Shown here: positions 1 through 64,000 of the stretch, in pieces
Layout of the letters: every line of letters starts with the position of its first letter
How positions within the stretch are numbered: position 1 is the first letter of the stretch
NCBI RefSeq assembly: GCF_030463535.1
Contig: NC_132892.1
Location: 29,542,341-29,606,340, forward strand
From: Salminus brasiliensis
Taxonomy: Eukaryota > Chordata > Actinopteri > Characiformes > Bryconidae
Reading direction: 5' to 3'
Length of the DNA stretch: 64,000 nucleotides
Translations under genes and position numbers: made by a program
The notes under the pieces: generated by a model
The model's database searches: none
Seen by the model: only the letters and a program-made list of their open reading frames with translations
Told to the model about the DNA's origin: nothing

Positions 1-364
1 ATGATTTTACTTTCAGTAAAAGTCAACAAACGACCATTTTCATTAAAAGCACACATACAGGAATCTACTTCACAATACGGTTGTCTTTAAACATTACTCT
101 GATTAAACAAATGAATAATAAGCATTTCCATAGCATTCCATATATGAATTACTATGAAACACAGAGTGCATCCAACAATTAAGGCAGCATGGATCCATTT
201 AATGTAGACATGCAGCTCACCCACTTCTCTGGGACGTATGTTCAAATACTACACAGCAGACATACACAACACAGGCTGTATTTGCACTATTACAGAGAGC
301 ATCTTGTAAATGCATTCACTTGTAAAGTGTGTTTAATAAGCATACTGTGTTTTTTTTGCACCAG

Positions 365-919
365 GGAAGGAGATTAAGTTTGATGGATTGAGCCTGAACA
401 CCTGTCACAGTATTATCAACTTGATGGATGTATCCTTTTACACGAGAGGTCATTTCAGCTCGCAAATATCAGTATACGTCTTTACTTATGAACATATGAA
501 CAGGCACTACAGGATAATCTGTATTCTTTTTAATCATGACTTATAATGACTTTTAATGAACACAGCAGATGCAACATAAAAAGTGTATTAATAAATCATT
601 ATATTATTATAAATTCATAATATCCCTCGAGAAGTGCTCTTACATAAACATCCCTCCCACAAATCAGTCATCTGTCATTCAATTAGGACATAACTGGTTT
701 TGGGACATTTTGGTTGGTTTGTTTGTTTGACTCAAGTCAGCAACTATAAGAACAGTAAAAAATATTAATACAAAAATATTAAAATTAAGTTTAACTAATT
801 ACAATAAGAAAGTAACTTAACCTAAGAAATTAACTTTTAATTAATTAATAAAGAAGAAATTACTGTACATATTCATTAAAAATTTAAGACTAATTTTACA
901 GACAAATTTAGCCTAACAA

Positions 920-987
<68 letters not shown>

Positions 988-3900
988 CCTCTTTTTGTGG
1001 ATATCCTTTAAATTTGATAAAGGTACAAATTTTTGTTTGATGGCACTGCACCAAAGATGCCACTGCTTCCTTTTTGCCATATTAAAAAGTGTACTTGGTC
1101 ATTTAGGGCCTGAATCTGCCTGGCATTAACAGCGTTTTGGTGATCAGATCATGTTCGGTATCCACTTGTCTGAATAAAAAAAATTCCTGTGTAAACACCC
1201 CCTAGACGCATTGTGATCAGATCACTTAAACCACATTGGGAGGTAAGAGATGGATCCAGATAGATCCAGACACCGACCGGATACAAAACGCATGTTACCT
1301 CCAGGTGTGAACAGGCCTCGGCTGCTGGCTGGTTATGCAGTTACTTGTATTTCCAACTTTCCACAAAAGACTGTTTCTCCAGTACCTCCTTAACCAGACT
1401 GTGCAGGTGGACAACTCTGGCATGATTGAGTTTCAGGAGTTCAAAGTCTTCTGGGAGAAGCTGAAGAAGTGGATGGTAAGCATTCCCGTTCATTCAGGCT
1501 CTAAAGCTCTAGCTGTCAGACCAGGATGAATCTAGAGAGGGGCGGCAGAGGAAAAACAGCAGTTAGTAATAATGGCGTCAACAGTCCGACAGTGCGGCTG
1601 TCTGTTGGCTGGCTGAGGGGAGGGGTGGAGGTTTTCTCCTGAGCTTCTAGAGTGAATGCAGAGTGGCAGCTGTAGGAAACTTTATCAGGAGTCAAATTCA
1701 CCTGGAGGTTGTTTTGGAGGAGAGTGAGGGGTCTGTAAACGGGCATGAGAAACAGCAAGTGCAGCAGGAAAGCACTAAAAGCCTTGTATCTCCATCTTTT
1801 GTCGTGTGTGTGAATCTTTCAGTTGTTGTTTATGTTGTGTCAATATTTTCTGATGAATGGACCAATAGAAATGCTCCAAAATGACTTGGAATAACATCTT
1901 TCTACATTGACTTCTATTGAAAGTTAAGAGGGATTTTTCCTCCTCCTGTAAAGTTACTTTTTTGGAGATACGAGGTCTTATGCCTGATTGTGACGTTGTG
2001 GGTTTACATTGCAGATGCTGTTCCTGTCCTTCGACACAGACCGCTCTGGACGCATGTCCTCCTACGAGCTCCGCCTCGCTCTGAAAGCAGCAGGTGAGCT
2101 CACAGTTATATGAGCTGCACATAAAGACATTTGTAATTATAATGTGACATAATGTGAATCTGGCAGCTGTTCTTTATACTGTGTCCGAAGTTCATGATGA
2201 ATGGGCCAATGGAAATGCTCCAAAATGACCTGGATTCAAATCTGCCACTGAAAGTTCAGCAGTTTTCTTCCTCCTCCTGTAAAGTAACCACGTATGTATT
2301 TGTCCTAAAGGGATGCAGCTGAATAATACCATGCTTCAGCTGATTGGTCTGAGGTTTGCAGACAACAAGTTCGAAATCGACTTTGATGATTATCTCACCT
2401 GTATCGTCCGGCTGGAGAACATGTTCCGTAAGTAGCCTCAAACACCAAACCATGGCTATAGACAAGAATTATGGACAGTAATTCTATAAAACAGGCAGGA
2501 CAGTCAGTTTCTTTCACTTATTGGGACACAGCCTGGAATGACTGACCTTTAAGAGTTTGCATTTGACAATTCTGCCCCCTGGTGTTCAGACTGTTTAAGC
2601 CTCCAAAGGAAGAATAGACACAGTAGGTGCATTCCAGTCACCCTAGCACTTCCTTGTACAATGCTGTGCCACTCAGTCCGACTAAAAGGGGCGTCTCCCA
2701 ATGGGAATGTGACATCAGTGTACACCCTAAACCATTTCTGAATGTGAGCAGAACAGTGTCACATTGGGCCCTATCTTACACCCTGCGTAAGGCGCATTGT
2801 GACGCTCAATGTTAGCTTAGTCCCCCGCCAACAGTCTATTTTCACTCCTTCCGCCTGTGGGCGTGATGGGCAGGTCAATTTCTGGCGTATTGCTGTGTAT
2901 CTTGGCAACGGAAAACACAGGAGCACCACTGACTGAATACGACCTAGGCAGACGTCAACAGTCAGACGTACGTTCATTCGTTGCTATCTTGGCAGTGAAT
3001 TGTCAACACAGGCATGTGCAGCCCAACGCTCGTACACCCCCCCACGCTTTACACCACTGAAATAGCAACCCGCCAAAGTCAGACCACACCTGGCTCTTAA
3101 AGGGAATGAGACAAGCTGATTGGTTTATTGCTGCATGTTACGCCCAACAAACCACACCCATGATTAATTAAGAGTCCCTTTTGTGCCTTTTGCACATTTT
3201 AAGCCATGCAAGGTGAGCTTTTCCCCTCATTACGATAGCAAAGCAATCACATGCTGACCAAGTAGGGCACAGAGTACATGAGCATATAGAGCTGAGTAAG
3301 GTTGTACAGTGGCCTATACGAACAGTAGTCCTATGGAAAAGAGCTGTCAGTGGCTGTTGAATTGGGAAATGTACAGAAGACGGACCACCGCAGTGAAGTG
3401 TCATCAGTAATTCTAAACCCTGATGTTATATTTGCTTTTATTTTACAGGAGTTTTCCAAGCCCTGGACTCACGAAACACAGGGGAAATCAACTTGAACTT
3501 TCAGCAGGTGGGCCTTTTCTACATAGGGACACTATGAGACAGGAGTTTGGTCAAATTTTCTCATTGTAAATAAGTGATTATTAAAGTGATTCTTCTTTAA
3601 TTTACTTTAAATTACAAAATTTAATTACAATAAAAAAATACATATTTAATGTGCCATTACTTTTGCACATGCTACATTTAATCATTTGTATTTGAACATG
3701 TTAAATTAAACAAGTAAGCAGCTGTAATTATGACCATTTCTTATGAGTAGAAGTGCATCTCTGTAGAGGTTGTGGTTGATGTGGCGCAACAGCTAACACC
3801 ACTACCTGCCACTGAGCTACCACACCATGTGGGAGACTGGGGTTCGATTCCCAGGCTGGGTGACTATGCTGCGCTACACCAATAAGAGTCCTTGGGCAAA

Positions 3901-4185
3901 ACTCCTAACACTACACTGACCCTCCTTTGTAATACGAGTTACCTTGTAAGTTGCTCTGGATAAGAGCGTCAGCTAAATGCCATGAATGTAAATGTAAATA
4001 TTATGAACCTCAAAAATCAACCACACCTGTAATTTGACCAGGGGTGTCCAGTCGTTTGCAGACCACTGTACGTGTTAATCAAATGATGCTGTTTTAAACT
4101 TTCTCAGTCCAGTCCAGTCCAGCTCACGTCCTTCCTTCTTACCTCTCTGTCTTTACAGTTCCTGCTGTTGACGATGAATGTCTGA
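365..4185 (+). CDS. Calpain large subunit, 3' part (penta-EF-hand domain), partial gene
   Basis: The last six coding exons of a calcium-dependent cysteine protease lie at 365-429, 1407-1475, 2015-2093, 2311-2427, 3449-3507 and 4159-4185. All have AG acceptors, all internal ends have GT donors, and they join in phase to a TGA stop. The protease core lies off the left edge. The joined peptide is a penta-EF-hand region. The loop DVDNSGMIEFQE (across the first exon junction) and the loop DTDRSGRMSSYE have calcium ligands at positions 1, 3, 5 and 12. A third loop, DSRNTGEINLNF, lacks the position-3 Asp and position-12 Glu and is probably not a calcium site. The protein ends FLLLTMNV. From memory the LRLALKAAG, VRLENMFRVFQALDSRN and FLLLTMN stretches most resemble the CAPN13/CAPN14 branch, but I cannot settle the paralogue. 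Calpain identity is near certain; the subfamily is tentative. Confidence 0.9.
430..1406 (+). other. Calpain intron with (TA)n and a dispersed repeat
   Basis: This intron is AT-rich and holds no coding signal. It contains a (TA)n tract at 921-986. At about 1105-1320 there is a MITE-like sequence with paired GATCAGATCA motifs. A related piece, with the same 'GTGATCGGATCA' and 'GTTTACACCTGG' style, is seen at about 46600-46720. Confidence 0.6.
921..986. repeat. (TA)n microsatellite
   Basis: About 33 uninterrupted TA dinucleotides in a calpain intron. Confidence 0.97.
1825..1985 (+). repeat. Dispersed repeat B (ATGGACCAATAGAAATGCTC type)
   Basis: Recognised by the string ATGGACCAATAGAAATGCTC followed by CAAAATGACTT and, further on, CCTCCTCCTGTAAAGT. 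The same module recurs at about 2165-2295 and 58385-58500 in this orientation, and at about 57310-57430, 62940-63060 and 63680-63795 inverted. It is a short non-coding dispersed element of unknown class. This copy and the next flank calpain exon 2015-2093. Confidence 0.7.
2165..2295 (+). repeat. Dispersed repeat B, second copy
   Basis: Matches the repeat at 1825-1985 (ATGGGCCAATGGAAATGCTC, then CAAAATGACCT and CCTCCTCCTGTAAAGTAAC). It ends about 15 bp before the calpain exon that starts at 2311, so it lies over that exon's 3' splice region. Confidence 0.65.
2766..3190. mobile_element. Non-autonomous DNA-transposon remnant (GGGCCCTATCTTACACCCTG type)
   Basis: This GC-richer block in an AT-rich intron opens with GGGCCCTATCTTACACCCTG followed by CGTAAGGCGCA. 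That opening is typical of non-autonomous DNA elements I know from fish genomes. It has no coding capacity. The family assignment is from memory and the limits are approximate. Confidence 0.45.
3772..4000 (+). mobile_element. tRNA-derived SINE, copy 1
   Basis: The element carries a pol III A box TGGCGCAACAG (3782-3792), which fits TRGYNNARNNG. It also has an exact B box GGTTCGATTCC (3841-3851). A LINE-like tail follows (TTGCTCTGGATAAGAGCGTC, AGCTAAATGCCATGAATGTA), then an AATGTAAATA end. Related copies are at 33462-33650, 43931-44149 (inverted, head missing) and 56821-57039. This copy sits in the last calpain intron. Confidence 0.88.
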
Positions 4186-5600
4186 ATAAAGGAGAAAACA
4201 GAAGAAAGGAGAAGATAAGAGAAACTATTTAGGTCAGTTGCTAAAACGTCTGGACTCGTAGGCCACGTGGCTTTATTACGCATCAGCTTCCCAAGCGCAG
4301 ATTCCTCCTAACACCAAACCTGAGTGAAATTTAAATGAGGAGTCCAACATAACCATTGAGCTTTTATAGTTTAAACCTGTACGTGTGTTTTCATTGGATC
4401 TGTTCTGGGTGTGATTTTTCATACTGCAGTTACTGGATGAAAGAGTACAACTGTAATCTTGCAATTTCTGTAATCCCATTTTTTGAGTTGGTCAGTGTTT
4501 ACAATAAAAAGAAATATGTACACACCAATCAGACATGCCTCGTCTCGAGTCCTGTGCTTTATTCGAGTTGAACTGAATAGAGTTGAAATGAAAATGAACC
4601 GGACTGAGCTGATTTAACATCATTTGAACTAAACTGAATGGATTTGAAGGTGAATTCAGTTTATCAGTTTATCTCGCCATTAGTGGTGGACAGAGATGGA
4701 ATTTGGCCCATCTGTGCACAAAGTGAACACACACACACACACACACACACACTAATAATACACAGTGGACAGAGAGCACATGTGCCCGAAGCAGTGGGCA
4801 GCCATAGCTGCGGTGTCCAGGGGAGCAAAGAGGGTGAAGGGCCTCGCTCAGGAGCCTAACAGTGACAGCTTGCTGAGCCCGGGTACTCTAAACCCACAAC
4901 CCTGCCATTAATAGCCCGGTTCTAACAGGCTGCCTAATTAATTAACCGATTTTTTTTATTATTATTATTTTTACATGGGAAGTGCTGTAAATAAATCTGA
5001 TTATTATGAGATTCAGATTTTTTATTGCTTATTTTATTATTTCTGAATCCAGAATATATTATTATTAATAATAGTATTGTTATTGGTAAAGGTGTTAACC
5101 TCATCAGAGCCACCTGGGATACCATGGCAATCTTCTGAAACGACATAGCAACCACTTAAAAAACGATCACGTAGCAACAGCATAGCAACTGCCTGGAAGT
5201 TGGGACCACTTGAGCTGTGCAACCATTCTGTATTTTCTTCAGAAAAACAGCTCAAGGTTTAAATCAGACTAAACTGCTTTACATTTTAATTTTAAACTAA
5301 AAATGAAAAATAAATAAAAATTAGAATAAGAATAAATAAGCAACTAAATTAAGTTTAAACCCCTTAAGGATCAATAAAAGTCCCAACTGAGTTGAACAGG
5401 TTTGGGGGGGGCTTTTATTATGACATTTTGATGACGTAAGCGTGGACTGAACCAAAATGCGGGTGACGACCGCTAAACTACGCGATAACTTATATAAAAA
5501 ATAATCAAATAAATTAATAAAACCTTTAAATTCGTGCTTGTTATTATTAAATATTCTCAATAAAGGGAAAAAATGCTTATAAACGTCTGACTTTTACAAC
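4186..5600. other. Calpain-ltv1 intergenic region
   Basis: The first part is calpain 3' UTR. An AATAAA overlaps the stop region (4184-4189) and a better placed one is at 4503-4508. Then come a (CA)n run (about 4730-4752) and a SINE-like dispersed repeat at about 4760-4930. The CAAAGAGGGTGAAGGGCCTC and GCTTGCTGAGCC strings of that repeat recur at about 47350-47415. At 5100-5240 a CATAGCAACTGCCTGGAAGT repeat recurs at about 16395-16500 in ltv1. No gene is seen. Confidence 0.6.
4503..4508 (+). terminator. Candidate calpain poly(A) signal
   Basis: AATAAA about 320 bp after the calpain stop, in the transcribed orientation, followed by T/GT-rich sequence. An earlier AATAAA at 4184 overlaps the stop codon and is less likely to be used. 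Confidence 0.5.
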
Positions 5601-5823
5601 AGCCCCCCCCGCCCCCGCCGCCGTGCTCTGGTGGTGCAGTCCAGACACGTGGGCCGAGAACAGCATGTGGAGCCAGGGACGCAGCTCCAGCTAAACTCGC
5701 CGCCGTTTAACCCGCTGATTCTGCAGTTCACGGTTTTATCAGTCGGACACTCGACGTGTTTTGAAGGGGGATAAAGGAATAAAGCGATCGAGTCTGTTGT
5801 GATCGTGTATTTTCGACAAGATG
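5600..5823 (+). promoter_or_regulatory. ltv1 promoter / 5' UTR, CpG-rich, with E-box
   Basis: A short GC- and CpG-rich island in otherwise AT-rich DNA ends at the ltv1 start codon. It holds a canonical E-box CACGTG at 5646-5651, the type bound by MYC/USF factors, which is common in ribosome-biogenesis promoters. No TATA box is obvious. The transcription start cannot be fixed from sequence alone. Confidence 0.6.
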
Positions 5824-8800
5824 GTAAGAAGTCTGGACCTTTAGGCAGCAGTTAGCGTTAGCGGGCTACATAAACAGCAGCCTGAGCCTCGCTGCTGTAA
5901 TGCTAATGTCCACTAATGAAGTTCAGCCGTGGTGACCACTGCTGTCCTCACTGCTGGCACTACTTTTTCCTTCTGAAATCCATGAACACACAGTGTACAT
6001 ATGTTCTAATCTCATGGCTACTGCTTTACACATGTCTAACCCTCTAATGCATAACCTGTATGTGTTACCAGTTGTTGATCAGACTGGGTAAACAAGGCCA
6101 GTCTAATAGCTCGTTTCCATTTATTATTGATTATTGGCAATAATAGTTTAGATTAGATTAGTTGCCAAAAACCAGCAGATGTTTGAATGCTATGCTGTAC
6201 CAGAAACAGAAGAAGAGTTATTTTAGTCATACAGACTATATTACATTACTAAATATTTAGTTCATATTTAATATTTCGGTCCTTTGCAACATCAGTGCCA
6301 TAATTAAATCACTAATAGTCATAAATAATCTATATAACTTACAATACACAAGCAGTCATTATATAAATAGAGAAATATAATGAAGTTTTCTGCCCTCTGG
6401 TGGACGAAATGCGTACAGATGCACACACAAATGTTCTAAAAATGTTCTAAAAGTTTGTGGACACCCCTTCTAATAAATACATTCAGCTGCTTTAAGTGTA
6501 AGCACCCATTGACCCACTGACACAGATGTGCAAATCCACACAGCTTGTCTAGTCTCTATTGAGAAGTGCTGCCAATAGAATAGGACTGAATAGAATGAAC
6601 CTACTGGCACCATGCCTAATTTATTGGCAGGTGTGGGCTAGAGGGGTATAACGCCCCCCAGCATTGAGCTGCGGAGCAGTGGAGCTACTGTGTTCTCTGG
6701 AATGATGGATGGTGCTCCTGCCAGTGCTGTTTGGGTGGTGACCAGGCAACATCGTAACCTCACGAGTGCTGCTCTTGATGCTAAATGCAGCAAAATCTAG
6801 TAGAAAGCCGCCTTCTTTCTTGGACAGTAGAGACAGTTACTCCCACAAAAGCCTCTTTTTAATACCCTTGTTATTACAGTGAATGTGCAGGGGTCCCAAT
6901 ACTTTTGTTCTTTTGGTGCATCACTTCTTAACTAATGGCCACTACGCTGTCTGACTTTAACCAAGTCCACTAAGGACTGAATCTTCATCACAAAGATGGG
7001 GCCTTCCTACTATTCCTGCTATGGTTTAATAAATATTTTAAAGGAGTAATTAACACTTAATGAAAGCAAAAAGCTGTAAATCGAAAGTAATCACCACACA
7101 AAGCTTACATTTTTGCTTTGTCATCATTTCAGATGCCTTTGCCAGCTGTTTGAAGAAGTAGAGCCTTAAATATTTCCAGTGAAATCATTTTTAGGTTGTA
7201 CAGATATCTGGATTTGCTGCCGCTTATATTGATTTATTGGTATTATTAAAAAATGCTGCTGATAAACATTAATGCACTTTTCATCACGCCTGATTAAGGA
7301 GATATCAGGCAGCTGCTATTCAGAAGGATCAGATGTTTTACAGCAGCTAGCGTGTTTTCCCTGTTTCCCCCTCACCCCTGTATCTCTTGTGTAAAGCCTC
7401 ACCGGAAGAAGAAGGCCTTCATAAACAAGAAGAACGCTGTGTCGTTTCATCTGGTTCACAGAAGTCAGAAGGATCCGCTAGCAGCTGACGAGAAAGCGCC
7501 TCAGCATGTCCTCCTACCAGCCTCCAAGGTGAGACTAAGGCTTAGCAGGTGACCTTTGGGTGTCCTAAAGTCAATGTTATGGAGCACTTTACCTAAAAAC
7601 AGCAGCTTCATGGTCATGCTGATGCTCCACCGATTGTAATTGGGAGAATGGCGTCTCAGTCATTCCCACTGTGGGCCGGAACGCTGCTGCTACCGGACTA
7701 TGGATCTTTTGGAGGAGCTGCAGGAGGAGAACCTCTCTCCAGAACTGCTGTGTAATGCTGCATAACCCGAGTCATATTAGTGTAAAGTCCTGTAGTATTA
7801 CTCTACCACGTCAGTCCACATGCTGCTTCTGGATCTCTCAGCTTGTCCAGAAATGCATGTGTACAGCTAGCTGTCCATGGCGGGGCGCTCAAAGCATTAT
7901 TTGTATTTACAGCAGTGGAGTAAAAGTGAATTACACTCCACACCTGTAGGGGGAGCCCAGGATCACATAATACCAAGTCCTGCTCGCTTCACCAGACTTC
8001 CATAGTGCTCCAACAGCATTCCGGCCCAGAATGGGAATGGCAGAGGCGCAGTTCTCCTTGTTATGGTCAATGGAGCATCGCAGTGGTTCTGAAGCCGCTG
8101 TTTTTAGGTGAAAATGGTAGATAATTATTGATTTGACCTAATCAAAGATTATTTGCGGTGACAGCTGGGAATAGAACCCCCTCTTCTTAAAAAGGTGGTG
8201 GAGCGGAGTGTGTGAGTCGAGGTGTGCTGTGCCTGTGTGTTTGGCAGGTGGAGGTGGAGAAGAGAAGGGAGGAGCAGAGGCAGTATGGTGTGTTCTTCGA
8301 CGACGACTACGATTACCTGCAGCACCTCAGAGAGGCGTCCCAGCCCGCAGAGCTGGTCTCCACCACGCGATCTGTGACCTTTAAAGATGAGGAGAAAGAA
8401 GAAGAAGAGGAGGAGGAGGTCATGGTTATACCTGTAAGCTATGTTGTTACGTTCTACAGTGTGAGATGCCAGTACTCCAGTGCTCTCCCCAGAAAAAGCC
8501 ACGGTCACAAGGCCTGGTTCCCGTAGCGACCCGTATTCCCATAACCAGCCAAGGCTTGAGGAGATGAGCTGCTCTCCAGTATCAGCAACACCATATTCTC
8601 CTGGTGTCGTAGACTTTTACTGTTTCTCCAGCTTTGACTGGAGCTTTCTCTAGTGGGCGGGGTTTATGTAAATATAACGAGTCAAGACTGATTCAAGACG
8701 TTTTAGGGGTTTTAGAATTGGCTCATTTTCTTTTAACAGAGCAACTGCTGTGTTTGAGCTTCACAGATTGTGTCAGTTTGAATTCAGTCAGTCAGGAGGC

Positions 8801-9121
8801 TCAACCTATCCAAAATACTTGGGTCTAAATCTTTGCTGTTTTATTAGATCTACCGTCATTATCAGCTAGTACTGTAAAGAGCCTAATTGTTAAACGGGCA
8901 GATTGTGCAGACAGTCCTCTGAGAAAAGCACCCTCTAAAAGTTTAACTAGGTAAGATATGGAGATATGATTTATTTATTTATTTATTTATTTTTATTTTT
9001 AAACCAAGAATTAATAAAAAACATCTGTCAAAAAAAAAAAAAATGATTCTACAAAATAATGACAATAAATAAAACTCTCAATCACTTGAGACACAGTATC
9101 TTAAATAGTTGTGGGGAATTA

Positions 9122-9166
<45 letters not shown>

Positions 9167-12100
9167 GAGAATTTTGGAAGTGTCCCTATAAGTCAAGACT
9201 GATGCTTGACATTTTGGGGTTTTAGAAATGGCCCGTTTTGCTTCTCTGTTTTGGTTCTGCTCAAATACAGCAGTGCTCCTCCAAAATCTAGTAGAAAATC
9301 TTTTTGTAGAGACAGTTACTCCAACAAAAGCAGGAGTAACGATTTTTAATACCCTTGAATTCAGAGGAATCTAGCAATGAGCAGATGTCCCAATACTTTT
9401 GTCCATATGTGTTTCTGTGTTTTAAAGGTGTGTTTTGTGTGTGATTGTTTATAAACACACACAAATATAGTGTGGGTCTAAACACACAGTCATGCACAGA
9501 AATCCTGTCCCGTTTATCTACACCTGTGTTTTAAATAGATGCTGAAGTGAAATGCCACCGCTGTCGTTTCCTCTTTTAACTGTTCTGTCTTTCTGCTTCA
9601 GGCGGCCGCTATCAATCTGCCCTCATCTGTGTTTGCCTCAGAATTCGAGGAGGAAGTGGGTTTGTTAAACAAAGCAGCTCCTGTATCAGGTGAGGCAAAT
9701 GTCCGACCAGTCCAATTTTAGCCTGAAAGCCATTTGGCTGTCTCTCCTCTGCCTGTGCATCTCCTCACGAGAGAAATGAACCTGTACCCACATCAAATTT
9801 CATAAAGATTCTCCAACAGGGGGCACTGTTACTACTCAAGCACACTGTATGTCCTAATGTTTGTGGACACCCCTTCTAATGAATGCATTCACAGCTACTT
9901 TAAGTTGCACCCATTGCTGGCAAAGATGTGCAAATACACACACAGCTTGTCTAGTCCCTGTAGAGAAGTACTGCCAAAAGAATAGGACTCTTTGGAGCAG
10001 ATAAACATGAACCTGTTGCCTCCATGCTGTCTAATGCCAGGCATGGGCTAGAGGGGTATAAAGCCCCCCAGCATTGAGCTGTGGAGCAGTGGAGGAACTG
10101 ATCTCTGGAATGTCACTGAATACAATCAAATCCTCAGCAAAATCTAGTAGAAAGCCTTCTTCCCTGGCTAGTAGAGACAGCTACTCCAACAAAAGCCGGA
10201 TAAACAAAATTGTGAGGAAACTAGGGATGGTGTCCCAATACTTTTGTCCATATCATGGAGGAGGAGAGTCTTGGGTGAAACTGTTCATTTTGACACCAGG
10301 CGTGATCTACGTTGTGTGGCCGCTGGGCCTACCATTATCTATAGAGGCTAGGAAAGTAGTGGCGGGAGGCCAGCCAATATGCTGGAGGCTTAACTGATGG
10401 TGTCAATTGTAAGTCATGTGACGAGATGTTTCATAAGTGGGGCTTTTTTTCCTGTCCTCTGTTTCCTGTAAGGTGTTTTGGCAGTAAGTGCAGTGTTCCA
10501 TCACTTGCTTCAGCATGAAACCCAATCGTTTTGGGTTTTGCCCAACCGTTTAGCTTACATAATCAGAAGTGTCATTGTTTACTGTTACGGAAAGAGCAAA
10601 GGGGGGGCCAAAAAAACACTGAGCAAAAAAAAGATACATTCTAGACCACAAATGGTAATATGTGTGAAGGTGATTGCACATAAACAGTTGGAGAACAAGC
10701 ATAAGAAGAACACAGTGCCTTCACATTGAACAGCAGATCACAGCACTGATTAATGACAAAAGTTTTTGGACAGATAATTTAATATAATATATTCAAAATA
10801 TTTCAGTGTTTACAAAATCTTAACATATTAAACGCCAAACAGAGCAGTGCAAATTTTGCCTTCTGTGAAAACAGATATTTGGGTCTTTTAACCTGACACA
10901 CAAAAACATCTGAAAGTATTTGGACAGCGAGGCCATTGGGTTTCAGATCAAAAGATGAATTTCAGCACCTGCTCGTTTTTTGTTTCTTCCGAAATCAAGG
11001 GAATGCTTTTGTTGGAGTAACTGTCTCTACTGTCCAGGGTAGAGGGCTTTCTACTAGATTTTGGAGGAGCATTGCTGTGAGGCTTTGATTGCATTCAGCA
11101 ACAAAAATAGTGTTGGTGAGTTCGGGATGTTTGATCACCACCCCTCCTCAGAATCAGAAATACTTCATTGATCCCAGTAGGGAAATTGTTGTTGTTACAG
11201 CTGCAACCGCTAAAATAAACACTCTATAAAACAAATACATAAAATAAATTTAGCACAAGGAGAGAAAAAAATTGAGAAACTTTAAATGTAAATGTATATA
11301 AATTGAATATGAATTTGGTAAAGTGTTAAATTGGTAATAACTGATAATAAATATGGAAAAGTATTGCACACATTAATGTGAATTACAGGACTATTATTAT
11401 TGCACATATGAACAGTATAATGTGAGTATTGCACAGATGAACGGCGCAGAGCCTTCTGTCCATACTGTACTTCCACTTTTTCAGTATGTGTGCACATTTT
11501 TTGTAAACTTGCTCATAATGACTGAACAGAGCAATAGCGCTGGAAACCATGGGAGTACTGTAGCCAATAGACCACTTGACCACTTCCACATGAACATGAC
11601 TCAGAAGAAACTTGCAGACGGTAACACCGATGAAGTATGTGGACAGTGACTGTTAGACAATGGGTATTTTCATTTTTGTTTGTGAAGGGAGCATAAATGA
11701 GGCTTTAGTTGTTGTAAGAAAGCTGATATTCTGATTCATTGTTTCTTCGATCGTGATTCCATCCTTTGGTTGAATCCCCAAATGGATTCCGCCAAAACAG
11801 AAGAACTAGCATGCCCCTCTTTTTAAGTGTCTCCCCCCCCCTCCCTCTACTGGAGAGAGCAGAGCAAGGCCGATTGTGCTCTCTCTGGCTCTGGCTGCTG
11901 ATGGCAGGCAGCATGACCCAGGAGTCGAACCCCCGATGCTCGGGTTTACCATACTTCTGTTGTTAATTACAGTGAGGCTAGTTCATGTTCTTCTTCTTGC
12001 GTTTCTCACATTTTGAAAACTGCCTCTGTCAGGACCCAGGCTGGATATGGACCCAGACATTGTGGCTGCGCTGGATGAAGACTTTGACTTTGATGACCCT

Positions 12101-15100
12101 GAGAACATGCTGGATGATGACTTCGTCATTCAAGCCAATGATGTCATGCCAAGGCAGGGTGACATGGGGTACGTCTTAGCTTGGTCGCTGGGCTTAATAA
12201 TATGATGATAATAATAATATTAATAATAATAATAATAATAATAATTGATTGTGTCATTGTTGGTTTTAGTAGCATAAGTTAACTTTACACTGAGCATGTA
12301 TTCCAGTCTTCTTGGTCTTCCCTTTAGACTAAAGCCATTTGAGATGTGTTCGGATGGATGGTATTAGGCTCGAGCAATATAACAGTGATTAACCAGGATG
12401 ATCCCTAGATCCTTTTTAAGAATCTGATGGGAAATTGCACCTCGTTCTTCTCCACCATGAAGAACGAGCTTGTTTGGTCTCTTTCTGATGGTAAATGCTG
12501 TATGTTGACATCAGCTGTGGTGAGATCTGCCTGCTACCATGAAGACATTTTAGGATTATTAGAGACTTCTTTACCCATCTTGTGGCCTGCTGTTGAACTG
12601 ATCTGGCCCTGTTGGTCAGTGGTTCCACTTTTAAATGAACTTGCGGACAGTGGAACGGCTGATTTCGAACTGTTCTGAGATCTTTTTAAACTCCCTCTCA
12701 GACTCCCCTGCATCTACTATCTTCTTTCTGAAGGCCTCAGCTGGTGTTCTGCACCTGGGTCTAATAGGGTTGAACTTTTTAATCACAGGAAAATTATATA
12801 TTTATATTCATTCCCTTTTATAAATGATTAAATAATTTCTTTAGGTGTGAGAGATTAGTTAGATTACCTCCATCTCTCAGTTCTGATCACATGAAGATCA
12901 GATCTCCAAATGTTTACATATGTTCTTATAGGATGCCTAGTTTTTACACCAGACTGTATATTGACTTTTAGATCTTTTTTACCCTTAGATATCACCCGTT
13001 TAAACTTTGGTTTTATTATCACTATTCAAGCACAAGCTTTGGGATCACATCCCTCCATTGGTTTATATTTTATTCTCACTCCAAGTCAGCCGCATCGGAA
13101 TTGGCTTGAAGGCGAATGAGACCATTTCGGTAAAAAAGAAACTTACCGATCAAAAGGCAATCTGCCTGTTCAGACAAGCCACGCTAACAAAGCAGTCCTA
13201 CCAGGTATAGTTCAACCAAGGCCAAACAGACAGACTGTAAACACACCCTTAGACGTCTTTCACGCATACTACCTCTGAGCGAAATTCAAATTCTTTATTC
13301 TCATGTCCATGTTTGACAGGTAAAAGGGTTCAAACGGCGGTCTCAGAAGCAGCACTGTGTCTAGAGTTTCACTGTATGCTTCTTCTTTTGCCATGCAGCA
13401 GATTACCAGCTATTAAAAACGCATAAAAAATAAATGTTTTGAAAACTGGTTACTACAGCAGGAATCCACCAATCAGCCATAACCTTTAATATTGTGTAGA
13501 CCCTCCCCTGTGCCACCAAAGGCCAGCTCTGACCTATCGAGACATTGACTCCACAAGACCCCTGAAGGTGTCCTGTGGTATCTGGCACTGAGACTTTAGC
13601 AGCAGCTCCTTCTTAAGTCCTGTAAATTGAGGTTGGGCCTACATGTATCGCATCAGTCAGCCTTGTGTGCCCATGACCCTGTCGCTGGTTCACAGGTTGA
13701 CCTTTCTGACCACTGCATACCAGGATCACCCCACAAGACCTGCCCGATGTTTTGGAGATGTTCTGGCCCACACACAGTTGTCTTAGAGTGGCTCAAACGC
13801 TTCTGCTTGCTCGTTTTTCTTGCTTACAACACCTCAATTTCGAGAACTGACTGTTCACTTGCTGCTTATCTGTAGATCCCAACCCGTTGACCCTTTGCCA
13901 TTGGAACCAGATAATCTATGTTACTGGTTTTAATATTATGGCTAATTGGGATCTAATACAGTATTAATAAACCAGCAGTCTTTGCAATCTCACAGTGATG
14001 AAGGTGATGATGATGAGTGGGAGGACACGGATGAGAGTGGAGACGAGGACGAGCAGGACTACGGCTCAGCAGGTGGCCTGTCGGACGAGGATGACGAGGT
14101 TGGAGGCAGCGGGCGACAGTTTGCCTTCATGGACTGCGAGACGAAGAGTCGCTTCACGGAGTACTCCCTCACCTCCTCCGTCATGAGGAGGAACGAACAG
14201 CTCACGCTGCTCGACGACCGCTTCGAAAAGGTAGAGCTAGAGTTTAGAACGATGAACTGCGTTCACCTTGCATTAAGACTTAATGATTATGAGCTTTGCA
14301 TAGATTAGTAAATTATTAATAATTGTGCTATTAGTTGTTAGAATGCTGGATGAACACCATTACCACCCTGTTATGCACATTACTCAGTGCTGTTCAGTCC
14401 TCAATTAGTGATTAGTGGAACCTACAGCACGTCAGTTGTCCAATACATGACACGTTTAATTGTTTAACCTTAATGAACTGCACCCTTGTATGGAATTCAT
14501 CCCAATATAATCCAGATTCTGTTTATTACCTCAAGAACCATGAATAGATCCTGAGTTTGTGGTGATCAATAAATACATATTTAGTCTTTTTAATATCTAA
14601 TCAGTCATGAGTGTAACCTGACTTTAGAAAACCGAACATGTCTTGATGTATCAGTGATATTAAGCTCTTATTACCTCACTAAGTTACATAGAGCAGTAAA
14701 CCTCCCACTTAATCGGAGTGCAGCCAATTACACGCACAACAGGGATCCGGGTGGTCCAGTGGACTAAGGCACTGCCACTATGGAGCTGATTCGAATCCCG
14801 GGTCATTTTGCTTGCCATCAGCAGCCAGAGTCAGAGCAAGCACAACTGTCCACAACACTAATAATGGTTACATAGCAGACTTCAAAGTATATACTAATTA
14901 AGGTTGTGGCCTTATTACACTTTAAGTAAGAGTTCATGAACGGTACACAATTAATGAAGTCTAACAAATGTTTTATAAAGGTTTATAAATATATTTCTAC
15001 AATATCTGTATCTATTTCTTAGTGTACATATACAATGTGTTTTTAATGACCTGTGTTTTTAATGATGGTGTTTATTCTGTATTCTGTGTTAAATAATCTA

Positions 15101-15338
15101 ACAAGCAAAGTGCGACACACAACTTGACCTTTTTGTATGTAGATAATTAAAGTTTTAGTTATGAGTCATTAACATTTCTATAACATTTTGTCATAGAATA
15201 TTGCATAGCAGTTGTTAGAAGGACTGGTGGTTCCAGACTAATGAACAGCATGCTTATGAGAACGTATGGACTGATTCAGGCTTCTGTGGGCTAATTGATG
15301 GTCTTTTTTGAACATCCGTGCTGTTGTGCTTGACTGTG

Positions 15339-15403
<65 letters not shown>

Positions 15404-18400
15404 ATAGTTCTATGAGCAGTTTGATGATGATGAGATCGGCGCTCTGGATAATGCAGAGCTGGAGGGATACATCAACCCTGGCAGCACAAGACTGGATGAG
15501 GTCATCCAGGACTACTTCAAGCAGAAGCAGAAAGAGTGAGTGTGTGAACACCAGTACTAGATTTAGACCAGTTATACTGGCAGTGTGATGGCCCTAAGTC
15601 CAGGTAATGAGACCTTCAGGAGCATCTGAATATTAGAGCCAGGTGTGTTGCATCGGGACTCTCTGTGGAGGTAGAGTGCAACTGGCAGGGCAGCCTTGCT
15701 GTTCAGTGAGCAGTACACGTGTGAATGGGGTTTGTGTGTGGCTGTTAACACCTGTCTTCTCTTGACGTTCTAGGTGCCAGACGCCAGAGCAGCTGGGTCC
15801 GGCTGAGCTGCCCTCAGTGAAGGAGGAAGATGAGGATGGTGATGAAGAGCAGGAAATGGAAACCGTGGTTATTGAGGAGCCGCCTACTGAGAAATGGGAC
15901 TGCGAAACTATCATCAGTAAGGACAACAGAACTGAACATCCACTTGCACCATTATAATAAAGTATTTTATTATTAATGTGTATAATTATTCACTTTGTTT
16001 GGCTCTGATAAATAAAATATATTAAATACATGAAATAAAGGTTAATAATCAGAACCAAACCAATGTCTGATAAATGATAATGAACATATGTATAACAGTA
16101 ATATGTATATTTTAAGTACCATAATACTAGCAATAATGCTAGTAAGTATAATTATTTAAATTAATAATTGTGTGTAGTAATGAATGACAATTATGTATAA
16201 TTATTATTATAAATATCATTATAATTGATGATCACCATCATCCATAATTGACATTTTCACTACTATACACAATTATTATAAATAATCATCATTACTAGCA
16301 ATAATAATAATAATAATGACAATAATAACAATTTTTAGTTTATCTAAAAATACTTAATATTTATGTAATTGATTCTTAAATGTTGAATTAAAACATCACT
16401 GCAGCAATCAAGCAACCAACGTAGCAACAGCCTAGAAACTGCCTGGAAGTGGGATCCGCTTTAATTGCGCAACTGTTCTGTGTTTCTTTCAGAAAAATGC
16501 TCTTTTCTGGTTCATTAATGACTTCCTGTTTCTTTCTCTTTCAGGCACGTACTCCAATCTCTACAATCATCCAAAGCTGATAGAAGACCCACGTAAGGTA
16601 ACGCCTACCAGTAAAACATGTTAACATGCACTGCTTAATAATATTGAGTGTTTGTGGGTTGGTCCTACACTGTAAAACCTGAGGATTTGTTTTTTTATAT
16701 AGTTTAGGGGAACGGATTGACTCAAATGACATTTCCTTTGAAGGCATTTAGCAGATGCTCTTCTCCAGAGCATCTTACAAAAGAGCTTCGCTGTTTACAC
16801 AGAAAATACCCTTAGCTAGTTTGTATTGGCTAGGATCCAAAAGACCCCTCGAAAGTTAGATACTACTAAAACACAATTATACACAATACAGAGATCTCCG
16901 TGCTAGGCACTACACTTCAATCTGGTACTCTTGGAAGAGCTGGGTCTTCAGTCTGCATTTGAAGACAGCGAGCGACTCCCAGGGGAAGTTTGTATCACGG
17001 TGCCAGGAAAGAAAAAGGTCCTTCCATGGATTTTAAGACCACGAGTTGAAGCTCACAGGGCTCTCGGGACAGATCGGCTTCTGACCCCTGCCATTGCCGG
17101 GTGGCTTGAGTTAAAAATCACCCTGAACTGAGTATAAACGGTGCACTTGTTAGATGTAGCTAAGTAAAGTAAGTGAGGATTAGTTACTCTACTTAAGTTG
17201 ACCTTGCTTGAATGGATATCTTCACAGCTGGATTGCAGGGGAGGACAATGGGGCCATTGTCCAGCACAGAACTGAGCAGGGATCCAGCCAGACGCTGATG
17301 GCATAATTCTGTATTAGTGTATGAGAGTGGACCCTGAGTAGCGTGCGCAGCATTGGACTCAGCATCAGAGAAACACTGAGGCCAGGCAGCTGCACCACAA
17401 TACATAACACACACAAATGATAGCTGACCGCATTGTGGAAAGTACCCTGGGGGAATTGATGCACATTGGTGTTGAGTGAAGGGGCATAGTAGTGAGACGA
17501 GTATAATATGCAAATGGATACCAGGAGCCAATGGGAAGGGTGTGAGGTTTACTCATCAAAGTTGTACTGTGCAAACATAAGGCAAACCTTACAGTCAGCA
17601 TGTTTCACTGGAACAGATGGTCAGTTTCACTCAACTGAATAAACTCAGAATCTGCCCCAAACAGCTGATCATCTCCAAACGAACTAGGTGTGCATCTCAG
17701 CCGTTTGGTTAATCTCCTGTGTTGGTGTGTCTGTATGGTGTAGCCCAAGCAGATCCTTGTGTCCAACAAGACCGGCATTCCTCTGGACGTTCTGCCTAAG
17801 AAGGGGCTGACAGCCAGACAGGTGGAGCGGATGGAGAGAATAAACGACTCTGATCTACCCAGAGTGTCCACACAGCCCCGCTCGCGAGAGGAGAGCACTG
17901 AGGACCGCAAGCTCAGAAAACAAGCCATTAAAGAAGAGAGGAAGGTACTTTATGTGTGTGGGTGTGTGTTTGTGTGTGTAAAAATGTCAGTTTAACTGGC
18001 CAATGATTCGGCTCTGTTCCAGCTCCGTTCTTCCACTGCTCCACGGCTCAATGCTGGGGGGCTTTATGCCCCTCTAGCCCACGCCTGGCATTAGGCAGCA
18101 GCATGGTGCCAGTAGGTTCATATTTAATAACTGCTCCAAAGAGTCCTGTTCTATTGGAAGTACTTCTCTACAGGGACTAGACAAGATGTTTGTGTGTGCA
18201 TTTGCACATTTCTGTCAGCAATGGGTGCTACTTAATGTAGCTGAATGCATTCATTTGAAGGGATGTCCACAAATCAAAGTTGTGAGATGGGCCTCCGTAA
18301 GCACAAGACCTGCCTGACCTTTTGGAGATGTTCTGACCCAGTCAGTCGTCTAGGTTTCACAATCTGGAGAGTCTCAGACTCTTACGCTCTCTCCCATTTC

Positions 18401-19240
18401 TCCTTCTTTTAACCCCTTTATCACCTTCAGGAACTGCCTGTTCAACCACTCCTTGACCGATGCCACGGTGTATGAAGATGATCAAGATGTTTAATATTAT
18501 CGGTGTAGCTGTGTTCAGAGCACTGGGTTTTGATTAGGTTTATCAGAATTTATCAGTACATGTTCATGCAGACCTCATTGGTGTTGCAAGAAGAGTCCGA
18601 CATGGATTGAAACCCTGCAACGTTCTGCAGTGCTCTGTTCCAGCTTTCCCACGCCAAATGGGGAAGTTTGCACCATACAGTGCATCTCTGTCTCTAAAAA
18701 GCCCACTTCTGCCTTTTCTTTTAATGTAGAAGTTCTATGGGGCCGCTTAAGTACAACCCCATATGGTGGTGTTGGAATCGGCCAGCAGATGGTGATATAT
18801 TCAAGTTGGATTATGGAAGGCAGAGTATTTCAGATTACAATTTTGACGTGTCTGCTTCATGAGAGAGAAGAAATTTCTTCGTAAAGTCCACTTTGGACGA
18901 AAGATTCGGACATTACCTAGTGTGTTATTGTTATTATTGTTTTTTTATTCAGTTTGGGAGGACAGTAGGATCCATTACTATGCAAGCAGAGCTGTGAACG
19001 ATTCTGTGCTTTTCCCTTTAATCATGAATGCCGTAGACTTTGTTAGAACTTTTCTTAAAGAAAACTGCTGTATGTAAGTGTAGTTTGTCATGATGCCAGT
19101 CTCTTACTCTCTTTGTCTTTCTCCAGGAGCGGCGTATGGAGAAGAAAGCGAATAAGGTGGCGTTTAAGCAGGAGAAGCTGATGCAGGAGAAACAGATGGT
19201 TGGTCTGCGGGCTAATGTCCAGGGCATGAAGCTATCATAG
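5821..19240 (+). CDS. ltv1: Protein LTV1 homolog, 40S ribosome biogenesis factor (complete, 11 exons)
   Basis: LTV1 is a conserved, highly charged assembly and export factor for pre-40S subunits. Exons: 5821-5823, 7397-7528, 8248-8433, 9602-9689, 12033-12168, 13996-14230, 15408-15535, 15774-15916, 16545-16597, 17744-17944, 19127-19240. All phases agree and give 472 aa, close to the roughly 475 aa of human LTV1. Hallmarks: PHRKKKAFINKKNAVSFHLV at the N-terminus, YGVFFDDDYDYLQHL, FASEFEEEVGLLNKAAPVSG, DPDIVAALDEDFDFDDPENM, an acidic stretch, ETKSRFTEYSLTSSVMRRNE, YSNLYNHPKLI and NKTGIPLDVLPKKGLTARQ. The basic, coiled-coil-like C-terminus ends GMKLS. Exon 1 codes only for the initiator Met, and the donor follows the ATG directly. 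Exon 6 has a Tc1 remnant and exon 7 a (TG)29 tract just before the acceptor. Confidence 0.97.
5824..7396 (+). other. ltv1 intron 1
   Basis: Starts with the donor GTAAGA directly after the initiator ATG. It is AT-rich and holds one full Tc1-related MITE (6447-6925). No other gene-like signal was seen. Confidence 0.7.
6447..6925 (+). mobile_element. Tc1-related MITE (family A)
   Basis: Runs from GTTTGTGGACACCCCTTCTA to CCCAATACTTTTGTTC, about 480 bp and non-coding. Shared internal blocks are GGGCTAGAGGGGTATAACGC, CAGCATTGAGCTG.GGAGCAG, AAAATCTAGTAGAAAGCC and CAGTAGAGACAGTTACTCC. At least ten more full or partial copies lie in this window. They look like internally deleted Tc1/mariner derivatives; the family assignment is inference. 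Confidence 0.8.
9125..9165. repeat. (TA)n microsatellite
   Basis: About 20 TA units in ltv1 intron 3. Confidence 0.95.
9255..9412 (+). mobile_element. Family A MITE, 3' fragment
   Basis: Only the distal third is present: CAGTGCTCCTCCAAAATCTA, the AGAGACAGTTACTCCAACAA block, and the end CCCAATACTTTTGTCCATAT. Confidence 0.75.
9850..10252 (+). mobile_element. Family A MITE, near full length
   Basis: Begins TGTTTGTGGACACCCCTTCT and ends CCCAATACTTTTGTCCATAT. It has the GGGCTAGAGGGGTATAAAGC core and a small internal deletion relative to 6447-6925. It lies in ltv1 intron 4. Confidence 0.82.
10995..11200 (-). mobile_element. Family A MITE fragment followed by a retroelement-type tail
   Basis: 10995-11115 is an inverted family A end (GTTGGAGTAACTGTCTCTAC, CTACTAGATTTTGGAGGAGC). 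It is followed at about 11145-11195 by ATACTTCATTGATCCCAGTA and GGGAAATTG, a tail seen on many fish LINE/SINE elements. The order suggests one insertion beside another. Confidence 0.6.
11850..11950 (-). mobile_element. Second tRNA-derived SINE family, 5'-truncated copy
   Basis: On the minus strand an exact B box GGTTCGACTCC is followed by a TGGGTCATGCTGCCTGCCAT / CAGCAGCCAGAG body. The same body is at 14743-14860. No A box is found upstream, so the head is missing or diverged. Confidence 0.65.
12410..12800. mobile_element. DNA-transposon-like remnant in ltv1 intron 5
   Basis: This non-coding block has transposon-style text: GAACTTGCGGACAGTGGAAC, GGCTGATTTCGAACTGTTCT, and a CTGAAGGCCTCAGCTGGTGT stretch. 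Similar wording occurs in dispersed fish DNA elements as I remember them. All frames are broken and the class is not certain. Confidence 0.45.
13476..13952 (-). mobile_element. Tc1-like transposon, internally deleted, abutting ltv1 exon 6
   Basis: An internally deleted Tc1/mariner-type element in antisense orientation. It opens with CCACCAATCAGCCATAACCT and closes with TGGTTTTAATATTATGGCTA, inverted-repeat ends of a widespread fish Tc1 family. Inside, the ACAAGACC, TGGAGATG and CCATGACCCTGTCGCTGGTT stretches are antisense to the N-terminal transposase region. Most of the transposase is deleted. The right end lies about 45 bp before the ltv1 exon 6 acceptor. Other copies are at 18297-18480, 23655-23910 and 59333-59762. 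Confidence 0.8.
14743..14860 (+). mobile_element. Second tRNA-derived SINE family, copy with A and B boxes
   Basis: An A box TGGTCCAGTGG fits the pol III consensus, and a near-consensus B box GATTCGAATCC follows about 40 bp later. The CAGCAGCCAGAGTCAGAGCA body is shared with 11850-11950. It is not a functional tRNA gene, since no cloverleaf forms beyond the boxes. Confidence 0.65.
15343..15400 (+). repeat. (TG)29 tract at the ltv1 exon 7 acceptor
   Basis: 29 uninterrupted TG units end 7 bp before exon 7. Only TTAATAG separates the tract from the exon at 15408, so the repeat occupies the polypyrimidine position of this 3' splice site. Confidence 0.97.
15955..16340. repeat. AT-rich low-complexity intron segment
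   Basis: ltv1 intron 8 is dominated by short AATAAT/ATTATT motifs without a fixed period. No coding signal. Confidence 0.6.
16740..17115. mobile_element. Dispersed repeat with SINE-type end (GAAGACAGCGAGCG family)
   Basis: Starts with AGGCATTTAGCAGATGCTCT, a LINE/SINE tail motif. It then carries GTCTGCATTTGAAGACAGCG, CCCAGGGGAAGTTTGT and GAAGCTCACAGGGCTCTCGG. The same order of blocks is found at 43345-43750. Non-coding. Confidence 0.65.
18020..18290 (-). mobile_element. Family A MITE, partial
   Basis: Inverted copy with CTGGGGGGCTTTATGCCCCT, TTAGGCAGCAGCATGGTGCC and the end GGATGTCCACAAATC. The distal third is missing. It lies in ltv1 intron 10. Confidence 0.75.
18297..18480 (-). mobile_element. 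Tc1-like fragment
   Basis: CACAAGACCTGCCTGACCTT, TTGGAGATGTTCTGACCCAG and TCAGTCGTCTAG match the antisense Tc1 copy at 13476-13952. It lies directly beside a family A MITE. Confidence 0.65.
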
Positions 19241-20914
19241 CCTCGGTGCGCACAGATAATCTTCAGATGGGACTATGAAGAACATGCACTCGGTTTATAT
19301 CGGTCTGAAGACTCTGAGGGGACGTTCTACTAGCTTTCTGCCGTGAGGCTCCTCTTTGTTTGGGTAATAATGGATTTGATGACGACGTAAGCAATCTCTG
19401 AACATCTGTACCAGCGGGAGGTAATCAGAGAATGAAAATAACGGCCTCATCATTCAGAGGGTCCTGTGAGGTTCTGAGGTAAAATGGTTGGGTTTTTGTA
19501 TGCGGTCAGTTGACCCCCTTTCTCATCTGCAAAGGGTGATGTGGCTGCACATTCTGATTCCAAACAGGTGCAACAAGATGTGGAACCAAAGGCTCAACCA
19601 ACTCATTTAATCAGTTGCTCACAAACTGAGGGATAAGGACCCCCACTTACCATTTATAAACCATAAACTGATCTGAGTGTCTGTAGCGTTGGTTGAAAAG
19701 TGGCAGAAAAGTTTCTCAAATCTAAATGAAAGTTCTTGACATTTTTGTGAATTACTTTTTGTTTGCTTTCATAAGAGCATGACTGGAGCTTTAGTCCATG
19801 TATTTTTCTCAATTAGTTTAACATTTAACTGTACATGCATGCACACATTTTATTATAGTATTATTATTCAAATATATTTTTGAATAATAAATGTGTGCAT
19901 GCATGTACAGTTAAATGGTAAACTAATTTAGAAAAATACATAGCTCCAGTACATACAAGCTCCAGTGTGTGCACATACATATACAAATACAAACATTTAT
20001 ATTATAAGGGATGGGACAGGTAAATTACTTTGAGCAACACACATTTCTCAGCAAATTTCTGAATGCCTGTCTAGCAGGGGGAAAAGTGGAGTAGGGATTA
20101 AATGATTTTATATATCAAATCCAAACAGCACCTCACAGAGCAAAACACTTACAAAATTTTTAATTATGTACCATCACCATATCTGAGCATTTTTTTGTTT
20201 GTTTTTTCCTCACAGTAGTCTAATCTCATTCATCCAAAAACTGTTTGAAGACTTGATCGTGGGTCGTTGGTCGTGGGCTTGATCCTTATTTTTCCCCCAA
20301 AGTCTTGCCTTGAAATGGCTGCTTGCACAAGTCCCACCCACAAACACAGTGCCCACTGGTTGGTCCTGGAGTAGTAGCTGGAACAGAGTGTGGAGGTGGC
20401 TGGAGTGGCCTAAAACCATCCACAGATCTTCTCCCAGTTTGTGAGGCTCTGTTCATCTCTCTTCAAATCATTTTTGATCAGAAGTCCAACACTTTGGCTC
20501 CAAAGTAGGAAAAATATTGGGACAGACATCTTAATCATTAAGTTCAGGTGTATAAAATCCAGCCCCTAGCCATACAGTCTGCCTTTACACAAATTAGTGA
20601 AAGAATGGGTGTTTCTAAAGAGCTAAAAAGGGGGACCAACTCATATTAATATACCCACTATACCCAAGTTAATGCCTATGGGTTTAAATTGGGTTTTCTC
20701 AAAAGCTCCTGTAGGTGTCCATATACTTTTGTTCATATCGCCTTGCTTTTCCTAGTATCTGAACTCTTGACCTGAGCACCTGTGACTATTGTTCTACAGC
20801 CTGTGGTCAGCTGACTGAAGGACTGGGTTGTAAATAGTGAGCACCCTATTGCTCGACTTTCCAGACACTAATGCAAAGACCTCATAATGTAAATAACATG
20901 GCTTGAACCCATAT
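19241..20914. other. Convergent ltv1-ifngr1 intergenic region
   Basis: Holds the ltv1 3' UTR, a large imperfect palindrome (19782-19950) and, at about 20530-20745, a Tc1-like remnant (TTAGTGAAAGAATGGGTGTT, TCTAAAGAGCT, ending ATACTTTTGTTCATAT). No gene found. Possible ltv1 poly(A) signals are AATAAA at 19886-19891, inside the palindrome, and ATTAAA at 20097-20102. Confidence 0.55.
19782..19950. repeat. Large imperfect palindrome (foldback element)
   Basis: The left arm begins ACTGGAGCT and runs through ATGTATTTTTCTCAATTAGT, TTAACATTTAACTG and TACATGCATGCACACATTT. The right arm is its reverse complement and ends at AGCTCCAGT. The centre is an AT-rich ATTATTCAAATA/TATTTTTGAATAAT pair. Arms are about 75-80 nt with few mismatches and a 7-nt extra piece (TTAGTCC) in the left arm. 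It is a candidate foldback MITE. Confidence 0.9.
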
Positions 20915-20920
20915 TTTATT
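20915..20920 (-). terminator. Candidate ifngr1 poly(A) signal
   Basis: TTTATT on the plus strand is AATAAA on the ifngr1 strand, about 370 nt after the ifngr1 stop codon. Confidence 0.5.
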
Positions 20921-21287
20921 TTTTACATTATTTAAATCCATCTTCACCATATAGTGAAATAGTTTATCCTGTGGATGGTTTGGAACCATTCACACACCTC
21001 AACCAATCAGAGCTGCAACAATTGGTTTGTATAGTCTATTGTTTCTATGTGGTGCACAGCTAAGAGTTCATATGACACATGCAGTCATTGTGAAACTGCA
21101 GTACACAGCCTGAAGTGAAAAGAAAGGACCAGCCTCACAGACTGAACCTGAATGATGGGTGATTGTGTAATCATTCAAAAGAATTAGAGCATGATTATTT
21201 GACTACAGCTGAACAGAGTCTGAAGAAATGATAAGTTGCAGCCAAATAACCCATAAACTCAACTAGTGGGATTTCAAACAAGTCTTC

Positions 21288-24200
21288 TTATTTTGTATAC
21301 GTGTTCACAGTGTCCCCCGACATAATTTCGACCCTCATTTCAGTTGGGGAGTGGGGGCTGTCGTAGCCCAGCGTTAAACTCCTGGATGATGTAACTCCAT
21401 CTCCATCTTCTGAGGCTTCCTGGCCAGCTTTTTCTTCCTGCTCAGACTTCTCTCCGGGGCTATCTTCCTTACTGATGAGAGGGCAAGATGAACCCTGTGG
21501 TGTCTGTAGTACGATGGTGCTTTCTGAATCAGGGTTGAGGGAAACTGGGGCTAGTTCCACAGATACTCTCCTCGGCGTGTACACGAGAACACATTTTGGC
21601 AGGTCTGTTTTCTGTCAAACCAGAAATGTCTTTAAGTACACAATCAAATGTACAAACATGCCACCACACCTATATTACAACCTCTCATGGAGGCTATCCA
21701 GTAGAACCACTAAGCTAATGACCTTTGAACAGCGATTTCAAAGCTAATAACTGCTTATTCATACTGTGTGTTTACCTCCTTTTCCACCCAGACATAATGG
21801 ACCTAGTTTAAAAATGTAAATTACATCTAATATTTAAAGCAAATGAACTCAATACAATACAGTGACTGGTAGCAGATGGATGATTCTCCTCTATTAACTA
21901 TCAAAATAGTCAGTAGACTTCACAGAATATTACCAGGGTATCTGGGTATCCACGAAGACTCAACTCCTTGATTTTCTTGTTGAGTTTCTTTGCCAAAAAC
22001 ACCATGGCCAAAGACATAAGGAACATCACCAGCAAAACAACCAGTGGAATGAGGTATGCAGTGATTGGGACAGCTGTGGAAGATACAGAGAGAAGTAAAT
22101 GGCACAATGCCTTTCAACAGTGTGGCTCAGGTCTCCAATCTAGACATTGAATCCAGTTTCCAGTCCTGGATTTTGTTCTCGTTGGCAGTTAAGGGAACGG
22201 TTACTGTAGTTGATTGGCCACGTAGTTTCACACCTACCAAGGATTTTATCTTAAGAGTGTACTGCCATTAACTGTTATCTACATTAATCTGTGCATTCAT
22301 TTGATTTATTTGCGTTTGTTTCTTAAATTTAATAGAAAGGCCGTTTTGTGGTTCTTTAATTGAATAGAAAGGCCATTTTTTGGTTGTCACTACCATCTAT
22401 ATTAGCGACGATATTTTCTGAAGATTTGTTCAGTAGCCAGTTATTTAAACGCTACCAAGTATTAACAAAATGGGCTGGAAAACAATACACCATGATGATT
22501 GATGAAACTGGACATTTAAAAGACCTCAAAACAATATGAAAATCAATGTGGTAAAACTACGTTACTGTGTCCCGTAATAGCAGAGAATAAAATTTTCTCC
22601 ATGAAAATCACCAACTAATCACGGGCAATTTATTTCGAAGGTTTATATTAAACATTTTTCAAACTCAGGAACAGAGGTTGGAAAATGATTATGTGAAAAT
22701 GAATCACTATATTATTAATCCATTAAAACACAAATGCCAGTATATAGACCCATACTTAAATTTCTCACCCTCCAACAACATAGGATACACATTATTTTCA
22801 TCAGGTACTGAATCATTTCTAGAAGTTACCAAATCATTTCTAATAGATACTGAATCATTTACAGCAGATACACAATTATAACATACTGAATCTATTGATG
22901 CCGGCATAATAGATCCTAAATAATGTATAGTAGTTACTGAATCACTTATAATAGATCCTGAATCATTTATGGAAGATGAAAAATTTATAGTAGTTACTAT
23001 AAAAATAACTGGCAGCAGTAACTGAACTGTTCATAACAGATCCTGTAACATTCATAGAAGTTACCAAATCCCTACTAGGAGATGCTGAGTCATTTCTTGT
23101 AGATACTGAATCATTTACAGCAGAATTGGGAATTTTAGTTTTCCATGATAGTAGCGGCCCTTTGAAGCTAGCTAGCACTGTGTCTGCTAATGTGAGCAAG
23201 GCTGTTGTTGATATACTTGCGTGAACTTACTGGGCTTCAGGCTGCCACGGTAACAGAGAGGATCTGTTTTCTGAATATAGGTTTGCCTGATAAATCCAAT
23301 GACGGTGATGCAGTACTCCTCCTGTTCTTCTGGGAATGGCACGGCAGACTCACATGTTTCCAGAGTGCACTGAAGCGACTGCACCTAAAACAGAGTCCGA
23401 TACTAGTGTAAGGCTCACATGACAGTTTTCTATATTCTAGTTTTCTGCTGCTGGTGCAGCACAAAGCTGCTGTTTGTGTTATAATCAACTCTTAGAAGCA
23501 GATACAGACTTTATCATACACTTTAGCCTGCATTATACTGCATTTAGTAAACATTATAGACCCACATACGGCAAAGGACCACTCACCGAACCTGTCTGGC
23601 TTCAGTTCAGGTTTAGCTTTGGTGTGTGGCCTGTTTTTACTGCTCAAGTGTAAAAATCTGAGCCTCTATGACAAGGGACCTAACTGTGATGGCTAGATGA
23701 CTGGCTTAGAATATCTCCAAAACACCAGGCAGGTCTGGTGAGGTGTTCCTGGACAACCACTAAACAGGTGACAGGGTCATGGCTAAGTCTTACTGATGTG
23801 ATCCATGGAGACCCCACCTCCCAACTTACAGGACTTACAGTATCTGCTGCTATCGTCTTGGTGCCAGATACAACAGAGGTCTTGTGGAGTCCATGCCTCG
23901 AATAAATTTGTTCAGATGATAATCGTTGCCAAGTAAAATAAAATAATAATTTATAAACACAAAAGATTTTTGCCATGGCTCCTTTGTATGCTTAAAGTTA
24001 AACTATTTACATTTTCTTTAAATTTCTTCAAGGGAATGTTAGTTTTCCAGGATAGGAAGTTTCTGTCTTGGGTTTGTAAAAAATTGCTTTGATTTCGGCA
24101 TGCCTGCGTCATCTGGCATGGTGTCTGCTAATGTGAGGAAAGCTGTACTAATATTTTGAGATGCGCTTATAATTTATGCAAATATTAAATTCAACAATCA

Positions 24201-27200
24201 ACCTTGTGAGTTTTTAATAATCAAAAAACAACCAAATGGTTGTTGTTCACATGCTTGTGTGCACTTACCGGACATGTTTTTTCCATGGTGTTTGAGAGGT
24301 TCCCCAATGTGCTACTGATGAAGTAACACAGCTTGTTGTCTTTCTCAGAGAGATTTCGTAGAGCCACTGTGTGTCTGTACAGATGTAAAGGGTTTCTGAA
24401 CGTAACGATCAGCTGACGATCTCCGGGTCTCAGCTTAATTTCAGGGAACGTAAGATTACCTGTGAACAGAAAAGAGAGTCCTATTAAAGGTCACAAACAT
24501 TTCTACAGACCTAACTGCTGAATACAGCCCTTAAATCACAGGGCAGAACAAGATTTACCTGCCATGCTTAACAGATCCCATGGGCACCCCATAGACTTTT
24601 ACGTTGTGTAAAGTGTCTAAAATGGCCTTTTTGCTCTGTTAGCAGGAAGCTAATCTGTTCTGACAACTTCTGGCTCCAGTCTGATCAGCTACAGTTTTAA
24701 AAACAATGGCGGCTGCAGCACCAAATAGCTTTTTAGAAGTCCCAAAAAGTATGAAAGTATGAAAGAACCTGAAATTAGCTCTGAACTAATAGGTGGTTTT
24801 TGCACCGGGCAAACTTTCAAAGGCACCTGAGGAGAAAACACACAGACGCCATTGTAGACAATGGAGCACCAGAAACGGCAAACCCAGCATAACTGTTGTA
24901 TCTTCATGTTTGAGGATGGTCCATTCCCAGTATAGACATGGAGCATGCGCCGTAGAACCGGCCCATCTACAGTGCTCGATGTTCATACCTCATGCACCAC
25001 CGACTCTGTGTTTTGAGTTGTTAAAATACGAAGCTGGAAGCTGCTCTATCCCACACAGCACAACCAAGGAACAAAGAAAACAGGCCCCAGTGTTTATATG
25101 GAAAGGAATTTTGGGATTGCGTAGATAACTGGGTGAAGGTGAAGTTACAAGGACCTCCCATTTTCTCCAGAGATCACATTATACAATTGTTATTTGCATA
25201 CAATGATTTAAAATTAAATTATGTGAAGTTTAATGACACATTGATTGACTTAAAAAAACAGACTGTAAACACCCACTGATCAAACACAGTCAACTGTAGT
25301 TGTTGGTTTGTGTGTTTGTGCTCTTTGGGCTTGACTGTGAATAAGGAATATTTATAAGGCCATATCTAATGACTCTATTCGGTCTAATTTGTTCAACCCT
25401 CTGGAGTCTACCAACACGCCTGTGCGCCAAATTCAATGTTTCTTGATGTTTCTATTAATATATGTGCAATAATTCAGTATAGAAATGCAGTCTAGTCTGT
25501 AGACTCCATCCTTTCCATTGTAAGCCATTGCCAAATTGTACGTAATTTACATTCGTAGTTACAGGGCTGTGAAGACGAGTCGTCATACTTGTCTTTGCCT
25601 CTTGCTGTGTCTAACTGGTGGATTTGTGTGTCCGTCATCTGCCTTTTATCTGTAATTGGTGAATTTGTTCGTCTGTCTATGGCTTTGTATGAAACTAACC
25701 TACGGACACTCAAAAACTCATCTTCTTTCTCTCTTATATATTTTTTTTTATTTAGACATTTCACTGCCTTGTAAAGCAGAGACTCTGGTAAACCCGTTGC
25801 AAGCACCAAAACAACCTGTCCACACGAGCAAAGCAATGTTTTCACCAGAAAACAGTCACAGGTATCTCGTCACACGCTGCTCTCGGTCACATGGAGTCAC
25901 ATTACAGAGAGAGCTGAGACTGTTCTGAACTGTTTGATATAAAACATATCTAATCTACAAGTGTCTTTAAAGGTGAATTTAAGAAGTTGTACAGACCCTC
26001 CTAAGACCTCAAAGGGTTAAACCGACAGTGTGGCACTTAACCTGTAACTTGCGTTTACAGTTTTGTCACAATAGGAATTATAAGTGCTCAACTTTAACTT
26101 TTTTTGAGGGGAAATCAATCGATTAGATTAATTGACAAAACAATTGATTGGAAATCAGTCGTTAGTGGCAGCCTCGCCTTTTTTTTCTCGGTTTTGCAGG
26201 GAGAGCGTTTTGCCTAAGCTGCTATTTTCTGTTCAGCGTTACCGGAGGCCCCGCACCATGCTTTACAAACACTTATTTGACTCTTATCTGTCATAATGTT
26301 TAGGCCTCCAAAGCTTCATTCAGAATATGTCCATTAAACACAGAATTTAATGTTGACAAGAAAGACAAAAAGCAACCGTGTTAAAGATGTAAAACTTTGA
26401 ACTCACATATGACGTTTGTCATCAAAAGAGAATTAAAAGAGAACGATGGTGAAACTGCATATTCGCCATCCGTGGTCTTCACTTTCACTGTGTAGCTCCT
26501 GTACCCTGGCTCCTGCAGATACTTTGATATGTTGTACTGAGTTTCCCACGTAGTAATCGGTTCATGGTAAGAACTGCATACAACAGAGAAACGCAGAGTC
26601 TCCATCAGAGCAGTCTTGACTTCACAATTATTAAAATTTTTATATTTATACAATTATTATATTATAATAATGTTGTCCACTTTGCACATTGGGAATACAT
26701 TCAGTACTTTCAATATATCAATATTTCAATTTATTTCATTTACAGTCTAAACTCCTAACACTACATTCAATACACTATATGGACAAAAGTATTGGGAGGT
26801 AGGGAGTAAAGTTTTGTTGTGACGTAACCGTTGATTACATTCAGCAGTTTAAGAGTGTTAGTAAGGTCGGGATGTTGGATGATCACCACCCCACCTCATC
26901 CCCAACTCCCCAGCTCAGCCCAAAAGTACTGGATGGAGCTCCACCATGATTCCAGAGTTCCACTGCTCCACAGCTCAATGCTGGGTGCTTTACACCCCAC
27001 TAGCCCATGCCTGGTATTACGCAGCACAGTGCCAATGGGTTCATGTTTCTCTGCTCCAGAGAGTCCCATTCTATTGGCTGTACTTCTCTACATTAGAGAT
27101 TAGACAGGCTGTGTGTGTGTGCATTTGAAGATCTGTGTCAGCAATGGATGCAACTTATAGCAGCTGAATACATTTAATAGAAGGGGTGTCGGTGTCCACA

Positions 27201-30200
27201 AACATTTGTCTTACAATTCTGAACGTGGACTAAATAAGGCTGCATTACTGTTGGATACCCTGTGAAGTCCATCAATTTTGAAAGTGCAGAGAATCAAAGA
27301 GATCGAAACTTACTTAGTGTCTGCTGTGAGCTGTAGATGGAACTCTTGAGAAGTCGAGTTCCTGAGAAGATGAGAAGACCTCCAGTCCACCACAACTCCA
27401 TAAGTGTCACAGGTTACAGTCACATCGAATGAATGAACTGAAAGATGGAAAGGGTCAGAAAAAGAAAGACAGAGGAAAACAAATGACATGTCAGTCCTGG
27501 AGCCCATGCAGAGCACTACAGTATATGTACAGCTGCTGCAAAATACTGAGATGATGGTCTAAAGTCCTCATATTAATCTATTGTAATGAAGACATTTGGT
27601 CTTAGGATCAAAAGATGAATAAGACAGACTAGATCTTCAGCTTTTCTTTCCTGATATTAACATCCAGATGTGTTAAACAACTTAGACCATGGCTCCTTTT
27701 GGTGGAAGACCATCTAATGTTAAGGTAAACATATATATATATATATATATATGTTGTCACCATCATTAGTTACACCATAAACAGAGGGTGTGATTTGATG
27801 TGGTGTTCCTGCTGGAACAGGCCCCTTTATTCGGACTGGGTGGCACAGCATTCTGCAGCGTCTATTAGGAAAAGGCACATCTTTTATTTGATTGTTGTAA
27901 TTTTATGCCATTATATTACAAATTATATTAGAAACAATCAAAAAACACCCTTTAAATAATTCACAGAACGATTTTACACCAAAACGTAAAACTTATTATT
28001 TATTTATTTGTTTGTCAAATTATTCATATCTCCCCTAGCGCTAGCAATGCTCCCATGCTCCCAGTTCATTCAGACAACTGAATGAACTGCTGCAGTCTAT
28101 CAAAAGAAGGACTTTGAGGGATATATGAAGTTATAACAAAGGTCTATAACAAAGGGCGAGAGAGAGAGACAGAGACAGAGGAGGGTATTTACAGTTAAGC
28201 ATGAATAGCGTTTAGACCAGTTTCTCCACTTCTGAAGCAGCACACCCCATAATATCACTGTCAGTCACATCCTTTTCGGTGATCCGTGGCCAGTCATGTT
28301 ATGAGTGCACACACTTAAGATCACCTTACCTTCCGCAAGGCAAAATTTCAAATGACCAGTTTTTAGAAACACTGATCCGGGACCTACAACCACTGGTCAT
28401 TTTTATCAGAAACACCATATACAAACCATATACACTTTGTGGACAAAAGTATTGGGACACCCTCTCATTCATTATTTTATTTTCTTCCAAAATTAAGGGT
28501 ATTAAAGAGTTACTGTCTCTACTGACCAAGAATGCTTTCTACTAGATTTTGGAGGAACATTGCTGTGAGGATTTGATCACATTCAGTGACAAGAGCAACA
28601 GTGGGGTCAGGATGTTGTCACCTGGTATTAGGCATGGTGCCAACAGGTTCATAAGTTTATCTGCTCCCACGAGTCCTATTCTATTGGCAGTAGTTCTCTA
28701 GAGGGTCTAGATAATATATTTTTGTGCATTTGCACATCTGTGTCAGCAATGCAGGTCTGGGCCAGTGAGGGTAAGTGTACACCAGCAAAGTGGAGCTACA
28801 AGAGAGGGGTTTCCAATAAAGTGTCCAGTGAGTGTAACTAACTAACTGTACACCAGCAAGGAGAAGCTACAAGAGAGGGGTTTCCAATAAAGCGGCCAGT
28901 GAAGGAACTAACTGTACACCATCAGTCAGTTCTCTTAAGCATGGCTAGTCAACACTCTTAACACTGAAGGTACCTAAAAGACTATTTCGGAGTGACACCA
29001 TTAAAGGAACCACTCTTGGTTCTACTGAACATACTGAAAGGTTCTTCACAGAATCAATAGTGAACGCAGCAAAACTGACACCACAAAAGGAACCACTTTT
29101 GGTTCCAGAACCTTTCAGTTCAACTGAACCTACTAAAAAAGGTTTTCCACAGAATCAAAAGTGAAAGAACCTGGAGTGGTGCTATTAAAGAACCAATTTT
29201 GGTTCCAGAAAGGAAAGATGGAAAGATTCTTTACAGAATCAAAAGTGAAAGTACCAAGAAGACTCCATTGAAGAAACATCATTAAATGAACCACTTCTGG
29301 TTCTATACCCTTTCAGTTCTACTGAACTTCTACTGAACTAATGAACTTTCATAGAGTCCCTCCAAAGAAGTATTTTTAGTACCGTCACTTTTGAAGGTTC
29401 CCAAAAGATGTCACTAGAGTGGTACCATACAAGAACCTCTTTTAGTTCCAGAACCTTTCAGTTCTACTGAACCTACTGAACAGTTCTTTATAAAATCAAG
29501 TCATGGTACCAAAACACTTTATTGGAGTGACACCAAAAATGAACCACTTTTTGTTCTAGATACTTTAAGTTCTACGGAACTTCCGAACTTTTATGCCGTC
29601 ACTTCAATTAAGTCTTTTTAGTACCTACCTTCACTTTTGAAGACTTTTGAAATAACTGCACTGATACCATTCAAGAACCTCTTTTGGTTCCAGATCATTT
29701 CCGTTCTACTGAACCTACTGGGGCTCTTCTAAAGAATTTCTCAGAAGAAAAAAAATCATTTTTTAATTCTATTATTCATCCAGCTGTAAAAAATCCCAGG
29801 AGAAACCAATGACTAACTCCACCATGTTACTATTAGCTTCCCTGTTTTGCAAGTACAGTGGCAATTCACAGTGAGGATTAGGAAACTGCCTTCCAGCCTG
29901 ACGCATTTTGTATGACATTTCTTCATCAGATAAGCTCTGAAGAAGAAATGCGTACGCCGGGGGGAGGAGCACTCTCTGGGTCCTCATTTACTGTGAAATT
30001 CAGGTATGTTATGTTTCATTTTGACACCATGTGTGAGCAGGAATGGAGGCCCAATTATAGCTGACAGTAAATGAATAGTCAAATTAGCGAGCAGGGCAGA
30101 CGCTGTGTAGATCACAGAAGAACATAAGCTTCTAGGCCTAGCTGTGACCTTTCACCTTCTAATTACAAGCCTAATTCTGAGCCTAACTTTAAAATTAGGT

Positions 30201-33200
30201 ACACCAAACCACGCAAAACCACACATATCTTAGCCTGAAGACTAAATAACTGCTCTCACCTGCCTGAAATGTCTCAACATGTGGCATAAATGTGGGCAGT
30301 ATCTAGTTACAATCACATACAGTCAGATTTCACAGACTCTTTGATGGAAGTCTCATGACGTTTGTACTTGCTGTGACGTTCGTCGTCTAATCAAGAAGAA
30401 AGATCTGTCAGGAAATCCACAGTTCTACTTCAATACTGAATTGCTTATTGTTCCAAGAACTCATGAGCTGCTCACTTCTTAAGGTGTTCCTGGTTCCCTC
30501 TTGAGATAGAAATACCAGCACACAATGTGAAATGTGTACACAGTGGAACCAGTTGTTAGGTATGTGCGTAGGCGCTGAAACCTTACTGCAAAAAATCACA
30601 TCCGTGTTCTTCTTCTTCTTCTTCTTCTTTTTTATAGCACCTGCCCTGCCTGTTTTGTCAAGCTCCCAATTCATTTCCTACTTCAGGCACACATTTATAC
30701 ACTATTTTGACAAAAGTATTGGGACACCTGCTTGTTCACTGTTTCACCTGAAATCAAGGGCATTAAAAAAGAGTGTTTCATGCTTTTGCTGGAGTAACTG
30801 TGTCACTTGACTTGCTACTAGACTTTGGTGGAGCATTGCTGTGAGGATTTGATTGCATTAAACAGCATTACCAACTCCATCCATCATTCCAGAGAACACA
30901 GTTAGTTCCACTGCTCCACAGCTCCATGCTGGGGGGCTTTATACCCCTCTCGCCCATAACTGGCATTGGATATGGGGCCAATTGGTTCATCTTAATCTAC
31001 CCCAGAGAGTCTTATTCTATTTGCCATGCTTCTCTACAGGGACTAGACAAGATGCTTGTTTGTGTGTGTGTGTGTGTGCATTTGCACATCTGTATCAGCA
31101 ATGGGTGTAACTTAAAGTTGCTCATTAGAATGGGTGTCCATAAACATTAGGGCAGCCTCTGTAGCTAATCAACACATACAATACAATATTTTCAGCTAAA
31201 GCGAATGCACGGTTACTCTGATATTAATAGAATAAGCAATCAAAAGTCAAAACCATCAGTGTTAGGCATAGTACAGAGTCCCCTTTTGGGAGAAATCACA
31301 GCTTGAAAACACCTTTTGTAGCAGGTGAAAGAGTGGGGTTTTCCACACTCTTCTTTGCTGAAGGCCTCGAAATCTGAGATGTTCTGAGGTCGTCTTCCTG
31401 CAAAGCTGGTTTAAGGTCTACACACTATTTAAGATTTATACCTATGATCGTTAGGTCAGGGGACTGTGAGGGCCATTCTCAAGGTCTCTTCAAGAGATAA
31501 ATCAGAAAGGAGATCTCCTTAACAACAGTTTCACTGAGACAACCAGATATGAGATCAGACAGAAAGACAAAGGAGACTTTAGCAGAAGTCCCCTGCTGCT
31601 GAAATGCTGCTGTTTCCTGACAAAAAAAGGCCTGAGTAATCAGTAAGACATGTGCCTCGTCCTGAGATTCAGTACAGATCTCACAAAGTCTCACACTGTG
31701 CTCAATATGAACTCGAACAACTCTCACTGGGAGCCCAGATAACCAAACTGAAGCTCTTTTATTTTGGACAGATTATGTGAAGAACCAGTTCACTAGTAAA
31801 AAACAACTCAGAACAGTTGAAGATAAAAGATGATGGAGGAACAAGATGCAAGGATATAAACAGAGGAATTATGAGTAATATTTGAAAAGACCTGAATATA
31901 CAAATATAGCACAGGATATTCTGAAGAAACACCACTTATATGATTTGTTTATTATGTAAAATAATGTTTGATTAAGAAATAAAAGGTAAAACTGATCGGA
32001 CAGCTGTTTGTGATAACTGAACTGGACTGAAGATCTAGTCCTTAACCCCTTACTGCAGCAATGCTAGGCCTATTACTCTGTACCTACAGGGACTTCTGTA
32101 CAAACTGGTGGAGCAATTCTTTCGTAATAGAAGTTTGTAATAACACTTTAGGCCTGCCGGCGGATCATAGGCTGTTTGAGAGGTTAACTACTGAATAATT
32201 CTGCAGCTTTTTCATGATTTTATGGAGTTCTGCAAGAGATCACATCTACTGCTCTTTCTCCTAAGCAATCAAAGATCAACATTTGAGGAATCAGCATCTA
32301 CCAATGCTATACTAACAAAAATAACTGGCTGCAACACAACTCCAAAGCATGACAGATCCGCCCCCACGTCACAGTTGGCAAGGTTTCTTTTTTTTTTTTC
32401 AATAAATGTAGTTTGTTTTTCCAAACTTTCAAACGTATCTTTGCTGATTGTCATATGAAGTCAAACTATGAGTATTTTGCCACAATCAGTCCACAGGACG
32501 TGTTTCCAAAACTTGTCTGACTCCTGACCTGGACGCATACTTCAACCGCTGAGTTTTCTCAATAAAGTCTTCTATAAAGATCATGCTTGTGCAAACCATG
32601 CTGCACAGTGGAATAGTGCACCACCTAGGCCTGTCACAAACAAAATTTATTTGGACGATAAATTGTCCCAGAAATAATTGTGATAAACAATATTATTATT
32701 GTCATTTTAAGAGCACTTTACTTTTAATTATTAAAAATGTTAAAGTACCTTAGATAAGGCATACCAGCTCATTCACAAATACCCCTCAGCTAAATCTTCA
32801 TTCAGGTTCTTGACAGTCATATAGAGGTTCTGATTTGCTCTTACCAGCATAGAAGCAGATCTCTCCATGAACTGTACTGGTCTTTCACATCTCATCCTGA
32901 CCTCCACAGTTCTCTGGAACTACCATTTTCATCAGTCACAGCAAGATGAAGACCCTTGGCTATTGTCTTATAGCCTTCACCTGACTTATGATCTTGGTTT
33001 TGAAGGTTTTTGATGATCAATCAGCTGACAGATCCTATTTCTAAGTGCTGACATGTGGTGACCTGAGGCCTGATTTTAATAATCAAGGTCTGAGGCCTTG
33101 TCAAAAACACAAATAATCAGAGCACTTGTCACATTTTGGGTGATCAACCCTTGCACGGGCCCACGCTGAACCGAAAACACTGTGTTTTATGTTTGATTAG

Positions 33201-34164
33201 CTGTGAGCAGCTCTCTGGTTGTTCCTTATCTCACACACTCTCCCAATCATAAACTGCTTTTACAGTTTTTATATCGTTAATGTGTTACCATCATACACTT
33301 TGATCACTGTAAGGTGGGTTCCTGTGTACTTATGATAGTGACGTGGATGGATAAGTCATGACTCTGGGACCATTTTTTTTACCTAAAGGCTTACTTTTAT
33401 GAAAGTATCAGTGAAATAATAACTTCTAGAACTGCTGTAGAACTTCTTAGAACATACAGGTGGTCGGTGTGGCGCAACAGATAACACCACTACCTGCCAG
33501 TGAGCTACCACACCATGCGGGAGACTGGGGTTCAATTCCTGGTCTTGGTTACTGTGCTGCGCTACACCAATAAGAGTCCTTGGGCAAGACTCCTCAAGAG
33601 TCGCTCTGGATAAGAGCGTCAGCTAAATGCCATACATGTAAATGTAAATACAGGTCTGGTTTCCCAGACAGGGATTAAGCCTAGTCCAAGACTAGACTCA
33701 ACACCTGGCTGAGAAATCGGCCCACAGTGTAAATTAGCAGTACAGATATTAAACTATGGGAACCATTAAAAAATAGAAATTTTTGTCATGACTAAAATAT
33801 GGACTAAACATATCAATTATGACTAAATAAAAGTGTAAATTAACCACAAATAACCCATTAAAATCGACCTTGAGTCCATTGATCTGAGCAGATGGAACTG
33901 CCCACACATCTGGAGGCAGAATTCAGAATTCAGCCAAGATCCTTCAAATCACAGCAAATTCAGACACCTGGGTGTTAAATGGGGGCGTTTGTTCCTCAGT
34001 TGGTGTTTTTCTTAAATAATAAGCCTAGAGCTGCCATAAACATGGTCTATGGCTGATTCTATGTCTGAAAAAGCAGTTTCGCCTTCAGAGTACTCACCAG
34101 CTGTAAGGTCCCTCAGGAGAACAGCAGCGAGCACGGGGAGGAAATCACGGAGCCTAGCCCGCAT
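21288..34164 (-). CDS. ifngr1: Interferon-gamma receptor chain 1 (CRFB13/17-type), complete, 7 exons
   Basis: Ligand-binding chain of the type II interferon receptor, a class II cytokine receptor at the cell surface. Exons in coding order: 34164-34098, 27437-27314, 26573-26407, 24459-24269, 23384-23231, 22073-21934, 21611-21288. The phases agree and give 388 aa. Exon 1 encodes a hydrophobic signal peptide (MRARLRDFLPVLAAVLLRDL). Residues about 23-234 form two fibronectin-III-like domains, with VDWRSSHLL, YNISKYLQEPGYRSYTVKVK, FPEIKLRPGDRQLIVTF and YCITVIGF. Several N-glycosylation sites are present (NST, NIS, NLT, NLS, NLS). TM is about 238-262. LPK at 285-287 matches the JAK1-docking LPKS box of mammalian IFNGR1. 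GYDSPH, with Tyr364, matches the YDKPH STAT1-docking box. The tail is shorter than human (388 vs about 489 aa in total). Fish have two such genes, and which one this is I infer only from its full-length tail. Confidence 0.94.
22800..23135. repeat. Degenerate minisatellite in ifngr1 intron 5
   Basis: Roughly 27-33-bp units built on (G)ATACTGAATCATTT, AGAAGTTACCAAATC and ATAGATCCTGAATCATTT repeat about ten times with much divergence. Short open frames on both strands (repeating TESF / NDSV-like peptides) come from the repeat and are not genes. Confidence 0.7.
23655..23910 (+). mobile_element. Tc1-like fragment in ifngr1 intron 4
   Basis: Plus-strand remnant of the 13476/59333 family. It has ACTGTGATGGCTAGATGACT, ATCTCCAAAACACCAGGCAG, ACAGGTGACAGGGTCATGGC and GTCTTGTGGAGTCCATGCCT. 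Both ends are missing and the frame is broken. Confidence 0.72.
24470..26406 (-). other. ifngr1 intron 3
   Basis: About 1.9 kb without gene or recognised full repeat. Mixed unique-looking AT-rich sequence. Confidence 0.5.
26770..27212 (-). mobile_element. Family A MITE, near full length
   Basis: Begins TATATGGACAAAAGTATTGG and ends TGTCCACAAACATTTGTC. It has ATTCCAGAGTTCCACTGCTC and TTCTACATTAGAGATTAGAC in between. It lies in ifngr1 intron 2. Confidence 0.82.
28433..28765 (-). mobile_element. Family A MITE, internally deleted
   Basis: Begins ACACTTTGTGGACAAAAGTA, keeps the CTACTAGATTTTGGAGGAAC and CTATTGGCAGTAGTTCTCTA blocks, and lacks the central GGGGGGCTTTATACCCCTC part. Confidence 0.75.
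28960..29720. repeat. GGTTC / CTTTCAGTTCTACTGAAC degenerate array
   Basis: Repeated modules GAACCACTTTTGGTTC, AGAACCTTTCAGTT and CTACTGAACCTACTGAA occur every 60-130 bp with variable spacing. Many are short palindromes (GAACC...GGTTC). A similar cluster lies at about 42490-42710, and a shorter one at about 50935-51015. Confidence 0.65.
30705..31148 (-). mobile_element. Family A MITE, near full length
   Basis: Starts GACAAAAGTATTGGGACACC and ends TGGGTGTCCATAAACATTAG. It contains CCATGCTGGGGGGCTTTATA and a (TG) run near the right end. Confidence 0.82.
31225..33140 (-). mobile_element. Degenerate Tc1-type element (antisense)
   Basis: A long, frame-broken block with text typical of antisense Tc1-like transposons: TCCCCTTTTGGGAGAAATCA, TTAGGTCAGGGGACTGTGAG, CATGACAGATCCGCCCCCAC, CAGTCCACAGGACGTGTTTC and TGCAAACCATGCTGCACAGT. 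No intact transposase frame. Other insertions probably interrupt it. Limits are approximate. Confidence 0.5.
33462..33650 (+). mobile_element. tRNA-derived SINE, copy 2
   Basis: A box TGGCGCAACAG (33470-33480) and B box GGTTCAATTCC (33529-33539, one change from consensus). Tail TCGCTCTGGATAAGAGCGTC ends in AATGTAAATA. It is shorter in the middle than copy 1. It lies in ifngr1 intron 1, antisense to that gene. Confidence 0.87.
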
Positions 34165-34640
34165 CGTCTGTCCCTCAGAATATCGACACCCTCAAAGAAA
34201 TCGGGTAAGAAGTGGAGTTAAGCTCCTCACTGTGAACCAGCGGTTACTTAAACCCCACATTCCCGTTCTCAGAGCCGCAGCGCTGTGGTTCCCTATAGAA
34301 CGCCCCCGCGAGCCGTTTCCTAGCGATTCATTCGAACGACCAGATGACGCGAGCGCTTCCTTCTGCGTTCCGAGTAAACAGGCTCGCGCAACTCCATGGC
34401 TGTAATAGAACGGAATTCAGCAGAATTCAGAACGTTTGTGGATTCTGTGAACGGGCACGCGCTCCTAACGGTTCCGAGAGAGTTCTGGAACGTTTTTGAA
34501 CTCATTTCAAACGAGCGAGACGTTTAAATAATAATAATAATAAAAAAAAAACTACACGCGCTCTGTCTACCTGAGCGCACGTGCCCAGGAGAAATTCTCA
34601 GGTACGTCGGCGCCCCCTGCTGAGGCAATGACAGAGGGCG
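34165..34640 (-). promoter_or_regulatory. ifngr1 5' UTR and promoter, CpG-rich
   Basis: A GC- and CpG-rich stretch upstream of the ifngr1 ATG. It contains a CACGTG E-box at 34578-34583 and no clear TATA box. On the ifngr1 strand the ATG has A at -3. The unique sequence stops at about 34668, where the tandem array begins, so the proximal promoter is confined to about 500 bp. Confidence 0.6.
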
Positions 34641-34668
34641 GAATTACACGCGGATTTCCTTGTAAACA

Positions 34669-37600
34669 TTTACTCACTCACTCATTCACCCTCACTCTAT
34701 TCACTTACTGTGTCACTCACTCATTCACCCTCACTCTATTCACTTACTGTGTCACTCACTCATTCACCCTCACTCTATTCACTTACTGTGTCACTCACTC
34801 ATTCACCCTCACTCACTTCATTCACTTACTGTCACTCACTCATTCACCCTCACTCTATTCACTTACTGTGTCACTCACTCATTCACCCTCACTCTATTCA
34901 CTTACTGTGTCACTCACTCATTCACCCTCACTCTATTCACTTACTGTGTCACTCACTCATTCACCCTCACTCACTTCATTCACTTACTGTCACTCACTCA
35001 TTCACCCTCACTCTATTCACTTACTGTGTCACTCACTCATTCACCCTCACTCTATTCACTTACTGTGTCACTCACTCATTCACCCTCACTCACTTCATTC
35101 ACTTACTGTCACTCACTCATTCACCCTCACTCTATTCACTTACTGTGTCACTCACTCATTCACCCTCACTCTATTCACTTACTGTCACTCACTCATTCAC
35201 CCTCACTCACTTCATTCACTTACTGTGTCACTCACTCATTCACCCTCACTCACTTCATTCACTTACTGTCACTCACTCATTCACCCTCACTCTATTCACT
35301 TACTGTGTCACTCACTCATTCACCCTCACTCTATTCACTTACTGTCACTCACTCATTCACCCTCACTCACTTCATTCACTTACTGTGTCACTCACTCATT
35401 CACCCTCACTCTATTCACTTACTGTGTCACTCACTCATTCACCCTCACATCATTCACTTGCTGTGTCACTCACTTATTCATCCTCACTCACTTCATTCAC
35501 TTACTGTGTCACTCACTCATTCACCCTCACTTCATTCACTTACTGTGTCACTCACTCATTCACCCTCACTCACTTCATTCACTTACTGTCACTCACTCAT
35601 TCACCCTCACTCTATTCACTTACTGTGTCACTCACTCATTCACCCTCACTCTATTCACTTACTGTGTCACTCACTCATTCACCCTCACTCTATTCACTTA
35701 CTGTGTCACTCACTCATTCATCTTCACTCACTTCATTCACTTACTGTGTCACTCACTCATTCACCCTCACTCTATTCACTTACTGTGTCACTCACTCATT
35801 CACCCTCACTCTATTCACTTACTGTGTCACTCACTCATTCACCCTAACTCTATTCACTTACTGTGTCACTCACTCATTCACCCTCACTCACTTCATTCAC
35901 TTACTGTGTCACTCACTCATTCACCCTCACTCTATTCACTTACTGTGTCACTCACTCATTCATCTTCACTCACTTCATTCACTTACTGTCACTCACTCAT
36001 TCACCCTCACTCACTTCATTCACTTACTGTCACTCACTCATTCACCCTCACTCACTTCATTCACTTACTGTCACTCACTCATTCACCCTAACTCACTTCA
36101 TTCACTTACTGTGTCACTCACTCGTTCACCCTCACTCACTTCATTCACTTACTGTGTCACTCACTCATTCACCCTCACTCTATTCACTTACTGTGTCACT
36201 CACTCATTCATCCTCACTCACTCATTCATCCTCACTCACTTCATTCACTTACTGTGTCACTCACTCATTCACCCTCACTCTATTCACTTACTGTGTCACT
36301 CACTCATTCACCCTCACCAATTTCATTCACTTACTGTCACTCACTCATTCACCCTCACCAATTTCATTCACTTACTGTGTCACTCACTCATTCACCCTCA
36401 CCAATTTCATTCACTTACTGTGTCACTCACTCATTCACCCTCACCAATTTCATTCACTTACTGTGTCACTCACTCATTCACCTTCACCAATTTCAGTCAC
36501 TTGCTGTGTCACTCACTCATTCACTGTCACCAATTTCATTCACTTACTGTGTCACTCACTCATTCACCCTCACCAATTTCATTCACTTACTGTGTCACTC
36601 ACTCATTCACCCTCACCAATTTCATTCACTTACTGTGTCACTCACTCATTCACCCTCACCAATTTCATTCACTTACTGTGTCACTCACTCATTCACCTTC
36701 ACCAGTTTCAGTCACTTGCTGTGTCACTCACTCATTCACCCTCACCAATTTCATTCACTTACTGTGTCACTCACTCATTCACCCTCACCAATTTCATTTA
36801 CTTACTGTCACTCACTCATTCACCTTCACCAATTTCATTCACTTACTGTGTCACTCACTCATTCACCCTCACCAATTTCATTCACTTACTGTCACTCGCT
36901 CATTCACCCTCACCAATTTCATTCACTTACTGTGTCACTCACTCATTCACCTCACTCATTCACCTTCACCAATTTCATTCACTTACTGTGTCACTCACTC
37001 ATTCACCTTCACCAATTTTATTCATTTACTGTGTCACTCACTCATTCACCCTCACCAATTTCATTCACTTACTGTGTCACTCACTCATTCACCCTCACCA
37101 ATTTCATTCACTTACTGTCACTCACTCATTCACCCTCACCAATTTCGTTCACTTACTGTGTCACTCACTCATTCACCCTCACCAATTTTATTCACTTACT
37201 GTGTCACTCACTCATTCATCTTCACTCACTTCATACACTTACTGTGTCACTCACTCATTCACCCTCACTCTATTCACTTACTGTGTCACTCACTCATTCA
37301 CCCTCACTCACTTCATTCACTTACTGTCACTCACTCATTCACCCTCACTCTATTCACTTACTGTGTCACTCACTCATTCACCCTCACTCACTTCATTCAC
37401 TTACTGTCACTCACTCAATCACCCTCACTCTATTCACTTACTGTGTCACTCACTCATTCATCCTCACCAATTTCTTTCACTTACTGTGTCACTCACTCAT
37501 TCATCCTCACTCACTTCATTCACTTACTGTGTCACTCACTCATTCACCCTCACTCACTTCATTCACTTACTGTCACTCACTCATTCACCCTCACTCACTT

Positions 37601-38183
37601 CATTCACTTACTGTGTCACTCACTCATTCACCCTCACTCTATTCACTTACTGTGTCACTCACTCATTCATCCTCACTCACTTCATTCACTTACTGTGTCA
37701 CTCACTCATTCACCCTCACTCTATTCACTTACTGTGTCACTCACTCATTCACCCTCACCAATTTCATTCACTTACTGTGTCACTCACTCATTCACCCTCA
37801 CCAATTTCATTCACTTACTGTCACTCACTCATTCACCCTCACTCTATTCACTTACTGTGTCACTCACTCATTCATCCTCACTCACTTCATTCACTTACTG
37901 TGTCACTCACTCATTCACCCTCACTCTATTCACTTACTGTGTCACTCACTCATTCACCCTCACCAATTTCATTCACTTACTGTCACTCACTCATTCACCT
38001 TCACCAATTTCATTCACTTACTGTCACTCACTCATTCACCTCACTCATTCACCTCACTCATTCACCCTCACCAATTTCATTCACTTACTGTGTCACTCAC
38101 TCATTCACCCTCACCAATTTCATTCACTTACTGTGTCACTCACTCATTCACCCACACCAATTTCATTCACTTACTGTGTCACT
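34669..38183. repeat. 39/41/43-bp minisatellite array, 3.5 kb
   Basis: Units share TCACTCACTCATTCACCCTC and end TTCACTTACTGT or TTCACTTACTGTG. Three main variants are visible. A has CACTCTATTCACTTACTGTG (39 bp). B has CACTCACTTCATTCAC (41 or 43 bp). C has CACCAATTTCATTCAC (43 bp). A and B alternate from the start to about 36300, C dominates about 36300-37200, and all three mix to the end. By length there are about 85 units. There is no stop codon in any plus-strand frame because the motif lacks TAA/TAG/TGA, so the very long open frames are artefacts. Confidence 0.97.
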
Positions 38184-39618
38184 TAGTGAGTTGCTCTCTC
38201 ACTCTCTCACTCACTCACTCACTCACTCACTCGTTTCACTTTTATTTACTTACTGACTTACACTCTCTCACTCACTCACTCACTCTCTCACTCGTTTCAC
38301 TTTTATTTACTTACTGACTTACACTCTCTCACTCACTCGCTCTCTCACTCTCTCACTCACTCACTCGTTTCACTTTTATTTACTTACTGACTTACACTCT
38401 CTCACTCACTCGCTCTCTCACTCACTCACTCGTTTCCCTTTTTTATTTACTTACTGACTTACACTCTCTCACTCACTCGCTCTCTCACTCTCTCACTCAC
38501 TCGCTCTCTCACTCACTCACTCGTCTCACTTTTATTTACTTACTGACTTACACTCTCTCACTCACTCGCTCTCTCACTCACTCGCTCTCTCACTCTCTCA
38601 CTCACTCACTCGTTTCACTTTTATTTAATTACTGACTTACACTCTCTCACTCACTCGCTCTCTCACTCTCTCACTCTCTCACTCACTCACTCGTTTCACT
38701 TTTATTTACTTACTGACTTACACTCTCTCACTCACTCACTCTCTCACTCTCTCACTCACTCACTCGTTTCACTTTTATTTACTTACTGACTTACACTCTC
38801 TCACTCACTCGCTCTCTCACTCTCTCACTCACTCACTCGTTTCACTTTTATTTACTTACTGACTTACACTCTCTCACTCACTCGCTCTCTCACTCTCTCA
38901 CTCTCTCACTCACTCACTCGTTTCACTTTTATTTACTTACTGACTTACACTCTCTCACTCACTCACTCACTCTCTCACTCGTTTCACTTTTATTTACTTA
39001 CTGACTTACACTCTCTCACTCACTCGCTCTCTCACTCTCTCACTCACTCACTTGTTTCACTTTTATTTACTTACTGACTTACACTCTCTCACTCACTCGC
39101 TCTCTCACTCTCTCACTCTCACTCACTCACTCACTCACTCATTTCACTTTTATTTACTTACTGACTTACACTCTCTCACTCACTCGCTCTCTCACTCTCT
39201 CACTCTCTCACTCACTCACTCGTTTCACTTTTATTTACTTACTGACTTACACTCTCTCACTCACTCACTCACTCATTTCACTTTTATTTACTTACTGACT
39301 TACACTCTCTCACTCACTCACTCACTCACTCTCTCACTCATTTCACTTTTATTTACTTACTGACTTACACTCTCTCACTCACTCACTCACTCACTCACTC
39401 TCTCACTCGTTTCACTTTTATTTACTTACTGACTTACACTCTCTCACTCACTCGCTCTCTCACTCTCTCTCTCACTCACTCACTCACTCGTTTCACTTTT
39501 ATTTACTTACTGACTTACACTCTCTCACTCACTCGCTCTCTCACTCTCTCACTCACTCACTCTCTCACTCGTTTCACTTTTATTTACTTACTGACTTACA
39601 CTCTCTCACTCACTCGCT
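38184..39618. repeat. Second satellite, about 19 units with IRF/ISRE-like core
   Basis: About 19 units of roughly 55-90 bp. Each has a conserved core (GTTTCACTTTTATTTACTTA, CTGACTTACACTCTCTCACT) and a variable-length CACT/CGCTCTCT spacer. 17 of 19 cores read TTTCACTTTTATTT; the exceptions are near 38432 and 38523. It adjoins the 39-43-bp array and shares its CACTCACTC and TTACTTACTG words. It ends abruptly at CGCTCACTCTGGATCC. On the ifngr1 strand the core reads AAAAGTGAAAC. Confidence 0.95.
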
Positions 39619-39843
39619 CACTCTGGATCCCACCCGCCTGGGATCTCCGCGGTCTCTGATATCAGCTCCTGACCCCGTGCTAAGCTGCTGCGTCTCCTCT
39701 GATTTCTCTCGGCCTGTGTGAAGACCTCAGAAGATTACTTGCCAGGCTGGTGTAGATGACCTCTTTACCATCATGACACTGGATTTGAAGTTTACTGCTT
39801 GTGTTACGTAACACATTACAGCAGGGATTGACTGACAGCAAGG

Positions 39844-39875
<32 letters not shown>

Positions 39876-39967
39876 CAGTGTACCATCAACACGATTCTGA
39901 AGCTGCTGTTTTATATAGAAATTGATACATAATGTTGTCATAAAGTGACCATTTCGAGAAATACAGC

Positions 39968-40262
39968 AAATGGACAAAAGTATTGGGACACTTGCTCTTT
40001 CATTGTTTCTTCTGAAATCAAGGGTATTTACAAAGAGTTTATCCTGCTGTTGTTGGAGTAACCGTCTTTATTGTCCAGGGAAAGCTTTCTTCTAGAGTTT
40101 GGAGCACTGCTGTGAGGTTAGGATGTTGCATGATCACCACCCCACCTCACCCCAAAAGTTAGCCGATTGAGCGCCATCATACCAGAGAATACAGTTGGTT
40201 CCACTGCTCCACATTTCAGTGCTGGGGAGGCTTTGAACCCCTCTAGACCACGCCTGGCAAAA
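39968..40262 (-). mobile_element. Family A MITE, truncated
   Basis: Starts AATGGACAAAAGTATTGGGA and has GTTCCACTGCTCCACATTTC and GAGGCTTTGAACCCCTCTAG. The far end is missing. Confidence 0.75.
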
Positions 40263-41032
40263 ACAAGCTTTTATTTATTAATTCATTTTTTTTATTCAAT
40301 TATTCACTAATCACAAGTCTTTTCACTGCTTTCTAGTTTCAACACCACCATATCTGTCCCATGCAGTAAATGGGAAGAAGATTACGAAAGGCAAAAACAC
40401 AAATACACAGTTAATCCAATATAAGGTCTTACACAGAACACACACTACACAACACAGGATGTTCCAGATGGGTTTTAATGAAACAGACATCTGCACACAA
40501 TGCACACTTCACACCACAGACTACTTTCATGCACTATCTTTGGAAGAAAGACACCTGACCTCTTCTCCTTTAGCCCATTTATTTATAGAGCTTTTATAGT
40601 GAGAGGCGGCACACGCACCTCAGCTGCTGTGACCCCAACAATAGACCTTCTGGGGTCGCTGCTACAATAAGCAGATCCTCTGCAACAGCACTTTCAATTG
40701 GAGGTGCGCTATATTGCCTATGCAGATCGCTACGACAGCTAGATGGCCACTCACTTATACTAATCGTGAGCCAGGGCAGAGGGAAAATGCAGAGGGGCGA
40801 AAGGTACCTAAGCAAAATACTTATTATAATATTATAAATATAATTCCTATTTATGTTTTTATTGTTTTCTCACCCTCACCCTTACCATGGTTGCTTGTCT
40901 TTAAAAAGTGTATATTTATTTATTTATTATTTATTTATTTATTTATTTACAGTGATTTATTTTTAAACAGCTTCAACTAAAGCTCACTAACACAAATTTT
41001 CTACTTTCCCTTCATTCAAACTAAGGGAATCT

Positions 41033-41043
41033 CTCTCTCTCTC

Positions 41044-41077
<34 letters not shown>
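41033..41077. repeat. (CT)n-(GT)n-(GA)n microsatellite
   Basis: CTCTCTCT, then a short GTGTGT run, then GAGAGAGA. The CT and GA tracts can pair as a hairpin. Confidence 0.9.
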
Positions 41078-41689
41078 TAAGCTTCTTAAAGGATTACAGC
41101 AGCTGTCTTTTAGTCTTTTATTCAGGCAGATGTGGGGAGACACTTGTCTGGATGTGAACACCAAACGTGTAAGTGATCTGGGGCACTTGTGTCTGTATGT
41201 AGAGACTTCAGTTTCACCTTGACCCTGTAGTTCCAAAACACAATTCAAACAGGACATAGAGAAACTCGTACACAGGATTAGCTCTGGGTTTATTGATAAT
41301 GAGGAATGGAGGGAAACGCAGCTGAAAATCAAGTGAATAAACCCACACAGCATTATAAATAATCTACTGTAGCTACAGTGTAACTCTACAGGCTATAGAA
41401 TTGCCCAATCACTGTGTTATTTGGTAAATGACAAACACACTCAGGTATGTTTTTATCTAATATCAGGGTGGGATGTCATACATGTTTCATACATATCCTG
41501 GAAATTTGTTTATTACTTATTAACACTCACAAAAAATCTATAAAATGTGAAATGCGATCATGGGTGCCCAAACTTTTGCATAAGACTCAAAAAAAAAATA
41601 AAGACTAAATATCCATATGTAATAATAACAAATTCCATATGTAGTACATATATGTAAGTGCCTATATATAATATTGTATCCCATATGTA

Positions 41690-41812
41690 TTATATGTGTA
41701 AGTATCTATTATGTATCCCTAGTATGTATGTATGTATATGTATATGTGTATGTGTCTATGTGCAAGTCATGTTGTATCCCATATGTATTACATATGCATT
41801 ACATATGCATTT

Positions 41813-41860
<48 letters not shown>
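41690..41860. repeat. TATG/TA-rich microsatellite block
   Basis: Repeated CATATGTATTA words, TATG runs and a (TA)n tract (41817-41852) followed by (CA)n. Confidence 0.85.
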
Positions 41861-41862
<2 letters not shown>

Positions 41863-42489
41863 AAGATGCACACAGACTATTAACTATTTATTCCATATGT
41901 ATTATATATCTCCTTTTTTCCTACAATGTAAGGACATTTTTGCACACAGACAGACACACACACACACACTCACCTTTTGACTGTCAGAGCTTTTCAGTGC
42001 CAATCTTCAAATAGCTGCAGTATGCCATCCATGTTGTGGCTACTAATTCACCTGTGGGAGAAAAACAACCATATTAAGGTGGGTCAAGGACAGCAGAAGG
42101 GCAGAGGGCCGTACCTCTATCCCCTCTAAATCACCATCAAATCAAATCAAACCCCCCTCCCACTCGCCACCATCATAATAATGCACTGTTTACACACACC
42201 CTCGGTCCTCATCTGACACACATGTGCACCTGCTGGCATGTGGAGAGATGGCCGGCGGACGCTGACATTCTGGTGTCTGTCTATCTTTTAGGCCTTTAGA
42301 TAGAGGATTAGGTTGATCAGGTTTAGCAGCCTGTAGACGCAGGATTAGCTGTGTATTGGCTGTATTGTATTGATATATTACATTTTAGGAGTCTTTTGGG
42401 GTTAGGGTGAAGACATATGTATGTAGTGATCACATACTGATAGTGTGAAATCAATATCATTTTAATGCTTCAATGTGTTCTTTGACTGA

Positions 42490-42710
42490 TGCCATAGAAG
42501 AACCACTTTTGGTTCTGTAAAGAACTGCTGTCTAAAAAAAAGATGAGTGCGTAGAACCTTTACATTAGTGAAGAACCTTTACAACCTCTTCTTTAAACCT
42601 TTAAAAAAGGCCTTCTCACGGTATCTTGTTTACAGAAATGGTTCCTTATTAAACAAAATGTGGTTCTTCCATGACACTGCTCAAAACCCATTTACAGCAC
42701 CACTATTTTG
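42490..42710. repeat. GGTTCT-type degenerate repeat
   Basis: AGAACCACTTTTGGTTCTGT, TAAAGAACTGC, GAAGAACCTTTACAACC and similar modules, as at 28960-29720. Confidence 0.55.
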
Positions 42711-43344
42711 AAGTGTCGGATGTTTTAGAAAGGCTACTAATGAGTGATATTTGGAGAAAGTATTGAGGATATTGAAATGCTATATTTATAATTACATGCA
42801 GTGGTCTAATTGAAAAGTTTAGGGTAAAAATAAGTCATTAATAAGTAGATTTAGAAAGTTGAAAATTAATAAACAAGAGCTGATACTGTGTTTTAGGCAG
42901 GCAAATAAAGAAGGCTTTCTTTATTTAAATATTTAAAGCAATATGTTAACCCTACAAATACAGTGGCGAAGTGGGAGGGAAATACTTCATTTACCAGCAA
43001 AATTTATTTTAAATGGTTTTTATTTTGTATATGAGTGAAAGATCACACTGTTAGGATCAACAACTGTAGAAAACATGGACACCATGGACACCATGGGTCC
43101 ATACCCCTCCTTTCATGGAAATTAAGCCAAAACTGTCTGGCATGTTGTCAAATTTGCGACCAGTCTGAGCAGTAGAGACCAGAAGTGAAGCCAGACTCTC
43201 CTCCTCATTTGGTTAGACCCGTCCCCTTGGTTAGCCTCAGTGTCTCAGACCGCCTTCACTGAGCTTCCAGTACAGAAGCAGAGCGGATTTCCCCCCTTGA
43301 TTTCTCAGTGGATGCTCCAACAGTAAAAGTGCAGCTCATGTAAG

Positions 43345-43750
43345 TTTACATTTTACATTTACATTTGAGGCATTTAGCAGGCGCTCTTATCCAGAAGTGC
43401 TTTGCTATTTACCCAAGAAAAACCTCAGCTAATTCTAAGATACCTCTAATCTTAGACACTACTAAACACAAGTCAGTAAGGTGACCACTCTACTGTTTGC
43501 CCAAGTACTCTCCAAAGAGGTGGGTCTAAAGTCTATGTTTGAAGACAGCGAGCGTTGGACTCTGCCGTTCGGACACCCAGGGGAAGTTTGTTCCACCACT
43601 TCGGTGCAGGACAGATAAAAGCCTGGATGCTTGTCCTCCGTGGATTTTGAGGGATGGCGGGTCGAGCCGTACTTGAAGCTCAAAGGGCTCTTGGTGCGGC
43701 TTTTGACCATTGCCATCAAGTACAGAGGGGCTGGTCCTTTCTGCTCTCCA
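43345..43750. mobile_element. Dispersed repeat, fuller copy of the 16740-17115 family
   Basis: Begins with TTACATTTACATTTGAGGCA / TTTAGCAGGCGCTCTTATCC. It then has GAAGACAGCGAGCGTTGGAC, CCCAGGGGAAGTTTGTTCCA, TGGCGGGTCGAGCCGTACTT and GAAGCTCAAAGGGCTCTTGG. Non-coding. The SINE/LINE-like end suggests a retroposed unit or a composite. Confidence 0.7.
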
Positions 43751-43930
43751 CCACTTCATTCTAAGGTGTTCAATAGAGCAGAGTAAGGGTTAGAATCTAA
43801 TTTCTGGGGGGAAATAAATGGCATATTATTCTGTCTAATAATATTTGCTTAAAAGAACACATTAATGGGCGAGGCATGAACAGGTCAAATGACCACTGAA
43901 TAGTTTTAGCCATTTTACCATCGCTTTGAT

Positions 43931-44149
43931 ACATTTACATTTACATTTATGGCATTTAGCTGACGCTCTTATCCAGAGCGACTTACAAAGTTACTCGTAT
44001 TACAGAGGTGGGCCAATGTAGTGTTAGGAGTCTTGCCCAAGGACTCTTATTGGTGCAGCGCAGCATAGCCACCCAGACCGGGAATCGAACCCCCATCTCC
44101 CACATGGTGTGTTAGCTCAGTGGCAGGTAGTGGTGTTATCTGTTGCCAA
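43931..44149 (-). mobile_element. tRNA-derived SINE, copy 3 (head missing)
   Basis: Inverted copy. The TACATTTACATTTATGGCAT tail is at the left and the B box (GGAATCGAACC on plus, 44081-44091) is exact. The A-box end stops at GTTATCTGTTGC, where unrelated sequence begins. Confidence 0.85.
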
Positions 44150-44415
44150 GCTAAGTTTGTGTTACTTTGGCATCCCAGTTGGTTGCCATTGGTTTGCTAG
44201 GTGGTTATTGCTGTGTCCCAGGTGGTTGCTGTGGTGTTGCAAGGTGATTGTGAATAGTGTTGCTTAGCGTTTGCTAGGGTGTTCTTAATTGGTTTTTAGG
44301 TGGTTGCTATGGTATCCCAGGTTGCTACTGTGGTCTCTCGATGTGTTGCTAGGGTTTTCCTCAGTGGTTGCTGTGGTACCCTAAGTGGTTGGTCGGGTGT
44401 TACTAATGTATTTGT
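44150..44415. repeat. GGTTGCTATGGT-type degenerate minisatellite
   Basis: Repeating GGTGGTTGCTGTGGTGTTGC / GTTGCTAGG / ATCCCAGGTGG words of about 23-27 bp. It starts right at the truncated SINE end. Confidence 0.65.
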
Positions 44416-44994
44416 CATTGTGACATAAAAAAAGGTGCACAAACCTCGGCCCCCTTCTTTCCTTTGGGGGAAAAGCTGTTGATTAGAAGGCAATCGCACA
44501 GTCAGGCCGAACAATCTGGAGTTGGAACAGTGTTGATATCTTGATATCTAAACTGAAAGAGCTGAGATAAATGAACTGAATGTCTTTCCCTCTGACTTAT
44601 GACCCAAACCTCTTCTCTGCTCCATGTCTGAGTTATTGATATTCACCATATTTGGTAAATGTGTGTCTTCTTCATGCTGAAGAACAATCCTTCCAGCTAC
44701 AGCAGCTACAGCTTACTCCTCACTTCTAACACAGCCTTGTGTCCAGATGCCTTCACACACACACACACATATGCACACACAAACAAACGCGGGTTGCTGA
44801 CCCATGCATGGTCCACTCTGTATGCCACGTGAGTCTGTAATTACAGCTGTTCTGCTTGTCTCTGAAATCCCACACACACACATATGCATACACATTCATA
44901 CACACACAATCCACACACCAATCTCACACACATCCACAAATCCCCGAACACACTGTTGCTTCTGCCTTCTGCCACATGGGCATACATACACATA

Positions 44995-44995
44995 G

Positions 44996-45022
<27 letters not shown>
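44995..45022. repeat. (CA)n microsatellite
   Basis: Uninterrupted CA run, with other shorter CA-rich runs from about 44755. Confidence 0.9.
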
Positions 45023-45026
<4 letters not shown>

Positions 45027-45084
45027 TGTACAGTATATATACTGCTGCAGTTGTATATTTATGAATATTATGTCCATGATCAGT

Positions 45085-45485
45085 GTACACTACATATCCA
45101 AATGACACTCCTTCTAATAACTTCACACACAAATCCCCCACTGGCCTAATGCCAGGCATGGGCTAGAGGGGTATAAAGCCCCCCAGCATTGTCCTGTGGA
45201 GCAGTGGAACTATGTTCTCTGGAATAATTTGATGGTGCTCCATCCAATACTTTTGGCATGAGTTGGGTTGGTGATCATCATTCAAAATCCTGACCTCATT
45301 AATGGTCTTGTCTCTGAATGCAATCAAATTCTCACAGCAAAGCTCCACCACAACCTAGTAGAAACCCTTCTTCCCTGGGCAGTAGAGACAGTTACTTCAA
45401 TAAAAGCAGGATAAGCTCTTTTTAATACATTTGATTTCAAAAGAACAGATGAATGTACAGGTGTCCAAATACTTTTGTCTATATA
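45085..45485 (+). mobile_element. Family A MITE, near full length
   Basis: From ACTACATATCCAAATGACAC to CAAATACTTTTGTCTATATA. It has GCCAGGCATGGGCTAGAGGG and AGTAGAGACAGTTACTTCAA. Confidence 0.78.
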
Positions 45486-45929
45486 GTGGAGGTGTTGTTG
45501 GAAAACAAGGCATTTTGTGATTACAGCGACACATAAATTAGGTGTAGGAGGAAGTGAGTGTGCTGCACAGCTCTAGGGGCCTAAAGGTAGTCAATCTTCA
45601 CTCTGGGAGCTTGGTGTTTTCCTGCCTCGTCTGTGTGGGTCCCCTCTGGGTACTCTAGTTACATCCCACACATGGTAGCTGAACTGGCTGTGCTAAATTG
45701 CCTCTTAAGTGGAGAGTAAATGGATGTCTGTGGTACCCTGCAATGGAGTGGTGTCCTGTCCAAGGGGTATTCCTGCCTTGTACCCAATGATTGCGGGTCC
45801 CACTACCAGGTAAAGGTGGATAAGAAGATGGTTGGATGGAAAAATCACCAGCATTCACAACATCTGATGATCATAACAAAGAAAATGTGAGGGTCATTCA
45901 TGGACAAGAGATCATACAAATCATAAAAT

Positions 45930-46600
45930 AAGCCAAAAACTACAGTGGCAAGGAAAAACTCCCTCAGAGCTGGAGGACGAAACCTTGGGAGGAACCAAGA
46001 CTCAAGGGGGACCCATCCTCCTCTGGTCAGAACTATTTATAAATTACTGAGTCACCGTACCACATAAGACTGATCTACTTCTCAGGTGTGCTGATTTAAG
46101 CATAATATAATATGACTAATATAATCATAGTAGAGATGGTAAATGATGGTAATAATAATAGAGGTAGCAAATATTTAAGAGTCCATGTAAACTTCAATGT
46201 AGTTGGTAGGCAGGTAGCAGAAACGGGAGGCAGCTGGTCTGATACGGGTAGCAGGGGAGCCTAGCGGTCACTTTTTAAATCGGCATCGGGCTGAACAAGT
46301 GGGCAGTCATTAACTCTGAGACGGAAAAAAAATGTATCTGTTTAGATTCATGAAGTACAGAGAATGTAAACAGTATTAGAGCGTAGCTAACGACTCTGGC
46401 AGATCTGACTATAACAGCATACTTATAGAGAGAGCCAGAAGGTAACACAGACATGGGAGCACCCTGAAAACACTGGCATCCATCCGCTCCACCGTCCACA
46501 AACCTGAGTGATCTCATGCAAGCGGCGGGGCAACCACTCCAGCATCTCAGTTTACTAAAATTCCCTGTGTCCATGAACCTGATTGCTAAGAATGAGAACC
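45930..46600. mobile_element. Dispersed repeat (GAGGAACCAAGACTCAAGGG type)
   Basis: Contains AACTCCCTCAGAGCTGGAGG, ACCTTGGGAGGAACCAAGAC and TCAAGGGGGACCCATCCTCC, a block I recognise as a common interspersed repeat in fish genomes. No reading frame. The limits are approximate and the class is unknown. Confidence 0.45.
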
Positions 46601-47699
46601 AGGATGTGATTTGAGTGATCGGATCATAATCGGATTGCAGTGCGTCCTGGACATGTTTACACCTGGCTTTTTTTCTATTTGGTCAAGTAAAATCCGAACG
46701 TTATCCAATCACCAAAAACAGCCTCTCTTTGGATTCTTTGGATTAAGAAACACCTAAAAAGACCTCTTGTTAAGACAGCTCCAGCAGTTGCAGTCTAAGA
46801 CTAGGTCGAGTCTTGTTTGGGCCGTAAAAGAACACCCCCACAAACGTGCCAAACCCACCCCCTGAGCTGACACACTTTTCTTTCTGAGAAGACGAGTTGA
46901 TTTAGGAATCCAGACTCATATTTAAAAGCCAATGCGCACTTGCCTGCAGAGACAAAGCTCTTATTTATTCCAGCATTAAGGACACGCAAATCTCCAGCGG
47001 AAAAAGGGCGGGTGGTTGTGTAATGCCTCTCAGCTCTTGAACAAATAAAGAGGGAAGAGCAAGCGCTCCCACAAAGACTTCAACAAAGAGCTTAGAGCAG
47101 AACAAATCGACTATCTACTGTAACACCCCTCCCCCCTTACCCCCAATTCACACACATACAAGCACACACATCCAGTATATCCCTTCAAAAACACTAACAA
47201 GATGACACGACAAGACAAAACAACCATATTTAGCATTAGTGCTGGACACAGATAAAATATGGCCTCCGCCTTTAACCCGTCCGTGCAGTGAACATACACA
47301 CATACACACCAGTGACCATACACACACAGTGACAGTGAGCACACATGGCTGGAGTGGTGGACAGAGAGGGTGAAGGACCTTGCTCAAGGGCCCAACAGTG
47401 CAGCTTGCCGAGGCCTGGTTTACTGAAAATAGAGACAAGAAAGAGAGAATTGTTGGTGCTTTAGATGAATAATATGAATATTGCTTTAAAATATCATTTT
47501 ACAAAATAATATTCACCAATAATATCCACTTCATGCACCCATATATCATGAGATCTGAAACCCCCTCAGCTACCTCTGAGACCCTCCTTAATACAGTAAT
47601 AAGTGTTACAGACAAACTATTATTATTATTTATTAGTATTATCAGTCACCTTTAAGCCTGACCTGGGTCTCCAGAACAGTTTTAAGAAAAATATGTTAT

Positions 47700-48985
47700 A
47701 ATTTCTGGTTCTCATAGATGCTAATGTGCTTTCTGACACTGTATGACTGTATGTGTTGTTGTCTATAAAAGAAGTACATTAGCAGAAATACATCAGCATT
47801 GCTAAAAACAGTAGCTGGAATGAACTTTGGCCTAAATTCGGCCTAAAAGAATGCTTCAAAGAAAACATTTTAGGATTTTTGCTTTATGTTAATTTTAATG
47901 CGGTTTCTGGCGCTCGTTGCATTAACTGTTGTCTTTTCAAAATGGACAGAAGACCACAAGCATCGCTAAAAACAGTGGCAACAATAACCCTTAAACCCGA
48001 ATTTGGTCTCAAGCTATGATTTAAGGAAAATTTAAGGATCATTTCTTGTTCACATTGGCTTTAATGTGGCTGTAATTTCCAATTCGCATTGGCTTTAAAC
48101 AATATGACTGATTGTTGTCTATAAAAATGGACAGAAGATTAGCATCTCTAAAAATAGTACTAGCCTCCATTTTTAAGCTTGAGTATAGTCTCAAGAACAG
48201 TTTTAAAGAAAATGTGTCTTCAGACTTTAACATGGTTTCTGACAGTGTATTGACAATGTTGTTGTCTATAAAAGTGAACAGAAGTAAATTAGCTTCGCTA
48301 AAAACAGTAGCAGCAATCGTCCTGAAGCCTGAAATTGGTCTTCAGGACCGTTTCAGTGTTTAAGGATTTCTGTTTTACGTTCATTTTAATGCGGTTTCTG
48401 ATGCTCGTTGTGTTAACTGTTGTCTCTAGCATCGCTAAAAACAGTGGCAACAATAACCCTGAAACCTGAATTTGGTCTCAAGCGATGTTTTAAGGAAAAT
48501 ATGTCAGAATTTCCTATTTACATTGGCTTTAAACCATATGACTGACTGTTGTCTACAAAAATGGATGGAAGATTAGCATCGAAAAATCAGCACTAGCCGC
48601 CATTTTTAATCCATAGTTTTGTCTCAAGAACAGTTTTAAAGCAAATGTGTTGTAATTTACGAAATTTTACAAAAATGGACAGAAGCTAAAAACTATTTTT
48701 TAAGCCTAAGTTTGGTCTCAAGAACAAATATCTGCTATATACGGATGTTTATAAAAGTGAACAGAAGTAAATTAGCATAGCTAAAAACAGTAGCAGCAAT
48801 CGTCCTGAATCTTGAATTGTGCTTAAGGACAGTTCTTGGGGAAAAATACTTATATGACTCACTGTTGTCTGTAAAAATGGCCAAAAGTTCATAAGTATGG
48901 CTAATAACAGTAGCTACAATAATCCCGAACCCTGAGTTTGGTCTGTACTTTTGCCCATATTTATAGATTCGACTACAGTACAGAA
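47700..48985. repeat. Degenerate tandem array, about 120-200-bp units
   Basis: Around eight diverged units. Each has a TGTTGTCTATAAAA.TGGACA type start (near 47758, 47930, 48112, 48258, 48418, 48548, 48745 and 48864). This is followed by AGCATCGCTAAAAACAGTAG, CAACAATAACCC, TGAATTTGGTCTCAAG and TTTTAAGGAAAAT. Unit length varies by internal deletions. Non-coding. Confidence 0.8.
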
Positions 48986-49171
48986 GAAACCACATTAGCA
49001 GCTCTGTGCAGTTTGTGCAGTGCTAGTGTTGTGGTTCTATGGTAGGGGTGCAGTTTGTGTACTTCTATGCTACAGGACAAGTGTCCTCAACAGCAGCAAC
49101 CCACGTGCATGTTCAGCTAAGTTATCCGTTAAACGTACCATGGCTATGATAATTACTAATAAAAGCAACAC

Positions 49172-49450
49172 TTTATGTCCAAATGTTTGTGGACACCCCT
49201 TCTAATGAATGCATTCTGATAGAACTGTCTAATTGTTGTCTAGAGCTCCATGGAAGACTTTGGGGATGAGGTGGGATGGTGATCACTCAACATCCCGGCC
49301 TCACTGATGCTGCTCCTGTCACAGAATTCAATCAAATCCACAGCAATGCAAAGGCCTTCTTTCCTGGACAGTAGAGACAGTAATCCAACAAAAGCAGGAG
49401 CCGCTATTTTTGAATACCCTTGATTTCAGGGAAAACGATGAATGAGTTTA
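49172..49450 (+). mobile_element. Family A MITE, internally deleted
   Basis: Starts TGTCCAAATGTTTGTGGACA, jumps to GAGGTGGGATGGTGATCACT, and continues to CAGTAGAGACAGTAATCCAA and TGAATACCCTTGATTTCAGG. Confidence 0.75.
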
Positions 49451-50049
49451 CACTGTAGGCGGTCATCAGTTTCGTGTCCAGTCTGCCCTAAAGGGAAACC
49501 GTCCTGGGCACAGACATGATTGCAGAAGTGATAAGGCGTCCATGCCCCATATTTCCGCCATATGCTACGCACACTGCTCAGACACTTCCTGCTGCAATGT
49601 GGGTCACAAGTCGATTGCATTTCTTATTGGTGGACTCGGCCAGCCCGTTCCTTTAATCTCTTTCTCTCTCACACTCACTCATACTCATAGACACACGGCT
49701 CTGAGGTCATCTCAGTGCTCTGGCAGGAATTTGAGACTTTGTTAATGACAGGATTGGTGTTGGCTGGAATGTCCGTGTCCGGGTGTTGTGTGTGTTGTGT
49801 GAGTCAGCATCTGTGTATTGGAGAGTGTGCCGTGGTGTTGGCGTGGTAAAGCTTGCCTTCAGACACTGACCTGACCTTGTCTGCCGGGTGCCGGGTTTGG
49901 TGTGTATGTGGGATTGTGATGCACTACATTTTTCAGTAATGTAAATTAATGTCTCCAGATGTCTCCAGGTTTTGGACCATTTCGACTGGTCCATTAATTA
50001 TGAAATATTTACATAATGTGAAGTCTGTGAGCTGTTGTTTCTGTTTTTA

Positions 50050-50475
50050 CAGTACTGTGCAAAGGTTTTAGCATGGAATGTACGTGTTAATTACTTCAAT
50101 AAAACACTGATATTAGAATAAACACTAATAATAACATTCCAACAGAAAGTGGTGGTGGTTCTCCAAAGTTCTCTTCATGGAGTCTAGTATTATTTAGAGT
50201 TCTCCTCAGATCAACACCTGGTTTGATGGTAAATCAGGGCTTAATGATGGTAAATCAGGTGAGCTGCTGCTGCTGCTGGTGATGGAGTTGAACACATCCT
50301 CCACGCTGTGCTGGCTGGACTGGGGGGGCGTCCAGGAGAAACCTGGAGGAACCGAGCTCTGTTCTTCAGACAAGCTCACAGACAAGATCTCACTACTTTC
50401 TTCAGAATGAAAAACTCTGAGAGAACAGCTGAGAGAATATTGGGCTTAGGTTTTTAAAACCTCTGCACAGTGCTG
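50050..50475. mobile_element. MITE family C with terminal inverted repeats
   Basis: The left end is CAGTACTGTGCAAAGGTTTTA. The right end read in reverse is CAGCACTGTGCAGAGGTTTTA, so the termini are inverted repeats with two differences. The inside carries CTCCTCAGATCAACACCTGG, GTGAGCTGCTGCTGCTG and CACATCCTCCACGCTGTGCT. An inverted second copy, split by a SINE, lies at about 56735-57240. Non-coding. Confidence 0.78.
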
Positions 50476-51384
50476 TGTACAGTGTATAAGGGGCTTAGTT
50501 GCCATTAGGCGGCTAGTGTTTACAAGTGGTGCAGAAACTCTCATAACTGTTTTAGGCCAATTTTAAAAACACATAAAAAAAATCTAAATGAAAAATTGAA
50601 AATGGACAAAATAAAACAAATCAAATAAAAATCTGAAAAGCCTAATTCTCACAAATATATATATATATATACATATATTATGTTTGGATGAAGTGGATAA
50701 CTTGGTTTATGGATAAAGAAGGAATGTGAATAAACTACTATGGAGGTGAGAGGGCAGAGATTTAGGGGTTCAGCCTCTGCCATGCACTGCCAGGCTGCCC
50801 TAACGACCATCTAGAGCCAATTAGGGCAGCTTGCTCCAGGTGGCAAATAAAATGGCTTGGTGTGGTGTGGCTCACAATGAGCGAGGACACTGAGGTGAGG
50901 ACGCTGGCCGAGTGTCTCTACAGGACTGACAAGGACCTTTTTAAGAAAAAGGTTCCTCAAAGGTTCCTCAAAGTACCTTAAGAGGTTCCGCCGCAGTTTC
51001 AAACAGAAGAACCTTCAAAAGTTATGCTTATACTTTGTAGTGTAGTGTAAACTGTAGGAGCAAGTTATCATAGTCTACAGACCACTACAGTGTTCACTCT
51101 TGCATTACAGCAGGATTATACTGTCAGTTTTTAGGAGATGGTTGACGATGGTCAATTAATGTTTAGTGATTAAAAGATTAAAACTGAGGGAAGAATTTGA
51201 GCTATTTATCAAAATGTTATCAAAATGTTTCATTACAGCATTAAGATGCTGTGTTATTCTAACCAAATGTACTTGAGTTGCTCTAAAACACAGTGTTTAG
51301 TATCTTGAGTTCATTCAACTTAAATTTGATTGGATTTTTTTTTTTTTTACAGGTGTTTAAGTTAACTGAGCCTATCTGGGCTTA

Positions 51385-53365
51385 CTTTTTGTTCATTCAT
51401 TTGAATCAACATTTTAAACTGAACATTTTCAAGCAGACTTTCAAGCTACAATATCTCACAACTGTTGTCAGATTAGCTGTTGATCACCTCTATCTGTGCC
51501 AACTCATTCAAGCCAACACCCAACCTCAGGTAAAAGCATTGTCACTTAAGCATTACCTACATGCTGCATCCAGCAGCTATTAGCAGCTATTAGCAGCAGT
51601 TAAACAATGAGATGATAAAGCTTTTAATTAAGAGATGTGATCAATAGTGGCCCAGGTTATGTTACTGCTACTATAGGTTAAATGTAATAATCCTAGAAAA
51701 TGTCCCTGCTGGTAGCTGGTTCCAGATGGTCAACTTTGGTTTTGGATGGTCATGGTGGTTAAAAAGCTGGTCATCCTGATTACTTTTTGTTCATTCATTT
51801 GAATCAACATTTTAAACTGAACATTTTCAAGCAGACAATATCTCACACTTGTTGTCAGATTAGCTGTTGATCACCTCTATCTGTGCCAACTCATTCATTT
51901 GCAAGCCAACACTTAGCCGCTGCTGGGAAATTATGGCTGTATTTGTCTGCCTAAACAACGGCTGACCAGGGCTGTCTGCAGTTGTTATCCTCCTCTGTCC
52001 CAGCTGCCGAACGTGAATTAAAAATTTAAATAAAGACTGTCCGAAATGGCGGGGTTGGACAGGGGTAATCCCCCCCACACCCTGCTGGGGAATTAGAGAC
52101 AGTCTGGCACTGTTAGTGTGTAAATCTGAGGAGAAATCCTGTTCAGTCTGCTCCTTTCATCAGAGAGAGAGAGAGAGAGAGGGCAGGGGTGTCTGTAAAG
52201 CAGGCGTCCTGTTGCTTTCCTCTTTCTCCAGTCTGGCCGTGGATTTGGGTTGTCTGTGCCGTCATAGTTGGATTTATAGTGGTAGCACTGCTAATAATGA
52301 GCGAGAGCAGAGTGATATGAGTCCAAGCTAAGTAGTGTGGACTACACTCAGCACTAGAAGTAAGTGGTGTTGCCAAACCCAACCTCAGGTAAAAGCATTG
52401 CCACCTTAGCATTGCCCACATGCTGTGGAACATCCAGCAGCTATTAGCAGCTGTTTAAAATAAGATGATAAGGCTTTAAATTAAGAGATGTGATCAATAG
52501 TGGCCCAGGTTACGTTACTGCTACTAAAGGTTAAATGTAATAATCCTTGGAAAATTCACTGCCAAAAACTCCAGCTCAAAACCAACTCTTCCTAGTAGCT
52601 GGTTCCAGATGGTCGACGTTGGTTTTTGATGGTCAAGGTGGTTAAAAAGCTGGTCATCCAGATGAAAGCATCTGGTAGGACAGCTGTACAGTTACCGGTT
52701 CTAGACCAGCATATGACCAGCATATTGCATATGATTTTGGTCATCCTGGTCATATCGTCATACAACCAGTAAAACCAAGCTTGACAATGCTGGGTGACCA
52801 GCATGAACAGCTGGTTGACCAGCACTGCCAGCAAAACCAGGCTATTCAACCAGCATTATCAAGCTTGATCTTACTGGTTGTATGATGGTACGCTTGGTAT
52901 TCAGGCCAAAAAGTTCAGTTTTGGTTTCATCAAACCAGGGAACCTTGTTTCGTCCTCTAGGTATTTTTTTCAGGTTGACCAGTGTGGTTTTGCTGGTCAA
53001 GGTGTTTGAAAAGCTAGTCACATCTACACCTGCATACTGCATATTGTTTTGAGAGTCATCTAGGTGTTAAGCTTGGTCATACTGGTTGTCTAGCTCAGTT
53101 GTAGACCAGCTAAACCATCAGCAAAAACCATACCCTATGCTGGGAAAAAGCTAAGCTGGTCAACCATCCTAACCAGCTTGAGCTGGCCTGCCTGTTTTTT
53201 TTCAGCAGGTTTTACTGGCATACTTGCAAATTAGTAAAATATGGTCACTAACACTCTACGTCACTGCTCGTCACATTAGCAGTTTAAAGACGACATCCTG
53301 TAGCTTTTCTCTTTTCCAGTCTGGTCGTGGATTTGGGTTGTCTCTGCTGTTACAGCTGCGCTTCA
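51385..53365. repeat. Block of local duplications and CTGGT-rich repeat
   Basis: 51387-51500 is repeated at 51780-51895 (TACTTTTTGTTCATTCATTT, CAGATTAGCTGTTGATCACC). 51520-51665 is repeated at 52375-52510 (AACCTCAGGTAAAAGCATTG, GTGATCAATAGTGGCCCAGG). 52200-52265 is repeated at 53295-53360 (CCGTGGATTTGGGTTGTCT). Between 52590 and 53210 there are many AACCAGC / GCTGGTCA words. This indicates nested duplications of a non-coding unit. Confidence 0.8.
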
Positions 53366-53499
53366 CTCGGGTCAAGGTGAAATTCAGAGGCTAGTTAAGC
53401 CCTGCAGTCTGTGCCATTCAAGGATTATTAGTGCTAACGTTGCTCATAGCAGTTAGCATCAAGCAAATATGATCAGGAAGAAAATGATCATGTTTTTTT

Positions 53500-54515
53500 T
53501 TGTTTTTTTTACAAATTTAAAATTTCAGCTTCTTCCACAGATGTTGGATTCATAATTGGATACAAGGCCGCTCAACGACATTCACAGTTTTTCCTTAACA
53601 TCACTTCTTTGTTCTCTTGGCTATGTGTGTTCAGGTCGTTGTCATGTTGGAAGAGAGCTCTGGAGCAGATTTTCTTCAAGGATCTTGGTGGACATGGTGG
53701 ATTCACCTTTTTCTCCATCAACACTAGTCGCCTTAGTCCTGCAATGCCTTATCGTAGGGATGGCATTAGCCAGGTGATCAACTGTGCCTGGTTTCCTCCA
53801 GGCGGGATGCTTAGTATTCAGGCTAAAATGTTCAATTTTGGTTTCATCAGACCAGATCAGATGGTTTGAGAGTCCTCCAGGTGCCTTTTGGCAAAGCAGG
53901 CTGTAAAGTGCCTGTTACTAAGGAGTGGCTTCTGTCTGGCCAAGCATGGTTTTTGGAGTGCTGCCTGGAAGGTTGATCTTCTGAAAGGTTCTTCCATCTG
54001 CACAAGGATATGCTGGACCCTCAGGTATCTCCTCACCTACCTGGCCAAGGCCCGTCTTTTCCTATTCACTTAGTTTGGCTAGCGAGATTGTAGGAAGATT
54101 CTTAGTGGTTCCAAACTTTTTCCGTTTATTAATGATGGTGGCAGCACTTTTTCTGCACCCTTCTCCAGATCTAAGCCTTGACCCAATCCTGTTTCAGAGG
54201 TCTGCAGATAATTGCTTTACGATTAGATAAGCTAATCCTTTATTAGTCCCACAGTGGGGCTTGGAGTTTGCTCTGACATGCATTGTCAACTGTGGGACCT
54301 TATATAGGCATGTGTTGGCAATTGAGCTGTAGGAACTTCTCAGTCAGCATCAGTGGAAACATCTTAGCTCAATTTTGGGTGTCATTTTAAAGGGTGTGCA
54401 CAATTGTGTACGTATGATATTTAACATATGATTTTTAATAAATTAGCACAAATATCTAAAACTCTGCTTTGATTTTCATTCACTTTGTGACAAAAAAAAA
54501 TCTTTTGTGAATTTT
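53500..54515 (-). mobile_element. Degenerate Tc1-like transposon (antisense)
   Basis: The plus strand reads as the reverse of a Tc1-type transposase element: GTCATGTTGGAAGAGAGCTC, TTTCATCAGACCAGATCAG, GGCCAAGCATGGTTTTTGGA, AACTTTTTCCGTTTATTAAT and GACATGCATTGTCAACTGTG. Its end is GCTCAATTTTGGGTGTCATT. Frames are broken many times. At about 54230-54260 a retroelement-tail fragment (CTTTATTAGTCCCACAGTGG) interrupts it. Confidence 0.75.
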
Positions 54516-54785
54516 GTGACTAAAAATTAACTCTGTCTCTGAAGTCTGTCGATTGAATGAAACATGGAGAAGGTGAAAGGGGTGTGCAGCCCTCCCGGTT
54601 TGACTGTATGTAGGAGGGCTTTAGTTGTAGCATTAGGTGGCGAGAATGAGTGGCAATAGCAGGGAAAGCTGCTCTACTTGGCAGGCAGGATTCTGTAGGA
54701 TCACAGAATCAGCTTGTCAAGAACTTCCTAGAAGTTCCCTCTTTTTTTCTGTCCCTATTCCATTATCTTTATTTCTGTTCATTAT

Positions 54786-55763
<978 letters not shown>

Positions 55764-55828
<65 letters not shown>
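55764..55828. repeat. (TA)n microsatellite at the end of the CTAT array
   Basis: About 32 TA units directly following the CTGT run. Imperfect CTAT/TATC words resume after it to about 56000. Confidence 0.97.
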
Positions 55829-55832
<4 letters not shown>

Positions 55833-56359
55833 CTAGCTCCCTATTTATTTGTCTACTTGTTTGTCTGTCTACCTAGCTGGATATCTATCAATCTATCTAT
55901 CTACTTGCCTGTCTGTATATCTAAATACATATCTGTATTTCTGTTTGTCTGCATGTCTATCTGTTTCTCTGTCTATCTATATGTTTGTCTATCTAAATCT
56001 CTACCTGTCTCACATGCACACACAGCCTCAGTGCTGTTATACTGTGTTTACTCTCTGAAGTGAAGCTCTATGTGCTGCTTTTTCATTTGCAATTCAGTTC
56101 CCGCCTTTTACCCACCAACATCCCTAACTGTCACATCACTCTGCTGATTGACAGATTGACAAACAGCAGCAGCTCTCATGCCCCCCTCCTCCTCCTCCTT
56201 CTCTTCATCATCATCGCTTTTGGTTCAATATAGGCCAGCTGCACATCAACACTGCAAAATCCCTGAGATTTCTCGCGCAGCCTCATTGGCTGACCACTGG
56301 CCTGGATCTGGATCCTCTTCATCTGCATGTGTGAGCATGTGAGATGGTGCTTAACTCTC

Positions 56360-56367
56360 ACAACCTC

Positions 56368-56421
<54 letters not shown>
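56360..56421. repeat. (CT)n microsatellite upstream of smim28
   Basis: Pyrimidine run of CT repeats with one CCCT interruption. It lies about 140 bp before the smim28 ATG and could serve as a core-promoter or splice-acceptor pyrimidine tract. Confidence 0.9.
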
Positions 56422-56424
<3 letters not shown>

Positions 56425-56559
56425 AATATGAACCCCAACACATCTGCCTTCCCTCATTAGTCTGCTTTTGGTCTCCACAGACGGCTACATCTTAGTTTCT
56501 TGGTCTCAGTGTTTGCAGTTTTTTTTTTTCCTGAATAACGTCCAACATCAGCGTGCAGC

Positions 56560-59500
56560 ATGCGTAAGGTCCTGGAGAGCAGCTGGATGAAGTTTGGACC
56601 TGCTGGAAGAGGCACCTACGACTGGATGGCAGGGTCTCCATCTCCACCACCCACAGAGAAGCAGCAACAGGTAAGCATCTCTCCGCCAACATTCAGCATT
56701 CAACAATGCTTCTACACTATATATATAAGAACAGAGCTCAGTTCAAGGTTTCTCCTGGACGCCCCCCAGTCCAGCCAGCACAGCGTGGAGGATGTGTTCA
56801 ACTCCATCAGCAGCAGCAGTGGTTGGTGTGGCGCAACAGATAACACCACCACCTACCATTGCGTTATAACAACACCATGTGGGAGACCAGGGTTCGATTC
56901 CCGGTCTGGGTGACTAAGCTGCACTATACCAATAAGAGTCCTTGGGCAAGACTCCTAACCCTACACCTCTGTAATACGAGTAACCTTGTAAGTCGCTCTG
57001 GATAAGAGCGTCTGCTAAATGCCATAAATGTAAATGTAAGCAGCAGCTCACCTGATTTACCATCATTAAGCCCTGATTTACCACCAAACCAGGTGTTGAT
57101 CTGAGGAGTTGTTTATTTATTATTTAGGAGTGTTGAACTCTAAATAATACTAGACTCCATGAGGAGAACTTTAGAGATGTTCTAATGAAGACAGTGATGG
57201 AGAACCTTGACTTTCTAGTGTTTATTCTAATATTAGTGTTTTACTGGGGATATATATATACACACACACGCACATATATTAGTTAATGTCTAAAAAATGT
57301 ATCTCCATGTTGGTGATGTTGGTAAAAATTTTCTTAACTTTGAATGGAAGTTAATGTAAAATAGCAGTTTATTTCAAGTAATTTAGAGCATTTCTATTGG
57401 TCCATTCATCCAGAGTTATTCACAAAGTGTACAGAGCAGCTAAAGAATACAGATGATGGAGAAAACTAAAAACGAACATGAGTGGAAATACATGTACATT
57501 TATAATGGACATTTAGCTTTGCATAAGAATAATTTATGATTAGGATTGGAATCATTTCATGCTCATAATTTAAAGCAGAACTCTCTCACCCATTATGCCT
57601 TTACAATGTTTTGTTCTGATTCTGAAAACATAAAGATCCAGTGAGAGTCTCTGTTATTGGTGTTCAGATTTGGATAGTTTCCTTTTAGTCCAGTACTTTT
57701 CCCCTCAGTTTTCTGTTTTAGTCATTAATATTTTGTTTCTAATTCTTTGTTTGACTTCATATCAATTATCTTCTGTTGGTTCAACATCTGGGCTCCTGTA
57801 ATCTTGCTCAGAGCTCTGATTTAGGAGCGTTATCATGTTGATTTTAGACCAAAAAGGTCATAAGAAGAGAAGGACAGCACCTAACAACATTCACTTTCTC
57901 TGCTAATAGAGGATAATAATGACATTTCCACTGTTGGGATTCATAATACTTTTCATAATACCTTTGGCACAGAAAACTAAAAGACATCTACATGAGTTAA
58001 ACATCATGAGCCACTTTCCTAGATTCACTTTTTTGTAATTGTGCACATTTTTATTATTTAATTTAAATAAATTACAAATGTACTTTTTTTAACTTTCAGA
58101 TTACTGGACGCTTCTTCTTTTGGCCGTGTGTTTCTATAGAACTATAAAAAAAACTTTGTTTATACTGTAAATATCATCTGACATATGATTGACCAGAATG
58201 GTGCCTTATAAAATAATCCACCGTAAAGTTATTTCAACTACTCAAAAGTGGTGTCCTACACTTTTATTTCTTAAAGTAAATTTTCTTTTCAAGTAGTAAA
58301 CTTTGTGCTGGAAGATGGGTGGACGTGCTGGAGTTGGGAAAAATCCTTATAAAAGTTTTTTTTTTTGGACTTGAAAAGTTGTTGCCCTGAACTGGAAAGT
58401 TGTTATTTATGTTGTTCCAAATATTCTGATGAATGGACCAATAGAAATACTCCAAAATGACTTTTGAGTTTTGGAGATACAAAGGTTTTACTTAGAAAGT
58501 TTGGGAAACTGATTGCCTCAACTTGTCTATGTCAAATAAGAAATGAATTTCAAGTTTTCAAGTCTAAAACTAGATTTTAACTTAAGGAAACTTAAGTCTT
58601 AAGTAAAGTAGCAGATGCATCCTGAACTTTAAGATCTAAAGTTAATGCTTTTAACTTTTTAACCTCTACAGATGATTTATTATTATTTAGAATGGATATC
58701 AGACCTTATTTCATGTCAGTGTGTAACTTTACTGTTTACCCAATAGCCATGTGTTACTGAAATCATTACTCATGATCAACAATTCATAAAATCACCAGCG
58801 GAAACACATTGTTTTTGGACGTACATGTGAAGGTTGTTGGTGGGGGGAGGGTTGGTATATAAATAAGACAAAGAGTTTGCTGTGTTGTAGTGATACGCTG
58901 TAATGCCAAGTGGTCAATATGAGTTTTATGACAATGAACAAAAATAGTGCTGTATTGCAAGAACTAGAGGGTTGTATTTCCTCTTAAGTCAATTCCTTTC
59001 TTCTGAAAAGTTGAGCTGCAGTTTTTCAGGGAAACGGCAACATGTGTGCTTTCCATGGTCCTGCATAGCGTGTTGTCTGTGGTGAGCTGGTTCAGCTTGC
59101 ATTAACACAGCTGTTGTCTATTATTTGTGCAAAACCCCACCAACACTTTAACATGTGTAGCAGATTTTAACCAGGTAAAAATCGTAACCTTCAAGCACCT
59201 TTTAAAGATATTGGCATAATATCATAATATAAAAAGAAATGAATAGACATAAATATAAAGTTATTGAGTGTTACATCAAAAAGTCAACTGAAAGACAAGC
59301 ATGTGTTGACGTTATATATTTTATGTACACCAATCAGCCATTACATTAAAACCACTGACAGTTTAAGTGAGTAATATTAATGATCAGGTTCTAACCAAAG
59401 CAGGAAAAAGGGGCAAACTTTGACAAGAACCTAACTGTGATGTAACTAGACGACTGTGTCAAATCATCTCCAAAACATCAGGCATGTCTTGGTGGCATGG

Positions 59501-62146
59501 TGTTCCCTGGATGCAGTGGTCAGTACGTACCAATGATCCAAGGAAGGACAACCAGTTTACCAGTGACAGGGTCAGGGGTGCCCAAGGCTCATTGATACTC
59601 ATGAAGGCCTCACGTCACAACTTACAGGACTTAAAGGATCTACTGGTAATGTCTTGGAGTTCCAGATACCAAAGGACACCTTCAGAGGTTTTGTGGAGTC
59701 CATGCCTCAACTGTTTTGGCCATATGCACCAGTGGTTTTAATGTTGTGGCTGATTTGTATATGTGGAAACGATATATTGATACTGACCTTCTCTAAATTG
59801 GTGTACTGGGCCGGATGGATAGTCACTATTTGCCAACCCCTCTGCCTGGTTTACTTCTGTTTTGGAAACACAGAGCTGACAGAGGTTCACCCGAAGAGAC
59901 CCATAACCACAGCGGATTTAAAAGGACTAAAGTGTCTAATCTGGCTGAAAAGCAGCATTATCTGATTAACGATAGTGCCGAGTGAGATGCGCTCTGATCG
60001 ATCGCATTGGGTAGAGATCTCAGAGAGCATTCAGCATGACTGAATTGTCAACAGGCACGCGATTATGAGATAAGAGCACACTTTTATTAGCGCTGAGATA
60101 CTAAATTCATTTGGAGTAGAGTGCCTCAGGCAAGTAGTTGCAAATTACAGTTACAAAAACAAAATAAGCAATAATATGATATAATATAATAATAAAAAGC
60201 AATAAACCTCTAATGTTCATATTCTGCAGGAACATTTCTCCTAGATTCTGCTAGCAGTCATACACAGGGACTACTCATAGTGTTTGTTGGTGGATGTGTC
60301 CTGGCACTGGTCACAGTTTTAGCCTTTTGTTGTTCTGCAAAAGTTCCCTTTATTAACCCCTTAAACAGCCTAGGGCCCACCGGCAAGCTAAAAGTGAGTC
60401 CACACCTCTATTACCAGAGAACAGCCTCACCAGTTTGCACAGTCCCTGTAGATTCTGAGTAATATGCCTTCGTGTGTAATAAGGCTGGCTGCATTAAGGG
60501 TTCAAATTATAATGTTTTTATATACAGTTGTCAGTGTTTTTTGTGTTATGTGAACTTTAAAAGGGAGATCTCAGACCACTTTTTGTTCATATCACAAATG
60601 AGCAGACAGAAAAACCTTAATGTCTGTGTGCTGTGTACTGTGGTCCTCTTTCCAGATGTCTGAAAGTGCCACAGCCTTTTCCAGAAACCTCACGTTGTCT
60701 CAAGTTGTTTGGCCGGAAGAATTGTAAAAGGTCTATATGTGAAACAGAATGTGAAGCAGAGTTGGGCCACTTTGTATTCTCAATGTAAATGGAGCAAACT
60801 GAGGCTTGTTGAGGTGTTTTTGGGGCTGTTTAGAGAGGCATGCGTTTGTTTGACGTGTTCACATATGCAAAAAAAAAAAAAAACCTTTGATAATCAATGC
60901 TAGCAACAGTTGCTATTCACTATTCACATTCTTGACAGTTCCTAAATTCTCCTTCATTCCTCCAGCTTTAGAACTGTTCTAGAATGTTGACTCTCTATTA
61001 TATTGTTTTAGAATGCTGACTCTCATTTACACTGTTCTAGAATGCTGACTCTCTATTATATTGTTCTAGAATGCTGACTCTCATTCTCACTGTTCTAGAA
61101 TGCTGACTCTATTATATTGTTCTAGAATGCTGACTCTCATTCTCACTGTTCTAGAATGCTGACTCTCATTCTCACTGTTCTAGAATGCTGACTCTCATTC
61201 TCACTGTTCTAGAATGTTGACTCTCTATTATATTGTTCTAGGATGCTGACTCTCTTTCACGCTGTTTTACAATGTTCTTCTTCATTCCTCCAGTTGTAGG
61301 ATTACACTCCTCATTCACACTGTTCTAGAACGTTCTCCACCTTTCCACACTTATCTCAAAAAGCCATCTGATGTTCTAATATCTGCGCCTGTCCTTCACG
61401 CTATATGTTCTCCCCCTCCACATAGATTCAGGAAGGCATCTGATGTTTTTCCATTCACAGTGCTCAAGAACATTCTCCATTCACACGGTTCTAGAACGCT
61501 GTCCCTATTGATATTGTTCCAGAATGTTCAACAACGTCTTTATTGTCATTGTTCTCGAATATTCTCCATCATTCTCATTGTTCTACGTTATCCCTCATTC
61601 ATTGTGATCCTAGAGCATCCTCTTCACACGGTTCTCGCAGTGAGAAGAGAACCTCATCCACACTGTATGTGTGAACCAAGAACTATGTGTGCTGACTGGA
61701 AGTTCTCATCTCCTTGTTTCTAGGGTTACCACTGGAACGAGCTCTCCCCCGATGAGGACGTGAAGTCGGAGGTCATCCTGTATGTGGTCATCCCGCTGGC
61801 GTTGCTCCTCGTCTTGGGTCTTGGGGGCCTCTTTGTCTACCGGAGGTGCTCGCGCAGTAAACTCGGCTTGGCCAACATCATCGCCCTTGACCTCCAGAAT
61901 GCTGAAAGCAGCGCTGAGTTCCTTTCCTCGCTCACGGCGAACAGTGAGCGCCTCAATAGCACCAGCTCTGACGTGTCTGACGGTGTTTTCCTGATGGTCT
62001 ACCTTCCACCACCCTACGAGGAGACACTGACCAAGATAACCCGGGCAGCGAGCCTCTCCAGCGGCAAAGATGTGGAGTCCATAAAGATGGAAGACCTGGA
62101 GGCCAAGCTGTGTCCTGAACTGAAATCCAGTGGTCGCTATGTGTGA
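56560..62146 (+). CDS. smim28: Small integral membrane protein 28-like, two coding exons
   Basis: Single-pass membrane protein of unknown function. Exon 56560-56670 ends in CAG before GTAAGC, and exon 61724-62146 follows TTTCTAG. They join in phase 0 to give 177 aa. The N-terminus (SSWMKFGPAGRGTYDWM) matches, from memory, the conserved start of SMIM28. Residues about 54-76 (VILYVVIPLALLLVLGLGGL) form one TM helix followed by the basic stop VYRRCSRSK. The LPPPYEET region (PPPY at 132-135) matches the LPPSYEEAT of the human protein and is a PPxY motif, the type bound by WW domains of NEDD4-like ligases. The ATG has A at -3. Upstream, CTCCACAG at about 56473-56480 could be the acceptor of a 5' UTR exon. 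The fish protein is slightly longer than I recall for mammals. Confidence 0.85.
56735..57240. mobile_element. MITE family C, inverted copy split by a SINE
   Basis: Relative to 50050-50475 this copy is inverted (GTTTCTCCTGGACGCCCCCC, AGCGTGGAGGATGTGTTCAA, TTACCATCATTAAGCCCTGA, CTCTAAATAATACTAGACTC). A tRNA-derived SINE (56821-57039) sits between CAGCAGCAGCAG and AGCAGCAGCTCACC. The other copy is uninterrupted at this point, so it is the empty site. The outer inverted repeats are eroded. Confidence 0.82.
56821..57039 (+). mobile_element. tRNA-derived SINE, copy 4, with target duplication
   Basis: A box TGGCGCAACAG (56829-56839), exact B box GGTTCGATTCC (56891-56901), tail AAGTCGCTCTGGATAAGAGC and end AATGTAA. 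It is flanked by AGCAGCAG on both sides, though the CAG-repeat context makes the exact target duplication ambiguous. Confidence 0.9.
59333..59762 (+). mobile_element. Tc1-like transposon, internally deleted
   Basis: Left terminus CCAATCAGCCATTACATTAA and right terminus GTGGTTTTAATGTTGTGGCT form inverted repeats of the widespread fish Tc1 family. Inside are GATGTAACTAGACGACTGTG, AAGGAAGGACAACCAGTTTA and GCCCAAGGCTCATTGATACT, remains of the N-terminal DNA-binding part of the transposase. The catalytic half is gone, and the frame is broken. Confidence 0.85.
60970..61275. repeat. 29-bp minisatellite before smim28 exon 2
   Basis: About ten units of TGTTCTAGAATGCTGACTCT plus CATTCTCAC or a CTATTATAT variant. 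Most units carry the TCTAGA hexamer. Diverged single units continue to about 61600. It ends within about 450 bp of the exon. Confidence 0.9.
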
Positions 62147-64000
62147 CTGTAGAATACTGAGAACTGAGGTCGAGATTTTTGAGGGACACACCTCAGAGGC
62201 AGTCTTTGGTGGAGCGAGGGAGGGTTTTACCTTCTGCTTTGCATGTCAGGAAGAAAATCAGGTGCATTACACAGATGAAGGGCTTCCCATTAAAGGGCTC
62301 ACATCACGGAAAACCTACATTTCCTTGATTCTACTTAATTCAACCAAGTGTTAAACTCTCGAACCCACATCTGGAGACTAAGCTATAACAAATACATCAT
62401 TTAAACGCATGTAAAAATATATTATGGTCTGTCGTGGTTTATTTTAAGCATATAAACAACATACACAATGTGTCCAAATGTTTGTGGACATCCCTTTTAA
62501 TGAATGCATTCATCTACTTGCTGCTTGCTGACACTTTAGAACCTGTAGAGAAGTACTGCCATTAGAGTAGGACTCTCTGGAGCAGATAAACATGAACCTA
62601 CTGGCCCCATGCTGCCTAATGCCAGGTGTGGGCTGGAGGGGTATGAAGACCCCCAGCTGTGGAATGAAGGTTATGCTCCATCCAGTACTTATGGGATGAG
62701 TTAGGGAATTGGGGATGAGATGCAGTGGTGCTCATCCAACATCCTGACCTCACTAACGCTCTTGTCTGGTGTTTCTGAATGCAATCAAATTCTCACAGCA
62801 GTGCTCCTCCTCCAAAATTTAGTAGAAAGTCTTCATCCCTGGACAGTAGAGACAGTTACTCCAATATAAGCAGGATAAACTCTTTTTAATACTCTTGATT
62901 TTAGAGGAAAGACGAATGAGCAGGTGTCCCACATCAGCTTTACAGGAGAAGAAAAATACCTTCTTAAGTTTTAAAAGGGAGTCAGTGTGAAAAGATTTGT
63001 GAAAAGTCCTTTTTGAGCATTTCAATTGGTCCATTCCTCATAAAATTTGAATGCAATGTTAGATTGACTTTGTGTGAAAAAGTAAAAAACTGAAAAACTA
63101 ATCATTCATCCATACTGGTGAGCTTAAGAAAGACGGGGGGGGGGGGGGGGTTCTTTCCTGTAATCACCAAATACATGTTTAAAAAAATATCCTGTGCTTA
63201 ATTTATATGATTGCATCAATCATTTTTAAAACAAGCATTAATCGTCCTTTTAACCCACTTTCCTGGTATTGTCTTCTCTTAAAGCCCTGCGTGTACCTTT
63301 CCGTTAAGAGTATTTCTAATAAAGCATCGATCAAAACCTGCACGTGATCCTGTTTTATTAATCTTATCTTCTTTCAAAATGAAAATCTGCCTCAGCGTGG
63401 CACGCCCGGGTCATCAGACAGATCAACACCCTGAGGATCAATTACAGAATGGCAGGATGACTCTCTCTAGTCTCTCTGCTCATGAGAGGCTTAGGGTTGG
63501 AAACTGAGGGATAGGCCTATATTACACTAGTTCAGCGCTGATGTGTGGTGGCGAGATCCAGACGAAACAAACTGAATGTCATTGACACTGAGAGTGTGTG
63601 TGTGTGTGTGTGTGTGTTTTTGTGTGTGTGAGGAAACTCTAAGGCCTTGTCTAAGGTCTCTACGGCCTTGTTAAACCTCATTTCTCCAAAATGGGACTTT
63701 ACTGGAGAAGGAAAAAAACCTTCTGAACTATCAATGGAGGTCAATGTAAGAAGATTTTTTGGAGCATTTTTATTGGTTTATTCATCATTATGAGACACTA
63801 CTGTAATCCGACTACTTTCCTGTACTGTTGTTGTCTATCTGTAACAGCAAACATGCCTGCAACAGCTAACTGTTGACTGTCTTTGACGTAGGCCCCATTG
63901 CCACCCCAGGATCCTACCCCTGGGCATCCATTGAGACCAAACTGGTGGCGGTAGGGAGAAAAGAGGGAGCGACTTGATGTCACTTCTAAAAACTGCAAAA
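62147..64000. other. smim28 3' UTR and downstream
   Basis: Holds a family A MITE (62468-62932), dispersed repeat B copies (62940-63060, 63680-63795), a G homopolymer (about 63125-63142), a candidate AATAAA at 63318-63323 and (GT)n at about 63594-63618. No further exon supported. Confidence 0.55.
62468..62932 (+). mobile_element. Family A MITE, near full length
   Basis: TGTGTCCAAATGTTTGTGGA to GAGCAGGTGTCCC, with GCTGGAGGGGTATGAAGACC and GGACAGTAGAGACAGTTACT. It is inserted about 320 bp after the smim28 stop. Confidence 0.82.

Follow-up and report, generated by a model that had tools for sequence, protein, structure and literature searches.

A locus-private minisatellite with an IRF-like half-site upstream of an ifngr1-like gene in Salminus brasiliensis

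The ifngr1-like gene and its proximal region

We analysed a window of 64,000 nucleotides of the Salminus brasiliensis genome (contig NC_132892.1, positions 29,542,341 to 29,606,340 of the forward strand; all coordinates below are positions within it). The window contains a seven-exon ifngr1-like gene at 21288-34164 (reverse strand), whose exons (34164-34098, 27437-27314, 26573-26407, 24459-24269, 23384-23231, 22073-21934, and 21611-21288) were picked by eye and joined across GT-AG introns to give a protein of 388 amino acids. The features expected of an ifngr1 product are present in this seven-exon model: a signal peptide and a transmembrane stretch (both judged by eye), and, in the tail, an LPKS-type JAK1 motif (LPKCVL) and a YDKPH-type STAT1 motif (YDSPH). 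The goose IFNGR1, as described in the accessible part of PMC4544874, has LPKSLV as its JAK1 site and YDKPH as its STAT1 site, so that each of our motifs is one or more residues off the goose form. No Pfam family matched the protein at E up to 1, and the PDB sequences gave three unrelated matches (E = 1.4); the name of the gene therefore rests on motifs and layout, in which the predicted protein resembles an interferon-gamma receptor. A search of the assembly (1.07 Gb, 103 contigs) with the protein returned seven matches, all of them its own exons, at a single locus; two ifngr1 genes, crfb13 and crfb17, are reported for teleosts in the available part of PMC10988753. Elsewhere in the window, an ORF at 13946-14305 matches the Pfam family LTV (low temperature viability protein; E = 3.4e-13), and therefore an ltv1-like gene lies downstream of the ifngr1-like gene. 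Within intron 1 of the latter, positions 33460-33650 look by eye like a tRNA-derived fish SINE.

The 507-bp stretch upstream of the ATG (34165-34671, reverse strand), which matches the assembly once, is the probable proximal promoter and 5′ leader. It contains no copy of the IRF half-site AANNGAAA and one match (TTCTGTGAA, at 34443-34451) to the GAS-type pattern TTCNNNGAA. This predicted GAS-type site is a more conventional interferon-gamma candidate than the array described below, though it is a single match of a kind that chance can yield.

Two related arrays form one minisatellite

Beyond this stretch lies a single (CACT)n-derived array of 4.95 kb (34672-39623, delimited by overlapping TRF rows), which begins 508 bp upstream of the ifngr1-like ATG. 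The part on which the original prediction was based, here called array B (38184-39623, plus strand), is its distal portion; the larger adjoining portion between array B and the gene, array A (34672-38183, plus strand), had been missed. Array A is more than twice as long as array B and consists of about 85 units (for example TCACTCACTCATTCACCCTCACTCTATTCACTTACTGTG; from TRF, anchors, and comparison of cores), with 84 anchors and 80 of the 83 measured spacings between 37 and 43 bp. The plus strand is poor in G in both portions (0.045 in array A and 0.037 in array B).

Array B is made of 19 units of 53-89 bp (TRF and a scripted unit table), which span 38184-39605 when delimited by TGACTTACACTC (19 occurrences). 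Each unit consists of a (CACT/CTCT)n spacer and a core, TTTCACTTTTATTTACTTACTGACTTACACTCTC, which usually reads AAAAGTGAAAC on the minus strand, that of the gene. The script counted 17 exact copies of the 14-mer TTTCACTTTTATTT in the window, every one within 38234-39585, in agreement with the earlier count of 17 of 19 units; the exceptions are unit 4 (TTTCCCTTTTTTATTT) and unit 5 (TCTCACTTTTATTT). The distance given earlier was also correct, array B lying 4.0-5.5 kb upstream of the ifngr1-like gene when measured to the ATG at 34164. In 16 of the 19 units the length is 1 mod 4, so the spacers of most units change in whole 4-bp steps. Units 4 and 13 do not fit this pattern, nor does the first unit, which has an arbitrary left edge.

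The cores of the two portions are alike: core A (TCAC-TCTATTCACTTACTG) and core B (TCACTTTTATTTACTTACTG) match at 17 of 20 columns, a score reached by 3 of 1000 mononucleotide shuffles (6 of 1000 with a second variant of core A). Relative to core A, core B has C/T differences at two positions and an insertion of one base, and it is preceded by GTT.

Both units are private to the locus. Allowing up to two mismatches, the 28-mer core of array B has 18 copies in the assembly, all 18 inside array B, and a 24-mer of array A has 63, all 63 inside array A. With its units arranged head to tail at a single locus and within the size range of about 10-100 bp, as established by TRF, the unit table, and these genome-wide counts, the array is a minisatellite. 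A dispersed satellite family as the source of the core is ruled out, since neither the 28-mer nor the array A 24-mer occurs elsewhere at up to two mismatches. The tested flanks (39624-39840 and 34165-34671) each match the assembly once and thus give no hint of a repeated carrier; we therefore rejected the idea that a repeated mobile element brought the array in. We also considered an ORF running across the array, where the frames without stops seem to arise mechanically from the scarcity of stop codons in the repeat.

IRF-like motif content of array B

On the minus strand, array B has 18 matches to AANNGAAA in its 19 units (38234-39585; script counts and unit listing). The half-site definition is that of the original prediction, whose statement that the core satisfies it is thereby confirmed. 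The density is 12.5 per kb in 38184-39623, compared with 1.29 per kb over the remainder of the window; array A has just two copies. Seventeen of the 18 half-sites are AAGTGAAA within the exact 14-mer, and 15 are followed by C, giving 15 copies of AANNGAAAC in 38184-39623. The longer string AAGTGAAAC is identical in 14 of the 19 units; unit 4 has AAGGGAAAC.

Complete ISRE and ETS-IRF elements are missing from array B. The accessible part of PMC3214047 defines the ISRE as GAAANNGAAA and the ETS-IRF composite element as GGAAGTGAAAC, and reports the ETS-IRF element GTTTCACTTCC for IRF8 targets. The full ISRE, with its two GAAA half-sites two bases apart, occurs 0 times in 38184-39623, and the best match in the unit tested is 7/8, as expected from the earlier description of the core as one base off the ISRE core. 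The second half of the ISRE, with its AANN lead, is intact at 18 places, whereas the first half is AAAA and not GAAA. From one unit to the next, the half-sites are separated by 53 bp or more, so that no GAAANNGAAA spacing is formed between units. The ETS-IRF composite, scored as GGAANNGAAA, has no match of at least 7/8 in 38184-39623. The nearest complete element is GTTTCACTTCC, with which GTTTCACTTTT shares 9 of 11 bases; the AAGTGAAAC half is common to 14 of the 19 units, but the ETS half is lost, its GGAA being AAAA in array B.

How often chance gives such matches

Array B units are copies of one another, and the test for chance therefore belongs on a single unit: 19 copies are one event copied 19 times. 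In a tandem array, a motif present 19 times counts as a single chance event rather than nineteen. For one 73-bp unit (38801-38873) we generated 1000 dinucleotide shuffles and scored them by consensus strings, those for the ISRE and ETS-IRF being as in PMC3214047 (accessible part). The unit's score was reached by 384 of the 1000 shuffles for GAAANNGAAA (7/8), by 157 for GAAANNGAAACT, and by 188 for the half-site AANNGAAA; for AANNGAAAC this was rare (4 of 1000). The PRDM1/BLIMP1 core is AGTGAAAG; for BLIMP1 we scored a longer consensus string, and for PRDI a consensus string as well. For these, 644 (BLIMP1) and 1000 (PRDI) of the 1000 shuffles reached the unit's score.

Two other comparisons were made with the same motifs. 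Among 300 permuted motifs, the score was reached by 56 for GAAANNGAAA, 40 for GAAANNGAAACT, 29 for AANNGAAA, 1 for AANNGAAAC, 43 for BLIMP1, and 177 for PRDI; among 676 segments of 87 bp from the window, the corresponding numbers are 84, 61, 63, 8, 143, and 263. Among the six motifs, the half-site with its C is thus unusual and the others are ordinary, six being the number tried; the whole vertebrate transcription-factor set would give many more chances of a match. The supposed resemblance to PRDI/BLIMP1-type sites did not hold, and such sites are ruled out: AGTGAAAG is absent from 38184-39623, and shuffles reach the scores as often as given above. Genome-wide, the 14-mer has 169 copies, 17 of them in array B, and its reversed control has 131.

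CACT-type arrays elsewhere in the genome

Arrays similar to this one occur at many other places. The array query had at least 65 matches in the assembly (40 of 995 first-look candidates were scored), which fall at the window locus and at least 37 other places (fetched as 38 loci). Among the matches listed, 36 of the 37 other places have a CACT-type stretch of 0.4-6.9 kb. The units differ from locus to locus by eye (20 sampled loci; TRF consensus units for 38 loci). For comparison of motifs we used the 37 loci (36 places) with a usable stretch under a composition mask; one of the 38 fetched loci (L046) was dropped with no masked stretch remaining, and L012 and L013 form one cluster. These control loci were chosen by likeness to the query and are not a random sample of arrays.

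Near-ISRE matches (7/8) are at least as dense as in array B in 4 of the 37 control loci, and exceed 5 per kb in 11 of the 37, both counts coming partly from GA-rich runs (L031 and L036, for example, have a period-2 GA array by TRF). The full GAAANNGAAA occurs once each in two of the 37 loci. Exact AGTGAAAG cores number 88, 35, and 17 in three control loci, in TRF spans that include non-CACT repeats. Exact AANNGAAA is densest in array B compared with all 37 control loci, the next being L036 (9 in 800 bp), and AANNGAAAC is absent from all 37 control loci tested. Of all the loci compared, array B therefore carries the IRF half-site in its cleanest form, and it does so next to a gene that resembles an interferon receptor.

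The arrays tend to lie near contig ends: of 38 places, including the window locus, 15 are within 5% and 25 within 10% of an end (binomial p = 1.6e-6 and p = 1.1e-9, respectively; 20% expected for the latter), where contigs are taken as chromosomes and neighbouring places, which are not fully independent, are counted apart. The window locus itself is about 20% from its contig end. Several of the kilobase-long CACT-type arrays are nearly without G on one strand (0.000-0.007 in L009, L014, L018, and L028); these patterns may partly be a search bias, the query itself being G-poor.

Origin of the array and possible function

We consider it very probable that the array is a locus-private minisatellite whose IRF half-site is fortuitous; the analysis shows its anatomy, the privacy of its units, how alike the two cores are and that many similar arrays exist, whereas the way in which it arose, and that it has no function, we infer. 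Its growth from a (CACT)n microsatellite would have combined replication slippage, which altered the spacers in 4-bp steps, with multiplication of the unit through unequal exchange or larger duplications. Changes in the distal core, together with the preceding GTT, would have created the IRF half-site (AAGTGAAAC on the gene strand) by chance, and it would then have been copied along with the unit. If array A keeps the older form, the IRF-like core would be the derived state of the distal part. The contrast between a constant core and varying CACT/CGCT spacers, to which attention had been drawn, is real, but is explained by 4-bp slippage, since CACT spacers slip and the non-repetitive core cannot. 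Selection on the motif should make it less variable than the remaining core. This is not what we see: 2 of 19 units differ within the 14-nt motif and 1 of 19 within the following 20 nt of core (small numbers), so that the motif is no better kept than its neighbourhood. Three further units have a change at the base that gives AANNGAAAC its C.

The array resembles minisatellites (VNTRs) grown from tetranucleotide microsatellites in its head-to-tail units of 37-89 bp with tetranucleotide spacers, in its restriction to one locus, and in the near identity of its units; the CACT-type arrays used for comparison concentrate near contig ends, as described above. It differs in being about 5 kb long and in placing two kinds of related unit next to each other. 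Links between minisatellite VNTRs and differences in expression have been reported in humans (PMC8096271, accessible part), and the whole 4.95-kb array could be a length-polymorphic VNTR that alters ifngr1 expression through spacing, nucleosomes, or DNA structure, with the IRF-like core irrelevant. Its start 508 bp from the ATG and its strong strand asymmetry (see the plus-strand G values above) agree with such a role, but similar arrays occur at many other places, and we regard it as improbable.

Still less credible is a homotypic IRF element (an enhancer, a silencer, or an IRF sink) in which IRF1, IRF8, or IRF4 bound to the AAGTGAAAC half-sites would alter ifngr1 output in response to interferon. 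It would draw on 18 AANNGAAA and 15 AANNGAAAC on one strand within 1.4 kb, 4.0-5.5 kb upstream of the ATG; on the 9/11 match of GTTTCACTTTT to the ETS-IRF element GTTTCACTTCC (PMC3214047, accessible part); and, for IRF function as against chance, on the rarity of AANNGAAAC (4/1000, 1/300, and 8/676) and its absence from the 37 control loci. Against it, neither a full ISRE nor an ETS half is present (AAAA, not GAAA or GGAA), the single-unit ISRE score is reached by 384 of 1000 shuffles, successive half-sites at least 53 bp apart give no GAAANNGAAA spacing between units, and the motif is no better kept than the neighbouring core. The proposal of a homotypic IRF cluster acting as an interferon-responsive or repressive element, or as a decoy sink, is thus unsupported, with the ISRE score found in 384/1000 and the half-site score in 188/1000 shuffles; control of ifngr1 by the array is possible but unsupported. 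We give as little credence to a model in which slippage of a CACT microsatellite turned an ordinary minisatellite into 18 private IRF half-sites that, by binding or titrating IRF proteins, would tune the interferon-gamma receptor according to the number of copies.

Our literature search, which lay outside most subscription journals, found nothing relevant on a minisatellite at a fish interferon-gamma receptor gene or on minisatellites with IRF sites. Should IRF proteins bind the array after all, it would clearly exemplify how a young repeat can give rise to a feedback element at the gene for an immune receptor. GGAA microsatellites are bound by EWS-FLI1, as binding experiments have established; array B too is a tandem repeat carrying a transcription-factor core, but there the core is the repeat itself, whereas array B has one putative half-site per unit.

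Other repeats in the window

TRF also reported a (TCTA)n tract of 1.1 kb at 54786-55903 and a 29-bp tandem repeat at 60973-61337. The units of the latter contain the palindrome TTCTAGAA, which by eye is heat-shock-element-like or GAS-like, and the repeat adjoins an ORF (61724-62143) that matches TMEM154 weakly, with a score under the Pfam cut-off.
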